Source: Oleiphilaceae bacterium
Lineage (GTDB): Bacteria > Pseudomonadota > Gammaproteobacteria > Pseudomonadales > Oleiphilaceae
DNA: 64,000 nt
Direction: 5' to 3'
Assembly: GCA_018334495.1 (NCBI GenBank)
Contig: JAGXLV010000002.1
Location: 1 to 64,000, forward strand
In this document: one piece after another, positions 1-64,000 of the stretch
Layout: every line of letters starts with the position of its first letter
How positions within the stretch are numbered: position 1 is the stretch's first letter
Notes under the pieces: model-generated
What the model was told of the DNA's origin: nothing
The model's input: only the letters and a program-made list of their open reading frames with translations
The model's database searches: none
Program-made: the position numbers and the translations under genes

Positions 1-120
1 CCCACCCCACCGACCCGGCATCTTTTGCCGCGTCTTTGGGACAAAAGCAAAAAATAAGACAAAAGATAAAGCTTTTTTGGCGGACGAACAGAAGCGTTAG
101 AAGCACAGGCTTCGGGAATC

Positions 121-198
121 TTTTCCAAAACCGTGTGTGGCCAAGGATGGCCACACCCGAGCCCTACAGGGACGTATTCACGGGCGTGTTTTGGAAGA
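121..198. repeat. Nested inverted-repeat element in intergenic DNA
   Basis: The 370 bases before djlA hold no convincing gene but do hold a structured element. An outer arm at 121-131 pairs with 188-198 (core TTCCAAAAC/GTTTTGGAA, 9 exact pairs, extendable with one G-T pair). Inside it, a 9-bp perfect hairpin GTGTGGCCA/TGGCCACAC sits at 135-143/148-156 with a 4-base loop, followed by a short CCCTACAGGG palindrome. Open frames cross this region on the + strand, but their products are arginine-rich and look like readthrough of a repeat. The nested symmetry suggests a dispersed intergenic repeat or a structured RNA; copy number cannot be judged from one window. Bases 1-120 contain only a weak CGGCA/TGCCG hairpin. 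Confidence 0.5.
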
Positions 199-370
199 GG
201 TTCGCGGAGGCTGGGCCAGGCACCCAGCAAGTGCTAACAGAGCCAGACGCCAAAACAACAGGCCAATAAAAAAACCAAGGCAAAAAAGTCGATCATTAGC
301 AGGCAAAACACAAACGCCACAAAAAAGGTATGATATCCCCCGTCATGGTTTACTAACTCGGGATTTCAAC

Positions 371-1144
371 ATGTTGTTTGCATTCATTATCGGCGGTCTG
401 ATCGGTTACCAGTTCGGTCGTGCCCCCGGTTTTATCATTGGCGGCATCGTCGCTGTCGGTATCATACGCTTTCTCAAAAACCGGGTCCGAAAAGGACTGG
501 AAACCGTGCAGTCGGGTTTTCTCGAGTCGGTGTTCGCCGTCATGGGAGCGCTCTGCAAAGCGGATGGGGTGGTCAGTCAGGACGAAATCCGCCTGGCTGA
601 AACCCTGTTCGACCGCTATCGCCTCTCCGGCCGGCAGCGGGAAGCGGCCAAAGCGGCTTTCAGCAGAGGAAAGTCGGACGATTTTGATCTGGACGCCGAA
701 CTGGGTAAATTTCTCCGGATAAGCCGTGGCCAGCCCGCCCTGCTGCAGATGTTCCTTCAGGTGCAAGTGTCCGCTGTTGCCGCCGACGGCCAGGTTCATC
801 CCGCCGAGCACGATATGCTGGTGCGCATTGCCCGCGGTCTGGGCCTGCCCGCAGCGCAAGTGGAACAACTTGAAGCCATGCTGCGCGGAGGTGGCCGTGC
901 CGGCGCCGCCCAGGCCAGCAGCGGCAAGCAATTGGAAGACGCCTACAAGATTCTCGGTGTCGCCCCGGACGCCAGCGATGCCGAACTCAAAAAAGCCTAC
1001 CGGAAACTCATGAGCGAAAACCACCCCGACAAACTGGCCGGTCGCGGCCTTCCCGAGAGCATGCGGGAGATGGCAGAAGAAAAGACCCAGGAGATCAGCC
1101 ACGCGTATGACGTCATCAAGGCCGCTCGTAACCGCTCGGCCTGA
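371..1144 (+). CDS. djlA: DnaJ-like membrane co-chaperone DjlA
   Basis: Membrane-anchored J-domain protein of 257 residues that stimulates DnaK ATPase, with the J domain facing the cytoplasm. Residues 1-35 are hydrophobic and glycine-rich, as in the DjlA membrane anchor. A helical acidic TerB-like domain follows (about 50-165, containing the GxVSxDE-type and AADGxVHPAE segments). The C-terminal J domain (about 185-257) carries the essential HPD motif at 218-220. The frame stays open upstream to 137, but that extension lies in a structured repeat and codes an arginine-rich tail, so the ATG at 371, which opens directly into the membrane segment, is preferred. No partner gene is adjacent. Confident family call. 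Confidence 0.9.
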   Translation: MLFAFIIGGLIGYQFGRAPGFIIGGIVAVGIIRFLKNRVRKGLETVQSGFLESVFAVMGALCKADGVVSQDEIRLAETLFDRYRLSGRQREAAKAAFSRGKSDDFDLDAELGKFLRISRGQPALLQMFLQVQVSAVAADGQVHPAEHDMLVRIARGLGLPAAQVEQLEAMLRGGGRAGAAQASSGKQLEDAYKILGVAPDASDAELKKAYRKLMSENHPDKLAGRGLPESMREMAEEKTQEISHAYDVIKAARNRSA

Positions 1145-1194
1145 CGCGGTTTACCAGGGGTCGTCGATGCCGGACATGGGGTTTGGGCCGGGGC

Positions 1195-1302
1195 TCAGCT
1201 GGCAAGGATCGCCAAGGACAGGAGCCCCAGGATAAGACCCAGGGCGATGGCGGCGAGCTTCATTCCCTCATAAGCTTCAATAACGGGTGGTTCGGGCGGC
1301 AC
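1195..1302 (-). CDS. Candidate 35-residue single-pass membrane peptide, probably Fur-regulated
   Basis: Short frame starting at GTG (1302) and ending TGA (1195). The product begins MPPEPPVIEAYEGMK and continues into about 20 uncharged residues rich in Ala, Leu and Ile that end at the stop, so it looks like a C-tail or single-span membrane peptide. An AGGGA ribosome site lies 7 bases upstream (1310-1314). A sigma70-like promoter with an internal Fur-box-like palindrome lies about 50 bases further up. I do not recognise the family. Support is the combination of promoter, ribosome site, start and a clean membrane span; no homology evidence is available, and it could be fortuitous. Confidence 0.42.
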   Translation of the reverse strand: MPPEPPVIEAYEGMKLAAIALGLILGLLSLAILAS

Positions 1303-1352
1303 TTTACTTTCCCTGATGTGAACAGTTGCAGCATGGCAGTCAAGATAGATCC

Positions 1353-1381
1353 AGTTTAACGCGAATGACTATCATTTGCAA
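1353..1381 (-). promoter_or_regulatory. Promoter with overlapping Fur-box-like site
   Basis: On the minus strand, TTGCAA (1376-1381, -35) and TAAACT (1353-1358, -10) are separated by exactly 17 bases. The spacer contains AATGATAGTCATT, a palindrome with 5-base arms; the 19-mer at 1361-1379 matches about 14 of 19 positions of the classical Fur consensus GATAATGATAATCATTATC. A site between -35 and -10 is the normal layout for iron-dependent repression. The only downstream reading frame is the 35-residue peptide that starts at 1302. Confidence 0.5.
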
Positions 1382-1438
1382 TCATGCCTGTTATCACAGG
1401 GAAGCCTATCTGAACGGGGATAGCCGAGTCAGCCCGAG

Positions 1439-1978
1439 TTATTCCGTTCTGGTGTGATCAACAAAAATAAGCTCACTGGTATCAAAACCCAGAGCCTCAA
1501 CCCGGCTAACGAAAGTGTCGCGTAACGCATCACTCACTTCCGGTGAACGGGCCAGCAGCCAGAGATACGACCTGTCGGGACCGGAAACAAACGCGTAATC
1601 GTAGTCGTCTTTATCCAGCTCAAAGATCACGTACGCGCCATAAAAAGGCCCGAAAAACGACACCTTAAGATGCCCAGTGGTTTGATCTTCCACAAAGTAA
1701 GCTTTCCCTTCCGCCTCGCTCCATTCCTGCTCTTCCTTGGAATAACCCCGGTTAATCACCTTCAGGCCGCCATCGTCGCGCATGGAATACTCTGCCGTTA
1801 CATCGCTGAGGCCTTCTTCGAACGAATGGTCCAGACGAGCGATTTCATACCAGGTTCCGAGATAACGCTCCGGCTCAAAGCCCTGCACGGGTTCAACGCC
1901 TTCCGGTGGGCTGACGCAGCCGGCCAGTAAAAACGTCAGGGAAAATACAAATACAATGCTTGGTCCGGGAAATCTCAT
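1439..1978 (-). CDS. blc: Outer-membrane lipocalin Blc
   Basis: Bacterial lipocalin of 179 residues that binds fatty acids or lysophospholipids and is anchored in the outer membrane as a lipoprotein. The signal peptide ends in lipobox LLAGC with the modified Cys at 21. The lipocalin signature GTWYEIAR is at 41-48 and the C-terminal lipocalin features (DYAFVSGPDRSYLWLLAR) are present. Length matches E. coli Blc (177). It starts at ATG 1978; the ribosome site (GAGAGAAAG) is modest. It lies 14 bases downstream of the membrane protein at 1993-2532 on the same strand and is probably co-transcribed with it. Confidence 0.92.
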   Translation of the reverse strand: MRFPGPSIVFVFSLTFLLAGCVSPPEGVEPVQGFEPERYLGTWYEIARLDHSFEEGLSDVTAEYSMRDDGGLKVINRGYSKEEQEWSEAEGKAYFVEDQTTGHLKVSFFGPFYGAYVIFELDKDDYDYAFVSGPDRSYLWLLARSPEVSDALRDTFVSRVEALGFDTSELIFVDHTRTE

Positions 1979-1992
1979 TAAGTTGCTTTCTC

Positions 1993-2532
1993 TCAGGTTC
2001 GGGGCAGGTCGCTGCGATCTTTCGCAAAGGGGTTGTTAAAACTGCTGTCTTCGCCTTGCAATTGTGCCTCGGGATGATTCTTTTTCATTAACTCCCTAAC
2101 CTTGGGGACGTGCTCTTTCGGGGCATCAACCATAATCAGATACTTGCCCGCGTCAATATCGTCATGGAACTGCTTGATACGATAGTTTTCGCCCACGATA
2201 CCACCGAAACCGCCCAGCCAGCCGCCGGCGAGCACCAGAAACAGGAAAAAACCGATATAGGCGCCCGTGGGAAGGTCAAAAACCCCACTGATGGCCAGAG
2301 GTGTCACGATTGCAAGGGCAAGCACGAGGCCCACTATCAGTCCTCGCTCCACAAAGCGAACCAGATCCGTGCGATCTTTCACACTCGCCGTATGAAGGTT
2401 GTGAGTATAAAGGCCGGCTTCGTCCTTGCTGAGGACGTGAAAACGCCAGTCGGTAACCCCGTGCGCATGCAGGTCTTCAGAAATGTCTTTGGCGCTGTCA
2501 ATTGAAGATACGAGATAAAATAGTCTGCGCAT
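1993..2532 (-). CDS. Conserved two-span membrane protein of unknown function
   Basis: Protein of 179 residues with a soluble N-terminal alpha/beta region (about 1-62), two membrane spans (about 65-87 and 92-115, the second glycine-rich with GGWLGGFGG), then a second soluble alpha/beta region (about 118-160) and a polar tail. This ferredoxin-like/TM/TM/ferredoxin-like plan is typical of small stress-associated proteins of the DUF1269 or YflT type, but I cannot assign a family firmly. A strong ribosome site (GGAAGGAGG) precedes the ATG at 2532. The lipocalin gene follows directly, suggesting an envelope-related operon. Function unknown. Confidence 0.75.
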   Translation of the reverse strand: MRRLFYLVSSIDSAKDISEDLHAHGVTDWRFHVLSKDEAGLYTHNLHTASVKDRTDLVRFVERGLIVGLVLALAIVTPLAISGVFDLPTGAYIGFFLFLVLAGGWLGGFGGIVGENYRIKQFHDDIDAGKYLIMVDAPKEHVPKVRELMKKNHPEAQLQGEDSSFNNPFAKDRSDLPRT

Positions 2533-2859
2533 GTTGTGCCTCCTTCCTGCTCCAGCCTGAGCAAGATGTTAAACAAAGAGCTCCCGCACTTTAATAGTGC
2601 AGGCTCGCCACAATGCCTGTTGTGGATTATTCATTTTCTCCATTAAAACATACTCTCGATTAAGCGTCGGCGGATCACGTTCGAGTGATATTTCAGGTCT
2701 AAATTGTGTTTTTAAAGCATAAAACCACGGCCTGTAAGATCAGCCTTGCAGGCAGGCCCAGTCAGCCCGCGGCCCCGGCGACTCTTGGGCGCTGTCCAGG
2801 GCGTCACTAGGGCGCCTGAGGCTGGTAGCTTCTTGCGCTACCCCCGCATCTGACTGTCG
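2533..2859. other. Intergenic region without a recognisable gene
   Basis: These 327 bases separate two minus-strand units. There is a short hairpin GCACT/AGTGC (2586-2590/2596-2600). The AT-rich part 2630-2730 probably holds the promoter of the 1993-2532/blc pair. The GC-rich part 2750-2850 follows the racemase-family gene and may contain its transcription end, but I see no clean stem plus T-run. Confidence 0.4.
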
Positions 2860-4041
2860 TTATCCCCACTTGGGTGGAATTTCGTGAGAAACCAGAACGC
2901 CTTCGAGGTCCTTCACATCCACCAGCGGGTCATCCAGGTCCAGCATCACCTGGGAACGTGCCAGTGTCCACGCCCGGCCGGTGATATTGGTATTCAACGC
3001 CTTGTGCCCCTTGACCATGGCTTCACCCAGCACTTCGCCGACAAAAGAACTGCCACGGGGCGAAATGGTCTGCAGCCACTGCCCCACGTCAACTTCCCCC
3101 AGGCTGTGCATCAGGGCAAGTCGGGCCGTTGTGCCAGTACCCGTCGGGCTGCGGCAGATCACGCCGGGATGCACATAAGTGGCCGAGCGCGACCGGAAGC
3201 CATCCTGCTCTATGCGCTCAACCGGCCCCATCAAATGCACGAAAGGCAAAGGCCCGACATAGCCCAGCTCCGGATGCTCATGGGTCACCGCAGGCCGGGC
3301 CGCTTCCACGAAAGCCTGACCAAAGGACGCCATGGCGGCCATTTCATCGTTAATCAGGGCGAAGCCCAGCGCCGCTGCATCGACCATGGCGAAGTAGGCT
3401 CCGCTCCAGACCAGATCAAAAGGCAATTGCCCATACCCGGGTACGTCGGCGACCATGCCGGTTGCAGCCACGAATGCCGGTTCGCTGCGGGTGGTGACAG
3501 ACAACACACGACCATTGTGATTCTGTGTGGTGACATAGGACAGTCCGGCGGGCGACTCCAGCACCAGCGACTGCTCGCCTTCCTGTATGGGCACGATGCC
3601 GTTTTCAAGCACCGCAGCCGCTGTGCAAATGGTGTTGGAGCCTGAATACAACGGGTAGCCCATGGCTTCCATGATGATATAACCGGCTTGGGCTCTCGGG
3701 TTATCCGCCGGCACAATCAGGTCTATGGACATGAAGGGGTCACCGTATGGCTCTGACAACAACCACCGCCTTAAACCGTCACCGTGCTTCTGGAGATACC
3801 GCATTTGTTCCAATACAGTGCCGCCGGGCAAATGTCCCACGCCGTGAGTCACTATCCGGCTGACATCGCCACCAGCCTGCATATCCACCAATTCAATTGA
3901 TCGCAAGCGGTGTTCGGGCGGCGTTTCACCGGTAACGACCGGACGCCGGCGGCGATCCTGGCCCAGCCCCCGGCCTTCTCGCCTCTCTGGCTCCTGGGCC
4001 GGGTTTTGTGTGTTTACAATCTCTTCATTCGGATTTCCCAT
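2860..4041 (-). CDS. Proline racemase / hydroxyproline epimerase-dehydratase superfamily protein with altered active site
   Basis: Member of the proline racemase superfamily (393 residues from ATG 4041). The superfamily uses two acid/base residues, normally two cysteines (proline racemase, 4-hydroxyproline 2-epimerase) or a Cys/Thr pair (trans-3-hydroxyproline dehydratase). Here the first site reads YSGSNTIC (Ser133 where MCGHG has Cys) and the second reads CRSPTGTGTTAR (Thr300 instead of Cys, and Cys296 where DRSPCGTG has the substrate-binding Asp). About 50 extra polar, Arg/Glu-rich residues precede the domain. The start at 4041 has GAGGTGGGGG upstream and overlaps the preceding reductase gene by 17 bases, so the two form an operon. 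Racemase, dehydratase and epimerase are all possible; substrate unknown. Confidence 0.8.
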   Translation of the reverse strand: MGNPNEEIVNTQNPAQEPERREGRGLGQDRRRRPVVTGETPPEHRLRSIELVDMQAGGDVSRIVTHGVGHLPGGTVLEQMRYLQKHGDGLRRWLLSEPYGDPFMSIDLIVPADNPRAQAGYIIMEAMGYPLYSGSNTICTAAAVLENGIVPIQEGEQSLVLESPAGLSYVTTQNHNGRVLSVTTRSEPAFVAATGMVADVPGYGQLPFDLVWSGAYFAMVDAAALGFALINDEMAAMASFGQAFVEAARPAVTHEHPELGYVGPLPFVHLMGPVERIEQDGFRSRSATYVHPGVICRSPTGTGTTARLALMHSLGEVDVGQWLQTISPRGSSFVGEVLGEAMVKGHKALNTNITGRAWTLARSQVMLDLDDPLVDVKDLEGVLVSHEIPPKWG

Positions 4042-5137
4042 AGGGCGCCCCCACCTCATCCCATTTACTATCCGGTACGACAACCAGTTTGCCGATGTAA
4101 GTCTTGGACATAAAAGCGGTCTGGGCCGCGTGGAAATCCGAGAGTTTATAGGTGCGGTCCAGCAAGGATCGTATCTTGCCTTCCTCAATGTATTGCAAGA
4201 GACGCCGGAACGCGGTTCGCGTGCCCTGTGAGGAACCGTGCAATTCCAGCTGTTTCAGGTACACGGTGCGAAGATCCAGCTCGACAACCGGCCCTGCAAT
4301 CGCGCCCGCAGTGGTATAACGGCCTTCGATTTTAAGAATTCGTAACAGATCATTGAACAGGGGGCCGGCGACCAGATCCGCCACCACATCGACTGCATGG
4401 CCATTCAGGGCCTGAGCGGCCTTCTCGACAAGATCACCCTCGCCCCGGATGAGGGTGCCTTCAGCGCCAATGTCTTTCATGGCCTGAGATTTTTGTTCAG
4501 TGGTGACAGCATAGGGAATGGCCCCCCGGGCCCGGGCCAGTTGCAGAATGGCTGAGCCAACGCCGCCGGAAGCGCCGGTCACCAGGACCCGTTCGCCTTC
4601 GGTGAGTCGCGCCCGGTCAAGCATGTGTTCACCGGTCAAATAAGCGCAGGAGAACGTCGCCAACTCGGCATCGGACATGTCAGTGTCCACCGTGTGGGCG
4701 TTGGCGGAGGGTACAGCCGTATACTCGGCGTAACCGCCGTCGCGGCCGTGGCCGATGTAGTCGATGTCCGCCAGGCTATCGTCACCCTCGGGGCGGTTGT
4801 AGATGCTGAAATCAACAATCACCCGCTCGCCAATACGGGACTCCGGCACACCCTCGCCAACGTCAACGATTTCGCCAACAATATCAGTACCCTGAATGCG
4901 CGGAAACGCCAATGTTGAGCGTCCGCGACGCCAGGTGGACACTGCCGCAGGGTCGGTATCACTGCCGTAGGCACCCTCACGCACCCAGACATCGGTGTTG
5001 TTCATACCGCAGGCGCTGACCTCGATCAGCACCTCGTCGGGACCGGGCTCCGGAACCGGGACATCATCGCGATAAACCAGTTTGTCCAGCCCACCGTGGC
5101 CGGTGAGCTGAACGGCCTTCATCACCTCTGGAATCAT
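4025..5137 (-). CDS. Medium-chain dehydrogenase/reductase, zinc-type alcohol dehydrogenase-like
   Basis: NAD(P)-dependent medium-chain reductase of 370 residues. The N-terminal GroES-like domain has the ACGMNNTDVWVREG segment and the PRIQGTDIVGEIVDVGEGV strand. The nucleotide-binding motif GASGGVGSA lies near residue 190 and is followed by a typical Rossmann fold. The pattern fits alcohol dehydrogenase/quinone oxidoreductase-like enzymes; an aldehyde, alcohol or enone substrate cannot be chosen from sequence. A strong site GGGAGGAG precedes ATG 5137. The 3' end overlaps the racemase-family gene, so the two enzymes probably act in one catabolic pathway. Confidence 0.85.
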   Translation of the reverse strand: MIPEVMKAVQLTGHGGLDKLVYRDDVPVPEPGPDEVLIEVSACGMNNTDVWVREGAYGSDTDPAAVSTWRRGRSTLAFPRIQGTDIVGEIVDVGEGVPESRIGERVIVDFSIYNRPEGDDSLADIDYIGHGRDGGYAEYTAVPSANAHTVDTDMSDAELATFSCAYLTGEHMLDRARLTEGERVLVTGASGGVGSAILQLARARGAIPYAVTTEQKSQAMKDIGAEGTLIRGEGDLVEKAAQALNGHAVDVVADLVAGPLFNDLLRILKIEGRYTTAGAIAGPVVELDLRTVYLKQLELHGSSQGTRTAFRRLLQYIEEGKIRSLLDRTYKLSDFHAAQTAFMSKTYIGKLVVVPDSKWDEVGAPYGKSE

Positions 5138-5325
5138 GACTCCTCCCTGCCTGCCGGCGCATTTGAAGCCTTACACATATACCTTAAAACATATTAAAAG
5201 CAGAGTCAGGCGTTTTCCGCGACTGGCAGAAGCCTGGTAATCGGCCAATAAATAATCGCTTTTTTTGTTGCTGATAACCCGATAGGCTTCATTCAGGTTT
5301 GAAGGCTATTGGAACTGACAACAAG

Positions 5326-5754
5326 ATGACGACCCACAGAATTGAAATCGAAGAACAGGTCAATGTATCGCCGGAGCGGGCCTTCGCCCTTTTCGCCGAT
5401 CATAAACGCTTCGGCAAATTGTTGAATGCGCCGGTCCGGCGTGTGAAGGATAGCGAACAGGCTGATCCCAACGGTCTGGGTTCGGTACGCAAGATCGGCA
5501 TCGGCCCCATTGGTCTGGAAGAAACAATCATACGTTTCGAGCCGGATTCAGTAATCGAATACACCGTCACCAGTCTCAGCCTGGTTCGAAATCACCTGGG
5601 CCGTATTCGTTTTACCCTGCAAGGCGAACGCCAGACTCTGATAAATTACTGCATCAGCTTTGACGCCATAGTGCCCTTCACCGGGGATATCATTGCCAAA
5701 GCTCTTGAACACTCCATGCGAAAAGGTATCCGAAGGGTGCCCGCACTGGCTTGA
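5326..5754 (+). CDS. SRPBCC-fold (polyketide cyclase/START-like) protein
   Basis: Small protein of 142 residues with the SRPBCC pattern: N-terminal strand THRIEIEEQVNVSPERAFALFADHKRFGKL, a middle G-rich turn (GLGSVRKIGIGPIGLEE), and a long C-terminal amphipathic helix (GDIIAKALEHSMRKGIRR). Such domains bind hydrophobic ligands and many are unassigned. ATG 5326 was chosen because it begins immediately before the first conserved strand; an in-frame TTG at 5299 would add nine residues. It is monocistronic and divergent from the reductase/racemase operon. Confidence 0.75.
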   Translation: MTTHRIEIEEQVNVSPERAFALFADHKRFGKLLNAPVRRVKDSEQADPNGLGSVRKIGIGPIGLEETIIRFEPDSVIEYTVTSLSLVRNHLGRIRFTLQGERQTLINYCISFDAIVPFTGDIIAKALEHSMRKGIRRVPALA

Positions 5755-5938
5755 TCCATTACCGGCCGAGACAGGAGCCCGGCCAAAACCGCACTGCTCC
5801 AATTCTCGTCAAAAGGTCGCATGCCCATTGAAAAATTTATATGGGGGCCGCATCTTATATTTATATCGTCGGCTAAATCCCGGGGCGATGATCAAAATTT
5901 TTATTTCCAATCAAGCTTAAAGCATAAGGAGTTACGTT

Positions 5939-6211
5939 ATGGCCGAACAGGATGTAGACAAGCTTCGCGCGGAAGTCACCCAGCTACGAGACGATATGCG
6001 CACCATCACTGACACCCTTCGCTCGATGGCGGTGGAACGTACTGAACGCGGCCGCGATCAGGTCAGATCTGGCGTAGATCAAGCCAGAAACAGCGCTCGG
6101 GAACTCGGCGAGTCGGTTGAATCACAGATCGAGGAAAAGCCGTTCAGTAGCGTACTCCTGACGTTCGTGATCGGCCTGATCACAGGATTGCTCGTCCAGT
6201 CCCGTCGCTAG
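5939..6211 (+). CDS. ElaB/YqjD/DUF883-family membrane-anchored protein
   Basis: Protein of 90 residues: a long charged amphipathic helix with heptad character (about 1-65), then one C-terminal membrane span (about 70-86) ending in QSRR. This is the ElaB/YqjD/YgaM layout; E. coli members are inner-membrane proteins that bind ribosomes in stationary phase. The site AAGGAG is seven bases before ATG 5939. The next gene, starting 12 bases downstream, encodes a YqjE-like partner, matching the yqjD-yqjE order of enterobacteria. The upstream region 5760-5930 is AT-rich with the probable promoter. Confidence 0.85.
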   Translation: MAEQDVDKLRAEVTQLRDDMRTITDTLRSMAVERTERGRDQVRSGVDQARNSARELGESVESQIEEKPFSSVLLTFVIGLITGLLVQSRR

Positions 6212-6223
6212 GGTGGGAGGCTC

Positions 6224-6697
6224 ATGATTAAAGAAACCCTGGCGCAGGCGTTTTTATCGGCTGCTCTACTGGGCTTTTCATTGCTGATTGGCCTTACGGG
6301 CCTGGGCTTTTTGGTGGCCGGACTTTATCTTGGCTTGACCCATTGGCTGACGTCCGCGGCGGCCGCAGCGGTGACAGGTGGAATAATTCTTTTTGTGAGC
6401 TTGCTTTCGCTGCTTGCCAGTAAGGCAATAATGACCCCCGGCAAAAAAAAGCCCCGTGAGCCCGAGCATTCGGAGCCTCCAGACAATCTTTCGGCCCTGA
6501 TGCAGGATGCCGCAGCCTTACGAAACGCAAGAGATCACCTGGCGAGCACTATTCAACAGCACAAACCCCTGATAACGGCTACAACGTTTGCGGCGGGGTT
6601 CTATCTGGGTGTTAATCCGGGGGCTCGCCGTGCACTAAGCCAGGCGCTTGCCGAGGCCAGTTCTCAGCAATTTGGTAAATCAAAGCAGCCTCATTGA
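6224..6697 (+). CDS. YqjE/phage-holin-III-like membrane protein
   Basis: Protein of 157 residues with two strong membrane spans (about 9-36 and 42-66) followed by a cytoplasmic basic linker (GKKKPREPEH) and a helical C-terminal tail that contains another weakly hydrophobic stretch (about 110-125). This resembles YqjE/phage-holin family proteins that accompany YqjD. GGGTGGGAGG precedes ATG 6224. Co-transcribed with the DUF883 protein upstream. The precise role is unknown; the tail looks like a fused YqjK-type segment (LSQALAEASSQQ), which is inference. Confidence 0.75.
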   Translation: MIKETLAQAFLSAALLGFSLLIGLTGLGFLVAGLYLGLTHWLTSAAAAAVTGGIILFVSLLSLLASKAIMTPGKKKPREPEHSEPPDNLSALMQDAAALRNARDHLASTIQQHKPLITATTFAAGFYLGVNPGARRALSQALAEASSQQFGKSKQPH

Positions 6698-6707
6698 AAA
6701 GGCAAGC

Positions 6708-6740
6708 CCTGAGCACCCCAAAAAAACGGCGGTGCTCAGG
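6708..6740. terminator. Hairpin between convergent genes
   Basis: Perfect 10-bp stem CCTGAGCACC (6708-6717) with GGTGCTCAGG (6731-6740) and a 13-base A-rich loop. It lies between the convergent YqjE-like gene and the DUF1330 gene and overlaps the latter's stop codon. No long T-run follows on either strand, but the position suggests a shared terminator. Confidence 0.6.
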
Positions 6741-7020
6741 CACAGTAGCTACTAATGACCACGTCAGCCGCCCGCTCCCTCAAGGGCACCAACCGGTTGT
6801 AACAATCGGACTGAAACCACCGCTGAACCGTCGGCTCATCAATAAATTCAAGCATCACCAAACGGTCGTTCCCGTCATCTCCCACGAGATTGGCTGTTTT
6901 TTTTCCCATCAACTTCATGCGTGCGTTAAAAGGCACAAGAGATTCGGCGACCCCAGCGAGGTACTGGTCCCAGAGCTTCTCGTTCCTTACCTTGATTTGA
7001 CCCAAAAGATACGCTGCCAT
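6736..7020 (-). CDS. DUF1330 family protein
   Basis: Protein of 94 residues with the dimeric alpha/beta-barrel (ferredoxin-like) DUF1330 pattern: start MAAYLLGQIKVRNEKLWDQY, central FNARMKLMGKK, then RLVMLEFIDEPTVQRWFQSD and YNRLVPLRERAADVV. Biochemical role is unknown; related folds include antibiotic monooxygenase-like proteins. ATG 7020 is the only sensible start. It stands alone, convergent with the YqjD/YqjE-like pair and divergent from the YebC-type gene. Confidence 0.85.
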   Translation of the reverse strand: MAAYLLGQIKVRNEKLWDQYLAGVAESLVPFNARMKLMGKKTANLVGDDGNDRLVMLEFIDEPTVQRWFQSDCYNRLVPLRERAADVVISSYCA

Positions 7021-7145
7021 TCAGAATTCCCGTTTACCTAGAAATTAACGACGTTCCTGTTAACCTATCCTAGACAACAAAAATGGATCTGGCGCCATTT
7101 TTACGTGTAAAATTTTCAATCCTTCCGAAATCCGATGAGACCGCT

Positions 7146-7883
7146 ATGGGCAGAGCCTACCAAAACCGCAAAGATTCCATGGCCAAGACGGCCAATGCCA
7201 AGACCAAGGTGTACAGCAAATACGGTCGCGAGATCTATGTTTGCGCCAAAACCGGCGGCCCCGACCCGATAGGCAACCTGGCGCTGCGCGGGCTGATAGA
7301 ACGTGCCAAAAAAGACCAGGTGCCGGCCCACGTTATTGAAAAAGCCATCGACAAGGCTCAGGGCGGCGGTGGCGAGGATTTCTCCACGGCCCGGTATGAA
7401 GGCTTTGGCCCCGGCAACTGCATGGTGATTGTCGACTGTCTGACCGACAATCCCAACCGGACGTTCGGCGATGTGCGCCAGTGCTTCACAAAGACCAAGT
7501 GCAAGATAGGGACGCCGGGCAGTGTCAGTCACATGTTTGACCACTGCGCCATCCTGGTCTTCAACCACGATGACGAGGAAGCCGTTCTGGAAGCACTGAT
7601 GATGGCGGAAGTCGACGTTGCCGACATCGAAAGCGAAGACGGCAAAGTGACCGTTTTTGCGCCCAATACCGAGTACGCCAAGGCCAGACAGGCACTGGTT
7701 GATGCCTTTGGTGAACTGGATTTCGAAGTCGATGAGATACAGTTTCTGCCGCAGACCAGCACCGTCGTCGAAGGTGACGACATTGCCCTGTTCGACAAAT
7801 TCCTCGAGATGCTGAACGACCTGGATGACGTCCAGAACGTCTATCACAACGCGGAAGTCTCGGTGGAAAACGCAGAAAGTTAA
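7146..7883 (+). CDS. YebC/PmpR (YeeN-type) regulatory protein
   Basis: Member of the YebC/PmpR/TACO1 family, which act as DNA-binding regulators or ribosome-associated factors that help translate difficult sequences. It has 245 residues. The N-terminus [19 protein letters not shown] is the YeeN-type variant (YebC itself begins AGHSKWAN). The family motifs [34 protein letters not shown] and [11 protein letters not shown] are intact, followed by the two alpha/beta domains. ATG 7146 was chosen over a start at 7083 because conservation begins there. A second YebC linked to ruvC is expected elsewhere in the genome. No operon partner here. Confidence 0.9.
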
Positions 7884-7961
7884 AAAGGCACAGTCACAGA
7901 GGGAGTAGCGGCCCGTCGGGCTGATTCGCTAATCCACTGCGTGCCAACGGAAGAAGAAGAT

Positions 7962-7988
7962 CGCCCCTGACACCAAGTATCAGGGGCG
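7962..7988. terminator. Hairpin terminator between yebC-type gene and pntB
   Basis: Perfect 9-bp stem CGCCCCTGA (7962-7970) and TCAGGGGCG (7980-7988) with a 9-base loop. On the minus strand it is followed by the pyrimidine-rich ATCTTCTTCTTCC, so it most likely ends the pntAB transcript, and it may also stop transcription from the + strand gene. Confidence 0.65.
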
Positions 7989-8004
7989 CATAAGCGGAGG
8001 CAGA

Positions 8005-9402
8005 TTAACTGTTGCGCAAGGCGCCCAGTATCTTGTCGACGCTGTCTCTGGCATCGCCAAACAGCATTTGGGTGTTGTCCTTGAAGAACAAGGGATTTTC
8101 AACACCCGCGTAGCCAGAAGCCATACCTCGCTTGAGCACCACGACCGACTTCGCCTTCCAGACCTCCATGACCGGCATGCCGGCAATGGGGCTCTGCGGG
8201 TCTTCAGCCGCGGCCGGATTCACTGTGTCGTTGGCACCGATGACCACAACCACGTCTGTGTCCGGCATGTCCTCATTGATCTCGTCCATTTCCAGAACGA
8301 TGTCATAAGGCACGTGCGCCTCCGCCAGGAGCACGTTCATGTGGCCGGGCAGACGGCCGGCGACCGGGTGAATGCCGAAACGCACGTTCACGCCTTTGTC
8401 CCGAAGATGCTTGGTGATCTCACAAACAGCATTCTGGGCCTGCGCCACAGCCATACCGTAGCCGGGCACAATCACCACGGAGCGGGCGTTGAGCAGCTCC
8501 TCCCCAACTTCCACTGCCGAGGTTTCATGAACCGGCTTTTCTTCGCCGGCTACCGCCGCCGAACTCGTGGTCTGGCCGAAGCCGCCCAGAATAACGCTGA
8601 CGAACGAGCGGTTCATGGCCTTGCACATGATGTAACTCAGGATTGCACCACTGCTGCCGACCAATGCGCCGGTAACAATCAGCAGGTCATTGCCCAGCAT
8701 GAAGCCGATAGACGCTGCCGCCCAACCGGAGTAGCTGTTCAGCATGGACACCACGACCGGCATATCGGCACCACCAATGGCCATGATCAGGTGGACACCC
8801 AACACCGAGGCAATGATTGTCATGATCACCAGTGCGATCACGCCAAGCGCCATACTGTCCGTGTCCAGGAACCAGGCGCCCAGCAAGACCGCAGCGATGA
8901 TCGCCACAAGGTTCATCAGGTGACGGCCCGGCAGGGTCAGAGCCGCCGCTGAAATCCGGCCATCCAGCTTGCCGCAGGCCACGAGAGACCCGGTAAAGGT
9001 AATGGCGCCGATGAAGATGCCAAGATAGATCTCGACCAGCTTGATGGTGTGCTCGGTGCCGGTGACATTGACCAGAGGGTCAATATAGCCGGAAAAGCCC
9101 ACCAGCACCGCCGCGAGGCCCACAAAGCTGTGCAACAGGGCTACCAGCTGGGGCATCTGGGTCATCTGGACACGATTGGCGACGGCAATGCCGACACTCG
9201 CGCCCAGAACGACTGCGATGACAATAGCGGTAATATCCCCGACCGCCGCGCTGGCAATGGTCGCGCCGATCGCAATGATAATACCGGCGACGCCGTAGAG
9301 ATTACCCCGGCCCGCCGATTCCTGATGGCTCAAGCCACCCAAGCTCAGAATAAACAGAATACTGGCCACAACGTAGGCCACGCTCACTAGTCCTATACTC
9401 AT
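8005..9402 (-). CDS. pntB: NAD(P) transhydrogenase beta subunit
   Basis: Proton-translocating transhydrogenase subunit beta (465 residues; E. coli 462). It couples hydride transfer between NADH and NADP+ to proton movement across the inner membrane. The N-terminal two thirds are a bundle of about nine membrane helices (domain II). The C-terminal part (about 285-465) is the NADP(H)-binding domain III with [34 protein letters not shown] and [14 protein letters not shown], all diagnostic. AGGAGG lies before ATG 9402, inside the 11-base gap after pntA. The operon is pntA-pntB with a hairpin after pntB. Confidence 0.97.
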
Positions 9403-9413
9403 ATTAGCGCCTC

Positions 9414-10991
9414 CTACTTGCGAAACATTTTAAGCATGCGATGGGTTACCCTAAAGCCGCCGCCCACGTTGATCGAGGCGATAAACACAGCAATAAAGGA
9501 CATGATTCCGACCGCAATTGTCTCGGCCTGCGCCAGATGCAGCATCGCACCTATGACGATAATGCCGCTGATGGCGTTGGTTACACTCATCAAGGGCGTG
9601 TGCAGTGATGCGGTAACATTCCAGATTACCTGCCAGCCAATAAAGCACGCCAGCACAAACACGGTGAAGTGTTGCAGGAAGGCCTCCGGTGCGTGGGCGC
9701 CTATGCCGTAAAGGGCCAGGACGGTCACAACGAGCAGGGAGATCTTGCCGGTTCTCTGCTTTCGCAACGCTTTCTTTTCCTTCGCCTCGACCTCGGCCGC
9801 TGACGGCTTCGGGGGCTCGGGTTTAGGCTCCGGCTTTGGTGGGGCTTCCGGCTGCGGTGGCGGCCAGGTGATTTCCTGGTCGTTCACGACGGTCAGGCCA
9901 CGGATGACCGTGTCTTCCATATTAACGAAGGGCTGACCATCTTTCTCGGGAGTCAACTCAGTCATCAAGTGGACCAGGTTGGTGGCATAAAGCTCACTGG
10001 AAACCTTGGCCATACGGCTCGGCAAATCGGTGTAACCGATGATGGTAACGCCATGCTTCTCAACGACCTTGCCCGGCTCGGTCAACTCGCAGTTACCGCC
10101 GCGCTCGGACGCCAGATCCACGATGACACTGCCAGGCTTCATCGCTTTGACCATGTCTTCGGTGATCAGTCGCGGTGCCGGCTTGCCCGGAATCAGGGCC
10201 GTGGTGATGATGATGTCCACTTCTTCGGCCTGCTCGGCAAACAGGGCCATCTCGGCCTTGATGAACTCGTCACTCATCTGTTTGGCGTAGCCGCCGCTGC
10301 CGCTGCCTTCCTCATCCCCGAAATCCAGTTCCAGGAACTCGGCGCCCATGCTTTCCACCTGCTCTTTCACTTCGAGACGGGTGTCGAAGGCGCGCACAAC
10401 GGCGCCCATACTGCTGGCGGCACCAATGGCGGCAAGACCGGCAACACCGGCACCAATGACCATTATTTTAGCCGGCGGTACTTTACCCGCGGCGGTGATC
10501 TGGCCGGTAAAGAAGCGGCCGAAATTGTTGGCAGCTTCAATAACAGCGCGATAGCCGGCAATGTTGCCCATCGCACTCAGGGCATCCATTTTCTGAGCCC
10601 GACTGATTCGGGGCAGGCTGTCGATCGCGAAGGCTGTTACCTTTTTGCCGGCAAGCTGCTCAAGCAATTCAGGGTTTTGCGCCGGCCAAATGAAGCCTGC
10701 CAGGTATGCGCCTTCTTTAAGCAGTTCTGTTTCGTGCTTTTTGAGTTTGGTATTTTGAGTTGGCGGGCGAACTTTCAGGACAAAATCCGCTTCATCCCAG
10801 AGTGATTTGGCATCAGCGGCAATAGCGGCACCGGCTGTTTTGAACGCCTCATCGTCATATTTGGCGGCCACACCGGCGCCACTTTCGACAATCACTTCAT
10901 AGCCCAGCTTGATTAGCTTCTGAACAGACGGCGGCGTGGCCGCAACCCGTCGTTCATCCTCGAAGATTTCCTTCGGAATCCCTATTTTCAT
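9414..10991 (-). CDS. pntA: NAD(P) transhydrogenase alpha subunit
   Basis: Transhydrogenase alpha subunit of 525 residues from ATG 10991 ([20 protein letters not shown] matches family N-termini; a TTG two codons upstream is less likely). The NAD(H)-binding domain I (about 1-370) resembles alanine dehydrogenase and contains [15 protein letters not shown] and [16 protein letters not shown] linker of about 30 residues rich in Pro, Glu and Lys follows (about 375-405), then a membrane part with about four helices. It is therefore the fused two-domain form seen in enterobacteria, not the split PntAA/PntAB form. The long Pro/Lys/Glu linker is more extreme than in E. coli. Confidence 0.97.
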
Positions 10992-11360
10992 GGTCAATAT
11001 GCCCTCTTAGTAACCCGAACCAGCGGCTCGGGCACAAATTCCGGCAAGCCGTTTAATATCAGACTTGCCCGATCGTGACTAACGGGAGTTTCAGCCCACG
11101 AGCCTTTAAGCAGCGCTCTACTTTGCCGACACTTTACCCCGTGTTCAAGTTTCGTTTGATTTCGTATCTTACATAATTGTTTTATTACGAACCATCCATG
11201 AGTTAACAAATCAGTGTCATGTGCGAGTTATTTCCGCTAACCGCGACCAAAGTCGATGCACTTTGAAAGCCGTTTTTCGAAAAACTTGATAGATCGGATT
11301 TTCGACCGCACGTTAGGAGTTAAGCAGGTTTTTTCGAATCCAGCACCCGGGAGATCGACC
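10992..11360. other. Divergent intergenic region between pntA and a threonine-dehydratase-like gene
   Basis: These 369 bases must hold promoters for pntAB (minus) and for the PLP enzyme (plus). There is a perfect 14-bp palindrome GTTTTTCGAAAAAC at 11272-11285, well placed to bind a regulator of the + strand gene. An AT-rich stretch at 11150-11200 is the likely pntAB promoter area. Short frames here (for example 10994-11209 on the minus strand) have no convincing coding signs. Confidence 0.4.
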
Positions 11361-12383
11361 GTGGCAAACAATGCCCTACCTGATGAACAGATCATTGCCT
11401 CCGCCCAAGCCCGTATTCGTCCCGAGCTTCCTGAAACGCCGTTACTCAGGATTCCGGATCTGGATATAGCGGTAGGCCAGCCCCTGTGGCTAAAGTGCGA
11501 GAATTTCCAGCGTACCGGAAGCTTCAAGGCACGTGGCGCGCTCAACTGGATTCTTACCGCCAAGGATGAGGAGCTTGGCGACGGCCTGGTGACGGTTTCA
11601 GCCGGCAATCACGCCCTTGCATTGGCCTGGGCCGCAGCGAAACGACAGGCCTCCCTCACCGTGGTTATGCCGGAAGGCTCCAGCCCTCTCAAAATCCGGC
11701 GCACAAGGGCATTTGGCGCCGAGGTGATTATTCATGGCAGCATTCACGAGGCTGTCGCCCATTGCCATCACCTGCAGGAGAGGCACGGTTTTACCCTGGT
11801 GCATCCTTATGACGATCCCCGGATCATGGCGGGTCAGGGCACGATTGGACTGGAATTGTTGCGCCAGCAACCCGATCTGAAACGGATACTCTGCCCAATT
11901 GGCGGCGGCGGCCTGATTTCGGGTATCGGCCTGGCCATCAAGGCCCGGCGCCCCGATATTGAACTGGTCGGCGTGGAACCGACGGGTGCCGCAACCATGT
12001 CCAACGCCTGGCAAAAAGAGGATGCCGGTGCCAGCCTGGAGGCCGTCAATACCTGGGCGGTAAGCCTGGCACCAGCCCAGGTGGGCCGCTATACCTATGA
12101 GGCTTCCAGGCAGGTGGTTGATCGCATCGTCACGGTCAGCGAAGCAAGTATTCGGGCGGCGACCCGCCATGTCCTGACCCAGGCCCGGCTTTATGCCGAA
12201 CCCGGGGGGTGCGCGGGTCTGGCCGCGTTACTGGACGGCCAGGTTGCGATAGAACCCGATACAGCCACTGCAATGATTGTGTGCGGCGGCAACCTGGATC
12301 TGGAGCAGGTGCATCTGTGCCAGGATGACGACGAAAATCAAGCCCCATTTTCGGTGAGCAAAAGCACCACACCGAGGACGTAA
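11361..12383 (+). CDS. Threonine/serine dehydratase-like PLP enzyme
   Basis: Fold-type II PLP enzyme of 340 residues, threonine dehydratase/serine racemase-like, deaminating hydroxyamino acids to 2-oxoacids. The Schiff-base lysine is in RTGSFKARGA (Lys56), SAGNHA is the substrate/phosphate loop and GGGGLISG binds PLP phosphate. There is no C-terminal ACT regulatory domain, so it is the catabolic or short type rather than full-length IlvA. GTG 11361 is preceded by CGGGAG at good spacing; upstream TTG/ATG starts would add a basic, unconserved leader. Its 3' end overlaps the convergent exchanger gene by 46 bases. Confidence 0.85.
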   Translation: MANNALPDEQIIASAQARIRPELPETPLLRIPDLDIAVGQPLWLKCENFQRTGSFKARGALNWILTAKDEELGDGLVTVSAGNHALALAWAAAKRQASLTVVMPEGSSPLKIRRTRAFGAEVIIHGSIHEAVAHCHHLQERHGFTLVHPYDDPRIMAGQGTIGLELLRQQPDLKRILCPIGGGGLISGIGLAIKARRPDIELVGVEPTGAATMSNAWQKEDAGASLEAVNTWAVSLAPAQVGRYTYEASRQVVDRIVTVSEASIRAATRHVLTQARLYAEPGGCAGLAALLDGQVAIEPDTATAMIVCGGNLDLEQVHLCQDDDENQAPFSVSKSTTPRT

Positions 12384-13384
12384 ATCACCATGATGGCCAC
12401 GCTTTCTGCGCCAATCCGACCCAGTCCCTGTTCCTGGCGCCGGATCAGCCCCATCATGAGGATACTCGACATCACCAGCGTCAGAGCCACCCATAAGGTC
12501 GCCGACTCAGACATGGCGTGATAGATGGAGCCGGGACGATAGGCGATGTCTGAGGCGGCCGTAAACAGGGTGTCAAACGCATTGCCGCCAATGATCCCGC
12601 CCACAGCCAGCGTCAGGGCCCCCCGTCGCACCGCCGCAACCGACGTCACCAGTTCCGGCAGGGACGTGCTGATAGCCGTCAGTAAAGCCCCCACGGCGGT
12701 CTGGCTCAGGCCCGTTTCGGCGGCGATATTGGTGGCTGCCGGCTCCAGCGTCCAACCGGCCAGACCCAGGCCCGCCATGAGCAGTACAAACTCCACCGTG
12801 AGCCGCGGTAGCGAGGCCATGGTCGACAGGTCGTCAGGCGTATCTTCTCGGGTTTCCCGGGTCGGTGACGGCCGCCACATGGGATAAAGCTTTGCGCCCC
12901 TGACCAGGTGAATGCCATAGATGTAGAGCGCAAGAAGGACCGGCGTGACCGGATGAACGCCCCAGAGCGTCATGTCCGGCAGCAGCGGCGCCAGCAGAAT
13001 CAGGCCGAGCAGAGTGATCAGCAGGGCGTTCTGCAGCATGTTGGGCACGGAGGCGGCGGCATGCTCGAGATTGGCGCGGCGGTAACAGGAGTCCGCCACC
13101 ACCAGGAACAGGGTCTGAACGGCTATGCCCCCCAGCGCGTTACTGACCGCCAGCTCGGGATGCCCATTCCAGGCCGCCGTCACTGACAGCACCGAACCCG
13201 ACAGAGACGTGGAGGCGCCCAGCAGGACCGCGCCGGCAATGGCCTCACCCAGGCCGGTCCGATCGGCGAGCTGGTCAACGATGCCGGTTATCCGGGTGCC
13301 AAGCACACCAATAGCCAGAGCGCAGATGGCGAACACCACGACACTGTCGAAAAGCGACCAGGTTTCCGGACTTAGAATATCCAA
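12338..13384 (-). CDS. Sodium/calcium exchanger family (CaCA) membrane protein
   Basis: Cation exchanger of 348 residues with about ten membrane helices in two inverted halves. The alpha-1 repeat (ASTSLSGSVLSVTAAWNG) and alpha-2 repeat (STSLPELVTSVAAVRRG, then GGNAFDTL) that form the ion site are both visible. The acidic residue usual in alpha-1 (GTSLPE) is replaced by Ser-Gly, while alpha-2 keeps Pro-Glu, so ion selectivity may differ. There is no ATG near the N-terminus; TTG 13384 with GAGAAAG upstream is the only plausible start. The C-terminal codons overlap the convergent dehydratase gene. Confidence 0.82.
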   Translation of the reverse strand: MDILSPETWSLFDSVVVFAICALAIGVLGTRITGIVDQLADRTGLGEAIAGAVLLGASTSLSGSVLSVTAAWNGHPELAVSNALGGIAVQTLFLVVADSCYRRANLEHAAASVPNMLQNALLITLLGLILLAPLLPDMTLWGVHPVTPVLLALYIYGIHLVRGAKLYPMWRPSPTRETREDTPDDLSTMASLPRLTVEFVLLMAGLGLAGWTLEPAATNIAAETGLSQTAVGALLTAISTSLPELVTSVAAVRRGALTLAVGGIIGGNAFDTLFTAASDIAYRPGSIYHAMSESATLWVALTLVMSSILMMGLIRRQEQGLGRIGAESVAIMVIYVLGVVLLLTENGA

Positions 13385-13450
13385 TGGCTTTCTCGCTGTC
13401 CCTTGAACGCCCTGCCAGGCATGGCAATAGCGGCGGCTTTGTTGTCGCCT

Positions 13451-13822
13451 TCAGGCCCGGCCTTCACGCCGCAGCCGGCGCATAACCCATATCCGATACA
13501 GCCAGGACAGACAGGGCCGGATGACTGGCAGGCCAATAACCCAGGCCAGGGGTTTCAGCACCTTTACCCGGGACATCAAAAGAATGTAGGCATCCAGTTC
13601 GCTGTGTATCCGGCCCTGTTCGTCTTTTACGTGAAGTTCGCGCAACGCCCGTTCCGGATCAATACCCTGTTGTTTCAGTTCCTCATCGCGCCCGGTGATA
13701 TCCAGCCATTCCACCGGGTCGCCACTGTCTCCCGCCAGGCGTTCATAACGTTTGCGATCCTTGATGCAACCTGGGCATGAGCCATCGTAAAAAACAGTTA
13801 ATCTGCCTTTGGACCGGGACAT
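13451..13822 (-). CDS. DCC-family thiol-disulfide oxidoreductase-like protein (DUF393)
   Basis: DUF393 (DCC) protein of 123 residues. The thioredoxin-like motif FYDGSCPGC has Cys16 and Cys19 (CPGC). A WLDI segment, a helical region with conserved Leu/Arg, and the C-terminal hydrophobic run PLAWVIGLPVIRP..LYRIW typical of the family follow. Members are presumed thiol/disulfide oxidoreductases, membrane-associated through the C-terminal region. The start at ATG 13822 is fixed by GAGGT; the longer frame to 13897 is rejected. It stands alone upstream of the exchanger gene, 66 bases apart, and may be co-transcribed with it. Confidence 0.85.
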   Translation of the reverse strand: MSRSKGRLTVFYDGSCPGCIKDRKRYERLAGDSGDPVEWLDITGRDEELKQQGIDPERALRELHVKDEQGRIHSELDAYILLMSRVKVLKPLAWVIGLPVIRPCLSWLYRIWVMRRLRREGRA

Positions 13823-14001
13823 CAAACCTCCTGTAGCTGCGGTTCGGATGACAACACCAGCTTCCGACGATACCAGAAACAGGTTGACCGGAGACAACTC
13901 CGGCCAAGTTCAATAACCTCCCCGTAGTGGCCGCACCTTGAATTCCCGGATTTCAGATAAATGTTCTAAGTCAGAGATGACCCATAAAACGGAGGCTTAC
14001 C

Positions 14002-14670
14002 ATGATTGATCTTTATGCCTGGAAAACCCCGGAAAGCTTCAAAGCATCCATCATGCTGGAAGAGCTGGACATGAACTACTGCGTCAACCCGGTTGACATC
14101 ACTCATGGCGAGCAGAATATTCCGGATTTCCGGGCCTTGAGCCCGAATGGCGAAATCCCGGTGATCGTTGACAACCAGAGCGACGTGGATCGGGTATTCG
14201 AACCCGGCGCCATACTCATCTATCTGGCGGAAAAAGCCGGAAAACTGCTCCCGCCAGACCCCATCCCTCACTATGAAGCACTGGCCTGGACATTTTTTGA
14301 GGCGAGCTACCTAAAGCCCATGACCGATCAAATGGAGCACTTCGAGCAGGAAACAGAGGACTCCTCACCAAAACTCATTGAGCGTTACCGCGATGAGGTC
14401 CTGCGGCTGCTGGAAGTTCTGAATGGCCGGCTTGGCTTCCACCCCTACCTTGCCGGTATGGACTACAGCATCGCCGACATCGCCAACTACCCAAGAACGC
14501 GGTTTGCCGTTACGGCTCTGGAAAAAGCCGGGCACCAGGACGCAATCGCTGCCATGAAGCCCCTTCTCAGCTGGCTTGAACGTGTCGAGTCCCGCCCGGC
14601 GGTGCAGCGCGGCATCAACGTGCCGACCGAAGACACCATGGCTGATGTGAGTGAAGAATTCGAAAGCTGA
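14002..14670 (+). CDS. Glutathione S-transferase family protein
   Basis: Cytosolic GST-fold protein of 222 residues, closest in style to the YfcG/YghU disulfide-bond reductase group (MIDLYAWKTPESFKASIMLEE, then NPVDITHGEQ and LSPNGEIPVIVD). The N-terminal thioredoxin-like domain keeps the cis-Pro in GEIPVI and the Glu/Ser glutathione site is replaced by FEPGAILIYLAEK. The C-terminal helical domain has SIADIANYP. GGAGG lies before ATG 14002. Reaction not predictable beyond glutathione-dependent chemistry. No operon partner. Confidence 0.9.
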   Translation: MIDLYAWKTPESFKASIMLEELDMNYCVNPVDITHGEQNIPDFRALSPNGEIPVIVDNQSDVDRVFEPGAILIYLAEKAGKLLPPDPIPHYEALAWTFFEASYLKPMTDQMEHFEQETEDSSPKLIERYRDEVLRLLEVLNGRLGFHPYLAGMDYSIADIANYPRTRFAVTALEKAGHQDAIAAMKPLLSWLERVESRPAVQRGINVPTEDTMADVSEEFES

Positions 14671-14690
14671 ACAGCCCGCAATGGCGTGAG

Positions 14691-15056
14691 CTATTGAGCC
14701 AGAATCCACTCCTCTGCCTCTTTCAAATCGTCGAACGGGAAGTGGCGGACTTCGGCCTCAAGGAAATGGTCCGTCACTTTTTCACTGACCTCACCGATCG
14801 ATGAATCGGTGACCACGGCTACTTTAGCCACGTCTTTATGGTGCTCCCTGAAAAATCTCAGATGCGAAATCAGGGAGCCAAAAGACTTCCAGCCAGGGAA
14901 GTGCCGGGTGTTGATGATCAGGCCTTTGAGGGGGCCTGATTTTTCGATGTGAGCGTCAATCCGTTGCGCCGCATATTCAAAATCTTCCTGAGACAAGGCA
15001 GCGTCCGGGCTCAGAGTTGCAATTCCGGTGGTGTCGTCAATCTTGACATGCAACAT
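14691..15056 (-). CDS. SpoIIAA-like (STAS-fold, DUF3478) protein
   Basis: Small alpha/beta protein of 121 residues. MLHVKIDDTTGIATLSPDAALSQEDFEYAAQRI, GLIINTRHFPGWKSFGSLISHLRFFREHH and VAVVTDSSIGE match the SpoIIAA-like family, whose members bind hydrophobic ligands or act as anti-sigma antagonist-like domains. ATG 15056 is chosen from AGGAT seven bases upstream and the conserved start; the longer frame to 15140 is not supported. No neighbour suggests a pathway. Confidence 0.85.
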   Translation of the reverse strand: MLHVKIDDTTGIATLSPDAALSQEDFEYAAQRIDAHIEKSGPLKGLIINTRHFPGWKSFGSLISHLRFFREHHKDVAKVAVVTDSSIGEVSEKVTDHFLEAEVRHFPFDDLKEAEEWILAQ

Positions 15057-15182
15057 GAATCCTCCCCGATTGTCTTCCGAAACCATCTCCGATGCTTCCG
15101 ATATTTCTTCAAACCAATTCGACCAGTTCGTTAATCCCATTTTCCGACAGAAAGCGAGAAGCTGTAAACCGCTATCGCCCGC

Positions 15183-16520
15183 TCAATCGGTGTCCCTGGC
15201 CTTGCTGACGCGCCAGACAATATCACCCACATCGTCGGCAACCAGCAGTCCGCCAGCCGTATCTACGGCAACTCCGACCGGGCGGCCCAGAGCTTCCTTG
15301 TCGGGGCTCAGGAAACCGGTGAGCAGGTCCAAAGGTGGCCCGGAAGGCCGACCATCCTCAAAAGGCACGAAGATGACCTTGTAACCACTGTGGGGCTTGC
15401 GGTTCCAGGAGCCATGCTGACCGACAAACATACCGTTACTGAATCGGGCCGGTAAGCGGTTGCCTTCAGCATTGCTCAGGCCCAGCGAGGCCGTGTGGGC
15501 GCCCAGGGCGTAATCCGGAACCCGCGCGGTCCTGACCAGATCCGGCTTCTGCGGTTGAACACGGGTATCGAGTATCTGACCGTAATAACTGTAAGGCCAG
15601 CCGTAAAAGTCACCTTCGTTTACGGAGGTCATGTAATCCGGCACCAGATCACTGCCGATCTCGTCACGCTCGTTCACGGCAGTCCAGAGCACGCCTGTCT
15701 CCGGTTCCCAGGCCATGCCCACGGGGTTTCTCAGACCGCTCGCAAACACGCCGGCGGCATCGCTTTCCCGGTCAATTTTCCATATCGCGGCACGCCCCTC
15801 TTCCTTGTCCAGGCCGTTCTCCCCGACATTACTGTTGGAGCCGACACCGACGTAGAGGCTGCTGCCGTCCGGGCTTGCAATCAGGCTTTTGGTCCAATGA
15901 TGGTTGATGGGGCCGCCGGGCAGGGCTGTCACTGTTTCGCCCGCTTCGGTTATGCGGTCGGCGCCTTCCTCATAGGGAAAACGCACAAGGGCATCGGCGT
16001 TCGCGACATAGAACCAGCCGTCTACCAGAGCCATACCAAAGGGCGAATGCAGCTCATCGAGAAAGACCGAACGTTGATCTGCAACACCGTCACCATCAGT
16101 GTCCCGCAAGAGCGTAATCCGGTCAGCGCTGTCACCGCCTGCGCCTGCCCTGCTCATGAACCAACCCGCCAGGTAATCCCTGAAGCCCTTCTCCTGCTTG
16201 GGCGGACGGTTGGTTTCGGCAACCAGGACGTCACCGTTCGGAAGCACGAAAAGCCAACGGGGATGATCCAGGTCGCCGGCGAACGCAACCACTTCGGTAC
16301 CCTCCGCCGCTGTCGGAGTCTCACCGTTGGGCCAGCCTCTGGCCGGGGCGATATTGACGGTGGGAAACAGGCGGGAATCTGGCGGCGGCAATACGGGTTC
16401 GGGACCTATGCCCGCCTCCACCGGTAATTTTGCGGTATCGCCACAAGCGGCCAGCAGCGTGGCCAGGGCCAGGATAAAAGTGCGTCTGGGGACCAGTAGA
16501 AACGGTGGTGAACCAATCAT
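15183..16520 (-). CDS. Sorbosone dehydrogenase-family lipoprotein (soluble-GDH-like beta-propeller)
   Basis: Protein of 445 residues with a signal peptide ending in lipobox LLAAC (Cys26), so it is lipid-anchored. The rest is a six-bladed beta-propeller of the glucose/sorbosone dehydrogenase family: [87 protein letters not shown], and [17 protein letters not shown]. Such proteins use PQQ or bind calcium and oxidise sugars, but true substrates of lipoprotein members are mostly unknown. An AAGGAAG site precedes ATG 16520. Transcribed toward blc-like small genes; the next gene upstream is the helicase, 56 bases away. Confidence 0.88.
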
Positions 16521-16576
16521 ACGGGACTTCCTTTTCGGTCAATGAGAACGGCAGAGTCAATGCCAGCTAAAGCCAC

Positions 16577-18850
16577 TTAATCAAATCCCGCCTCAAACCA
16601 CCAGCCCGGCAGTAAACGCCTTACCTCGGGCCGGGCAAAGCGGTCGTCGATCAATACGATGCTGCCCTCGTCATCGGGGCCGCGAATCACACGGCCGGCG
16701 GCCTGGATAACCTTCTCCAGCCCAGGATACAGGTAGGTATAGTCATAACCGGCGCCGAAACGGGATTGCAGGCGCTGGCGCATGATCTCATTACGGCTAT
16801 CGAACGGCGGCAGACCCAGAGTGGCGATAAAGGCCCCGACAAGGCGCTCACCGGGAAGGTCGATGCCTTCGGCAAACGCCCCACCCAGCACCCCAAAACC
16901 TATGCCCTGGCCGCCAACCTGAAAACGCTCAACAAACTCGTGTCTCGCCGCTGTTGTCATGCCGGGGCTCTGGCGCCAGCCGGGTATGTCGGGGGCTGCT
17001 TCGATAAAGCGTTCATAAACGGCGTTGAGATAGGCAAAGCTGCTGAAAAACGCAAGGTAATTGCCCGGCCGGGCGTGATAATGCTCTGCCAGCAAAGTCA
17101 CGATGGGGGCCACCGAGGCCGACCTGTGCTGAAAACGCGTGCTGATGCCCGAGGCGATATGAACCTGCAGTTGGCGGCCGCTGAACGGGCTGGCCACCTC
17201 CTGCCATCGGGTGTTTTCCGCCAGGCCCAGTAAGTCCTGGTGATATTCCGGCGGTTTGAGGGTGGCGGAAAACAGGATACAGCTGTGGGCGCTGGCGAAG
17301 CGGGGTTTGAGAAAATCCGCGGGCACCAGGTTAAGCAGGGCCAGCCGCGCCCTGCCCCGGCCTTCACGGCTCAGCTCGCATAACGAATGGTCGCCGAACT
17401 GTTCGGCGAGACGGGTGTAACCCAGGGCTTCGAACATCAACTCCTGAAGTTCGGCGTTGCCGGAGTGCTCGGCGAGGTAATCGGTGATGGCGGTTACCAG
17501 GCCATTAAGCGCACCAGTGAGATCCTGGGGTGCGGTTGCCAGCCGCACTGGCGTTGGGGTATCGCTGTCGCCCACGGCCGCCACATCCGGATGACGCAAC
17601 AGCGCTTGCCATTGCCGCGCGAGCCTCTGCAAAGGCGGCCTGAGTGGCGGCGGCGCCTGGCGTTTGGCCGTCAACAACCGCTGCTGGCTCAGCTCGGCGC
17701 TGTACATGGCGCGGCCACGGTTGATGAGATTATGGGCCTCGTCCAGAAGCAGGGTCACGCGCCAGTCATTTTGTTGCACCAGAGCGTACAAAAGCGCGCT
17801 CTGGTCGAAGTAATGATTCACATCGCCAATCACCAGGTCGCACCAGCGCGCCATCTCCTGGCCCAGGAAATAGGGACAGATGTCATGACCCAGGGCGATG
17901 TCACGAAGCCTGGCCTGGTCAAGCCAGGCGCCCGCATCGACTGCCGCTTGCCGGGCATCGCCAAGCCGGTCGAAAAAGCCCCGGGCCAGCGGGCAGGATT
18001 CGCCATGGCAGGCCAGGTCCGGATGTTCGCAGGCATGGCTTTTGGCTACCAGTTCCAGCACCCGGATGGGCACTCTACCCGACTGAGCCTCATCGATTCG
18101 AGTCATCCCGTCCAGCGCCAGCTTGCGACCGGTGGTACGGGCGGTGAGAAAGAACACCCGGTCGAGATTCTGGCGTGGCATGGCCATCAGGGCCGGAAAC
18201 AGGGTGCCAAGAGTTTTGCCGAGGCCGGTAGGCGCTGCCAGCATGAGAGTCTCGCCCCGGCAGACAGCCTTGAATACGGATTCCGCCAGGGGCCTTTGGC
18301 CGGTCCGGAACCGCGCAAACGGAAACTTCAGCTCGTTCAGGGCCTGGCTTCTGGCCTCAAGATGCCGAGCTTCCTGCTCGGCCCACTCCCGGTAGACTCG
18401 GCATAACCCTTCCAGGTGTTGAACCAGGTCTGCTGCGGTGGCGGTTTCGGCCAGGCAGGTTTCCCGGTCACGCCCGATGTCGTAATACACCAGCGCCAAC
18501 TCAACGGACGACCGTTCATCCCGGGCACAGAGAAGGGCGCCGTAGCAGCGCAACTGAGCCCAATGCAGAGCCTGCTGCGCGGTCGACACACGGGACAGAT
18601 CGCCACGATGGGTCTTGATTTCCTCCAGCCGGTGACGGCCGGCATCGTAGCCATCGGCCCGACCTGTAAGCAAAAGCCCCTGGCACTCACCGGTCAACCG
18701 GACTTCAGCCTGATAGTCCGGGCCACGCCCTGCCTGCACTCTGGCGTGGCCGGTGCGGCCCTGCTCGGCCGAAGGCGACGGCGTATAACGGTGATCCAGA
18801 TCACCGGTTCTGGCGGCAAATTCACACAGGGTCCGGACCGCGACCCGCAT
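16577..18850 (-). CDS. XPD/DinG-type helicase with N-terminal PD-(D/E)XK-like nuclease domain
   Basis: Superfamily 2 DNA helicase of 757 residues. The N-terminus (about 1-165) has a RecB/Cas4-like nuclease motif GRADGYD..LEEIKTH (Asp66, Glu77, Lys79). Walker A APTGLGKT has Lys212 and the DEAH box is at 370-373. Between them four cysteines (274, 281, 286 and 325) fit the XPD/DinG iron-sulfur cluster region. Motif VI appears as QAAGRVIRG near the C-terminus. ATG 18850 overlaps the FAN1 stop codon (TAATG), so the two are translationally coupled. XPD-like helicases run 5'-3' on single strands. With FAN1 this looks like a crosslink- or flap-repair module; the substrate is inferred. Confidence 0.9.
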   Translation of the reverse strand: MRVAVRTLCEFAARTGDLDHRYTPSPSAEQGRTGHARVQAGRGPDYQAEVRLTGECQGLLLTGRADGYDAGRHRLEEIKTHRGDLSRVSTAQQALHWAQLRCYGALLCARDERSSVELALVYYDIGRDRETCLAETATAADLVQHLEGLCRVYREWAEQEARHLEARSQALNELKFPFARFRTGQRPLAESVFKAVCRGETLMLAAPTGLGKTLGTLFPALMAMPRQNLDRVFFLTARTTGRKLALDGMTRIDEAQSGRVPIRVLELVAKSHACEHPDLACHGESCPLARGFFDRLGDARQAAVDAGAWLDQARLRDIALGHDICPYFLGQEMARWCDLVIGDVNHYFDQSALLYALVQQNDWRVTLLLDEAHNLINRGRAMYSAELSQQRLLTAKRQAPPPLRPPLQRLARQWQALLRHPDVAAVGDSDTPTPVRLATAPQDLTGALNGLVTAITDYLAEHSGNAELQELMFEALGYTRLAEQFGDHSLCELSREGRGRARLALLNLVPADFLKPRFASAHSCILFSATLKPPEYHQDLLGLAENTRWQEVASPFSGRQLQVHIASGISTRFQHRSASVAPIVTLLAEHYHARPGNYLAFFSSFAYLNAVYERFIEAAPDIPGWRQSPGMTTAARHEFVERFQVGGQGIGFGVLGGAFAEGIDLPGERLVGAFIATLGLPPFDSRNEIMRQRLQSRFGAGYDYTYLYPGLEKVIQAAGRVIRGPDDEGSIVLIDDRFARPEVRRLLPGWWFEAGFD

Positions 18851-20571
18851 TATATGGCGTCCTGCCAGGTGACGTAACACACCGTCATGGCCATACCTTC
18901 ACTGAGGCCAAATTCCAGCCATTGGCGTTGATGGTCCTGAAGGCGATCACCGGGGCCTTTAACCTCAACCAGACGGTAGTCCTTTTGTTCCGGCCAGAAC
19001 TGGATCAGGTCCGGCAGGCCGCTGCGGTGGATTTTGAGGTCTGCCAACATGCGCCCAAAACAGGCTGTGAGGTGGCGGGCAGGAATGCAATCAAGGGCCA
19101 TTTCGACCAGTTCCCGGCGCAGCAACGGCCAATGCAGGAAAGGCGACGTCGTCCCTTGCTTGGCGGCCCAGTTGCGCAGTATGTGATCGCGGTAGCCCCC
19201 GGTTTCCAGATGAGCGAGGCATTCACGGAACAGCTTCGACCGGCGGCTGACGAAATCCTCACGATAGAGGTCCGCTGGTGCCGCGTGGAAAGGGTGGAAA
19301 AACGCCCCGGGAAGCGGGGCATACAAGGCCGGCCAGCACAGCAGGGCGAACAGGCCATTGAGCAGGGTGTTCTCCACATAGAACACCGGCGCGCCGGGCC
19401 CGGACAAGTGCTCCAGTACCGCCCATTCCACTGAGCCGTTGGTGGGTCTGGCCAGGTTCAGTTGAAAGTGGGGAATGATCGCCGGCGCCTCTGTCGGCAA
19501 AGGCGGCTTGGCCAGTTTTTTTGCCAGGCGCGCTATCAGTCTGACCAGACCGCGGCTTTCCGAGGCGTTGCGGGGATCGCCCAGGGCATTCATTGCAAGC
19601 CGGTAGGCCTGTTGGTAGTCGCCCTGCCTCTCCATCAACCGGAGCTGCCGCAACCGGGCCTCACGGTGCCCGCTGTCATTATAGGAGTGCAGTGCGAGTT
19701 CGTACCTGCCCTCGCGCTCAGCCAGCTTGCCCAACTCGAACAGCAGGCGCCCGCGACGGCTTTCCAACCAGGGGTTGCCTGCCAGTCTGGCGGGAATATC
19801 CGACCGGATATCGGCCAGGGGCTCGCCCGCGAGCTCCAACCGGTCCCGGCACGTCTGCAGATGCAGATAAATGTCGACCTGATCCCGGCGCTGAAAGGCC
19901 CTGGACTCCGGAGTGAGAGGTACTTTTTCGTACTTTTGGTGGCCCAGTTCCGCCAGCACGAACTCCGACCAACTCTGACGCAGGTTGCCGAAAAACATCA
20001 GCTGCATCCGCTGGAAGAGCCTGCCGCCGTTCAGTGCAATGATGGGTTCCGGGGCTTCCGACCACCAACCAGTCAGGGTGTCAGAGCCGGTCCACTTCTC
20101 TGCGAGTGTGTCGTGAAAGATTTTTTTGGTCGCGGTGCGGGGAATTCTGGCGGCCTTGAGCTCAGTGCCGAATGCCTGCAACCATTCCGCCTTGTTAAGA
20201 AGCCGGAACAAATCATCCAGCCCCAGGAGCGGATCGGGGTCCACCCACCGGGCACTGATCAGCAACGTCAGGGCCTGCCTGACCGGCTGGCCGAGCTCCG
20301 CATAGTTCAGTTTATCCACTCTGAACAGTGCGCCCGTCCGCATGATCAAGCGCACCAGAAGGGCCTGCGCCGGCTGGGGCAGGCCCTCAAATTCGCGCAA
20401 CTGCGCCATTTCCTCGGGCAACAGCAGGTCCCCGTGATGGTCCATGACCCAGCGCAGCAGGGTACGGAAATTCTCAAGATAGTAGAGCGGATTATCCAGA
20501 GAGGCTGGCCGGGGCTCGGCAGACCCCTGCGTTGGCGCCGGCTTTGACGGGACGGATGACGGTAAGGGCAT
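18850..20571 (-). CDS. FAN1-type VRR-NUC structure-specific nuclease
   Basis: Bacterial homologue of Fanconi-associated nuclease 1, 573 residues. FAN1 cuts 5' flaps and removes DNA interstrand crosslinks. The C-terminal VRR-NUC domain is intact: RSGLPDLIQFWPE supplies the metal-binding Asp and RLVEVKGPGDRLQDHQRQWL supplies the ExK pair plus the conserved GPGD. The N-terminal half is the helical DNA-binding/TPR-like part (LSGPG.., LARRLAKK and RFRGR-like blocks recognisable). ATG 20571 follows a GTG three codons earlier; either may be used and neither has a strong ribosome site. First gene of the operon with the helicase. Confidence 0.9.
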   Translation of the reverse strand: MPLPSSVPSKPAPTQGSAEPRPASLDNPLYYLENFRTLLRWVMDHHGDLLLPEEMAQLREFEGLPQPAQALLVRLIMRTGALFRVDKLNYAELGQPVRQALTLLISARWVDPDPLLGLDDLFRLLNKAEWLQAFGTELKAARIPRTATKKIFHDTLAEKWTGSDTLTGWWSEAPEPIIALNGGRLFQRMQLMFFGNLRQSWSEFVLAELGHQKYEKVPLTPESRAFQRRDQVDIYLHLQTCRDRLELAGEPLADIRSDIPARLAGNPWLESRRGRLLFELGKLAEREGRYELALHSYNDSGHREARLRQLRLMERQGDYQQAYRLAMNALGDPRNASESRGLVRLIARLAKKLAKPPLPTEAPAIIPHFQLNLARPTNGSVEWAVLEHLSGPGAPVFYVENTLLNGLFALLCWPALYAPLPGAFFHPFHAAPADLYREDFVSRRSKLFRECLAHLETGGYRDHILRNWAAKQGTTSPFLHWPLLRRELVEMALDCIPARHLTACFGRMLADLKIHRSGLPDLIQFWPEQKDYRLVEVKGPGDRLQDHQRQWLEFGLSEGMAMTVCYVTWQDAI

Positions 20572-20771
20572 GACAGGCACTCGGACAGGCTTGCGGGAAG
20601 CGCGGCAAACGACCCGGACATCTTCAGCCGGGTACCGCTTGACCTACTTTATCAGAAGGCGGGTGCCTATGGGGGCTCAATGCAGCTTCCGGACAGTGCT
20701 CTTGAGTTTTGGATTCAAGAACGCCGTGGCGCCCGGGTTTTACAAAGGCAGCAGCGTCCAGCCTGACCTAA

Positions 20772-21431
20772 TCACCGGCCACGTGCATCCGGCCGGACGG
20801 TCAGAATGAAAATCAGGCCAAAGGCCATACCCGCAAGATGTGCAAAGTTGGCGACCCCGGCCTGGGTGCCAAACACGCCGGCAAATAACTCCAGAACACC
20901 CAGCAGTATCACGAAATACTTGGCCTTGATGGGGATAGGCGGGATCAGAAGGAGCAAATACTGGTTAGGGAACCTCAAACCGAATGCCAGCAAAATCGCG
21001 AACACGCCACCGGAGGCACCCACCGAGGGTGCCGGTGGCGTAAATCCGATGGATGTCATGGTGACCTGCACTGCGCCGGCGCCAATAACACAAAACAGAT
21101 AATACACCGCAAATATCTTCGATCCCCATACGCGTTCAATGGGCCCCCCGAACATCCACAGCACAAACATGTTGATGAACAGGTGCAGCAGGCCGCCGTG
21201 CAAAAAGGCGTAGGTAAGTAACTGCCAGATATGGAACTCGCCGGGAGGAATGCCCGAGGGTGTGGGGATGCTGCCCTCAGGCAATATCGGCCAGAGCGCA
21301 AAATGCTGCATGCCCGTATAGGGGGCGGTTAAAAGCAGCATGAAAGCGACCACGTTGACCACCAGCAGGGTATTGATTACTGGTATGGGGCCGCTGCCCA
21401 TAAGTTGCTGTTGATACTCCTGCTCGTCCAT
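20772..21431 (-). CDS. Rhomboid family intramembrane serine protease
   Basis: Six-helix rhomboid protease of 219 residues that cleaves membrane-spanning substrates. The catalytic pair is Ser140 in GASGG and His198 in FAHLAG. The oxyanion/L1 features HGGLLHLFINMFVLW (His78, His83, Asn87) and WMFGGPIE are present. GGAGCAATC precedes ATG 21431. It lies 11 bases downstream of polX on the same strand, so both probably share a transcript. No cleavage target can be inferred from the neighbourhood. Confidence 0.93.
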   Translation of the reverse strand: MDEQEYQQQLMGSGPIPVINTLLVVNVVAFMLLLTAPYTGMQHFALWPILPEGSIPTPSGIPPGEFHIWQLLTYAFLHGGLLHLFINMFVLWMFGGPIERVWGSKIFAVYYLFCVIGAGAVQVTMTSIGFTPPAPSVGASGGVFAILLAFGLRFPNQYLLLLIPPIPIKAKYFVILLGVLELFAGVFGTQAGVANFAHLAGMAFGLIFILTVRPDARGR

Positions 21432-21442
21432 GATTGCTCCGG

Positions 21443-23158
21443 TTAACGCGCCAGGGCTTTCTTTAAATGTTCCAGTGTCCGGGTGTTGAGTAAATCGTCT
21501 TTCTCCATCCAGCCACGCCTGGCTTGGGAAACGCCCAGGTGCATAAAACCCAGGTGATCGGTGGCATGGGAATCAGTGGAAATCACACCCAGAACCCCGG
21601 CCTCTTTAACCATTTGGGCGTAGCGACCGGGAAGATCAAGCCTCTTCGGTTGCGAGTTGATTTCAAGGCAGCAGCCGCGTTCCCGCGCGCCTTCCACGAT
21701 GGCCTCCAGATCGATGGGATAAGGATCACGTTTGTTGATCAGGCGTCCGGTCGGATGGCCAAGGATGTTGAAGTAGCGGTTGTCCATGGCGCGCAGGACG
21801 CGCTCGGTCTGCTTCTTGCGGGAGAGGTTCAGTTTCGAATGGATCGAACAGACAGTGACATCCAGCTCTTTCAAGACGTCATCCGGTAAATCCAGGCCGC
21901 CGTCTTCGAGAATGTCTACCTCAATACCTTTGAGCACCCGAATGCCTTCGAGCTCCTCGTTCAGCCTGTCAATAGCCTCCATTTGCTCCCGCAGGCGTTT
22001 GGGCGTCAGGCCGTTGGCCATGGTCAGGCGCCTGGAATGGTCCGTAATGGCGATATAGTCATGACCCAGTTTTTTTGCCGCCTCGGCCATTTCCCTGAGG
22101 CTATTGCGGCCATCGGTGGCATCCGTATGCATGTGCAAGTCGCCACGAATATCCTTTTCTTCAACGAGCTTGGGCAGCCTGCCTTCCCGGGCCGCTTCGA
22201 TTTCACCGCGGTTTTCTCTAAGCTCCGGAGGGATCCAGGGCAGACCAACCTGATCGAAAACCTCTTCTTCGGTTTTCCCCGCTATCAGCTTGTCGCCCTT
22301 GTGCACGCCATACTCATTGATCTTGAGGCCACGATCGACCCCTATCTGACGAATAGCGACATTATGGGCCTTGGAGCCGGTAAAGTAGTGCAACGCCGCG
22401 CCATAGCTCTTCTCCGCCACCACCCGCAAATCCACCTGAAGCCCGGATTTGAGATAGACCGTGGAGCGGGTCTTGCCCTTCGACACCACATCGGCCACTT
22501 CCGGATGGGTGGTGAACCGTTTCATCACCGGTGCGCTGTCTTCACAGGCAACCAGAATATCCAGATCCCCCACGGTTTCCTTGCGGCGGCGATAACTGCC
22601 GGCAACGACAATCTTTTTGACTTCGTCGAGCTCATCCAGATAATCCACCAATGGCCCGGCGACCTGCTCCGCTTCGCCCAGCCGCATGCGCTGCTCTTTT
22701 TCCGGCTTTAATTTGCCCAGCTCATCCAGAATTTTTTCTTCGGATTTTTTGCCGAAACCACTCAGGGCGGAAATCTTACCCTCCTCGGCAGCCGTCCGCA
22801 GTTGATCGAGGGAGGTAATACCCAGATCGTCGTGCAGCTGTTTTGTGCGTTTCGGGCCGAGCTGTTCCAGACGCATGAGCTGGATCAACTCTTCAGGGAC
22901 TTCTTTGCGGGCTTCTTCCAGCTGGGACAGGGTACCGTTTTTGACCAAAGACTCGATCTGGCCGGCCAGATCCTCCCCTATGCCTTTGATCTGACTCAGA
23001 TCCTCACCCTTTCCGACCCTGTCCTCGATCGCGCGGGAAGAGCCTTCGATGATACTGGCGACATTGCGATAGGCCCGAACCCGGAAGGGGTTGGCGTCCT
23101 GAATTTCAAGCAAATCCGCCAGCTCATGAAACTTGCGGGCAATCTCCGCATTGTGCAT
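21443..23158 (-). CDS. polX: DNA polymerase X with PHP exonuclease domain
   Basis: Bacterial family X polymerase of 571 residues, used in base-excision and gap-filling repair. In order: helix-hairpin-helix 8-kDa region (about 1-150, with IKGIGEDLAGQI and LSGFGKKSEEKIL), palm with the metal-binding motif GSYRRRKETVGDLDIL (Asp198, Asp200) and the third-Asp strand LQVDLRVV, then YFTGSKAHNVAIRQ. The C-terminal PHP domain (about 330-571; DLHMHTDATDGRNS, ITDHS, EVDIL, STDSHA) gives 3'-5' exonuclease/phosphodiesterase activity. GGGAGG precedes ATG 23158. Close to FAN1 and the helicase, though in a separate unit with rhomboid. Confidence 0.95.
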   Translation of the reverse strand: MHNAEIARKFHELADLLEIQDANPFRVRAYRNVASIIEGSSRAIEDRVGKGEDLSQIKGIGEDLAGQIESLVKNGTLSQLEEARKEVPEELIQLMRLEQLGPKRTKQLHDDLGITSLDQLRTAAEEGKISALSGFGKKSEEKILDELGKLKPEKEQRMRLGEAEQVAGPLVDYLDELDEVKKIVVAGSYRRRKETVGDLDILVACEDSAPVMKRFTTHPEVADVVSKGKTRSTVYLKSGLQVDLRVVAEKSYGAALHYFTGSKAHNVAIRQIGVDRGLKINEYGVHKGDKLIAGKTEEEVFDQVGLPWIPPELRENRGEIEAAREGRLPKLVEEKDIRGDLHMHTDATDGRNSLREMAEAAKKLGHDYIAITDHSRRLTMANGLTPKRLREQMEAIDRLNEELEGIRVLKGIEVDILEDGGLDLPDDVLKELDVTVCSIHSKLNLSRKKQTERVLRAMDNRYFNILGHPTGRLINKRDPYPIDLEAIVEGARERGCCLEINSQPKRLDLPGRYAQMVKEAGVLGVISTDSHATDHLGFMHLGVSQARRGWMEKDDLLNTRTLEHLKKALAR

Positions 23159-23383
23159 CGATCAACCTCCCTGTCTCTGACTGTCCCGGTCATCAAAACT
23201 GCTCTAATGGCTCTTCAATAATACTCAGTCTAACACTTCAAATTAAAAGTGATATTCATAGCGCATGAATAAACACGAACTCATTGCTTTTTGCGCTGGC
23301 ACACCTCCAGGCACTTGCATTAGGCTCAGAGTAGCCATGTAACTGCCGGAGCGACCTCCGGATCAAAATCTTTGGAGAGCCCT

Positions 23384-23635
23384 ATGTACCTTTCTGTCCA
23401 ACTGAGCTACTACCCGCTGGCCGATGACTTCAAGCCGCCCATCAAAGCAATCGTTGCACGCCTTGAACAAAGCGGCCTGGAAGTATGGGCCAATCGCATG
23501 AGCACGCAGATTTTTGGCGACTTCGACGCCGTCATGAGCGTTCTATCGGACGCCATGAAATGGTCATTCGAAACCTATGGTAAAGCGGTCTTTGTGGCCA
23601 ACTTCATGGAAGGCGACCGCCGCCCGCGGGATTGA
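23384..23635 (+). CDS. YkoF-like thiamine/HMP-binding domain protein
   Basis: Protein of 83 residues matching one half of the YkoF family: YLSVQLSYYPLADDFKPPIKAIVARLEQSGLEVWANRMSTQIFG then a C-terminal helix-strand. YkoF binds thiamine or hydroxymethylpyrimidine; single-domain versions are common and dimerise. ATG 23384 has GGAGAG six bases upstream. A CCGGAG/CTCCGG hairpin (23346-23351/23356-23361) lies about 20 bases before the start. I see no TPP riboswitch. The 3' end overlaps the convergent methyltransferase by 32 bases. Confidence 0.8.
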   Translation: MYLSVQLSYYPLADDFKPPIKAIVARLEQSGLEVWANRMSTQIFGDFDAVMSVLSDAMKWSFETYGKAVFVANFMEGDRRPRD

Positions 23636-24299
23636 GCGCACGAAATAACGCCACGTCCTTGACCGGCACTTCCAGGTGCCAGCCCATGGTACGGGCCAGC
23701 CAGGCCAGAGTCGCCTGCCGGTAGAACACCACATGGGTGGGGTCGCGGCGGTAATGCCAGTTGGCGAAACGGGCGTCATCGGTCTGAAAACAGGTCATCA
23801 CCCCCAGCCAGCCGCCGGGTTTGAGGCACCGTCCCAACTGCGCGAACGTGCCCCGGGGATCGTAAAGGTGCTCGGCCACCTCCGTGCAGGTGATGAAATC
23901 ATAGGTATGGGTGAGGGCCTCTGGATCCGGGAAATAGATGGGATCATAGAGCGTCATTGCCAGGCCTGAGTCCGCAAGCATCCCGGCCAGCACCGGACCG
24001 GGACCGCAACCGAAGTCCAGCCCCCGCGCTCCTTTGGGCACCCGTGCCAACAAAGGTTCGGCCAGCTTATTCAGAAAGCGGCGGTAACCCGGATCCCCGG
24101 CGTCGTTGTCATGGAGGTCGTAGACCGCTTTCTCCTCTGCCGGGTCCAGCCAATGCGCCGGATCCATGTGAGTCGCCAAACACGCAGGACAGCGCCAGTA
24201 GGCCACCCCCTTCACAGTCATCAGCGGCCTGAGGGTCGGTTCATGGCAAAGGGTACAGGCGGGCGTCTGGTCCTGTGAGCCAGAACTGAGGTCGGTCAT
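23604..24299 (-). CDS. Class I SAM-dependent methyltransferase with N-terminal zinc ribbon
   Basis: Protein of 231 residues. The N-terminal zinc ribbon has Cys15-x2-Cys18 and Cys37-x2-Cys40. The Rossmann methyltransferase core (about 75-200) has motif I LDFGCGPGPV, DFITCTEVAEHLYDP and the post-motif LKPGGWLGVMT. The layout is typical of Methyltransf_23 proteins often acting on small molecules or rRNA/tRNA; no substrate can be assigned. ATG 24299 with GGGAATG upstream. Its last codons overlap the convergent YkoF-like gene. Confidence 0.85.
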   Translation of the reverse strand: MTDLSSGSQDQTPACTLCHEPTLRPLMTVKGVAYWRCPACLATHMDPAHWLDPAEEKAVYDLHDNDAGDPGYRRFLNKLAEPLLARVPKGARGLDFGCGPGPVLAGMLADSGLAMTLYDPIYFPDPEALTHTYDFITCTEVAEHLYDPRGTFAQLGRCLKPGGWLGVMTCFQTDDARFANWHYRRDPTHVVFYRQATLAWLARTMGWHLEVPVKDVALFRALNPAGGGRLP

Positions 24300-24358
24300 A
24301 GCATTCCCATTGGATCAAATCAGCCGCAAAGCTTAACCAATGCCGGGGCTGGCCTCCA

Positions 24359-24928
24359 TCATTCCGGCGAGACTCGCGCCAGAACACTCGGGTCATCGGA
24401 TAGCGGCAGGGACAGGATTACCCCCTCGTTGGAGGCCGGGTAGATATCGCTCAGTGCCGTGACATTGACCTGGTGGGAGACCAGCACGACCGGCGGTGCG
24501 TCCGGCAGCGAGTTCACCTTGTTAATGGTTGCCCGGGTCTGATCGGGACCGTCCGCGCGGTTTTCAAAAAAAGAATTGAGCGACGGCATTACCTCAACTG
24601 GCCCAATGTCCATGGCGGTGGCAGTATCCTTGGCTCGGCACCATTGGCTGGTGAACACCCGGGCCGTGTCAATGCCTCGGGCGGCCAGATAGGCTTTCCA
24701 GGCCCGTGCTTCTTGGCGGCCCTGATCGCTCAGGTTTCGTTGGGTTGCGCAGTCATTGATATCGAACTCAGTCGGGTCGCCCGTCCCTGGCGCCAGCGCA
24801 TGGCGCAGGATCAACACGGCCTCCCCTATGGCCAGCGCCTGCCAGGCTGCCTCCGTTGCCAAAGTCATTTTAGAGGTCGACAACAGAACAATTAAAATCA
24901 GTAGACGAAAACCGAGGGCACGATTCAT
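24359..24928 (-). CDS. Exported histidine phosphatase family protein
   Basis: Branch-1 histidine phosphatase-like protein of 189 residues with a signal peptide (cleavage near residue 25, after LATEA). The catalytic motif reads LILRHALAPG (Arg42-His43-Ala44) instead of RHG; the second arginine (FTSQWCRAKDTA) and the second histidine (VLVSHQVNVTAL) are present, so the site is probably active. Periplasmic location expected. GGAGTTC precedes ATG 24928. Substrate unknown. It stands alone between the methyltransferase and the divergent YaiI gene. Confidence 0.85.
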   Translation of the reverse strand: MNRALGFRLLILIVLLSTSKMTLATEAAWQALAIGEAVLILRHALAPGTGDPTEFDINDCATQRNLSDQGRQEARAWKAYLAARGIDTARVFTSQWCRAKDTATAMDIGPVEVMPSLNSFFENRADGPDQTRATINKVNSLPDAPPVVLVSHQVNVTALSDIYPASNEGVILSLPLSDDPSVLARVSPE

Positions 24929-25064
24929 GCGCGAACTCCATTAAACAGGTTAACCCTGGCAACCTTTCATCAGTTACACCTCTGACAATACGTCAAGCTT
25001 ACCGATACTGGTCAAGCCGGCAACGCAATTGTATTCTGATGAGATGGTCAAAGAGGAGCAAAAG

Positions 25065-25520
25065 ATGCCAATCTGGGTCGATGCCGACGCCTGCCCCGTC
25101 GTTGTAAAAGAGATTTTATGCCGTGCGGCGGAGCGGTGGAAGATAACCACCACCTTTGTCGCCAATCAGCCCATTCGCGTGCCGCCTTCGCCCTACATTA
25201 AAACCCGGCAGGTGAGCCAGGGTTTTGACGTGGCCGATGATGAAATTGTCGACCAGCTCAGCGAAGGCGACCTGGTAATCACCCAGGACATTCCCCTGGC
25301 GGCCGAGGCCATTGAAAAAGGCGCCGAGGTGTTTAACCCCAGAGGTGAGGCTTTCACAAAGGATAATATACGCCAGCGTCTGGCCATGAGAAATTTCATG
25401 GCCGAGATGCGGGACGCCGGCCAGGTCACAGGCGGCCCGGCCAGCTTCTCCCAGAGTGACCGCAAAGCCTTCGCCGACCAGCTTGACCGATGGCTGCAGC
25501 GCAACAGTAACCACTATTGA
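25065..25520 (+). CDS. YaiI/YqxD family (DUF188, NYN-like) protein
   Basis: Protein of 151 residues. The first lines [15 protein letters not shown] and [13 protein letters not shown], then the [26 protein letters not shown] block, match YaiI/YqxD. The fold is PIN/NYN-like, with acidic residues suggestive of a nuclease, but activity is not established. ATG 25065 is fixed by GAGGAG; the in-frame upstream ATG region is not conserved. The next gene starts 17 bases downstream on the same strand. Confidence 0.92.
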
Positions 25521-25537
25521 TTAACCGGAGGTGAATC

Positions 25538-26668
25538 ATGCATCCACTTATAGCCCGACTTGCGTTAGTAACCGGTGTCATCTCAATCGCGCTGCCCGGG
25601 AGCCTGCCGTTAGCTGCTGACAATTTCAGTTCACAACACCATGACTTTCGGGTAACGACCGTTGCGGATGGCCTGGAACATCCCTGGAGCATGGCCTTTT
25701 TACCCAATGGCGACCAGCTGGTCACCGAGCGCGCGGGACGGCTGAGAATTTTACGGGATGGCGAACTGCTGACTGACCCCGTGCAAGGCGTGCCTGAGCT
25801 GGTGGCGGCCGGACAAGGGGGCCTTCTGGATGTGGTTTTGCATCCGGACTTTGCTGATAACCAACAGCTGGTTCTGAGTTACGCCCACCGGAACGACCAG
25901 GGCATGACCACCCGCGTGGCCAAAGCAACCTATGAGGACGGCAGCCTGCGGGATGTGACCGTCATTTTTGAAGCCTTGCCCCGATCGAACACGGCTCGGC
26001 ATTTTGCCGGCCGGATGGTGTTTGATGACGACCATTATCTCTACCTGACGGTGGGCGACCGGGGCGAGAAGGATCGCGCTCAGGATACCCGTGATGATGC
26101 GGGCGGCGTCCACCGCATCACAATGGACGGTGACCCGGCACCAGGCAACCCCTGGCTGGATGACCCGGATGTCAACGACACCTTTTTTACCTACGGCAAC
26201 CGCAACATTCAAGGCATGACCCGCCATCCGAAAACCGGCGTTATCTGGAGCCACGAACATGGCCCCCGGGGTGGCGACGAAATCAATATCATCCGGGCCG
26301 GCACCAATTACGGCTGGCCGGAAATCACTTACGGCATAGATTACTCGGGCGTGCCCATCACCGATAAAACTCACAAGGAAGGCATGGCGCAGCCATTGCA
26401 CTACTGGGACCCTTCGATCGCACCGTCCGGCATGGACTTTTACTACGGCGACGCCTTCCCCGAGTGGCAGGGTGATCTCTTCGTGGGCGCCCTGAAGTTC
26501 CGCAAACTCGTGCGGCTGCGTATTGACGGCAACGAAGAGGTGCGCGAGGAGGAAGATCTGATGAAAGACCTCGACTACCGTATCCGGTCGGTCTATCAGG
26601 GGCCTGAAGGCGCGCTTTGGGTGCTGACCGATTCCAGCGACGGCAAGATACTGACGCTGACCCCCTGA
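25538..26668 (+). CDS. PQQ-dependent aldose sugar dehydrogenase (YliI/Asd-like)
   Basis: Periplasmic beta-propeller of 376 residues with a cleavable signal peptide (about 1-26). DGLEHPWSMAFLPNGDQLVTERAGRL, GGLLDVVLHPDFADN, HFAGRMVFDDDHYLYLTVGDRG, GNRNIQGMTRHP and WSHEHGPRGGDEINII are the diagnostic YliI/soluble-GDH blocks, including the catalytic-type His/Arg. These enzymes oxidise aldoses with PQQ as cofactor. CCGGAGGTG precedes ATG 25538. A distant paralogue, the lipoprotein at 15183-16520, is in the same window. No PQQ-synthesis genes are here. Confidence 0.92.
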   Translation: MHPLIARLALVTGVISIALPGSLPLAADNFSSQHHDFRVTTVADGLEHPWSMAFLPNGDQLVTERAGRLRILRDGELLTDPVQGVPELVAAGQGGLLDVVLHPDFADNQQLVLSYAHRNDQGMTTRVAKATYEDGSLRDVTVIFEALPRSNTARHFAGRMVFDDDHYLYLTVGDRGEKDRAQDTRDDAGGVHRITMDGDPAPGNPWLDDPDVNDTFFTYGNRNIQGMTRHPKTGVIWSHEHGPRGGDEINIIRAGTNYGWPEITYGIDYSGVPITDKTHKEGMAQPLHYWDPSIAPSGMDFYYGDAFPEWQGDLFVGALKFRKLVRLRIDGNEEVREEEDLMKDLDYRIRSVYQGPEGALWVLTDSSDGKILTLTP

Positions 26669-26694
26669 TCTTTGGCCGGCTCGGGAATCCGGGG

Positions 26695-27840
26695 TTATTC
26701 GGTATCCCCATAGCCGGTGAGCTCCAGATAACCCCTGCCCTGGTGTGAGCCCCATACCCTGACCGGGCTCTCCCAGTAGGGAAATACGCCCCGGTTCCAG
26801 TAATTGCCGGGCAAGGCCTCGACACGGATATCCACTTCAGCCAGGGGCACCCTGACGCGCCATTCGACAGGAACCTCTGCCAGCTCGGTCTGGCGACTGC
26901 CGGCAACTTCGAATGTCAACTGGTCACCTCGCAATGCCCTGGGCTTGCCCCGCCGCGGAATCCAGGTGCCGAATCGGAAACTGCTGCCATCCTGCTTGCG
27001 TAAGCGGTAAACCATCAGCTTGTCGCCTGAGTCCAGATGCAGCGCCATCCAATCCCATCCCTCCTGTTCCGCCTGGAGAAACTGACTGCTCCATTCACGG
27101 TCAAACCAGCCCTCACCTGCCACCCGATGGGTTTTGCCTGCGATAGTGACGGTTCCGCTTATGGCCAGATCGACGTAACTGAAATACATCGAGGCCTGGC
27201 CTGTCTCGGACTTCAGCGCGAAACCCTTCTTGCCGTGTTTTACCGGATCTCTTCGGGGGCTGAGTTCAAGATCGTAGTGCCAGTCGCGGGTGTTTACGCT
27301 CAGTGCCCAGCGTTCGTGATCACTGTCTTCGCCTTCCGCCACCAGCGACGCAATCCGCCAGTCATCCAGCCAGACCTGAAACGGCTCGGCCCGGGCACCG
27401 GCATGGCCGATATCGCCTCGCGCCAGTTTTTCCTGGAACACATGCTCGCCCTGATAGGAAATCGCCGCATTGGCCATCCAGGCTGACTGCAGCGGCCATT
27501 CGTCAGCCGGCGGCGGTGCCTGTTCCGGTGAGCGGGGTTGCAGTGCCTGGCGAAACTGAGTCCATTGCAAGCCCAGGGGCACACCCTCGGAGGTGGTCAG
27601 ATTGGCCGTCAGATACCACCACTCGAAACGATGCTGCGGGTGCGGGCCAAGATCCCGCGGCAAAGACACCCGGTCCCCGGGCGCCGGTTGCAAAAAATCC
27701 GGCCCCTCTTCCGAACGACCCTCAAGTTGTGCCCCGAGGCCCGCAAACCCCGCTTCCGGCTGATCGGCCGGTGAACAGGCCGTCAACAATGGCAGGATGA
27801 CCACCAGCCAGACGCTGCGATAACCGGACAGCCGATTCAT
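26695..27840 (-). CDS. AttH/CrtC-like lipocalin lipoprotein of an ABC export operon
   Basis: Protein of 381 residues with a lipoprotein signal peptide (LLTAC, Cys near 20). The body matches the CrtC-N/AttH two-lipocalin fold: DLGPHPQHRFEWWYLTANL, GLQWTQFR, then the second domain with GEGWFDREWSSQFL, QEGWDWMALHLDSG and the C-terminal YWESPVRVWG..GRGYLELTGYG. AttH is the lipoprotein of the attEFGH ABC system. ATG 27840 overlaps the upstream permease stop (ATGA). The long frame reaching 28209 is readthrough of the permease. Cargo unknown; carotenoid hydratase activity is unlikely here, as no carotenoid genes are near. Confidence 0.87.
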   Translation of the reverse strand: MNRLSGYRSVWLVVILPLLTACSPADQPEAGFAGLGAQLEGRSEEGPDFLQPAPGDRVSLPRDLGPHPQHRFEWWYLTANLTTSEGVPLGLQWTQFRQALQPRSPEQAPPPADEWPLQSAWMANAAISYQGEHVFQEKLARGDIGHAGARAEPFQVWLDDWRIASLVAEGEDSDHERWALSVNTRDWHYDLELSPRRDPVKHGKKGFALKSETGQASMYFSYVDLAISGTVTIAGKTHRVAGEGWFDREWSSQFLQAEQEGWDWMALHLDSGDKLMVYRLRKQDGSSFRFGTWIPRRGKPRALRGDQLTFEVAGSRQTELAEVPVEWRVRVPLAEVDIRVEALPGNYWNRGVFPYWESPVRVWGSHQGRGYLELTGYGDTE

Positions 27841-30083
27841 CGTTCCGCTCCTTCGATGTGAGTGGCGGCTAACGGGGCCGGAGCCCGGCTCTTGATCGTT
27901 CCCTGCACCAGCCAGGCAATAGCCAGCCCGATGGCGCCGCAGATCGCGAGCATCTCGAGCCAGAACAAAGGGTAGACCGCCATCGGCAAAGACCAGCCGA
28001 ACGCCAGAGGATTGATGCGCGCCACCAGGACCCAGGTCAGAAAAATGCCCGGCGGCAATGCCGCTATCGCCACCAAAAGGGTCAGGCCGGTGGCCTGCAA
28101 TTGCAAACGCCAGCGAAGTTCGCGCCGGGACAGGCCCCAGACCTGAAGTAATTGGTAATACCAGTGCCGGGCGGTGAAAAACACCCACCCCATCAAAAAC
28201 AGCGCACAACCGGCCAGAATCAGGGTCAGAACGCTGATCGCCCGGGTCAGACTGAAGGTTTGCTCGAAAACGCCCCTGGCCAATTGGCGCACCTGATCGT
28301 TGTCCCGCAGGGTCAGATTTTTCACTTGCCAGCGCTCCGTTAGTTGCTGGCGTAAAACCGGAACGTCGTTTTGCGCGATCTGCACCGACAGGCTGGAAAA
28401 CGTCGGTGTAAAGATGTCCGGCAGCGCTGAATGCGGCAGCAGTATCTCATCGACGGGCCGGCCATAATCCGCATAGACCGCGACAATCGGCCGCCTCATG
28501 GACGCATTCGCGATGCTGAACGATAAAACGTCGCCGGGTTCAAGATTTTCGCGCCGGGCCAACTGCTCGTTGACCATGACTCCGCCCCCGGCCAACGCGC
28601 TCCAGGGCTCAGGCACCGCCTCGATAAAAGCCCAGGCCTGCAGTAGCTCGGAGCCTGGATCCAGCGCCAACAAATCCGCACGGCGGCCGCCAAGACTGGC
28701 AACGCCACGCTGGACCCGGTGCCAGGCAGTCACTTCGGGCGCCTCCGCGAGATAATCCAGGGCCGGTCGGAGGGAGGCTCCGGCAGGCACTTCAATGTAA
28801 ACATCCCCTTGCAGCCGCTGCTCCAGCCAGTCCAAGAAGGTCGACTCAAACGTGGCCACCAGAGCCTGTATGGCGATCACCGTAGCGACGGCAAGCTGCA
28901 GGGCAACCGCAGGCAGGGCCAACCGCCGCAGCATCACCGCAAGTTCTCTGCGCGACCACAATATCAGAGGACTTCCGCCCCGCACTGCCAACCAGTCCAC
29001 CAGGCGGGATAACACCCCTGGCGTCAACAACCCGGTCCCGACAAGCACCAGAGACACGGCCACGAACACCTGCCACAGGGCCTGGCTCAGGACCGTGCCG
29101 GTCACTCCCGCAAGAATCAGGACCACGGCGAACATGCCGTAAAATCGAGCACCCGGCCGGGACGTCTGGCCTTTGGCAAAGGCCAGGCCCAAAGCATCCA
29201 GGGCGCACCAGATAACCACGAGAAAAACGGCCAACAGGGCCAGAAGATAGGAAATCCACTGGTTACCGCCCGCGTAGAGGCTGACATCGAAAAGGCCGCC
29301 CATGGCCTGACCGAAACCGGCAGCGAAAGCCTGCGACAGAAACCGACCGAGCATAACGCCGGGTACAGCCGCCAACATCGCCAGCACGGCGAGTTCGCCA
29401 ATCAGATAAAGCCTGAGCCGGCCAGCCGGCACGCCGTACCGCAGCAGCAGGGCGAGGCTGCTCCGGCGCTGCACCAATCCGAGGTTGTATACGCTGCGCA
29501 CCAACAGGGCGGTAATCAGCAGAACCAGTACGCACAGAGCGTCGAGATTGAGCAAAAAGCTGTCAGCCAGCTCGCCGGTGCTGAGACCGCCGGGAACCGG
29601 CCGAATGCGGTAGGCGTCGGGCACCGCGGCCCCGGCGGACGCCACCAGTAACCGCAGGCGGCTGTCATGGCCCTGCCCCGCAATCCGGACTGCCTCACCG
29701 ATATCGACAAAAGGCGCCTGATTCAAATCCGGTGGCGACGCCATTTCGCCCTGTTCCTGAAAGCACCCCATTGACAGGATATCGACACCGATAACCTGGC
29801 CCTCAGGCGCCGGGCGCCGCACCTCCAGCCAGGGCGTCACGCAAAGCCCCTGGCGGCGCAAACCCACAAAATCCGCCACAGTCACCGGCTGGGCGTCGGT
29901 ACGGACGACCTGGTAACGGCTGGCGATAGCCTGCTCACTCTGCTCCATGCTATGGCGGGCCTGCCGGGTCAGTTCCCAGACCCCGGTCCAGAGGCCGGTC
30001 GCCAGAACAACAATAACCACCAGTGCAATCAATTGCAGAGGGTGACGGCGGTAATGGCTCAGCAGGGCCGGCAGCAGTTTCAT
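27837..30083 (-). CDS. FtsX/MacB-like ABC transporter permease
   Basis: Permease of 748 residues from ATG 30083. An N-terminal membrane helix (about 15-37) is followed by a periplasmic domain, a block of helices near 190-400, a second periplasmic domain (about 430-610) and a final FtsX-type block of four helices (about 620-745). This duplicated FtsX layout is usual for single-chain permeases of lipoprotein-type exporters such as AttFG or LolCDE relatives. The gene begins five bases after the ATPase stop and ends in an ATGA overlap with the AttH-like gene, so all three are one operon. The longer frame to 30170 is rejected because it overlaps the ATPase. Confidence 0.87.
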   Translation of the reverse strand: MKLLPALLSHYRRHPLQLIALVVIVVLATGLWTGVWELTRQARHSMEQSEQAIASRYQVVRTDAQPVTVADFVGLRRQGLCVTPWLEVRRPAPEGQVIGVDILSMGCFQEQGEMASPPDLNQAPFVDIGEAVRIAGQGHDSRLRLLVASAGAAVPDAYRIRPVPGGLSTGELADSFLLNLDALCVLVLLITALLVRSVYNLGLVQRRSSLALLLRYGVPAGRLRLYLIGELAVLAMLAAVPGVMLGRFLSQAFAAGFGQAMGGLFDVSLYAGGNQWISYLLALLAVFLVVIWCALDALGLAFAKGQTSRPGARFYGMFAVVLILAGVTGTVLSQALWQVFVAVSLVLVGTGLLTPGVLSRLVDWLAVRGGSPLILWSRRELAVMLRRLALPAVALQLAVATVIAIQALVATFESTFLDWLEQRLQGDVYIEVPAGASLRPALDYLAEAPEVTAWHRVQRGVASLGGRRADLLALDPGSELLQAWAFIEAVPEPWSALAGGGVMVNEQLARRENLEPGDVLSFSIANASMRRPIVAVYADYGRPVDEILLPHSALPDIFTPTFSSLSVQIAQNDVPVLRQQLTERWQVKNLTLRDNDQVRQLARGVFEQTFSLTRAISVLTLILAGCALFLMGWVFFTARHWYYQLLQVWGLSRRELRWRLQLQATGLTLLVAIAALPPGIFLTWVLVARINPLAFGWSLPMAVYPLFWLEMLAICGAIGLAIAWLVQGTIKSRAPAPLAATHIEGAER

Positions 30084-30088
30084 GCAAC

Positions 30089-30760
30089 CTACCCCTGGTT
30101 GCCGGGCGTGACGGTGCGGTCGCAGCGAGCCCCCAGGTCGGCATCGTGAGTGGCCAGGATGAGGGGGCAATGATTGCGCTTCTGGAAACGGAACAGGGCA
30201 TCCGCCACCTGGTCGGCGGTTCGACGGTCGAGGCTGCCTGTGGGTTCATCCGCCAGCACGAGACCCGGCTCCATGACAAACGCCATCGCCAGAGCGGCGC
30301 GCTGACGCTGGCCTCCGGACACCTGGTCCGGGTAGCGTTGCGCCAGGCCGTTGAGGCCGAGATCGGCCAGCCAGCCGTCCACATCCGGGTCTGAGCGCCC
30401 GGCCAGGCTGGCCCGCAGTTGGAGGTTTTCCCTCAGCGTCAGGGCCGGCATCAGATTAGCTTCCTGAAACACGGTGGCAATGGCCGTGCGCCGCAGCGCT
30501 GTCCAGTCGGCCTCCCGGGAGGGCGTCATGGTTTCGCCAAACAGCACAATCGAACCGGATGACCAGCTTTCCAGACCACTGAGTATATTCAGAAGCGTAC
30601 TCTTGCCAGAGCCCGAGGGCCCCATCAACGCAACCGATTCACCGGCTTTCAGGGTGAGGTTGAAATCTTCAAGAACCGGGATGTCCTCCGAGCCCGACCG
30701 GAAGTGCTTGTGCAGACCGCGGATCAACAGGACTGGGTTTTCCGAATGCGCCTGCGTCAT
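30089..30760 (-). CDS. ABC transporter ATP-binding protein (LolD/MacB-type)
   Basis: ATPase of 223 residues. Walker A GPSGSGKST, Q-loop TVFQEANLMP, signature VSGGQRQRAALAMAF, Walker B LVLADEPTGSLD and the H-loop ATHDADLG are all intact, in the LolD/MacB subfamily order. ATG 30760 (MTQAHSENPVLL) is preferred; the frame continues to 30844 but that leader overlaps the preceding GFA gene and is not conserved in style. It energises the permease encoded immediately downstream. Confidence 0.9.
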   Translation of the reverse strand: MTQAHSENPVLLIRGLHKHFRSGSEDIPVLEDFNLTLKAGESVALMGPSGSGKSTLLNILSGLESWSSGSIVLFGETMTPSREADWTALRRTAIATVFQEANLMPALTLRENLQLRASLAGRSDPDVDGWLADLGLNGLAQRYPDQVSGGQRQRAALAMAFVMEPGLVLADEPTGSLDRRTADQVADALFRFQKRNHCPLILATHDADLGARCDRTVTPGNQG

Positions 30761-30794
30761 GGCTGTTACCGATTGCTGAAACAATTTCCCGTCA

Positions 30795-31208
30795 TCAATG
30801 GGGATCGTGGGTCCGCTCAAGTTTTTCATATTGGGGGATTTCATCGGTGATTTCGAACCAGTCCGATCTGGAACCTACAAAAACATGGCAGGCCGGCGTT
30901 TGTGCCAAGGGCTCATTGATCACGCCGATTCGAAGCCTGAGTATGCCGGGAATAGCATCGACACGGCTGTAAAGCGCGCTGCCACATGCACTGCAAAAGG
31001 CCCGATACTTGCCGGGACGGGATTCAAATTCACGGATCAGGTCCAGACCCTGATCCAAGTGCCAGTGCACTTTCTGGATAGGTGCGCTGGCCGAAAAAGC
31101 ACTGCCATGGACACGGCGACACTGGCTGCAGTGGCACAGGGCAATAGGCCCGAGGGGGCCCTGATAGGTAAACCGGATGCCACCGCAAAGGCACTGACCT
31201 GTCAGCAT
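30795..31208 (-). CDS. GFA family (glutathione-dependent formaldehyde-activating-like) zinc protein
   Basis: Protein of 137 residues with the Mss4-like GFA fold. Zinc ligands: CLCGG near the N-terminus, CHCSQCRRVHGSAF, and CSACGSALYSR. Members may form S-hydroxymethylglutathione or simply bind zinc; most are unassigned. A GGAGACAG site precedes ATG 31208. It is 34 bases upstream of the ABC ATPase start on the same strand, possibly in the same transcript, but with no evident functional link. Confidence 0.88.
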   Translation of the reverse strand: MLTGQCLCGGIRFTYQGPLGPIALCHCSQCRRVHGSAFSASAPIQKVHWHLDQGLDLIREFESRPGKYRAFCSACGSALYSRVDAIPGILRLRIGVINEPLAQTPACHVFVGSRSDWFEITDEIPQYEKLERTHDPH

Positions 31209-31253
31209 AAGCTGTCTCCGTCAAAAGGACTTGGCAGTGGTCCGGGAACCGAA

Positions 31254-32243
31254 TTATTCGTGCCGGGGCACAATAAGCACTTTACCCTCGCGTTCGCCTG
31301 CTGCCGCAGCCGCCACCGCTTCTTTGATTTCGGAGACATCATACTCTGCCGCGATCCTGGCCTGAAGCTTGCCTTGGGCAATCAGCTTGGTAACCTGCCC
31401 GAATAACTGGATCTGTTCTTCCTGACTGGCACTTTCAAACCATTTGGCGAGCCAGAAACCTCTCGCAGATATGCCCCGGAAAACCAGATTCCGCGGCGAA
31501 AGATGGCAGGATTCACCGCTCATCATGCCGTAATTGACCACAGTGCCGCCCTCGGTCAGGCAGTCAGCAATATGATCGGTGGCAGGCCCGCCGACGGCGT
31601 CAATTGCGAGTCGTACCTGGCCCTCTCCGACGACCGCTTTAACGCGCTTGGCCAAATCAGGACCGTCAACCAGCACCACTTCACCCCCCTCGGCCTTGAC
31701 GCTGTCAATCGCGGATTCACGTCGAACCACATTGACGGTTTTGAAGCCCCGGATCCTGGCGAGCTGGATCAAATAACCGCCCACGCCGGAATTGGCGGCA
31801 TTCTGGATAACCCAGTCGCCCGGCTTCAGATCCACGAAGACAGACAACATCAGCATGGCCGTGGGCGGATTGATGGTCATCATCGAAAGCTGCCTGGGGT
31901 CGGCCTCGTTAGGCAGGGGCACCAGTTTGCGGGCATCGGTAACCACATGGCTGGCCCAGGTGCCAACTCCCATCGGCAGCAGCACGGTCTGGCCCAGGGC
32001 CGGATTTTCGGTGTCCGGCCCCAATTCAGTGACTCGCCCCACCCCCTCATTGCCGCCAACGGCTGGCAGCGGCGGCAGAATGCCGTATTCGCCGGTCAGC
32101 GTGAGTACATCGGATGGATTGATCGGGGCCGCCAGCACCTCCACCCGCGCCTCGCCGGCTTTCAACGCGGGTGGCTCAAAGGCCACGGCTTCAATGTGCT
32201 CTTCGGGAACCGGCCCGCGTTGGTCATACTGCGCTTTCATCAT
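31254..32243 (-). CDS. Trans-2-enoyl-thioester reductase-like medium-chain reductase (MECR/ETR type)
   Basis: NADPH-dependent medium-chain reductase of 329 residues. INPSDVLTLTGEYGILPPLPAVGGNEGVGRV is the typical MECR/ETR substrate and cofactor entry block, and QNAANSGVGGYLIQLARIRG is the nucleotide-binding motif. Related proteins reduce enoyl-CoA/ACP in fatty-acid synthesis; quinone reductase activity is the alternative. ATG 32243 (followed by another ATG) has AGAGAG upstream; the frame to 32354 is basic, unconserved leader. Single gene, 45 bases before GFA. Confidence 0.87.
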   Translation of the reverse strand: MMKAQYDQRGPVPEEHIEAVAFEPPALKAGEARVEVLAAPINPSDVLTLTGEYGILPPLPAVGGNEGVGRVTELGPDTENPALGQTVLLPMGVGTWASHVVTDARKLVPLPNEADPRQLSMMTINPPTAMLMLSVFVDLKPGDWVIQNAANSGVGGYLIQLARIRGFKTVNVVRRESAIDSVKAEGGEVVLVDGPDLAKRVKAVVGEGQVRLAIDAVGGPATDHIADCLTEGGTVVNYGMMSGESCHLSPRNLVFRGISARGFWLAKWFESASQEEQIQLFGQVTKLIAQGKLQARIAAEYDVSEIKEAVAAAAAGEREGKVLIVPRHE

Positions 32244-32416
32244 ACTATTGGCTCTCTTTCTGAGGGTTCGTCGGCAATTTCGGCAAGTACCGATACTACC
32301 GCACTGCCATTTAACCGTCTGCCCCCATCTTCCGGCTTGAAGAACCTCCTTCACGGCACAAGCGTATAGTCGTACACTGACACCGCATTATTCACCTTCT
32401 TCATCAGAGGAGAATC

Positions 32417-33229
32417 ATGATGAGTTTTGACCAACTTCCAGCCATTGGCATGGGAACCTTCCGACTCAAGGGCGATATTGCCCGGGATGCGGTCAAAAGC
32501 GCACTTTCACTTGGCTATCGCCACATTGATACGGCCCAGATGTACGAAAACGAGGCAGCCGTGGGCGACGGACTGACCTCCAGCGGAATACCCCGTCGCG
32601 ATGTCTTTCTCACCACAAAAATCTGGTTTGATCGCCTGCATGCCAGCGATCTCATCAACAGCCTGAAGGAAAGTGTGGAGCGGTTGAAAACCGACCATGT
32701 CGACCTGGCGTTGATTCACTGGCCTTCCCCCAATGACGAAGTGCCCATGTCGGAATATCTCACTGCGTTGCAAAACGCTCAACGTGAAGGTCTGGCCGAC
32801 CACATTGGCGTTTCCAACTTCACGTGCCGGCAGATGGATCAAGCCCAAAACATTCTGGGGGACGCCTCGATCTTCACCAACCAGGTCGAAGTACACCCAT
32901 TCCTGGCCAACCGTAAGGTGGTGAACCACGCCGCCGGCCTTGGCATACCCGTGACTGGTTACATGCCCCTGGCCGTCGGTCGTGTCATGGAGGACGAAAC
33001 CCTGCAGCGCATTGGCCGGGCGCACAATGCCACCGCCGCACAGATTGCCATCGCTTGGGTTCGGGCCCGCGGCGTGACGCCCATTCCTTCCTCCACCCGG
33101 CCGGATCATCAGAAGGCCAACCTGGACGCATTGAACATCCAGCTCAGCGAAAACGAAATAAAAGAGATCAATGGTCTTGATCGCAATGAACGTATTGCAG
33201 ATCCGGATTTCGCCCCGGAATGGGATTAA
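32417..33229 (+). CDS. dkgB: Aldo/keto reductase, 2,5-didehydrogluconate reductase B-like
   Basis: Aldo/keto reductase of 270 residues close to DkgB. The catalytic tetrad is visible: Asp in HIDTAQMYENE with Tyr, Lys in TTKIW and His in LALIHWP. The TIM-barrel signatures IGVSNFTCRQMDQA and GVTPIPSSTRPDH (NADPH site) are intact. It probably reduces methylglyoxal or 2,5-diketogluconate-type carbonyls. AGAGGAG precedes a tandem ATG at 32417/32420. It is convergent with the DUF6064 gene, only two bases apart. Confidence 0.88.
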   Translation: MMSFDQLPAIGMGTFRLKGDIARDAVKSALSLGYRHIDTAQMYENEAAVGDGLTSSGIPRRDVFLTTKIWFDRLHASDLINSLKESVERLKTDHVDLALIHWPSPNDEVPMSEYLTALQNAQREGLADHIGVSNFTCRQMDQAQNILGDASIFTNQVEVHPFLANRKVVNHAAGLGIPVTGYMPLAVGRVMEDETLQRIGRAHNATAAQIAIAWVRARGVTPIPSSTRPDHQKANLDALNIQLSENEIKEINGLDRNERIADPDFAPEWD

Positions 33230-33231
33230 AA

Positions 33232-33885
33232 TCAGGCATCCGGCAGAAAAAACGCGACAGCCGCCGCCAAGAGACCTGCCAGCGGAACAATGATCGGAAA
33301 AGGCAGCCCGAGGGCCAGAAGCGTCAGGGCGCTGAAACCGCACCACACTATTGGAATCAATAGCAAAAGCCAGCGCACGGCCCGGGGCACAAGCGTCGTG
33401 GCCAGAATAGAGCCCAATACGGTCAGGTCCGGCGTCAGCGCGAAAAAAGGTAAAGCCCGGCCGTCGCTGGCAGCGGCTACCGTAAGCCAGGGCAACACCA
33501 GAAGCATGAGCAGCCAGAGTGCGATCAAGGCTTTTCCGCGCTGACCGACGGGCGACCAGCGCACCGGCGGCTGCCAGGCGCCAGCGACCGCGGCGATCAA
33601 CAGAGCCTGGCCCGCAAAAGCGTAGCCAAAATAGGCCACAGGCCAATTAATCGGCGCATAAAAATTGCCCATGAAGCCAAAACCACAGGCTATCCAGGCC
33701 AGGGACAGCAGTGCCACGGCGAGCTTGCGCGCCATCATCGACTGCCTCGTCAGAAGCACGGGAATGGCCACCCCGGCTGCCAGCGCAAGCAGTTGCACCG
33801 GCCACACCGCTTCGTTGAAACGGATGAACAGCCGCAGGTAGACCTCCGGCGTGAACATGATCAGATCCGACAGAGCGTACTCCAT
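33232..33885 (-). CDS. DUF6064-like integral membrane protein
   Basis: Protein of 217 residues with about seven hydrophobic helices spread along its length. The start MEYALSDLIMFTPEVYLRLFIRFNE and the aromatic segment FMGNFYAPINWPVAYFGYAF are features I associate with DUF6064. No catalytic motif is visible and the function is unknown. ATG 33885 lies three bases after the stop of the Tat-exported aldo/keto reductase upstream, so the two are co-transcribed. Confidence 0.78.
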   Translation of the reverse strand: MEYALSDLIMFTPEVYLRLFIRFNEAVWPVQLLALAAGVAIPVLLTRQSMMARKLAVALLSLAWIACGFGFMGNFYAPINWPVAYFGYAFAGQALLIAAVAGAWQPPVRWSPVGQRGKALIALWLLMLLVLPWLTVAAASDGRALPFFALTPDLTVLGSILATTLVPRAVRWLLLLIPIVWCGFSALTLLALGLPFPIIVPLAGLLAAAVAFFLPDA

Positions 33886-33888
33886 AAT

Positions 33889-34815
33889 TTAAAGTTCTCT
33901 GACGTAGCGCGCCATTTGCTCACGCTGATCCGCATCCGGCAGCATGCCGAACTGGGCACCCATGTTTTCGTTCATATGTTCGACACTCGTGGTCGCGGGA
34001 ATGGCACAGGTAACGGCGGGGTGCGACACAATAAACTTGAGGAAAAATTCCGCCCAGTTGCTGACGCCAGCCTCCCCGGCCCAGGCCGGCAGGGGTTGCG
34101 ACTGAAAACGGGAAAAAAGCTGTCCGCCCTGGAATGGCCGGTTAGCAATGACCGCGATGCCCCGCTCCCGGGCAAGAGGTAACAGACGCTCCTCCGCCCA
34201 ACGGTCCAGCACATTATAAGTGAGTTGAACAAAATCGAGGGGCTCACTGGCCATAATGTCCTCGAAATCGTCGAGGCGCCGGCCGTGGGAGGTGGTGATG
34301 CCGATATAACGCACCTTCCCGTCCGCCCTCATTTGCTTGAGGGTGTCCATGTGCACTCGCCAATCCAGCAGGTTGTGGATCTGTAAAAGCTCGAAGCGAT
34401 CAAGACCCCAAAGCCGCTCCAACTCCTCCACCTGTTCAATGCCATCCTGCTTGCCCCGGGTCCAGATTTTGGTGGCAGCAAACACGTCCTCATGCCGATT
34501 CAAAGCCGCCAGGGCCTTGCCCAGAACGGCCTCGGCAGAGCCATACATGGGTGACGAATCCACCAACTCACCACCATGTTGAAAAAACGCCTTGAGAACC
34601 TCGGTGCGCTGCTCAATCAGAACAGGGTCATGGCCCACATTGAAGGTTCGCCAGGTTCCCATGCCGATGACCGCCAACGGGTCGCCGCTGGCAGGAATGA
34701 CCTTGGTAATGAGGTCGCGATTGGAAGGGCTCGCGATCAAAGCCGGGATCCGGGCCAAGGCAATGGCCCCTGCCACGGAGGTAAGAAAGCGGCGGCGACT
34801 GAGGTTACAGATCAT
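33889..34815 (-). CDS. Tat-exported aldo/keto reductase
   Basis: Protein of 308 residues with a twin-arginine signal (SRRRFLTSVAGAIALARIPAL, about residues 6-28), so it is exported folded, presumably with its cofactor. The AKR core follows: ELVDSSPMYGSAE, FAATKIW, LLQIHNLLDW and YIGITTSHGRR; the tetrad Asp/Tyr/Lys/His is present. An exported NADPH-dependent enzyme is unusual and an alternative cofactor is possible. GGAGGAG precedes ATG 34815. Co-transcribed with the DUF6064 membrane protein downstream. Confidence 0.88.
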   Translation of the reverse strand: MICNLSRRRFLTSVAGAIALARIPALIASPSNRDLITKVIPASGDPLAVIGMGTWRTFNVGHDPVLIEQRTEVLKAFFQHGGELVDSSPMYGSAEAVLGKALAALNRHEDVFAATKIWTRGKQDGIEQVEELERLWGLDRFELLQIHNLLDWRVHMDTLKQMRADGKVRYIGITTSHGRRLDDFEDIMASEPLDFVQLTYNVLDRWAEERLLPLARERGIAVIANRPFQGGQLFSRFQSQPLPAWAGEAGVSNWAEFFLKFIVSHPAVTCAIPATTSVEHMNENMGAQFGMLPDADQREQMARYVREL

Positions 34816-35065
34816 TGACTCCTCCGTGCTCGGGCGAGTGGATCGGCTTTACTGACATTCCAATGTATCAAATTCACAACCGCATGCCAGATGTTCCGTC
34901 CCTACCCCGTGCCAATGCCAATGCCGCAACCACGGCTTGACCATTCTTTATAAAAAAGCGCAATAAGAAACAAATTTTCACTGGGAGTAGGGCCTTAAGT
35001 CATAGTTTAAACACGACACATGAGCTATCGTTAATATTGATCCTTTCGCTCCGGACCCTTTTTAT

Positions 35066-36610
35066 ATGTTGCATCTGTTACGACAATTTTCAATCTTGTC
35101 TACCGCTCACCTCGGGGCCATCTGGAGCACTCCCGCGTTTCTGCTTTGTCTGACCTTCACGACACCGCTGGCGTTTGGTGCCGACACCTCTGTTACAGGC
35201 AAGTGGAGCGGCAAGCTTCAAGCCTACGCCAACGAAATCGATGTGGACGCGGCCGGGCTTGCCGCTGCGGTCATCCCACTCAATGGGCCCGGTCTTGAAC
35301 AATACATAAACGCCGATATTCCCATGAACCCCGGGTCGATCATGAAAGTGCTGACGACCTATGCGGCCCTGGAAATACTGGGCCCGGACTACCATTGGGA
35401 AACCCGTTTCTTTACTGACGGGCAACTGGTAGGGAACACACTGGACGGCAATCTTTATGTAGAATTTAGCGGCGACCCGAAACTGACCATTGAACGGCTC
35501 TGGACAGTGATTGGTGAATTACGGGGTATGGGCGTGAGTGCCATTACCGGTGACCTGGTGCTTGATGGCCACTACTTCCGGCTGCCGGAGCGTTCCCCGA
35601 TTTTTCATGACAATGGCGACAATCCTCACGCACCCTTTCTGGTCAAGCCATCCGCCTACCTGACCAACCTCAATGTGACCCATTTTGAGGTTCGCGCCGA
35701 TGAGCGCGGCACCCGTGCCTGGAGTAAACCGGCTTTTGACCGGGTGGTCATCGACAATCGCGTAACTGCCATGTCGGAAGCCCGCTGTCCGGCTCGCAGC
35801 CAGTTTGAGTGGACGCCGCAATTTCATGATAACGGCCACATTACCGTTAAAATCGAAGGCAAGCTGGCCCGGGGCTGCCGTACATCCGCTTACCTGTCTT
35901 TGCTGGCCCCTGAAGACTACAGCGGCGCGCTGATCCAGTCTCTTTGGCAGAACATGGGGGGCACTCTTGCGGGCACTTATCGCACCGGCGTCACGCCACC
36001 GGATGCCCGCCTGATGATGGCGGCTTATTCACCCGATCTGGTCACGATAATCCGGGATATCAACAAATGGAGCAGCAATGTCATGGCCCGCCAGCTGTTG
36101 CTCAATATCGGCGCGGAAAATCGCCAGCCCGGAGAACTGGATGATCGCCTGGCCGGGATTCGCACAATCCTGGAATGGCTGGAAAGCAAGAACATCAATA
36201 CCGCCGGCATGGTTATCGATAATGGCGCCGGCCTGTCCCGCCATGGCCGGCTGTCTGCCCGCCAAACCGCGCAAATACTGCAACAGGCGTGGAACAGCCC
36301 GTTTGCCGCTGACTTGATGTCGTCATTGCCACTGATTGCCATGGACGGGACTATGGCCAGGAGGCTGCGTAACACCGCACTGACCGGCGAAGGCCGCATC
36401 AAGACCGGTTACCTGCAAGGCGTCAGGTCCATTGCCGGCTACAGCCGGGACAAATCGGAAACCAACTGGGTGGTGGTCGGCATGGTGAATCACGATCCGG
36501 CCTGGAACGGCCAGGCCGTGTTGGACCGTATGCTCTATTCTCTGTATTTCACACCGCCTTTGGGCACCGCCCTGTCCCAGGCGCCGGACAGCGGCTCCAG
36601 CGTCCGCTGA
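35066..36610 (+). CDS. dacB: D-alanyl-D-alanine carboxypeptidase/endopeptidase PBP4
   Basis: Periplasmic peptidoglycan hydrolase of 514 residues (class C low-molecular-mass PBP) that cleaves D-Ala-D-Ala ends and D-Ala-meso-DAP crosslinks. The signal peptide covers about 1-39. The serine motif SIMK has Ser91 and Lys94, the SSN motif occurs as NKWSSNVMARQ and the KTG motif as GRIKTGYLQG. The ribosome site before ATG 35066 is weak (GGACCC). Monocistronic; convergent with the SDR gene at 36620. Confidence 0.93.
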   Translation: MLHLLRQFSILSTAHLGAIWSTPAFLLCLTFTTPLAFGADTSVTGKWSGKLQAYANEIDVDAAGLAAAVIPLNGPGLEQYINADIPMNPGSIMKVLTTYAALEILGPDYHWETRFFTDGQLVGNTLDGNLYVEFSGDPKLTIERLWTVIGELRGMGVSAITGDLVLDGHYFRLPERSPIFHDNGDNPHAPFLVKPSAYLTNLNVTHFEVRADERGTRAWSKPAFDRVVIDNRVTAMSEARCPARSQFEWTPQFHDNGHITVKIEGKLARGCRTSAYLSLLAPEDYSGALIQSLWQNMGGTLAGTYRTGVTPPDARLMMAAYSPDLVTIIRDINKWSSNVMARQLLLNIGAENRQPGELDDRLAGIRTILEWLESKNINTAGMVIDNGAGLSRHGRLSARQTAQILQQAWNSPFAADLMSSLPLIAMDGTMARRLRNTALTGEGRIKTGYLQGVRSIAGYSRDKSETNWVVVGMVNHDPAWNGQAVLDRMLYSLYFTPPLGTALSQAPDSGSSVR

Positions 36611-36619
36611 TGGCCGGAA

Positions 36620-37390
36620 TCAGACCGTGAGATAACCGCCGTCCACATTTATGCAGGCACCGGTGGTGTAACTGGAGGCCGCTGAGGCCAGATAAAGCAC
36701 CGTCCCGGCCATTTCGTCCGGATCCGCCATGCGGTACATGGGAATGTGGGCCAAAGCCTGTTTCTTGATGCTCTCGTTCTTGGTCAGGGCGCTGGCGAAC
36801 TTGGTGTCGGTCAGACCCGGTAACAGCGCATTAACCCGCACCTTTTGCGTGCCCAACTCTTTGGCAAAAGCCTTGGTCATGGAAATTACCGCGGCCTTGG
36901 TTATGGAGTAAATGCCCTGGTAATGACCCGGCGCCACGCCGTTCACCGAGGCCACATTGATAATGGCACCACCGCCGCCGGTTTTCATCAGGCGCGCGCC
37001 CCGGGCACACATCAGGAAGTAACCGCGAATATTCACATCAACCGTTTTTTGAAAGGCGCCAAGATCGGTGTCTTCGATCGGACCGAAATGGGGATTGGTG
37101 GCGGCGTTGTTGACGAGGATATCCAGGCGACCATGGCTGTTTTCAACATGGGCCCATATCGCCTCGATCTGATCGATTTCACCGATATGGCAGGCATAGG
37201 CCTCGGCGCTGCCACCAGCCTGCCGGATACTCTCGGCCACGGCGTCACAGGCGTCAATCTTGCGGCTGCTGACGATCACATGGGCGCCGTACCGGGCCAG
37301 GATGCGGGCCGCGCTTTCGCCGATGCCGCGGCTGGCACCGGTAATCAGGGCGATTTTTCCAGTCAGGTCAAACAGGTCTTTGGTGCTCAT
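36620..37390 (-). CDS. Short-chain dehydrogenase/reductase, last gene of the acyl-CoA catabolic operon
   Basis: Classical SDR of 256 residues. The cofactor motif is TGASRGIG, NNAATN is the structural motif, and the catalytic Ser/Tyr/Lys occur as NVASVNG and YSITK. Probably a 3-hydroxyacyl or hydroxy-acid oxidoreductase. Ends in the DGG(Y) pattern GGYLTV. CGGAG precedes ATG 37390. It follows the histidine phosphatase by 52 bases in the minus-strand operon that starts with the acyl-CoA dehydrogenase at 41292. Confidence 0.9.
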   Translation of the reverse strand: MSTKDLFDLTGKIALITGASRGIGESAARILARYGAHVIVSSRKIDACDAVAESIRQAGGSAEAYACHIGEIDQIEAIWAHVENSHGRLDILVNNAATNPHFGPIEDTDLGAFQKTVDVNIRGYFLMCARGARLMKTGGGGAIINVASVNGVAPGHYQGIYSITKAAVISMTKAFAKELGTQKVRVNALLPGLTDTKFASALTKNESIKKQALAHIPMYRMADPDEMAGTVLYLASAASSYTTGACINVDGGYLTV

Positions 37391-37442
37391 GATGCGCTCC
37401 GAAACGGGTTGAAGAAAAGCTGCAAAACGGTTTTGAGATAAC

Positions 37443-38132
37443 TTATCTGAACGTCACCAGGTCCGGGTCTTCCGCTTCCAGGTGACTGTAATTATTGAAC
37501 ACAGAAAGGCTGCGGCGGGATCCGGAATACAACACCCGGGTGACGCTGGCATTGGCAATGACTTCGTTCAGGCCCAACGCGCGCCGGTCAGTCAGCCCCA
37601 GGAGGCTTTGCAAGACAACCGCAATCGGCCCGCCGGACGTCATCACCAGCACATCCGCGCCATCGGCAAACACCAGAATGTGCTCCAGAGCGTTGGCAAC
37701 CCGCTGCCTGAAAGCAGGCCAGGTTTCCCGGTAATCCTCGTCGTACTCGCCGCTGGCCCAGCGTTCCACCGCGCTGACGAAAGCGTCCTGAAACGCCCGC
37801 AGGGGTTGAGACGCTGCCGCCAGCTCACGGGTCATGACAGACCGGTCTGCCCATTCCGGCCGGTAACCCTGAATCACGGCGTTATGGTCAAACTCGTCGA
37901 GACCCATGACCGCCTGCATGGCCGGCAGGGTTCCGGTAAAGCCGGCGGCCAGCGCTTCCACGGTTTCCCGGTGACGCTGAAGGTTGCCACCAAAAACCGC
38001 ACCAGGCTCCACCTTGCCGGACAGCCATCGGCCCAGGACACGGCCCTGCTGCCAGCCTTTCTCCGAAAGCTCGTCGTAATTGGCCTTGCCGAAACTGGCC
38101 TGCCCGTGACGAATCAGATAGAGCGTAGCCAT
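37443..38132 (-). CDS. Histidine phosphatase (phosphoglycerate-mutase-like)
   Basis: Cytoplasmic histidine phosphatase of 229 residues with the canonical start YLIRHGQASFGKANYDELSEKG. Second arginine block FGGNLQRHRETVEAL and the second His region VMTSGGPIAVVL are present; in the latter the usual GH is replaced by SGG, which is odd. ATG 38132 overlaps the kinase stop by one base (TAATG), so translation is coupled to the kinase. This pairing suggests a phosphatase that works on the same phosphorylated acyl intermediates or salvages them; inference only. Confidence 0.88.
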   Translation of the reverse strand: MATLYLIRHGQASFGKANYDELSEKGWQQGRVLGRWLSGKVEPGAVFGGNLQRHRETVEALAAGFTGTLPAMQAVMGLDEFDHNAVIQGYRPEWADRSVMTRELAAASQPLRAFQDAFVSAVERWASGEYDEDYRETWPAFRQRVANALEHILVFADGADVLVMTSGGPIAVVLQSLLGLTDRRALGLNEVIANASVTRVLYSGSRRSLSVFNNYSHLEAEDPDLVTFR

Positions 38133-39196
38133 TACAGGTCGCTGGCCTCGATCAGCGCCAAACAGCGCTTTTCAAGGTACTGAGCAGCATGGCCGAAGGC
38201 GGCAAAACGCTTGTCTTTGGTCTGGCCATGATAGAAACGGTAATAGATCTGCTGGATAATCGCCGCCAGCCGGAACAGACCGTAAATTTCGTAATAATCG
38301 AAGCGGTCAACCTTCAAACCGGACTTTTCCAGGTAATAGTCCGCCACCTGGGCGCGGGTCAGCATGCCCGGACGGTGGGTGGGCTGGCGCCGAAGCATCT
38401 GGAACAGGCCTTCATCGTCGGCCTGCACCCAATAGGCCAGACTGTTGCCCAGATCCATCAGCGGGTCGCCAATGGTGGCCATTTCCCAGTCCAGCACGCC
38501 GATCACTTCGAAAGGGTTATCGGGGTTGAGCACAACATTGTCGAAACGAAAATCGTTGTGGATCACGCACTGGGCCACATCGTCGGGCATTTTGTCCGCA
38601 AGCCAGCTCATGACGGCTTCAAAGTCGCCCACATCGGCGGTTCTGGCCTTGCGGAAGCGGTCACTCCAGCCCCCTATCTGGCGCTCGACATAACCGGCAC
38701 CTTTGCCCAGGTGATCAAGGCCGGCAGCCCTGGCATCAACCTGATGCAGGTCCACCAGCTTGTCGATCACGTTCAGACACAGCTTGCGGGTATCCTGCTC
38801 CCCCAATTCGAGACCCTTGGGAAAGTCCTGGCGTAAAATGATGCCGTTAAGCTGCTCCATCACGTAAAAATCACAACCCAGAACGCGGTGATCGTCACAG
38901 GTGGCGATGATGGCAGGCACATAAGGGTAGACCGGCTTCAGTGCCGCCATCACCCGGGCTTCGCGCAACATGTCGTGGGCGGATTTGGCAATTTTGCCGA
39001 AAGGCGGGCGCCGCAGCACAAAGGTGCAGTCGGGGTAGGCGACCTGGTAGGTGAGATTCGATGCGCCACCGGGGTACTGCTGAATTCGGGGCTCGCCGGT
39101 GAGCCCGGGGATGGTGTTTTTCATGAAGCGGTCCACCACTGCCACATCCAGCGCTTCGCCCTCGCGAACGGTCACGGCCTGATCGATCTGGGTCAT
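38132..39196 (-). CDS. APH-type phosphotransferase (ACAD10/11 kinase-domain-like)
   Basis: Small-molecule kinase of 354 residues with the aminoglycoside phosphotransferase fold. Visible: N-terminal nucleotide part with SNLTYQVAYPDCTFVLRRPPFG, catalytic HNDFRFDNVVLN (Asp and Asn) and the metal site VLDWEMATIGDPLMDLG. In vertebrates this domain is fused to an acyl-CoA dehydrogenase (ACAD10/11) and phosphorylates 4-hydroxyacyl-CoA; bacterial LvaA of the levulinate pathway is related. Here it is a separate gene in an operon with an ACAD11-type dehydrogenase. CAGGAGAAACCGG precedes ATG 39196. Confidence 0.9.
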   Translation of the reverse strand: MTQIDQAVTVREGEALDVAVVDRFMKNTIPGLTGEPRIQQYPGGASNLTYQVAYPDCTFVLRRPPFGKIAKSAHDMLREARVMAALKPVYPYVPAIIATCDDHRVLGCDFYVMEQLNGIILRQDFPKGLELGEQDTRKLCLNVIDKLVDLHQVDARAAGLDHLGKGAGYVERQIGGWSDRFRKARTADVGDFEAVMSWLADKMPDDVAQCVIHNDFRFDNVVLNPDNPFEVIGVLDWEMATIGDPLMDLGNSLAYWVQADDEGLFQMLRRQPTHRPGMLTRAQVADYYLEKSGLKVDRFDYYEIYGLFRLAAIIQQIYYRFYHGQTKDKRFAAFGHAAQYLEKRCLALIEASDL

Positions 39197-39242
39197 TCCG
39201 GTTTCTCCTGATTGCTATTGGTGCAAGGTGCCATGAGCATGC

Positions 39243-40058
39243 TCAGGCACGGCCACCCATCTTTTTCATCCAGCGCTTGCTTTCCTGATGCATGAGCCAG
39301 TCAAACACCTGGGGTGCATGGCGTTTAACCAGCCACATGCGACGCTCTTTGGCATGGGGCAGAACCCAAAAGTTGCCCTCCTCGACCGCCCGGTAAATAT
39401 CGTCTGCGACTTTATCGGCGGTGACGTTCGACCGTTTCATCATCTTGCCCACATTCTGTTGGATGCCGGCAATATCCGAACGCATGGAGGCCACCAGATT
39501 AGTCTGGAAAAACGCCGGGCACACACAGCTGGTGTGAATGCCGAAATCACGAAGCTCCTGATGCAGGGTTTCCGATAGCGCGATCACACCGGCCTTTGAG
39601 ACATTGTAGCTGCTCATCAGCGGCGCAAGCATCAGACCGGCCATGGACGCCACGTTCACGAAAGCACCGGCTTGCTGTTTTTTGAACAGAGGCGTAAAAG
39701 CCTTGCAGCCGCGAACCACCCCGAGAAGGTTGATGTCGAGAACCCACTCCCAGTCGGTCAGGGTGCTGTCCTCAATGGTGCCGGCCGAAGCCACACCCGC
39801 ATTATTGACCACCAGATCAACACCGCCCCATTTCTGCTCAAGCTCCTTGCAGATTTTCTCCAGATCCGTAAGCCGCCGCACATCGCAGTTCACGGAATAG
39901 CCAGTGCCACCCAGGTCATTGATTTCCTTCTCGACATTGGCGCCCTGCTCGGGGTTGATGTCACCAATGCAGACTCTGGCGCCCTCTCGGGCATAACGCA
40001 GGGCGATGGCCCGGCCCAGGCCGCTGGCGCCGCCGGTAATAAAGACTCGCTGGCTCAT
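39243..40058 (-). CDS. Short-chain dehydrogenase/reductase of the acyl-CoA catabolic operon
   Basis: Classical SDR of 271 residues. Cofactor motif TGGASGLG, NNAGVAS, catalytic Ser in NVASMAG and YNVSK. The tail VKRHAPQVFDWLMHQESKRWMKK is basic and might associate with membranes. It probably oxidises or reduces a hydroxyacyl intermediate between the dehydrogenase and kinase steps. It is 22 bases downstream of the acyl-CoA dehydrogenase and 46 bases upstream of the kinase. Confidence 0.9.
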   Translation of the reverse strand: MSQRVFITGGASGLGRAIALRYAREGARVCIGDINPEQGANVEKEINDLGGTGYSVNCDVRRLTDLEKICKELEQKWGGVDLVVNNAGVASAGTIEDSTLTDWEWVLDINLLGVVRGCKAFTPLFKKQQAGAFVNVASMAGLMLAPLMSSYNVSKAGVIALSETLHQELRDFGIHTSCVCPAFFQTNLVASMRSDIAGIQQNVGKMMKRSNVTADKVADDIYRAVEEGNFWVLPHAKERRMWLVKRHAPQVFDWLMHQESKRWMKKMGGRA

Positions 40059-40080
40059 AGTGTCTGTCCCGGTTCCTGAG

Positions 40081-41292
40081 TTATTGAAGATATTTTTTTA
40101 TTTCCAGCTTGGCCACGGTGGCACGATGCACCTCGTCCGGACCGTCCGCCAGACGCAGAACACGGGCGTAGGCAAAAAGTTCTGTCAGGGCGAAATCGTC
40201 ATCGCTGACACCAGCACCGCCATGAATCTGGATGGCCTCATCAACAATCGTCTGCAGCATTTGCGGCACCACCGCCTTGATCATCGCCACCTCGCTCAGG
40301 GCCCCCTTGACGCCCTGGGTATCCAGCAACCAGGCACACTTGAGCGTCAGCAGACGGGCCTGCTCAATGTTCATCCGGGCCTTGGCAATAATATCGGGGT
40401 TGCCACCCAGTTTGGCCAGGGGCCGGCCGAAGGCCTCCCGGCTAAGAGCCCGGCGCATCATCAGCTCCAGTGTGCGTTCGGCAGCACCAATGGCGCGCAT
40501 GCAATGATGCACCCGCCCCGGCCCGAGCCGGCCCTGGGCAATCTCGAAGCCGCGACCGGTGCCGCCGATAATAGCGCTGGCGGGCAGGCGCACATTGTCA
40601 AAGCTGACTTCGCCGTGGCCGTAGGGCTCGTCATAGGAGCCAAAGACCGGCAGCATCCGTTCGACCTTGATGCCGGGCGTATCCAGAGGTACCAGCACCA
40701 TGGAATGGCGCCGGTATTTGTGGGCGTCCGGCTCGGACACCCCCATGAAGATAATCACTTTGCAATCGGGGTGGCCAATACCGGTGCTCCACCACTTGCG
40801 ACCGTTGAGGACAACCTCATCGCCTTCAACTATGGCCGTGGCGGCCATGTTGGTGGCATCGGACGAGGCCACATCCGGTTCGGTCATACAAAAAGCAGAG
40901 CGTAGGTCGGCATTCATCAGCGGTTGCAGCCACTGGGCCTTCTGCTCTTCAGAACCGTAATGGATCAGCACTTCCATGTTGCCGGTGTCCGGGGCGTTGC
41001 AATTGAAGATTTCAGGGGCGATAAAACTCCGACCGGTTTCCTCGGCGATCAGGGCGTAGTCACTGTTCAGAAGCCCGCAGCCGTGTTTGTCATCCGGAAA
41101 AAACATATTCCACAAGCCCCGGGCACGGGCTTTGTCCTTCAACTCCCTTATAACCGGCAGCACCACCCAGCGGTTGTCCTGCGCTGCCAGTTCGGCCCGA
41201 TAAGCTGCCTCCGCCGGCAGGATTTCTTCCTGCATGAAGGCTTTGACCCGGCGAAGATAATCCTGGCCTTTTTCGGAAAGGGTAAAGTCCAT
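40081..41292 (-). CDS. Acyl-CoA dehydrogenase of the ACAD10/11 type
   Basis: FAD acyl-CoA dehydrogenase of 403 residues, first gene of the operon. FAD and substrate blocks: AFCMTEPDVASSDATNM, WWSTGIGHPDCKVIIFMG and IQIHGGAGVSDDD. At the usual catalytic-base position (YEG in classical enzymes) it reads ADGPDEVHR, with Asp for Glu; this matches ACAD11-type enzymes, which convert 4-phosphoacyl-CoA rather than simply dehydrogenating. ATG 41292 with CGGGAGA upstream. Together with the APH-kinase gene it forms a split ACAD10/11 module. Chain-length preference unknown. Confidence 0.92.
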   Translation of the reverse strand: MDFTLSEKGQDYLRRVKAFMQEEILPAEAAYRAELAAQDNRWVVLPVIRELKDKARARGLWNMFFPDDKHGCGLLNSDYALIAEETGRSFIAPEIFNCNAPDTGNMEVLIHYGSEEQKAQWLQPLMNADLRSAFCMTEPDVASSDATNMAATAIVEGDEVVLNGRKWWSTGIGHPDCKVIIFMGVSEPDAHKYRRHSMVLVPLDTPGIKVERMLPVFGSYDEPYGHGEVSFDNVRLPASAIIGGTGRGFEIAQGRLGPGRVHHCMRAIGAAERTLELMMRRALSREAFGRPLAKLGGNPDIIAKARMNIEQARLLTLKCAWLLDTQGVKGALSEVAMIKAVVPQMLQTIVDEAIQIHGGAGVSDDDFALTELFAYARVLRLADGPDEVHRATVAKLEIKKYLQ

Positions 41293-41360
41293 AAGAATGT
41301 CTCCCGGGCAATGATAAGAATGCAGGCTGTGAGTCTAGGATGGGCAGAACTATGAAGCGA

Positions 41361-41375
41361 ATGAATTATATGAAT
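41361..41375. promoter_or_regulatory. Possible LysR-type operator
   Basis: Direct repeat ATGAAT at 41361-41366 and 41370-41375, nine bases apart, in the 129-base divergent region between the acyl-CoA dehydrogenase operon and lysR. LysR regulators commonly bind such divergent regions near their own promoter. The site is AT-rich and not a perfect T-N11-A dyad, so it is a suggestion only. Confidence 0.25.
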
Positions 41376-41421
41376 CAGGTACTATTATTGGTGCTTATGT
41401 CTTACCAGGATACAATCGCAC

Positions 41422-42336
41422 ATGCCCCACAACCGGCTCGACCTCAATCTGCTCCATGTTTTCGATACGATTTACCGTGAAGGCAGCCTCACCCGTGCCG
41501 CCGGCGCCCTCTATCTGACGCAGCCCGCGGTCAGCCATGCCCTGGCCCGACTGCGGGAGCATTTTGGCGACAGGTTGTTTATCCGCCAGGGCAATCGCAT
41601 GGTGGCCACTCCCATGGCCAGGCGCTTCGCGGAGTCCATGCGCCCCGGCCTGAGTCAGATCCAGAGCGCCATCAATCAATTTCACGCTTTCGATCCCGGC
41701 ATTCAGCACAAAACCTACTCACTGGCGTTGCGTGACGTTCTGGAATCGACATTTCTGCCGCCACTGATGATGCAACTGGATGATTACCCGGATATCAGGA
41801 TTGCGAGCCAACGGGTGGCCCGACGGAATATGGAAACCCAATTGGCAGCAGGCAAGCTCGATTTCGCGGTGGACGTACTTTTACCAGTCAGCGACCGCAC
41901 CGCTCATGAAAGGCTTCGCAAGGATCAGCTGGTGGTTATTGCCCGCCGGGGTCACCCGATCGCTGAGCGGGGTCTGACCATGGAAAACTATCTGAAGGCC
42001 GAGCATGTGCTCGTGTCGTCCCGGGCCGAAGGGCCGGGCATCGAGGATTTCGAGTTGTCACGGTTAGGGGGCCAGCGCCGCATACGTTTGCGCTGCCAGC
42101 ATTATTACGCAGCCAGCCGAGTGGTGGAGAATACCGATCTTCTGCTCACCATGCCTGAAGCCTATGCCCGGCTGCTCGCTGAGCGCGCCGGCATCCGGAT
42201 TCACCCGGCACCGGCGGAGCTGCCAGGTATCGACGTACATCTGTACTGGCACCGGCCTTACGACCGGGAGCCCGCGCTTATCTGGTTTCGCGGCCAGCTA
42301 CACAAGGTCGCGGGCGGCTCATATAGCGCCGACTGA
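41422..42336 (+). CDS. LysR family transcriptional regulator
   Basis: LysR-type regulator of 304 residues. The N-terminal winged helix is typical (RLDLNLLHVFDTIYREGSLTRAAGALYLTQPAVSHALARLREHFGDRLF region), followed by the effector-binding domain from about residue 90. It is transcribed divergently from the acyl-CoA dehydrogenase/kinase operon and most likely controls it, probably in response to a pathway acid or its CoA ester. CCAGGATAC precedes ATG 41422. The last 18 bases overlap the convergent membrane protein gene. Confidence 0.92.
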   Translation: MPHNRLDLNLLHVFDTIYREGSLTRAAGALYLTQPAVSHALARLREHFGDRLFIRQGNRMVATPMARRFAESMRPGLSQIQSAINQFHAFDPGIQHKTYSLALRDVLESTFLPPLMMQLDDYPDIRIASQRVARRNMETQLAAGKLDFAVDVLLPVSDRTAHERLRKDQLVVIARRGHPIAERGLTMENYLKAEHVLVSSRAEGPGIEDFELSRLGGQRRIRLRCQHYYAASRVVENTDLLLTMPEAYARLLAERAGIRIHPAPAELPGIDVHLYWHRPYDREPALIWFRGQLHKVAGGSYSAD

Positions 42337-42681
42337 TGCCAGCAGGCCTGCGGTCGCAAGCAGGGTCACCAGCAGTGACGCCGCCACGATGGCCAGGCCC
42401 CAGCCAATAGCGCCCGCGTCCGAGACATTGACATCACTCCAGGACCGGAGCGTCCGGTAGAAAGCCCACGGACCGGCAACGAAAGCCCCGGCGACCGCAA
42501 ACACCAAACCGATACTGACGCCCGCAAACGTCCAGGTTGCCAGGACCGTGGCCCGATCCGACAACTCGCTGGCGACCACACCCTGACGGCTCAGAAACTG
42601 ACGACACAGTAACCACAAAAGCCCGTATAGCAGGGCGACCAGCAAAATGGCACCGACAATGGTGACCAGGCGGTAAATCAT
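42319..42681 (-). CDS. Small integral membrane protein of unknown function
   Basis: Protein of 120 residues with three clear hydrophobic helices (about 5-27, 47-72 and 92-118) and short polar loops; the C-terminus is entirely hydrophobic. I do not recognise the family. GGAGTAATG precedes ATG 42681. The coding frame overlaps the lysR end by 18 bases on the opposite strand. Codon third positions are GC-rich like its neighbours, supporting a real gene. Confidence 0.6.
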   Translation of the reverse strand: MIYRLVTIVGAILLVALLYGLLWLLCRQFLSRQGVVASELSDRATVLATWTFAGVSIGLVFAVAGAFVAGPWAFYRTLRSWSDVNVSDAGAIGWGLAIVAASLLVTLLATAGLLASVGAI

Positions 42682-42722
42682 TCAGGCATTACTCCGGTAT
42701 TCCGACTCGCAAGGGAACGCGA

Positions 42723-43496
42723 TCATCGAGTCTGTTCCGGGAACCATGGCTCTGGCAAGGTCTCAAGGCCCGGACGGGCGAAAAGGTAACCCTGATACAA
42801 GCGAATGCCCCGGGCCCGAAACCATTCATACTCTTCTTCGGTTTCGACACCTTCGGCAACAATACGTCCGCCCAGCTCGTTCATCATGGTGATGATGCCA
42901 TTCACAATCGCCTGCTTGTTGGGGGTTTTGTGGATATCGCGCACCAGGGCCATATCAATTTTCAAAAGGTTGGGGGGGCTGTCCACCAATATGTTGTAAC
43001 GTGAGTAACCGGCACCAAAATCGTCCAGCGCAACCTGAAAACCCATTTCTTTATAGGCCTGAATGATGGAAACCAGGTGGTCGATATCGGTAAGTTCTTC
43101 GCCTTCCGTTAGCTCGAAGATGATCTTCCGGGTGTCGAATTTGTAAGTCTTGGCGGCCGCGAGCGTGGTGCGAATACAATTCTCGGCCTTATAGACGGCG
43201 TTGGGCAGGAAGTTGATGCTCAATAACGCCTCCATGCCCAGTTTCGCCGCCAGCTTGACGGCCTTGACCCGACAGATCTGGTCAAATGAGTAACGATTGG
43301 TTTCGTTCACCCGGGACAGTATGCTCCAGGCACTTTCGCCATTGAGCCCGCGCACCAGCGCCTCGTAGGCGTAGACCGAGTTATCGGAAGAATCGATAAT
43401 CGGCTGAAACGCGAAAGTGAACTTGAAGTCCAGACCTTCGCCACAGGCACATTGCTCACAGTGGGACTCATCAAACAGTTGCGTTGACTCTGACAC
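42723..43496 (-). CDS. EAL-domain cyclic-di-GMP phosphodiesterase with N-terminal Cys cluster
   Basis: Single EAL domain of 257 residues that should cleave cyclic di-GMP. All catalytic motifs are present: EALVRG, NFLP (Asn), ELTEGE (Glu), DDFGAGYS, KIDMALVRD (Lys) and EGVETEEE, ending in QGYLFARP. The first 25 residues contain His12, Cys13, Cys16 and Cys18 (HCEQCACGEG), a possible metal or redox site. The start is GTG 43496 with AAGGAT upstream. A short inverted repeat AGACA/TGTCT lies at 43524-43535 before the gene. Confidence 0.9.
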   Translation of the reverse strand: MSESTQLFDESHCEQCACGEGLDFKFTFAFQPIIDSSDNSVYAYEALVRGLNGESAWSILSRVNETNRYSFDQICRVKAVKLAAKLGMEALLSINFLPNAVYKAENCIRTTLAAAKTYKFDTRKIIFELTEGEELTDIDHLVSIIQAYKEMGFQVALDDFGAGYSRYNILVDSPPNLLKIDMALVRDIHKTPNKQAIVNGIITMMNELGGRIVAEGVETEEEYEWFRARGIRLYQGYLFARPGLETLPEPWFPEQTR

Positions 43497-43677
43497 TGAA
43501 AATCCTTAAGGGCTGAAAAGATAAGACATCTGTCTATTCTAGTGCCTCATCAGGTTACATTCGTGTTTTTTTTTGTCAATCTTCTGATTCGCGCCTGATT
43601 ACCTGAAACAGTCCTATGACGCGACTCGGTCAGATGATTACACTCACGGAATACCACTGACGTATCAGGAGACCATC

Positions 43678-44829
43678 ATGTCCACAACAAACCGAATCGC
43701 AATCACCCCCGGCGACGGCATCGGCCCGGAAGTGGTTGCCGAGGCGGTACGCTGCCTTGAAGCCCTCCGGGACAAGCACCGACTCGACCTGGAGTGGACC
43801 CGTCTGCCCTGGCCCTCTCACGCCTGGCACAAAGAGCATCACGAAAGCATGCCGAAAGATGCGCTCCATCAATTGCGCACTTACGACGCCATTCTTCTGG
43901 GCGCGCTGGGCGACCCCGGCCCGCTGGATGACATTGATCGCTACCTGCTGCCGGACAGCGTCTCCCTTGCGCCTCTGTTGCAGATCCGGAAGGGCTTCGA
44001 CCAATGGGTGTGCGAACGCCCGGCAAAGTTACTCCCGGGCGCGCGCCAGTACCTGGCCGACAAGCGTGCGAAAAACGTCGACATGCTGGTCATCCGGGAA
44101 AACAGTGAAGGCGAATACGTGGGCCAGGGCGGCCGCTTGCGAGAGGGCTCACCGGATGAAGTGGCAACCCAGATGGAAGTCTTCACCCGTCGGGCCACCG
44201 AACGGATTATCCGTTACGGCTTCGACCAGGCCGAGGCCAGGGCAGTGGCGAGGGCTCGCGAAGGCGCCCCGCGTTCCTTCACCAATCTCGACGGCACACT
44301 TTGCGAGAGCCAGGTTTGCATCATTACCAAACGCAACGCCCTGCGCTACTGGGGCGACATGTACACCGAGGTGTTTGCTGAAATTGCTCAGGAGTATCCG
44401 GACGTGGCCAGCCATCACGAGCTGGTGGACGCGGCCTGCATGAAATTTGTGCAGAGCCCCTGGGCATTCGATGTGGTGGTGGCGAGCAACCTGCAGGGCG
44501 ATATCCTGACCGACCTGGCAGCAGTGCTTTCGGGGGGTATGGGCGTGGCACCCTCGTGCAACCTGAACCCCGAGGACGACACCGTGCCCTCCATGTTCGA
44601 ACCTACTCACGGCAGTGCGCCGGACATTGCTGGCAAGGGCCTGGCCGACCCCACGGCCATGCTGTTTACCACAGCGCGAATGCTGACCTGGCTCGGGCGC
44701 CGGGACCCTACCCTGCTTCAGGCCGGCGAGGTGTTGTTCAGTGCCGTAGCGGCGGACCTTGCCGAGCATGGCGGCGAGCGTCGCCCGACTGAAGAAGTGG
44801 GCGATTCGGTTATTGCGCGCTTGCGCTGA
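43678..44829 (+). CDS. Tartrate dehydrogenase-like isocitrate/isopropylmalate dehydrogenase family protein
   Basis: NAD-dependent beta-decarboxylating dehydrogenase of 383 residues. ITPGDGIGPEV at the start, the substrate block RENSEGEYVGQGG (tartrate dehydrogenase style), VVASNLQGDILTDLAAVLSGGMGVAPS and the NAD-binding MFEPTHGSAPDIAGKG are diagnostic. It probably acts on tartrate, malate or a 3-substituted malate; LeuB is less likely since no leuCD is near. CAGGAGACC precedes ATG 43678. It is convergent with the D-2-hydroxyacid dehydrogenase, with a strong hairpin between. Confidence 0.87.
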   Translation: MSTTNRIAITPGDGIGPEVVAEAVRCLEALRDKHRLDLEWTRLPWPSHAWHKEHHESMPKDALHQLRTYDAILLGALGDPGPLDDIDRYLLPDSVSLAPLLQIRKGFDQWVCERPAKLLPGARQYLADKRAKNVDMLVIRENSEGEYVGQGGRLREGSPDEVATQMEVFTRRATERIIRYGFDQAEARAVARAREGAPRSFTNLDGTLCESQVCIITKRNALRYWGDMYTEVFAEIAQEYPDVASHHELVDAACMKFVQSPWAFDVVVASNLQGDILTDLAAVLSGGMGVAPSCNLNPEDDTVPSMFEPTHGSAPDIAGKGLADPTAMLFTTARMLTWLGRRDPTLLQAGEVLFSAVAADLAEHGGERRPTEEVGDSVIARLR

Positions 44830-44848
44830 ATCCAGTGTCCCGGCTGGA

Positions 44849-44871
44849 GCGGGCTGCCCGAGGCAGCCCGC
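44849..44871. terminator. Strong hairpin between convergent dehydrogenase genes
   Basis: Perfect 10-bp GC-rich stem GCGGGCTGCC (44849-44858) and GGCAGCCCGC (44862-44871) with a 3-base loop. It lies midway between the stops of the tartrate-dehydrogenase-like and D-2-hydroxyacid dehydrogenase genes and can end both. A short T-run (CCTTT) follows at distance. Confidence 0.75.
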
Positions 44872-44903
44872 CTGCTCAATGCCTTTAGCGGAAAATACCC
44901 CAC

Positions 44904-45884
44904 TCAACCAGCCGCGTACCCCAGTTCCTTGTTGACTTCGTTCAACACTTCGTCTCCGGCCAACCAGCGATCCAGGTTATCCAGGAACTGATCGGTCAGG
45001 GCCCGACGCCAGCCGATGAAGTCGCCTGCCATGTGCGCCGTCATGGTCACGTTTTCCATATCCCAGAGCGGATTCCCGGGCGGCAGCGGCTCCTCCTCGA
45101 ACACATCCAGACCCGCACCGGCGATGACGCCCTCGTTCAGGGCCTTGATCAGATCATCGGTTTTGACAATCGGGCCGCGACCGATATTGATCAGTCTGGC
45201 GGTCGACTTCATCGCGGCAAAGGCCCGGGCATCGAAAAGGCCCTCGGTCTGAGGCGTAAGGGGCGCTGCGATCACCACGTAATCCGCCAGGCTCAACTGT
45301 TCGAACAGCTCGTCATTGCCGTGTACTGCCGTGAAATCCGGGTCGCTGGAACGGGCTTTGCGGGCAATGCCGTGAGGCATCATACCCACGCCACTGACCA
45401 GACGCGCAATCTGACGGCCAATTGAGCCGGCCCCAACAATCAAAACCTGCTGGCCCTCGGCTTTTTCGGTATCACGGTGCTGCCAGCGATGCGCCATCTG
45501 CAGCCGGATTGAGTTGGGAAAATCCTTGGCGAACATCAGAATGGTGCAAAGCACATATTCCGCTATGCCCCGGTCGAAAATGCCCCGGGCGTTGGTGACC
45601 CTGACATTGCTTTCAATCAGGGCGGGAAACATGAGCGCATCCACACCCGCACTGGTGGCGTGAATCCATTCCAGTTGATCGGCTTCGGGCCAGGCCGCCG
45701 CGAGGGCTTCGGTCCGAAAATCAGTAACCATCATGACCTGGGTGCCGGGCAGGGTTTCCCGCAGGCTTTGCTCATCGGAAGCAAACCTGACCTCGGCCCG
45801 GGCACGAAGCCCATCCAGCCCTGGCGGCTCTGGTTCGCCCGGGGCAGTCAGGACAGTCACAACGGGTTTGCTGGTGCGCTCCAT
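44904..45884 (-). CDS. D-2-hydroxyacid dehydrogenase
   Basis: NAD(P)-dependent D-2-hydroxyacid dehydrogenase of 326 residues (GhrA/Fdh-like group). Nucleotide motif VLIVGAGSIGRQIARL, catalytic Arg in LINIGRGPIV, Glu in GAGLDVFEEEPLP and His in MTAHMAG are visible. Probable substrates are glyoxylate or hydroxypyruvate-type 2-oxoacids. AAGGAAAACG precedes ATG 45884. Divergent from the aminotransferase gene. Confidence 0.9.
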   Translation of the reverse strand: MERTSKPVVTVLTAPGEPEPPGLDGLRARAEVRFASDEQSLRETLPGTQVMMVTDFRTEALAAAWPEADQLEWIHATSAGVDALMFPALIESNVRVTNARGIFDRGIAEYVLCTILMFAKDFPNSIRLQMAHRWQHRDTEKAEGQQVLIVGAGSIGRQIARLVSGVGMMPHGIARKARSSDPDFTAVHGNDELFEQLSLADYVVIAAPLTPQTEGLFDARAFAAMKSTARLINIGRGPIVKTDDLIKALNEGVIAGAGLDVFEEEPLPPGNPLWDMENVTMTAHMAGDFIGWRRALTDQFLDNLDRWLAGDEVLNEVNKELGYAAG

Positions 45885-46107
45885 AATCGTTTTCCTTGGT
45901 AGAATTTGGGCAGAGTTTGCCTGATAAAAACAGTCTGGGCCCTGGCCGCCAGGTGGTCAACTCAGACAAGCCCCGACGCCGTATCGACAACCCCACCGAA
46001 CGCCTGTGCATAAAATTACACAATCCGCCACAGTTTGCTTGTTCCGCCCCCGCTTAAGCACTAACCTGCAGGCAAGAGCACCGTCACGAGTTACCCAGGA
46101 GACATTG

Positions 46108-47331
46108 ATGGCAGATACCGCGAACAAATCAGCGCCGACGCCACCGCGGAAGCCGAAATACCGCAAGACCAAGGCACGCTGGCACCCGGCGATGCAGGCG
46201 ATTCCAGTGCCCGGCATCCGGCGCATGGTAAACCTGGCATCGACCATGAAGGACGTCATACACCTATCGATCGGTCAGCCCGACTTGCCTACCCCGAAGC
46301 ATATTATTGATGCTTACGTGGATGCCCTGCACGCGGGCCAGACCGGTTACACCATGGACGCCGGCCTGCCCGAACTGCTCGTCGCCCTGCGTGACTATTA
46401 CAGCAAGCGCTACGACCGCAAACTGACCCGAGACAATATCCTGGTCACCAGTGGCGCCACCGAGGCCATGTACCTGGCGCTTTCGGCCACCTCGGCGCCG
46501 GGCCGTCAGTTCATCGTGACCGACCCCTCCTTCCTTCTTTATGCGCCGCTGATTCGCATGAACGGCGGCGAGGTCAAATTCATCCCGACCCGCATCGAGA
46601 ACAACCACCAACTGGATCCTGACGAAGTCATCAAGGCCATGGGGCCGCGCACCTTCGCCATAGTGCTGAACTCTCCCAACAATCCAACCGGCGCGGTTTA
46701 TCCCCGCAGCACCATTGAAAGCATTGTGGAAGAATGCGCCTACCGGGGCATTCAGGTTTTCAGCGACGAAGTCTACGACCACCTGATTCTGGATGATGAA
46801 GAATATGCCAGTGTGCTGCGCTGCAGTGTCGACCTGGACAACATCATGTGTATCAGCAGCTTCTCCAAGACCTTCAGCATGGCCGGTCTGCGGGTAGGCT
46901 GGGTGATATCAAGCCAGGCCACCATCAAGTCACTGCGGCGGTACCATATGTTCACCACATCGGTGGCGAATACACCCTCGCAGTTTGCGGGTGTCGCGGC
47001 CCTGACCGGCGATCAGCAATGTGTGCGGGACATGAACAACATTTACCGGGAACGTCGCGACAGGATCGTCGAACTGATTGACCAGACCCCCCACATGACC
47101 GGTTACAAGCCAGGGGGCGCTTTTTTCGCCTTCCCGGATTTGCCTCTGCATGTTGACGGCTCTGACCTGGCTCTGCGGATGCTCAAAGAAACCGGTGTCT
47201 GTGTTGTGCCGGGGGACGCCTTCGGGGAAAGCACCACCAACGCCCTGCGCTTCAGTTTCTCGGCCTCGGTCGAAACCATTGAAGAAGCGTTCGACCGGAT
47301 CATCCCCTGGATGGCCAAGCAGAACTTTTAA
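46108..47331 (+). CDS. Class I/II pyridoxal-phosphate aminotransferase
   Basis: Fold-type I aminotransferase of 407 residues. GQPDLPTPKHIIDAYVDALHAG, VTSGATEAMYLAL, NSPNNPTGAVYP, DEVYDHL and the PLP-lysine block SSFSKTFSMAGLRVGW are all intact, with the substrate Arg in LRFSFSAS. It resembles AspC/AraT-like enzymes; the amino donor is unclear. ATG 46108 is fixed by CCCAGGAGACATTG; the longer frame to 46006 is upstream DNA. Followed by CPXCG, DUF1439 and DUF1415 genes on the same strand. Confidence 0.9.
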   Translation: MADTANKSAPTPPRKPKYRKTKARWHPAMQAIPVPGIRRMVNLASTMKDVIHLSIGQPDLPTPKHIIDAYVDALHAGQTGYTMDAGLPELLVALRDYYSKRYDRKLTRDNILVTSGATEAMYLALSATSAPGRQFIVTDPSFLLYAPLIRMNGGEVKFIPTRIENNHQLDPDEVIKAMGPRTFAIVLNSPNNPTGAVYPRSTIESIVEECAYRGIQVFSDEVYDHLILDDEEYASVLRCSVDLDNIMCISSFSKTFSMAGLRVGWVISSQATIKSLRRYHMFTTSVANTPSQFAGVAALTGDQQCVRDMNNIYRERRDRIVELIDQTPHMTGYKPGGAFFAFPDLPLHVDGSDLALRMLKETGVCVVPGDAFGESTTNALRFSFSASVETIEEAFDRIIPWMAKQNF

Positions 47332-47355
47332 GCGAAACCGTGAGGGGATTGCAGT

Positions 47356-47547
47356 ATGTCGCTACTGGAAGCTGCCAGTGTGCAGTGCCCCTACTGCTGG
47401 GAGACGCTGGAAGTCAGCGTCGACCCCTCAGTTCCGGACCAGGAATACGTGGAAGACTGTCAGGTTTGCTGTCAGCCGATCCTGATTCATGCCGTTTTCG
47501 ACCATGACCGCCAGCTCGACGTCAGCGCCACGCCAGAGAATGAATAA
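47356..47547 (+). CDS. CPXCG-motif cysteine-rich small protein
   Basis: Zinc-ribbon-like protein of 63 residues: CPYCWETLEVSVD and EDCQVCCQPI supply two Cys pairs, matching the CPXCG family. Function unknown, common in gammaproteobacteria. GAGGGGATTG precedes ATG 47356, 24 bases after the aminotransferase stop. Confidence 0.9.
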   Translation: MSLLEAASVQCPYCWETLEVSVDPSVPDQEYVEDCQVCCQPILIHAVFDHDRQLDVSATPENE

Positions 47548-47616
47548 ACTGTTTCCCGCTCCCGAGGACAAGACAGAGAACACGCAATAAAGCCGCACGT
47601 TTACACGGAGATTCCA

Positions 47617-48168
47617 ATGCGACGCGTCATTTTCCCGGTTCTACTTGCCGCTCTGATCGGAGGCTGCGCCAGCCTCTCGCCCTACTCGGTCAGTGAGAGC
47701 ACGCTGGAAGGCCAACTGCAAACAGCAGTTCGCAATTTCGACCAGGAACAGCTGAAAGCCGGCTCGCCCCTGGGCATGTCCCTGTCTGAAGCAGATATCA
47801 CCCTGGGACCCGATGGGCGGGAAGTCGCCGTCCTGGACCTGGCCGGACAGGTCTCACTCAACATGATGATGACCCGGCTTCCCGTCGATATTTACCTTAA
47901 AGTAGAAGGCGCGCCAGTCTACGACAGCGAGGAAAAAGCGGTTTATTTGCGGCGCCTGCAATTACTCGATAGCCGCGTCGAGTCCTCACTCTTCAAGGGT
48001 GACCTCAAACCCGTGACCGATAGCGTCATGCGGGCAGTGTCGCAGATGCTGGAGACGGTACCCATCTACCGGCTCGATGAGAGCGATTTCCGCCAGCGGG
48101 CGTTTGGCATGTTACCCATGGATATAAGAGTCGCCCCCGGTCGCCTGGAGTTCGTCCCTGCTGAATAA
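47617..48168 (+). CDS. DUF1439 lipoprotein (YceB-like)
   Basis: Protein of 183 residues with a lipoprotein signal (ALIGGC, Cys near 17) and a DUF1439 beta-rich body (YSVSESTLEGQL, ITLGPDGREVAVLDLAGQVSLNM, then VYLRRLQLLDSRV). YceB of E. coli is the namesake. Probably an outer-membrane-anchored lipid-binding TULIP-like protein; role unknown. CGGAG precedes ATG 47617. Confidence 0.88.
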   Translation: MRRVIFPVLLAALIGGCASLSPYSVSESTLEGQLQTAVRNFDQEQLKAGSPLGMSLSEADITLGPDGREVAVLDLAGQVSLNMMMTRLPVDIYLKVEGAPVYDSEEKAVYLRRLQLLDSRVESSLFKGDLKPVTDSVMRAVSQMLETVPIYRLDESDFRQRAFGMLPMDIRVAPGRLEFVPAE

Positions 48169-48231
48169 TCCCCTTACCCCATGGGAAGCCCTGGGGCCGC
48201 TCAGTACCAAGCATTTGGCGGGGCATCGTTA

Positions 48232-48777
48232 ATGCCCTTAACCGATGTAACGGTTATTGCCAACAGCCAGCAATGGCTGGAGCGGGCCGTTATCGGCCTA
48301 AACCTGTGCCCCTTCGCTCGAGCCCCCTACCTGGGCGACCAGGTTCGCTTTGCGGTATCTCAGGCCGAGACACCGGACGCTCTGCTTGAGGACCTGATCG
48401 CCGCACTGCAAGAGTTGGCGGCAACGAACTCGGACAGCCTTGAAACAACGCTTCTGATTCACCCCCGTGCGCTCCTCGACTTTATGGATTTCAATGACTT
48501 TCTTGCGGTCGCTGATGCCACTCTCGACGCTCTGGACCTGGACGGCATCATTCAGATTGCCAGTTTTCATCCGCAGTATCAGTTTGCGGGAACAGATCCG
48601 GACGCCATGGAAAACTTCAGCAACCGTTCGCCCTACCCCACACTGCATCTATTGCGAGAGTCCAGCGTAGCCTGGGCAGCCGACGCCATGCCAGACCCTG
48701 ACAGTATTTACCGGGATAATATTGCACGTCTGGAACGCCTTGGCAGGCAAGGCTGGGAAAAGCTTTGGCAGGAATGA
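48232..48777 (+). CDS. DUF1415 protein
   Basis: Protein of 181 residues. WLERAVIGLNLCPFARAPY, then IIQIASFHPQYQF and NFSNRSPYPTLHLLRE match DUF1415, a conserved family of unknown function. ATG 48232 is preferred over the frame start at 48181 because conservation begins at the WLERAV block. Follows the DUF1439 gene by 63 bases and ends at a hairpin terminator. Confidence 0.9.
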   Translation: MPLTDVTVIANSQQWLERAVIGLNLCPFARAPYLGDQVRFAVSQAETPDALLEDLIAALQELAATNSDSLETTLLIHPRALLDFMDFNDFLAVADATLDALDLDGIIQIASFHPQYQFAGTDPDAMENFSNRSPYPTLHLLRESSVAWAADAMPDPDSIYRDNIARLERLGRQGWEKLWQE

Positions 48778-48826
48778 GAGACAAAAAAGGCCTTCAACAA
48801 CGGCTCAGCCTTTCATTCTCTCTTTT
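48776..48826 (+). terminator. Imperfect hairpin terminator after the DUF1415 gene
   Basis: Two-part stem: GAGAG (48776-48780) with CTCTC (48818-48822), and AAAGGC (48786-48791) with GCCTTT (48808-48813), followed by TTTT (48823-48826). It begins at the stop codon of the DUF1415 gene and fits a rho-independent terminator for that operon. Confidence 0.6.
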
Positions 48827-48854
48827 GGCAAACTGATTGTCGGCCGCAAACATT

Positions 48855-48878
48855 CTAGTGTCCCGAAAGGGGCACTAG
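48855..48878 (-). terminator. Hairpin at the end of the response-regulator gene
   Basis: 10-bp stem CTAGTGTCCC (48855-48864) with GGGGCACTAG (48869-48878), one G-T pair, closed by a GAAA tetraloop. It overlaps the TAG stop of the minus-strand regulator gene, so it probably ends that transcript; the following minus-strand bases include TTT. Confidence 0.65.
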
Positions 48879-49540
48879 CTGCCTGAAAGGGACGTGTCGG
48901 CCGGATCAATTTCCATCTGTTGGATAGCGATAACCGCCTGAGTCCTGTTACGGACGCCCAGCTTGCGGAATACCGCCGTAATGTGGGCCTTGATGGTCGC
49001 TTCCGAGACTTCCAGGTCGTAGGCAATCTGCTTGTTCAGCAATCCTTCAGCCAACATCCCCAGAACTCGAAACTGCTGTGGCGTCAACGACGCCAGCTTT
49101 TCAGAAAAGCCGGTGTTATCGCCCTGCAAGCGGTCAATCCTTTCAGCCACACCTTCGGGCAGCCAGATATCACCGCGCAGAATATTACGAATCGCCTGCG
49201 TGATCGTCGGCAGAGGCGCTGATTTGGGAATAAAACCGGAGGCTCCGTAATCTATGGAACGCCGCATTACCTGCAACTCCTCAGACCCGGACACCACCAC
49301 CACCGGCAGGCCCGGATATTGCCCTCTCATGAACACCAGGCCGGAAAAGCCATGAGCTCCCGGCATGTTCAAGTCCAGCAAAACCAGATCCGCATCCGGG
49401 TGCGACTCCACCACTGCCTGCAGAGACTTGATGCTCTCAACCTCAACGGTAAGAGCATCTGGAACAGCCTGATTCACCGCCTGTTTCAGCGCTGCGCGAA
49501 ACAGGGGGTGATCATCAGCAATGATTATCTCTTGTGCCAT
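48875..49540 (-). CDS. NarL/LuxR-type response regulator, CrbR/ErdR-like
   Basis: Two-component response regulator of 221 residues. The receiver has the acidic pair ADD, phospho-Asp56 in LVLLDLNMP and the Thr/Ser-Lys switch (PVVVVSGS, SGFIPKSA). The LuxR helix-turn-helix (about 145-205) contains LTPQQFRVLGMLAEGLLNKQIAYDLEVSEATIKAHITAVF. In Pseudomonas and Vibrio the regulator next to acs (CrbR/ErdR, partner of CrbS/MxtR) switches on acetate use; adjacency to acs here supports the same job. The sensor kinase is not in this window. Confidence 0.9.
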   Translation of the reverse strand: MAQEIIIADDHPLFRAALKQAVNQAVPDALTVEVESIKSLQAVVESHPDADLVLLDLNMPGAHGFSGLVFMRGQYPGLPVVVVSGSEELQVMRRSIDYGASGFIPKSAPLPTITQAIRNILRGDIWLPEGVAERIDRLQGDNTGFSEKLASLTPQQFRVLGMLAEGLLNKQIAYDLEVSEATIKAHITAVFRKLGVRNRTQAVIAIQQMEIDPADTSLSGS

Positions 49541-49607
49541 TCGGTTGGATCCCTTCCAGAAATTAAGTCCAATCCATTGTAAACCCTACCAGTCGATGGC
49601 GCGATAT

Positions 49608-51551
49608 TTAGTCATTGCGATGTTTGATCAACTCATCCACAACACTCGGATCTGCGAGAGTGGACGTATCCCCCAGGGAGTCGTATTCGTTGGCTGCAAT
49701 TTTACGCAGAATACGGCGCATGATCTTGCCGGAACGGGTTTTGGGCAGGCCTGGCGCCCACTGGATGACATCCGGCGAGGCGATTGGTCCGATTTCCTTG
49801 CGAACCCACTGGACCAGTTCTTTCCTGAGCTCTTCGCTGGGCTCTTCGCCGTGCACAAGGGTCACATAGACGTAGATGCCCTGCCCCTTGATGTCATGGG
49901 GGAAGCCGACCACGGCCGCCTCCGCGACCTTGTCGTGTGCCACCAGGGCACTTTCGACTTCGGCGCTGCCCAGACGGTGGCCGGACACGTTCAGCACGTC
50001 GTCCACCCTGCCCGTGATCCAGTAATAGCCGTCTTCGTCACGGCGGGCGCCGTCACCGGTAAAGTACAGGCCGGGGTAGGTGCTGAAGTAGGTCTGCTTG
50101 AACCTTTCGTGGTCGCCGTAAATGGTCCGCATCTGGCCGGGCCAGCTATCACAAATAACCAGATTGCCTTCAACAGCCCCTTCCAGGAAATTGCCGTCAT
50201 TGTCGACAATAGCCGGTTGCACACCGAAAAAAGGCACCGTCGCCGAACCCGGTTTCAGGTCGGTGGCGCCAGGCAGCGGCGAGATCAGAATGCCGCCGGT
50301 TTCCGTCTGCCACCAGGTATCAACGATCGGGCATTTCTCATTACCGATGACCCGATAGAACCACTCCCAGGCCTCCGGGTTGATGGGCTCACCCACCGAG
50401 CCAAGCAGGTGCAGACTGTCGCGTTTGGTACCTGCCATGCAGGAATCACCCTCAGCCATCAGGGCACGAACAGCCGTCGGCGCCGTGTAAAGGACATTCA
50501 CCTTATGCTTGTCCACCACCTGACCCATGCGGGACGCATCGGGATAATTGGGCACGCCTTCAAACAGCACCGTCACCGCGCCGTTGGCCAGCGGGCCATA
50601 AAGAATATAGCTGTGGCCCGTGACCCAGCCGAAATCCGCCGTGCACCAGTAGACGTCGCCGTCCTGATAATCAAACACATACTGATGCGTCATCGAGACA
50701 TACACCATATATCCGCCGGTGGTATGCAGAACACCTTTGGGCGCGCCGGTCGAGCCGGAGGTATACAGCATGAACATCGGATCTTCCGCGTTCATCGGTT
50801 CAGCGGGGCAATCCTCCGAGGCCGACTTCATCAGCTCTTCATAACGCAAATCGCGGCTGTCATTCCAGGGCACATCAGCGCCGGTGCGACTGACGACGAC
50901 AACTTTATCCACATCCGCGCCAGCGTGATCCCTTAACGCGGCGTCGACATTTTTCTTCAGGGGAATCTTGCGACCGCCGCGCACGCCTTCGTCAGCGGTG
51001 ATGACGAAACGGGATTTGCCGTTTTCGATGCGGGCACCCAGCGCTTCGGGAGAAAAACCGCCAAAGACAACCGAGTGAATTGCGCCAATCCGTGCACAGG
51101 CCAGCATGGCAACCGCGGTTTCAACAATCATCGGCATGTAAATCGTGACGACGTCGCCTTTTTTTACGCCTTCGGACTTGAGCGCGTTGGCAAACTTGCA
51201 GGTTTCGGCATGCAACTCGCGATAAGTCACGGAGTGGGAATTTGCCGGGTCGTCACCTTCAAAAATAATAGCGGTCTGGTCGCCGCGCTGTTCCAGGTGA
51301 CGGTCCAGGCAGTTGGCGGAGGCGTTCAGGGTGCCGTCTTCAAACCATTTGATGGACAGTTGATCGTAATCGTAGGTCGTGTTCTTGACTTTGGAGAAAG
51401 GCTTGATCCACTCAAGACGCTTGCCATGCTCTCCCCAAAAGGCTTCAGGATCCTCGACGGATTGACGGTACATCTGCTCGTATTTTTCCCGGGTTATCAA
51501 AGCTCGCTTGGCAAATTCCGGCTTAACCGGATAGACCTTTTTGTCTGTCAT
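49608..51551 (-). CDS. acs: Acetyl-coenzyme A synthetase
   Basis: AMP-forming acetyl-CoA synthetase of 647 residues that activates acetate. [51 protein letters not shown], and the C-terminal catalytic lysine in [18 protein letters not shown] are diagnostic; that Lys is the usual acetylation switch. ATG 51551 is fixed by AAGGGGATCCTG; the frame to 51602 is leader sequence. Length equals E. coli Acs (652). Probably controlled by the adjacent CrbR-like regulator through the palindrome upstream. Confidence 0.97.
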
Positions 51552-51670
51552 CAGGATCCCCTTATCAATAAATCTTAAGTTTTTTTTGAGCTTTATTAAC
51601 AACAGGCATCGACACCATCAGCCTGAAAATATTATCTCTATAGTTCAACACGGGCAGTGTGACTGTATGA

Positions 51671-51689
51671 ATTAGACTAAAGAACTAAT
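51671..51689 (-). promoter_or_regulatory. Inverted repeat upstream of acs, possible regulator site
   Basis: ATTAG (51671-51675) and CTAAT (51685-51689) form a dyad with a 9-base spacer that itself holds a partial direct repeat (TTTAGTCTAA read on the minus strand). It lies 120-140 bases before the acs start codon, upstream of a TATAGAGATAAT-like -10 region near 51640. A binding site for the CrbR-like regulator is plausible; I cannot confirm the motif from memory. The whole intergenic stretch 51552-51857 holds no gene: this dyad, the acs promoter and the murI hairpin are its contents. Confidence 0.4.
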
Positions 51690-51729
51690 CAGGCGCCCAC
51701 ATCGAAGGGTAAGTTTGAACTTTGACTGC

Positions 51730-51757
51730 GTCCTCGCCAACGGGGGCGGGCGAAGAC
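51730..51757 (-). terminator. Hairpin after murI
   Basis: 9-bp stem GTCCTCGCC (51730-51738) with GGCGAAGAC (51749-51757), one G-T pair and a 10-base loop. On the minus strand it lies about 100 bases after the murI stop and before the acs promoter, suggesting a terminator that separates the two; no T-run follows. Confidence 0.45.
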
Positions 51758-51857
51758 TACTGGAGCAACACGGTGAATGCTGTTGCGGAATTTGGTCAAT
51801 AAGAGGCACCGCCACTATTACAGCCAGGCCTCGCCTGAGCATTTGGCATAAGCGCAG

Positions 51858-52661
51858 TTAATCGCCGCTTATACTGTTGAGCGCAAACCCAAGCCCTTCA
51901 ATATAGGTTTCAAGAACAGCGGACCAGGGTCCACTGAAACGAATGTCCGACTGTACCGGTCCGGTCCGGTTCGCCGCGAAAACGCCGGGCCCGCCTGCCA
52001 GCAACAGATGCCGGGTACGGCGCGCAATGGCATCTCCGGAATCTACCCAGTGACGGACTTCGGGCAACTGACGTCGAAGGGCTTGAGCTATCAGGGGATA
52101 ATGAGTGCAACCAAGCACAACGGTGTCCACGCCCGCCGAACGGAAGGGCTGCAAGGTCCGGCTCAACGCTGCCAGCGGCAAGGATGCCTCGCCCGCCGCC
52201 CAGGCCTCGATCCAATGCACCAGATCCGGATGCCCCAGAGGTTCAACCGTGCAGTCCGCGGCAAACTCTGCCACCAATCGATTGAGGTAGGGCCGGCGTA
52301 TGGTCGCCGGCGTTGCCAACAAACCGATGCGACGGTTCACCGACAGCGCTGACGCTGGCTTGATCGCCGGCACGACACCCACCACCGGCACCTCGATAGC
52401 CGCCCTCAAAGCCGGTAATGCCACTGTGCTGGCGGTATTACAGGCAATAACAACGACGTCGGCCGGGGTCTGCAGCAGACTCCGGCGAATCATGCCTACA
52501 CACCGCGAAATTACCAGCTCATCGGGCTGGTTGCCGTAAGGAAAACCGGCATTGTCAGCCAGGTAGGTCAAATGCATTCCGGGTATTTGATGGGCAATGT
52601 GTTGAGCAACGCTCAGACCGCCAATACCTGAATCAAAGACCAGAACGGCGGGGCACCTCAC
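51858..52661 (-). CDS. murI: Glutamate racemase
   Basis: Cofactor-independent glutamate racemase of 267 residues that makes D-glutamate for peptidoglycan. VFDSGIGGLSV, the first catalytic Cys74 in VIACNTAST and the second in VLGCTHYPLI are present. The start is GTG 52661, which overlaps the nudC stop (GTGA), so translation is coupled to nudC. Confidence 0.96.
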   Translation of the reverse strand: MRCPAVLVFDSGIGGLSVAQHIAHQIPGMHLTYLADNAGFPYGNQPDELVISRCVGMIRRSLLQTPADVVVIACNTASTVALPALRAAIEVPVVGVVPAIKPASALSVNRRIGLLATPATIRRPYLNRLVAEFAADCTVEPLGHPDLVHWIEAWAAGEASLPLAALSRTLQPFRSAGVDTVVLGCTHYPLIAQALRRQLPEVRHWVDSGDAIARRTRHLLLAGGPGVFAANRTGPVQSDIRFSGPWSAVLETYIEGLGFALNSISGD

Positions 52662-53479
52662 TTCGCCGCCCTACCTGTCATTATTTCACTTTCCATCGCG
52701 CTGATCAGCCTGCCCGCGATGGTTGTCGAGGGCGGCACCGGCGGCAGATTGCCCGGCTCAAACCAGTCTGCGTCCGCCAGCTCGTCTTCCTGCAAAATCA
52801 GCTCGCCGGCGTCATAGTCGGCAAAATAACCAAGCATCAACTGATGGGGAAACGGCCATGGCTGGGAAGCCTGGTATCGGATATTGATCACCGACAGCCC
52901 GGTTTCCTCCATGACTTCCCGACGCACTGCTTCTTCGGCGCTTTCGCCGGGTTCGACAAAGCCCGCAATGAGACTGAAATAGTGCCTGCGGGTTCGGGAC
53001 GACCGGGCAAGGAGAAACCGGCCGTCACGACGCACCACCACGATCACGCAGGGCGCGAGCCGGGCATGCCAGGAAATTTCGCAGTTCTCACACCAACGGG
53101 TGCGCTCAACCGCATGATAGATCGTCTGATCACCGCACCGCCCGCAAAACCGGTGGTCCTGCCACCAATGCTGAATCTGGACAGCCGTTCCAATAAGAGC
53201 CGCCGGCGCGTCCGGACGACTCAGCAGAGCTTCGCGCAAGGGTATCGGCTGATCTTCGCTCCGCAGATCTTCCGACACGACCTCAACGACAAACAGGTCG
53301 CGGTCATTAAACCGACCGACAAACACGGGTTCACTGCCCGCAACCAGTCGGTTTTTTACATCAGACCATCGCTGAAACCAGCCGGAGGCCGGTTGCAGGA
53401 TATTACTGCCAGACAAAGCCACGATGTCATCCTCTTCACCCGGGCGACGCCAGTCTCCGACTCTCGCGCTCTGTGTCAT
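52658..53479 (-). CDS. nudC: NADH pyrophosphatase (NAD-capped RNA hydrolase) NudC
   Basis: Nudix hydrolase of 273 residues that cleaves NADH and removes NAD caps from RNA. Zinc ribbon CGRCGDQ..WCENC, the Nudix box GFVEPGESAEEAVRREVMEE region, and the NudC-specific SQPWPFPHQLMLGY block are all present. GTGGGGGAAAC precedes ATG 53479. Coupled to murI downstream by a GTGA overlap; divergent from plsB. Confidence 0.96.
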   Translation of the reverse strand: MTQSARVGDWRRPGEEDDIVALSGSNILQPASGWFQRWSDVKNRLVAGSEPVFVGRFNDRDLFVVEVVSEDLRSEDQPIPLREALLSRPDAPAALIGTAVQIQHWWQDHRFCGRCGDQTIYHAVERTRWCENCEISWHARLAPCVIVVVRRDGRFLLARSSRTRRHYFSLIAGFVEPGESAEEAVRREVMEETGLSVINIRYQASQPWPFPHQLMLGYFADYDAGELILQEDELADADWFEPGNLPPVPPSTTIAGRLISAMESEIMTGRAAK

Positions 53480-53615
53480 TGTGTTTCCCCCACTGTTTTT
53501 CGTAAGCCCGCAGAATGTACCATACCGCCGGTTACGCCATCACACACTGCAGCGCTTTTCGCCGGCATTCGGAGGCAGTACACTTGCATGCTGATTTTAA
53601 AAAAGAGTGAACTCT

Positions 53616-56081
53616 ATGCGTATTTTGCCGGGCATTAGCCGTTTTTTCCTCACTCTGTTGCGCAAACTGCTATTCCTCTGGGTTCGAACCGATGTCATCG
53701 GTGCTGACCGGGAGGACCTGGGCCTCGACCCCAAAAAACCGGTTTGCTACGCCCTGCATTACAATTCACTCTCAAGCCGGCTGGTATTACAGCACGAAGC
53801 TCTCAAGGCCGGCCTGCCATTCCCGGAAGACCCGCTCCCGGTTCACGGTGGCCCCGGCCGCTCGTTCTTTTTCCTGTACCGGCGCACGGGGGGGATGTTC
53901 AACCGCAAGCAGGTGCCAGTGCCCACAGCCCGCATGAAAGAGTACGTGAGACTGTGTCTTGAGGACCCGACACTGGACGTCCAGATCGTGCCGGTTTCGT
54001 TATTCTGGGGCCGTGCGCCGGATAAAGCCAAATCGGTCTTCAAATTGCTTCTGTCAGACACCTGGTCGGTGGCCGGTCGCCTTCAGAAGTTGCTGATCAT
54101 CCTGGTTCATGGCCGCAACACCTACGTGCAGTTCAGCAAGCCGCTCTCTCTCAGTGAGGTCGTTGACGAATACCGGGGCGATCAAAAGCCCGCCAGCAGG
54201 AAACTTGCCCGTGTCCTGCGCACGCATTTCCGCCGGGTAAGGCAAGCGGTATTGGGGCCGGACCTTTCCCACCGCCGAACCCTGGTGTCAGGGCTCGTGC
54301 GCACAGCCCCGGTCCAGAGCGCCATCAAGGACACCGCACGCAGAAACAAGATTCCTCCGCAAAAGGCCCGGGCCCAGGCCCGAAAATACGCGAACGAAAT
54401 TGCCGCCAACATGTCTGTGGCGACCATCCGTATCATGGAGGGCCTGCTCAGTTGGCTCTGGAATCGCCTGTATAACGGCATTGCGGTCAACAATATCAAA
54501 GTCGCACAGGACGTGGCCCAGGAAAATGCCGTGGTCTATGTGCCCTGTCACAGATCCCATATCGATTATCTGCTTCTGTCCTACGTGCTGTACAAGAACG
54601 GTTTGATGCCGCCTCATATAGCGGCCGGCATCAATCTGAACATGCCCCTGGTGGGCCCCGTGCTACGCCGTGGCGGGGCATTTTTCATGCGCCGCAGCTT
54701 CAAGAACAATCCGCTCTATGGCGCAGTGTTTAACGAATACATGCACCTTATGTTTTCGCGGGGATACTCCGTGGAATACTTTGTCGAGGGTGGGCGCAGT
54801 CGCACCGGCCGAATGCTGGCGCCCAAAGCGGGCATGCTCGCCATGACCGTGCGCAGTTTCCTGCGAGACCACCACAAGCCCATCGTGTTTGTACCTGTAT
54901 ATATCGGCTATGAAAAGTTGATAGAGGGCCGGTCTTATCTGAGTGAGTTGCGCGGCAAAAAGAAAGAAAAAGAGAGTGTCCTGTCCTTGCTGAAAACCGT
55001 CAGGCGTTTGCGGAGTTCCTTCGGTAAGGTTGCCCTGAACTTTGGTGACCCTATTCCGCTGAAAACTGTACTGGATGACGTCAACCCGGGTTGGGATGCA
55101 CAAACCTACGATCCCGGCGCCCGTGCGCCCTGGATTAACGAAGCAGTGAATACCTTGTCCAGAGAGGTGGCTACCCGAATCAACGCCGCGGTCGCGGTCA
55201 ACCCCATTTGCATGACGGCGACGGTATTGCTGAGCACCGAGCGACTGGCTATGGATGAAATCCAGCTCAGCCGCCTGATGGATCAGTTTGCCGACCTGCT
55301 GCGCGCGTTTCCCTATGCCCATACCGTCACGTTACCGGAGGGCAGCGGCAGTGACTGGGTCGCCTATTGCGAGGAAATGGCACTGATCGAACGCCAGCCC
55401 CAGAAGCTTGGCGATATTATTGCTCTGGAAGGCAGCAACGCCATTCTGATGACCTATTACAGGAATAATATCCAGCACCTGTTTGCCCTGCCATCACTCA
55501 TCGCCTGCCTGTTCGAAAACAACACATCGCTGTCCCGGCAGAAAGTGGTCTATCTTTCCGGCGTTGCCTACCCCTATCTCCAGTCAGAGCTTTTCATGAA
55601 ATATGAGCCGGAAGAGGCAGAGAAAGTCATTGACCAATGGCTCGACGTATTGGCTGGCCAGAACCTGTTACGAATTGAGGGCGACCGCATCTACCGGCCG
55701 GAACAGGCCACCGAACAGATGTTGCGCCTGAGGGTCCTGTCACGGCTGATCATTCAGACCCTGGAACGCTACCACCTGGTTATTGCGGCGCTTCGCAAAA
55801 ACGGCTCAGGCACGATCACCGCCAGCGAACTGGAGCAGCAAAGCACGCTGATGGCTGAGCGCATGTCCATCCTGTTCGGGCTGAACGCTCCGGAGTTTTT
55901 CGACAAGACTCTGTTCCGTAACTTTATTAACAATCTCAAGAAAAATGAAGTCATCGGCACCGATGACAACGGCAAATTGTGTTACGGGGAAGGCCTTGAC
56001 GAAGTAGCAGAGGACGCCTGGCTGGTGCTCAGTGTCGAGAAGCGCCAGGCTATACAACAGGTGACCATGCTCGGCTCCTGA
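53616..56081 (+). CDS. plsB: Glycerol-3-phosphate 1-O-acyltransferase PlsB
   Basis: Inner-membrane acyltransferase of 821 residues, first step of phospholipid synthesis. The acyltransferase blocks are intact: I, HRSHIDYLLLS (HX4D); II, GAFFMRRSF; III, FVEGGRSRTGR; IV, IVFVPVYIGYE. Length fits E. coli PlsB (807). ATG 53616 is preferred over GTG 53607; GAGTGA is the likely ribosome site. Single gene, convergent with rsmJ 12 bases away. Confidence 0.96.
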   Translation: MRILPGISRFFLTLLRKLLFLWVRTDVIGADREDLGLDPKKPVCYALHYNSLSSRLVLQHEALKAGLPFPEDPLPVHGGPGRSFFFLYRRTGGMFNRKQVPVPTARMKEYVRLCLEDPTLDVQIVPVSLFWGRAPDKAKSVFKLLLSDTWSVAGRLQKLLIILVHGRNTYVQFSKPLSLSEVVDEYRGDQKPASRKLARVLRTHFRRVRQAVLGPDLSHRRTLVSGLVRTAPVQSAIKDTARRNKIPPQKARAQARKYANEIAANMSVATIRIMEGLLSWLWNRLYNGIAVNNIKVAQDVAQENAVVYVPCHRSHIDYLLLSYVLYKNGLMPPHIAAGINLNMPLVGPVLRRGGAFFMRRSFKNNPLYGAVFNEYMHLMFSRGYSVEYFVEGGRSRTGRMLAPKAGMLAMTVRSFLRDHHKPIVFVPVYIGYEKLIEGRSYLSELRGKKKEKESVLSLLKTVRRLRSSFGKVALNFGDPIPLKTVLDDVNPGWDAQTYDPGARAPWINEAVNTLSREVATRINAAVAVNPICMTATVLLSTERLAMDEIQLSRLMDQFADLLRAFPYAHTVTLPEGSGSDWVAYCEEMALIERQPQKLGDIIALEGSNAILMTYYRNNIQHLFALPSLIACLFENNTSLSRQKVVYLSGVAYPYLQSELFMKYEPEEAEKVIDQWLDVLAGQNLLRIEGDRIYRPEQATEQMLRLRVLSRLIIQTLERYHLVIAALRKNGSGTITASELEQQSTLMAERMSILFGLNAPEFFDKTLFRNFINNLKKNEVIGTDDNGKLCYGEGLDEVAEDAWLVLSVEKRQAIQQVTMLGS

Positions 56082-56093
56082 GGCGGACAGGGG

Positions 56094-56900
56094 TCAATCG
56101 GACGGAAAGGCCCGAACCGGGTAGATATCGTAGCGGCTGGTTTTGCCCTCAAGTCGTGTGGCGGGTTCAGTGGCTCCAAGGACGGGCGCTTTGCGGGGTC
56201 GCTTTACCACAGCCCGATAACTGGCCTTGTTCTGGGCCTCCTCAAGCAGGCTGGCGGCGTCCTCGTCATCCCCCACCACCTCCCGAAAAACCCGCATTTC
56301 CTTTTTTACCAGAGCGGATTTGTCCCGGTGCGGAAACATGGGGTCAAGGTATATGACATCGGCCACGCCGGGCTCGGCCCGTTCAAGCCATTGCCTGGCG
56401 TCTGCACTGATCAGGGTCATGCGCTCAACCACCGGTGCCGTCAAAGGATTGAGGCGGGCACGCGCCAAACCATCAGCCAACAGAGCATGGATGACAGGCG
56501 AACGCTCGATCAGGGTCACCCGGCAACCGAGGCCGGCCAGTACAAAGGCGTCCTGCCCCAGGCCTGCCGTAGCATCCAGAATGTGAAGTATGCGCCGGGT
56601 TTTTTGCATTCCCACGGCGCGAGCAATGAGCTGCCCCCGTCCACCACCGTGCTCAAGACGGTAGCCGGCCTTGCCGGAGCCGAATTCCGCGCGCACCGGC
56701 CCGGGCGCGCCCTTGCCTGTCCATTGCAACGCCAGGCCGAATTCATCCGCATAAAGCAGAACATCAACGTCACAGGTCCGCCGGGGGTCCAGGGCGCCGA
56801 GAAAGGGTAATAAGAGCTTTTTAGCAAGATCTTGTGCGGGCGAAGGATCTACCCTGTCAGAGCAGCCCACCGCAAGAGGTTCACCGCCAGGAAATGGCAT
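56094..56900 (-). CDS. rsmJ: 16S rRNA (guanine1516-N2)-methyltransferase RsmJ
   Basis: SAM-dependent rRNA methyltransferase of 268 residues. [30 protein letters not shown] (SAM site) and [21 protein letters not shown] (catalytic DPMFP) are diagnostic. ATG 56900 overlaps the preceding stop (TGATG). The ORF-extended TTG at 56903 is not needed. It follows a small unassigned gene by one-base overlap. Confidence 0.95.
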
Positions 56901-57268
56901 CAAACCCGGATATCAATGCCGGCCAACTCCACATCCGAGCCATCTCGCTGAGCGGCCACCGAGGCGAAAACGTCCAGTGCCTGCGAACTTGCCCTCGGCA
57001 TCTCATCGGCTCTGAAACGCTCAAAACGCGAGTCCTCCGCGGCCTGGCGTGCCTCAACTCTGCGGTTGATGGCAGCTGTATCAATAACATCAGGGAGACG
57101 GCTCGTGTCGCGCTCCGAACTCGCCTGGCTCAGGGCCTGTCGGTTGGCGTCTTCGGTGGCATTGGGACCACTGGCGGCCGAATTACGGGCAACGTCCGGC
57201 CGGGCGCGGGCAGAAGTCGCCTCGGATTGCGCCGGGTTAAGGCTGTTCGGATTCAGTCCACCAACCAT
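56900..57268 (-). CDS. Hypothetical protein coupled to rsmJ
   Basis: Protein of 122 residues, mostly polar and rich in Ala, Ser, Arg and Asp, probably largely disordered; the segment [20 protein letters not shown] is helical and the C-terminus ELAGIDIRV looks like a conserved tail. No signal peptide or membrane span. No family recognised; small proteins ending like this occur beside flagellar and cell-envelope genes in marine gammaproteobacteria, which is only an impression. Its stop overlaps the rsmJ ATG (TGATG), supporting real translation. Confidence 0.65.
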
Positions 57269-57366
57269 GCAATCGTGTCCATAACGTTCAAGCCATACCG
57301 CGCGATGAGCGCGACCTACACATCAGTATATAATCATGAGATAAACAAGGCCAAATTTAAAGTCCG

Positions 57367-58164
57367 TTACCAAAGTATAATCCACAACAGGATGCCCAGT
57401 ATGAGTCGATAGATCACGTAAGGCATAAGGCCGATACGTTCAAGAAAACGCAAAAAAAGATGAATACAGATCACGGCGCTGATAAACGAAAGGGCCGCAC
57501 CCAGACCGATTGACAACCAGTCAGCGCCCTCGCCCAATTCAATCAGCTCGATGGTCTTGAGCAGGCCGGCAGCGGCAATAAGCGGGATGGACAACAGAAA
57601 CGAAAAGCGGGCGGCTGAATCCCGGTTAAAACCGAGAAAAAGCGCCGCCGTCATGGTTATGCCGGAGCGGGAGGTTCCCGGAATCAGCGCGATGGCCTGA
57701 GCCAGGCCAATAACGACAGCGTCACGCAACCGCAGACTGTCCAGCATGCGAACCCGGCGACTGCGGGCGTCGGCCCACCACAGCGCAAGCCCGAAGACTA
57801 TCGTGGTCAGCGCTATTACCAGACCCGACCTCAGATGGCTCTCAATCACATCATTCAGCAGCAGACCTGCCAGACCCGCCGGAATGGTCGCAAGAATGAT
57901 GGCCCAGGCCAGGCCACTGTCGGCGCCTACCCTTCGATGCAGCGTATCCAGCAGCCAGGCCTGGCTCAAACGCCCCACATCACGACGGAAATACCAGACC
58001 ACTGCCATGAGCGTGCCGACATGAACCGCCACATCGAATGCCAGGCCCTGGTCAGGCCAGCCCAGTAATTGCGACGGCAGGATCAAATGCGCGGAACTGC
58101 TGATCGGCAGAAATTCGGTCAGTCCCTGAATAATGGCCAATACGACAATGTGCCACAAATCCAT
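57367..58164 (-). CDS. uppP: Undecaprenyl-diphosphatase UppP (BacA)
   Basis: Inner-membrane phosphatase of 265 residues that recycles the undecaprenyl carrier for cell-wall synthesis. Catalytic regions GLTEFLPISSSAHLIL and PGTSRSGITMT are intact, with about eight membrane helices. ATG 58164 has AGGATTG six bases upstream; the TTG at 58173 of the longer frame is unlikely. Same strand as tsaB, 26 bases downstream of it. Confidence 0.96.
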   Translation of the reverse strand: MDLWHIVVLAIIQGLTEFLPISSSAHLILPSQLLGWPDQGLAFDVAVHVGTLMAVVWYFRRDVGRLSQAWLLDTLHRRVGADSGLAWAIILATIPAGLAGLLLNDVIESHLRSGLVIALTTIVFGLALWWADARSRRVRMLDSLRLRDAVVIGLAQAIALIPGTSRSGITMTAALFLGFNRDSAARFSFLLSIPLIAAAGLLKTIELIELGEGADWLSIGLGAALSFISAVICIHLFLRFLERIGLMPYVIYRLILGILLWIILW

Positions 58165-58190
58165 GGCGGGCAATCCTGATAAAAGGTAGG

Positions 58191-58895
58191 TTAACGACCA
58201 GGCAGTTTTTGCCAGGTGACTTCATCGCGCAGATACACCGGCATGGCTTCAAACGCGGGCACCGTCTCGCCGCGCTGCCAGGCAAGCTCGCCAAGGATGG
58301 CGACTTCACGGGCACGGGGAACGCAGCTTGTATCCGGGTGAGCGACCCGCGACGTCACAGCAATCGGCATATCCGCTTGCAGGGTCCAGCCTGAACCCGC
58401 ACCCAGCCACTGATGCGCACCATTGGGCAGGGTCACCGAGCCGGGCGCGCACACCCGTTCCGGCGCAAGCGGCTCCGGCCGGCCGTCATTCAGCCTGTAG
58501 CAACCCCAATAGACTTCGCCCATCCGGGCATCGAACGCAACGGCGATGCCAGTGTCGGTGGTCACTGCAGGACTTTCCCGGGCTACCCGCGCCGCCACGG
58601 CCGCGAGCGAGGACACGGGCACAACGGCGATGCCCAGACCATAAGCCAGGCCCTGAACCACGCCCGTTGCGATTCGCAGGCCAGTGAAAGAACCGGGACC
58701 CCGGGCAAAGGCCACAGCGTCCAGAGCGGACACTGCCAGACCCTGCTCCGCCAGCAACTCTCTCACCATCGGCATAAGCAGCCGGGTGTGGCCCCGAGGG
58801 GCGAGAGTGAAACGATCAGTCAGTCGACCATTTTGCAACAACGCTGCCGAGCAACCCTCCGAGGATGTATCGAGGGCAAGTAAGTTCAATGACAT
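58191..58895 (-). CDS. tsaB: tRNA threonylcarbamoyladenosine biosynthesis protein TsaB
   Basis: ASKHA-fold protein of 234 residues, partner of TsaD/TsaE in t6A37 formation. LLALDTSSEGCSAAL, VAFARGPGSFTGLRIATGVVQGLAYG and VAFDARMGEVYWG are diagnostic. The ATG at 58895 directly follows CTGGAGG with no spacer, so initiation may really occur at TTG 58889, which gives MNLLALDTS, six bases after the ribosome site and the usual TsaB N-terminus. Lies 7 bases downstream of adk. Confidence 0.94.
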   Translation of the reverse strand: MSLNLLALDTSSEGCSAALLQNGRLTDRFTLAPRGHTRLLMPMVRELLAEQGLAVSALDAVAFARGPGSFTGLRIATGVVQGLAYGLGIAVVPVSSLAAVAARVARESPAVTTDTGIAVAFDARMGEVYWGCYRLNDGRPEPLAPERVCAPGSVTLPNGAHQWLGAGSGWTLQADMPIAVTSRVAHPDTSCVPRAREVAILGELAWQRGETVPAFEAMPVYLRDEVTWQKLPGR

Positions 58896-58902
58896 CCTCC
58901 AG

Positions 58903-59898
<996 letters not shown>

Positions 59899-62541
59899 TC
59901 AACCGGTGTTTCGCATGCCAGCAGCAATACCCGCCATGGTTACTTTGAGCGCACGCTCAACCAGTTCGGACACCTGGCCTGTTTCGGAGCCCTCACGGTC
60001 ACGCCGCAAGAGTTCGGCCTGCAAATAGTGCAAGGGGTCCGTATAGGGGCTGCGCACTCTCATGGAATGCGCAAAAACCGGCTGCGCCTGCAGGAGCCAG
60101 TCCTGCTGCTTGAGATTCTTGACCAACTCGACACATTCAGCCAGCCGCTGGCGCAAATTTTCACCGAGAGGTTGCAACTCAGGGTCGACCAGAGTCCTGT
60201 CATAGTATTCTGCAATCTGTATGTCGGATTTGGCCAGTACCATTTCCAGCATATCGATATAGGTTTTGAAAAACGGCCAATGCGCCATCATGTCCTGCAA
60301 AACCGGCAGACGCCCGGAGTTTACAGCCTCCTTGAGCGCCACATCGCTGCCCAGCCAGCTCGGTAACATCATCCGGGTTTGGGTCCAGGCAAAAATCCAG
60401 GGTATGGCACGCAGGCTTTCCACCCCACCCGTGGCCTTGCGACGCGCCGGGCGGCTACCCAGGGCCAGCTTGCCCAGGGCCTGCTCCGGCGTGGCCTGGC
60501 GAAAATAAGGCACAAAGTCCGGATCGTCGCGAACCACCTGGCGGTAAGACTTTAAAGAGCGCTCAGTCAGCCAGTCCATGGCTTCCCGCCATTCCGGCTC
60601 CGGGCCCGGCGGCGGCGCCAGTGTGGCTTCAATCACGGCGGTGGTGTAAAGCGTCAGGCTCTGCTCCGCCAGGCGCGGCAGACCGAATTTGAAGCGGATC
60701 ATCTCACCCTGTTCGGTAATACGGAAACTGCCGTTCACCGAACCCGGTGGCTGGGACAGAATCGCCCGGTTCGCCGGGCCGCCGCCACGACCGACCGTGC
60801 CGCCGCGGCCATGGAAAAGCGTCAATTGCATGCCGGCCTGGCTGGCAACCTGAGTCAGGCTTTCCTGAGCCCGGTACTGGGCCCAGGCCGCCATCATCTG
60901 GCCGGCATCCTTGGCGGAATCGGAATAACCGATCATCACTTCCTGATGGTTCTGACAATAGGCCCGATACCAGTCAACTTTAAACAGTGCTTCCATGCTA
61001 TCAGGCGCCCCGGTCAAATCGTCCAGGGTTTCAAACAGAGGCACCACCCGCATGGGGAAGGTCATGCCCGATTCGCGCAACAGCAGAATCACGTTGAGCA
61101 CATCAGAGGGCTTGCTGGCCATGGAAATCACATAGGAACCGAGGGCCTCGGGAGTCTGGCCCGCAACCACCTCACAGGTGTCCAGCACTTCCCTGACCTG
61201 CTCCGAAGGTTGCCAGTGACGCGGTATGAGTGGGCGTCGGCCCTGCAGCTCCCGTACCAGAAATTCCTGGCGCTCGGGCTCACTCCAAGAAAGGTAATCC
61301 CCCAGTTCCAGAAAATCGACTATTTCGGCCACCGCCTCCGCATGACGGCTGGCTTCCTGACGGATATCAAGCCGGATCAGCGGCAGGCCAAACGTGTAGG
61401 CGCGACGAAGGGTATCCAGTAACGGCCCATTCGCGATGGCCTCAAGACCGCAATCCAGCAGGGACTGGTAACACAGTTCCAACGGACCCGTCAGGTCCGC
61501 GTTTTCAAACAGGATATCCTGTTCATTCGCGGACTTGCCATCGAGCCGGGCCTCAGCCCAGTCGCGAGTTTTCAGCAGGCGATCCCGCAGCCGGCCCAAC
61601 ACCTCGCGGTAGGGCTCCCGGCTTTCGCCGACCTCTGATATCAGCGCGTCATTGGCTTGCCACATGGACAGCTCCGCCCGTAATGACTGGATATCCCGGA
61701 GGTACAGGTCGGCGGCCATCCAGCGGCCCAGAAGGAAAACCTCCCGGGTCACCTTGTGAGTGACGTTGGGGTTGCCGTCACGATCGCCGCCCATCCAGGA
61801 AGCAATCTTGATGGGCGCCGCGTCTGTGGCAAGGCCCTGGCCTGTGGCCTGACTCAGGGAATGATCAAGACTGCGAAGAAAACGCGGCACAGCCTGCCAA
61901 AGACTGTTTTCGATAACGGCAAACCCCCACTTGGCCTCATCGACCGCCGTGGGACGCTGGTGTCGGATTTCGTCAGTATGCCAGGCCTCAGTAATAAGCT
62001 GACGCAAACGCTGAATGATATCTTCGCGCTCGGCCACCAGTAGATCGTCGTGATCCAGGCGAGCCAGGCAGTCCGACATTTCATCGTACTTCATGATAAG
62101 CGTGCGCCGGGCCACTTCCGTGGGGTGCGCGGTCAGGACAAATTCAATCCGCAGGTCCCGTACCCGTTGGTAAAGAGCCTCTGCCGATACACCCTGGGCA
62201 TCGAGACGCTCGAAAACATCGCTTAACGACTCCACCATCAAATCCGACTGGCCGCCGCGATTGCGGCGCACTCCGTGATACTGCTCCGCCAGATTCGCCA
62301 GGTTCAGAAACTGGTTGAACGCCCGGGTAACCGGCAGCAGCTGGTCGTCACTGATCTGCGTGAGAAGTTGCACCAGACGCTGGCCCGAACCGCTCTCCTG
62401 GTGCCGGTCGGCTTTTGCGGCCTGGCGGATCTGTTCTATCAGATCGAAACATTCCTCACCCGGGTATCCCTGGATGCTCTGGCCCAGCAGCTCGCCCAGA
62501 AGACGCACGTTTTCACGAAGATCGGGATGTAATTCTGTCAC
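59899..62541 (-). CDS. ppc: Phosphoenolpyruvate carboxylase
   Basis: PEP carboxylase of 880 residues (E. coli 883), replenishing oxaloacetate. Catalytic His in VLTAHPTEVARRT, the substrate loops GGDRDGNPNVT and MIGYSDSAKDAGQMMAAW, the glycine-rich FHGRGGTVGRGGGPA and the C-terminal RNTG signature are all intact. The start is GTG 62541 (VTELHPDLRENVRLLG) with AAGGACT upstream; a longer frame to 62571 is leader. Confidence 0.97.
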   Translation of the reverse strand: MTELHPDLRENVRLLGELLGQSIQGYPGEECFDLIEQIRQAAKADRHQESGSGQRLVQLLTQISDDQLLPVTRAFNQFLNLANLAEQYHGVRRNRGGQSDLMVESLSDVFERLDAQGVSAEALYQRVRDLRIEFVLTAHPTEVARRTLIMKYDEMSDCLARLDHDDLLVAEREDIIQRLRQLITEAWHTDEIRHQRPTAVDEAKWGFAVIENSLWQAVPRFLRSLDHSLSQATGQGLATDAAPIKIASWMGGDRDGNPNVTHKVTREVFLLGRWMAADLYLRDIQSLRAELSMWQANDALISEVGESREPYREVLGRLRDRLLKTRDWAEARLDGKSANEQDILFENADLTGPLELCYQSLLDCGLEAIANGPLLDTLRRAYTFGLPLIRLDIRQEASRHAEAVAEIVDFLELGDYLSWSEPERQEFLVRELQGRRPLIPRHWQPSEQVREVLDTCEVVAGQTPEALGSYVISMASKPSDVLNVILLLRESGMTFPMRVVPLFETLDDLTGAPDSMEALFKVDWYRAYCQNHQEVMIGYSDSAKDAGQMMAAWAQYRAQESLTQVASQAGMQLTLFHGRGGTVGRGGGPANRAILSQPPGSVNGSFRITEQGEMIRFKFGLPRLAEQSLTLYTTAVIEATLAPPPGPEPEWREAMDWLTERSLKSYRQVVRDDPDFVPYFRQATPEQALGKLALGSRPARRKATGGVESLRAIPWIFAWTQTRMMLPSWLGSDVALKEAVNSGRLPVLQDMMAHWPFFKTYIDMLEMVLAKSDIQIAEYYDRTLVDPELQPLGENLRQRLAECVELVKNLKQQDWLLQAQPVFAHSMRVRSPYTDPLHYLQAELLRRDREGSETGQVSELVERALKVTMAGIAAGMRNTG

Positions 62542-62700
62542 ACGGAGTCCTTTTGAATTGACTGAAAGCAAGACTTATAACGATACTAAGGAACTGATCA
62601 GCAAGTCCATAATCACGCTATCTTGACACCGGAGGGGCGCCACGAAAAGGCTCTTCGCCCCAAGTGATCAAGCTCAGTCCTGAGAAAACAAGGAGACAAG

Positions 62701-62943
62701 ATGAAAGTGACCGATTTACCCAAACAGTGGCAGAGCGAAAAAGAAACAGTGGAGCGGACTCATGATTACCGGCTTCGGCTTCCACTGGAAGATGCGGCAC
62801 GCGTCGCGGCGCTGGCGGAACTCTACCCTGACAGGTCGGAAACTGACATTTTGAACGATCTGGTCGCCGCAGTGCTGGATGACCTGGCGCAACTTAGTCC
62901 GCTGAAGGACAAACTGAAGGGAGATAAGGGGGATCACCATTAG
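62701..62943 (+). CDS. Small RHH-like protein, paralogue of the 63029-63373 product
   Basis: Protein of 80 residues: YRLRLPLEDAARVAALAELYPDRSETDILNDLVAAVLDDL is a strand plus two helices as in ribbon-helix-helix proteins. The same block, more diverged (YLERLSARYPLKTTQELLRDLISTALDEL), occurs in the neighbouring convergent gene. AAGGAG precedes ATG 62701. Function unknown; possibly DNA-binding or a pilus-related small regulator. Divergent from ppc. Confidence 0.78.
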   Translation: MKVTDLPKQWQSEKETVERTHDYRLRLPLEDAARVAALAELYPDRSETDILNDLVAAVLDDLAQLSPLKDKLKGDKGDHH

Positions 62944-62970
62944 GCTGATAAACTCCCGGGGGGCGCACGC

Positions 62971-62988
62971 GCCCGGTCCGAGCCGGGC
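62971..62988. terminator. Hairpin between convergent small genes
   Basis: Perfect stem GCCCGG (62971-62976) with CCGGGC (62983-62988) and a 6-base loop, in a GC-rich stretch between the stops of the two small paralogous genes. A second hairpin near 63020-63040 is built from CCGCC/GGCGG. No T-run, so the call is moderate. Confidence 0.4.
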
Positions 62989-63028
62989 ACCCGGGCAACA
63001 GAGGCGCCCACTCACGAGTCGCCGCCTG

Positions 63029-63373
63029 TCAGGTGGCGGATTCAACCTCACGGGACTTGAGCCGCTGGATATGCTTCTGACTTAAACGCACAAATCTCGG
63101 CGTCAGACCTTCGTCTTCGTATATCTCGTCGCCATCCTCATCCAGCGCGACCACGCGCGCGCCCTGTTCATAGGGGAAGCTGGTCTCGAGCTCGTCCAGG
63201 GCTGTTGAGATGAGATCACGTAGCAACTCCTGGGTGGTCTTTAGCGGGTAACGGGCCGACAATCGTTCTAGGTATTCATGATGTCGGTCACAGACCGACA
63301 TCAGCGAGGGCTCCCGGGTCAGGCGACCGCTGGCGTGTTTGTCCCAATAGTTCACCAGGGCGTTAATTTTCAT
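63029..63373 (-). CDS. RHH-like small protein with acidic C-terminal extension
   Basis: Protein of 114 residues. After MKINALVNYWDKHASGRLTREP it has the same block as the 80-residue neighbour (9 of 28 aligned identical, YP, DL and LD..L kept) and then an acidic tail (ALDEDGDEIYEDEG) followed by a basic helix (RFVRLSQKHIQRLKSREVE). Similar gammaproteobacterial proteins are sometimes labelled pilin-assembly proteins. ATG 63373 has AGGAG upstream; the frame to 63442 is leader. Function unknown. Confidence 0.78.
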   Translation of the reverse strand: MKINALVNYWDKHASGRLTREPSLMSVCDRHHEYLERLSARYPLKTTQELLRDLISTALDELETSFPYEQGARVVALDEDGDEIYEDEGLTPRFVRLSQKHIQRLKSREVESAT

Positions 63374-63566
63374 AGAGAGCGACTCCTGCTTTTTAGTACG
63401 GGTACAATGGTTTTGAAGTAGATTGAGGATGCTAAAGGCCATGGCCTTTGTCTATGCCTATTGTACAAAATCGAGCCGAGACTGACAGTTTAAAGCCCGA
63501 GCGCCCGCCGGGGATTATACTTATTGATGCGGCCGCAAAGCCGGGAAAACAGTGGGCTAGAGAACC

Positions 63567-64000
63567 CTATTGCTTCTCCACCCCCTTCACTGACTGCCAA
63601 ATGGCGTCAAGTGCCTCCAGACTTTGGGAATCCATGTCCCGTCCTTCGGCCGCCAGGCGTTTTTCAATTGCCCGAAAACGCGCATCGAATTTGTGGTTCG
63701 TCCGGCGCAGCGCCTGATCAGGGTTCACTTTCATGAAGCGCGCCAGGTTAACGCAGACAAACAAAAGGTCGCCCAGCTCATCCTCAACGGCATCCTGAGT
63801 GTCAGCCCCGGGATAAGCCTGGGCATTGCACCAGGCCTCCCGCAGCTCGTCGATTTCTTCATGGAGCTTATCAAAAACAGGCGCCACATCCGGCCAGTCG
63901 AAGCCATGGCTGGCCGCTCTTTTCTGCAGTTTTTCCGCTCGCGCCATCGACGGCAGGGCACGGGCAATACCATCAAGATGGCTGGCCGGCTCAACGGGGC
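63567..64000 (-). CDS. mazG: Nucleoside triphosphate pyrophosphohydrolase MazG (3' part, cut by window edge)
   Basis: The frame runs off the right edge: codons before the internal ATG at 63947 continue as HLDGIARALPSMARAEKLQKRA, typical of the middle of MazG. The visible C-terminal all-alpha pyrophosphohydrolase domain keeps the metal-binding EExxE (KLHEEIDELREAW) and ExxxD (EDELGDLLFVCVNLARF) motifs. MazG removes pyrophosphate from NTPs and modulates the stringent response; relA is a frequent neighbour beyond the edge. Confidence 0.93.
   Translation of the reverse strand, partial: PVEPASHLDGIARALPSMARAEKLQKRAASHGFDWPDVAPVFDKLHEEIDELREAWCNAQAYPGADTQDAVEDELGDLLFVCVNLARFMKVNPDQALRRTNHKFDARFRAIEKRLAAEGRDMDSQSLEALDAIWQSVKGVEKQ

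Follow-up and report, generated by a model that had tools for sequence, protein, structure and literature searches.

Operon layout, dehydrogenase and kinase

Five open reading frames occupy positions 36620 to 41292 on the minus strand of the window (the whole stretch of 64,000 nucleotides that was analysed), and encode an acyl-CoA dehydrogenase (ACAD), an SDR oxidoreductase, an APH-fold kinase, a histidine-phosphatase-fold protein and a second SDR oxidoreductase (Table 1). From the ACAD to the last SDR, the genes are separated by 22 nt and 46 nt, joined by a 1-nt overlap (TAATG), and separated again by 52 nt. Pfam scores were far over the cut-off in all cases (APH, 168.5 bits; His_Phos_1, 72.4 bits against a cut-off of 21.7; three ACAD domains; two SDRs), in agreement with the five-gene content and order described in an earlier note on this DNA, and a search across the window gave zero Rfam matches. 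The same gene order was found again at high identity in other Marinobacter, indicating that it is not due to chance. We additionally identified copies of the second SDR, with 65-86% identity, near many related kinases, and found a divergent LysR-family gene in many related loci, but not in all of them.

Table 1. Positions of the operon genes, the divergent regulator-type gene and selected codons in the window.
Feature	Position	Strand	Basis or remark
Acyl-CoA dehydrogenase (ACAD), ACAD10/11-LvaC type by sequence	40081..41292	-	403 aa; ORF, Pfam, structure matches, trees
SDR oxidoreductase	39243..40058	-	271 aa; NCBIfam NF004196 above cut-off
APH-fold kinase	38132..39196	-	354 aa; D215, N220, DWE motif, R78-E79, R172
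Histidine-phosphatase-fold protein	37443..38132	-	229 aa; start overlaps kinase stop (TAATG)
Second SDR oxidoreductase	36620..37390	-	256 aa; NCBIfam NF005446 above cut-off
LysR-family gene, divergent	41422..42336	+	ORF, Pfam; possible operon regulator
Asp383 codon, ACAD catalytic-base site	40144..40146	-	Direct reading; aligned with ACAD11
His9 codon, phosphatase RHG nucleophile	38106..38108	-	His in 147/147 loci reaching the site
Ser166 codon, site equivalent to the second catalytic His of the superfamily	37635..37637	-	Ser in 148/148 loci

Dehydrogenases of the ACAD10/11-LvaC type are marked by an Asp base, an HCMR motif and an upstream Arg (PMC12440821). The catalytic-base site of the window ACAD reads RLADGPDEVHR, with Asp383 in the place of the Glu of classical ACADs, confirming the substitution that the earlier note had read in ADGPDEVHR, and the protein carries the HCMR motif and the upstream Arg near the FAD (QGRLGPGRVHHCMR). 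Its best solved relatives are 4hr3 (568 bits) and ACAD11 (450 bits), followed by 1ukw (144 bits); no further ACAD passed the E-value limit of the solved-structure search. The earlier note had proposed that both the dehydrogenase and the kinase be compared with ACAD11 by phylogeny. In a 29-row tree, the window ACAD resolved with ACAD11, 4hr3 and 14 other Asp-type rows into one clade (99/99), separate from the eight rows with a Glu site and the four with Gly or Ala there, and a 47-row tree, in which the nine other ACADs carry Gly or Ala at the base site, was concordant; both trees have a long-branch warning among the other ACADs and do not include LvaC. The Asp and an HxMR motif were present in 100/101 high-scoring ACADs of related loci, the remaining one ending before the Asp site. 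Judged by its sequence, the window ACAD is of the ACAD10/11-LvaC type, and an ordinary Glu-base ACAD operon was rejected on the motifs and the trees.

For the kinase, residues D215, N220, DWE, R78-E79 and R172 align with those of the ACAD11 kinase, bearing out the earlier description of an APH fold with intact catalytic residues. Two Arg residues lie at CoA-contact places, the one beside the Glu being only loosely assigned because its index differs from the published R86. We considered an antibiotic-resistance kinase and rejected this, because resistance kinases were much weaker matches than the top solved relatives, 9o56, 3dxp and ACAD11. The phylogenetic comparison placed the kinase outside the ACAD11-kinase clade, in a clade sister to it (supports 100/99 and 99/99), in a tree in which the ACAD11 row stands on a long branch and LvaA is not among the rows. 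This position could reflect a kinase that acts on another hydroxyacyl-CoA, different in chain, ring or hydroxyl position (e.g. lipid- or steroid-derived), which the operon would then serve. Consistent with such a substrate, four loci (L069, L070, L072 and L074) contain ACAD pairs of another type, with the LvaC-type enzyme not found in the stretch examined, and four genomes of one family encode an SCP2 lipid carrier between the phosphatase and the kinase. However, the window ACAD bears the complete 4-phosphoacyl-CoA signature, and we consider another substrate unlikely.

Fold and catalytic residues of the phosphatase

The AlphaFold2 model of the phosphatase (pLDDT 96.3) resembles PGAM5 (Z 22.4, 173 residues, rmsd 2.3) and PhoE (Z about 22), and the protein shares with these and with CobC, all members of branch 1, the fold (Z 17.8 to 22.4), the RHG, the second Arg and the Glu. 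Residues R8, H9, R53 and E80 were retained in 147/147 phosphatase loci reaching these sites, with Gly at position 10 in 144 loci and Ala in 3; the RHG conservation in the 80 named loci holds by construction, since they come from a scan seeded with RHGQASFG. In the set that was not peptide-seeded, the same four residues were retained in 67/67 loci reaching the sites, a pattern that favours a functional phosphate site.

The second catalytic His has been described as fully conserved in the superfamily (PMC3866925). In contrast, the window protein has Ser166 at this place when aligned with CobC, which retains the His, and with other solved members, and Ser was found there in 148/148 aligned family loci, a count in which some genomes appear twice (e.g. 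L042 with L108, and L056 with L175). As far as our limited literature searches go, this change across the family is apparently unreported, and a family with an altered catalytic core can go unnoticed under the annotation "histidine phosphatase family protein". Loss of a catalytic His can abolish phosphatase activity, and we know of no activity for any Ser-type member. H217 was considered as a compensating C-terminal His but rejected, since LN...HL occurs at this place in ordinary members as well and 13/148 Ser-type loci, plus one annotated record, have Phe or Tyr.

Linkage of phosphatase and kinase across genomes

We investigated the distribution of the phosphatase around related kinases, using counts drawn from whole tables. 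A phosphatase gene lay within 5 kb and on the same strand for 30/36 close kinases and 19/82 distant kinases (Fisher p 2e-22, with kinship ignored), and none was found near kinases on the opposite strand; the chance expectation is about 0.14, assuming 4-Mb genomes. The phosphatase, which the earlier note had taken for an unusual extra part, is instead a common and widespread partner of the kinase and no oddity of the window operon. It co-occurs with these kinases in five phyla, the related loci showing several gene orders and exchange of partners, and four annotated named records, chosen from 20 listed, belong to four classes. The distant-kinase loci examined individually were hand-chosen, and are therefore not a random sample; neighbour clustering was muddied by shadow ORFs, and the neighbour results rest on targeted follow-up queries.

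We additionally identified kinases and phosphatases that occur apart. Six of the 36 close kinases lack a phosphatase within 5 kb, one of the six being on a contig of only 4.4 kb, and L232 is a further close kinase without one. In the 145-genome set, 19/68 phosphatases have no nearby kinase, as is the case within 7 kb for 31 of the 80 named loci (the best 80 of at least 581 confirmed loci), 16 of the 31 also being without an LvaC-type ACAD. In the phosphatase tree, built like the others on chosen rows (58, 67, 47 and 29 across the trees), one clade of eight rows is wholly unlinked to a kinase. In one Marinobacter locus (L113) the phosphatase is retained together with both SDRs, with no kinase or ACAD match in the stretch examined, and in four of five Alcanivorax-type loci it adjoins SDR genes, the kinase not being nearby. 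The existence of these kinase-free loci suggests that the phosphatase may act on a different or broader substrate. Lactonase-like genes were found downstream of the phosphatase in nine related operons.

Comparison with known systems and proposed pathway

The lva operon of Pseudomonas putida KT2440 likewise brings together a kinase, an LvaC-type ACAD and an SDR (PMC6692424), but the operon described here has a LysR gene instead of the sigma54 regulator LvaR, is without an LvaB-size gene, a CoA ligase (LvaE) and a transporter, and includes two further genes, for the phosphatase and another SDR. No CoA ligase was found among the five operon genes, nor an LvaB-size gene beside the kinase, where there is no room for one, since the phosphatase overlaps the kinase stop and only 46 nt separate the kinase from the gene upstream. 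In the levulinate cluster of P. citronellolis LA18T, homologues of lvaA and lvaC flank a phosphatase gene, and lvaB was not found (PMC6692424). This cluster resembles the window operon in its kinase, histidine phosphatase (218 aa, compared by its published description), LvaC homologue and SDR, and differs in being adjoined by LvaR-, LvaE2- and transporter-type genes. A phosphatase in a levulinate cluster is thus already published for one Pseudomonas (PMC6692424); our literature searches found no paper joining a histidine phosphatase, an aminoglycoside phosphotransferase and an acyl-CoA dehydrogenase in an operon.

Habe et al. suggested a forward-pathway role for the P. citronellolis phosphatase (PMC6692424), in which it would remove the phosphate from 4-phosphoacyl-CoA in the dehydrogenase's stead, and the conserved linkage to the kinase would fit such a role. 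However, ACAD10 and ACAD11 perform phosphoelimination themselves (PMC12440821, PMC11342911), the window ACAD retains the residues for it, and plain hydrolysis would merely regenerate the 4-hydroxy compound, making this role very improbable.

Mammalian ACAD10 and ACAD11 resemble the window operon in combining an APH-fold kinase with an Asp-base, HCMR-type ACAD (PMC12440821, PMC11342911), and ACAD10 also in linking to the kinase a domain of phosphatase fold whose active site is incomplete; the window operon differs in its separate genes, in the sister-clade position of its kinase and in having a histidine phosphatase fold where ACAD10 has a HAD fold. The phosphatase domain of PPIP5K/Vip1, similarly, lacks the second catalytic His and is coupled to an opposing kinase, but is phytase-like, fused to that kinase and acts on inositol pyrophosphates (PMC11836120). 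These precedents are split: PPIP5K is an active and specific histidine phosphatase that opposes its own kinase domain (PMC11836120), and the ACAD10 HAD domain, having lost one catalytic Asp, is almost inactive as a phosphatase and holds the kinase back (PMC11342911).

The Ser in every aligned locus would also be compatible with a pseudophosphatase with no hydrolytic activity, which would bind phosphate or the phosphorylated intermediate and either hold back or stimulate the kinase. Such a protein would be a bacterial counterpart of the ACAD10 HAD domain and a replacement for LvaB, in line with the P. citronellolis gene arrangement. Flea acid-phosphatase-like proteins without the catalytic His are binding proteins, although those tested had lost the first His too (PMC10728186). 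The invariance of R8, H9, R53 and E80, where drift would be expected in a pure binder, and the dispensability of the second His in PPIP5K both speak against this, and we regard a pseudophosphatase as rather unlikely, favouring on balance a specific phosphatase that would oppose the kinase.

From the anatomy, residues, families and conserved co-localisation established here, we infer what the proteins do, on which substrate, and in which direction the phosphatase exerts its effect. In our main reading, to which we give a probability of roughly 0.5, the operon channels 4-hydroxyacyl-CoA into beta-oxidation along the route known from ACAD10/11 and LvaA/LvaC, with the phosphatase helping to set the level of the intermediate. 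The kinase would phosphorylate the 4-hydroxyl group of 4-hydroxyacyl-CoA, and the LvaC-type dehydrogenase, with FAD and its Asp base, would remove the phosphate to give 2-enoyl-CoA, the SDRs probably making 4-hydroxyacyl-CoA from 4-oxo compounds or acting later in the pathway. The Ser-type phosphatase would most likely hydrolyse phosphorylated acyl-CoAs or acids that accumulate or are unusable by the dehydrogenase, so that kinase and phosphatase jointly set the intermediate level. The lactonase-like genes, the PPIP5K precedent, the linkage and the residue retention count for this reading; the position of the kinase outside the ACAD11 clade, the lack of a CoA ligase in the operon and the loci in which kinase and phosphatase occur apart count against it. 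The 4-hydroxyacyl-CoA chemistry that the earlier note proposed is likely on sequence grounds, and 4-hydroxy acid degradation stays the best reading because of the marks and clade of the ACAD and the retained catalytic residues of the kinase; the parts of that interpretation to be revised are the phylogenetic placement of the kinase and the oddity of the phosphatase.

It is possible, if doubtful, that in at least five phyla 4-hydroxyacyl-CoA kinases are kept in check by histidine phosphatases of a dedicated family that has lost the second catalytic His. If so, a kinase-phosphatase pair setting the level of a CoA-bound phosphate intermediate would have arisen independently of the ACAD10 HAD domain and of PPIP5K. 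The chemistry of ACAD10 and ACAD11 was elucidated in mammals in 2024-2025, the lva operon serving as the bacterial model. The operon type described here points to a pathway that is common in bacteria, and provides a natural system in which to test what the ACAD10/11 work left open, namely why the kinase is accompanied by a phosphatase fold whose active site is incomplete.

Finally, we considered whether LvaB, a small protein that binds LvaA, might be DUF6285. DUF6285 genes adjoin an APH-type kinase in 19/19 loci, eight of whose kinases, when placed in the tree, form a clade of their own, and 0/19 lie within 5 kb of a phosphatase match (positions compared by eye). In five DUF6285 loci in which a long ACAD was read, the ACADs are 29-38% identical to that of the window, and one is without the Asp/HCMR signature; the identification was therefore set aside, and LvaB may be something else. 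Among seven loci examined for the true lva operon in family f20, taken as Pseudomonadaceae (L217 and L228-L233), a phosphatase match was absent from all and a kinase match from two, with four of the seven showing an ACAD-SDR-kinase arrangement and one an ACAD-kinase arrangement.

The operon and its dehydrogenase and kinase

The operon contains five ORFs in the same direction, exactly where the earlier note had placed them. The first two gaps are 22 and 46 nt, the kinase stop and phosphatase start overlap (TAATG), and 52 nt precede the last SDR; a LysR-family gene is divergent from the operon. The genome holding the window comprises 162 contigs (91.5% completeness), and the 12 best genome matches of the window phosphatase, among the matches listed in the peptide-seeded scan, were Marinobacter. 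Other Marinobacter share the order LysR< ACAD> SDR> kinase> phosphatase> SDR, as do relatives placed in different families. The operon belongs to a known class of pathway; the core of the earlier interpretation, an acyl-CoA dehydrogenase (ACAD) and kinase that would break down 4-hydroxy acids, is probably right, and its account of the phosphatase is incomplete. An EAL-domain protein is encoded nearby, with no sign of belonging to the operon.

Locations of the features discussed
Feature	Location	Strand
Five-gene operon	window 36620-41292	-
EAL-domain protein	window 42723-43496	-
Second kinase-type locus of the same genome (L253)	contig C105, 1631-4208	
Lactonase-like gene near phosphatase, nine loci	L066, L139, L164, L046, L047, L048, L061, L145, L153	same strand

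Compared with solved structures by phmmer, the window ACAD matched 4hr3 (568 bits) and ACAD11 (450 bits), 1ukw (144 bits) being the only further ACAD below the E-value limit of 1e-40. The Asp for Glu reported at its catalytic-base position was read in the protein (RLADGPDEVHR), which also carries QGRLGPGRVHHCMR. One study describes ACAD11 R626, H634, R637 and D753 as marks common to ACAD10/11 and LvaC, the levulinate-operon dehydrogenase, and absent from other ACADs (PMC12440821). The Asp and HxMR motif were present in 100 of 101 high-scoring ACADs of related loci, the remaining one ending before the Asp site, and this signature was absent from the 39 other ACADs of those loci. A 47-row tree places ACAD11, 4hr3 and the window ACAD together in a single clade (100/99), with a split (100/98) from nine other ACADs. 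Since these nine contain Gly or Ala at the catalytic-base site, a second tree was built with eight Glu-site ACADs, in which 15/15 Asp-type rows and both solved ones formed one clade (99/99), with the Glu-site rows outside. As this clade excludes the Glu-site rows, the phylogeny proposed as a check places the dehydrogenase with ACAD11 and away from Glu-base enzymes, in trees that lack LvaC and carry a long-branch warning for the outgroup rows; the grouping that the earlier note named as refuting did not arise.

The window kinase aligns with the ACAD11 kinase along most of its length. The catalytic residues, which the earlier note called intact, are kept in this alignment (D215 and N220), as are the DWE motif, R172 and an Arg beside the alpha-C Glu (R78-E79), although the equivalent of the published R86 was counted at a different index and is loosely assigned. 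Its solved relatives, nearest first, were 9o56 (277 bits), 3dxp (159 bits) and ACAD11 (148 bits). The kinases fall into three clades in a 58-row tree: A holds the window kinase and 9o56, B holds ACAD11 and 3dxp, and C comprises eight kinases adjoining DUF6285 genes. Because clade A is separate from clade B, the window kinase is sister to the ACAD11 kinase clade and lies outside it; the description "ACAD10/11-like" thus holds for the expected chemistry of the kinase/ACAD pair, and not for the position of the kinase. The second kinase-type locus of this genome encodes an ACAD that carries Asp and HCMR and has 35% identity to the window ACAD, an APH-type kinase of a different clade from the window kinase, and a DUF6285 protein; all 19 DUF6285 matches in 145 genomes adjoin such kinases.

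Active site of the Ser-type phosphatase

Position 166 of the phosphatase is Ser in 148/148 aligned loci; when the protein is aligned with CobC and further solved members, this Ser falls on the second catalytic His (T-H-G-G in CobC). R8, H9, R53 and E80 are invariant among the 147 loci reaching these sites, and G10 is Gly in 144 loci and Ala in three; conservation of RHG in the 80 named loci holds by construction, because that scan was seeded with RHGQASFG, the other 68 being found with the whole window protein. The equivalent of the second His in Rv2135c, His153, is termed fully conserved in that study's alignment (PMC3866925). The three further PF00300 proteins encoded in this genome all keep the His, as do 12/12 non-family PF00300 members from relatives with the site readable by motif search, seven more loci giving no reading. 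The confidently predicted structure (pLDDT 96.3) has an ordinary branch-1 fold (PGAM5, Z 22.4; PhoE, Z 21.9). A histidine phosphatase within such a cluster is already in print for one species, Pseudomonas citronellolis (PMC6692424); the changed residue and the breadth across phyla were not found in the literature searched, most subscription journals being outside the search. A conserved phosphatase without the second His makes the operon a variant worth an enzyme assay.

Linkage of kinase and phosphatase

We searched 145 genomes of the order with the window proteins. Of the kinases found, 36 were close (at least 45% identity) and 82 distant; 30 and 19 of these, respectively, have a same-strand phosphatase match within 5 kb. 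The phosphatase, which the earlier note took for an unusual extra part, is thus instead a standing partner. A kinase accompanied 49 of the 68 phosphatase matches in these genomes (about 0.14 expected, assuming 4-Mb genomes), and none of the 68 had one on the opposite strand. Of the 30 close cases, 20 have the phosphatase 3' of the kinase at a distance of no more than 82 nt, measured from the match end; in two it follows at 189 and 232 nt, and in eight it is upstream.

Among the best 80 named loci of the peptide-seeded scan, a kinase lay within 7 kb in 49; a further 15 had an LvaC-type ACAD but no kinase, and 16 lacked both. The kinase-linked loci span Pseudomonadota, Myxococcota, Actinomycetota and Thermodesulfobacteriota. 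Four plasmid records (Azospirillum, Pseudoalteromonas, Streptomyces and Deinococcus), picked by hand from 20 listed of 245, show the same neighbours in others' annotation and Ser at the site (4/4), the last adding Deinococcota. In the phosphatase tree, linkage occurs in both halves of the family, one clade of eight rows being wholly unlinked, and in Shewanella, Colwellia and Thalassotalea a kinase of the distant type is paired with a phosphatase belonging to the window's half of the tree. Linkage in several gene orders and with exchanged partners suggests a functional connection, beyond common descent alone.

Unpaired cases speak against a fixed pair. The phosphatase lacked a kinase in 19 of the 68 matches and in 31 of the best 80 named loci (within 7 kb), and 6 of the 36 close kinases lacked a phosphatase within 5 kb, as did that of a further locus (L232). 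At a Marinobacter locus (L113), the phosphatase and the two SDRs are present and neither a kinase nor an ACAD was matched, and four Alcanivorax-type loci (L169, L170, L171 and L177) have the phosphatase beside an SDR without a kinase nearby; these are perhaps remnants, or reflect a different use. The missing partner may be encoded elsewhere in the genome.

Possible roles and neighbouring genes

Two precedents bracket the possible role of the Ser-type protein. In PPIP5K/Vip1, an active histidine phosphatase domain of high specificity has a poorly conserved Lys at the second-His position and counteracts the protein's own kinase domain (PMC11836120). The HAD domain of ACAD10, with an incomplete DxD motif and negligible phosphatase activity, nevertheless restrains the kinase (PMC11342911). 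By analogy with the former, we favour a specific phosphatase that would drain or correct phosphorylated acyl-CoA, because the nucleophile, Arg and Glu are retained in sequence. That the protein would, like the ACAD10 domain, restrain the kinase with negligible phosphatase activity is less likely, at perhaps one chance in four, the fixed loss of one catalytic residue speaking for it. A third role follows Habe et al. (PMC6692424), where P. citronellolis has a histidine phosphatase and no lvaB, and the phosphatase is proposed to take phosphate off 4-phosphovaleryl-CoA; such a forward step is less likely, since the dehydrogenase has a complete phosphoelimination signature.

As hints of the substrate, nine loci contain strictosidine synthase/SMP-30-type genes on the same strand, 0.7-2.7 kb from the phosphatase start, and a tenth case, at a kinase-free locus, lies at 5.9 kb; Pfam placed one such protein with strictosidine synthase and SMP-30, the other nine being found by BLAST similarity. 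This fold includes lactonases, and the cyclic form of a 4-hydroxy acid is a gamma-lactone. Other loci have alpha/beta hydrolases or CoA ligases downstream. Four genomes of one family, probably Pseudomonadaceae (L052, L054, L058 and L060), have an SCP2-family gene between phosphatase and kinase, with the LvaC-type ACAD elsewhere in the genome. None of these four kinds of gene is among those of the window operon.

Ser-type phosphatases also occur near pairs of another ACAD type (L069, L070, L072, L074, L189, L194 and L197), which we take to be reminiscent of steroid-degradation ACAD pairs. At L194, the ORFs of the phosphatase and of the isocitrate dehydrogenase kinase/phosphatase AceK share 1 nt.
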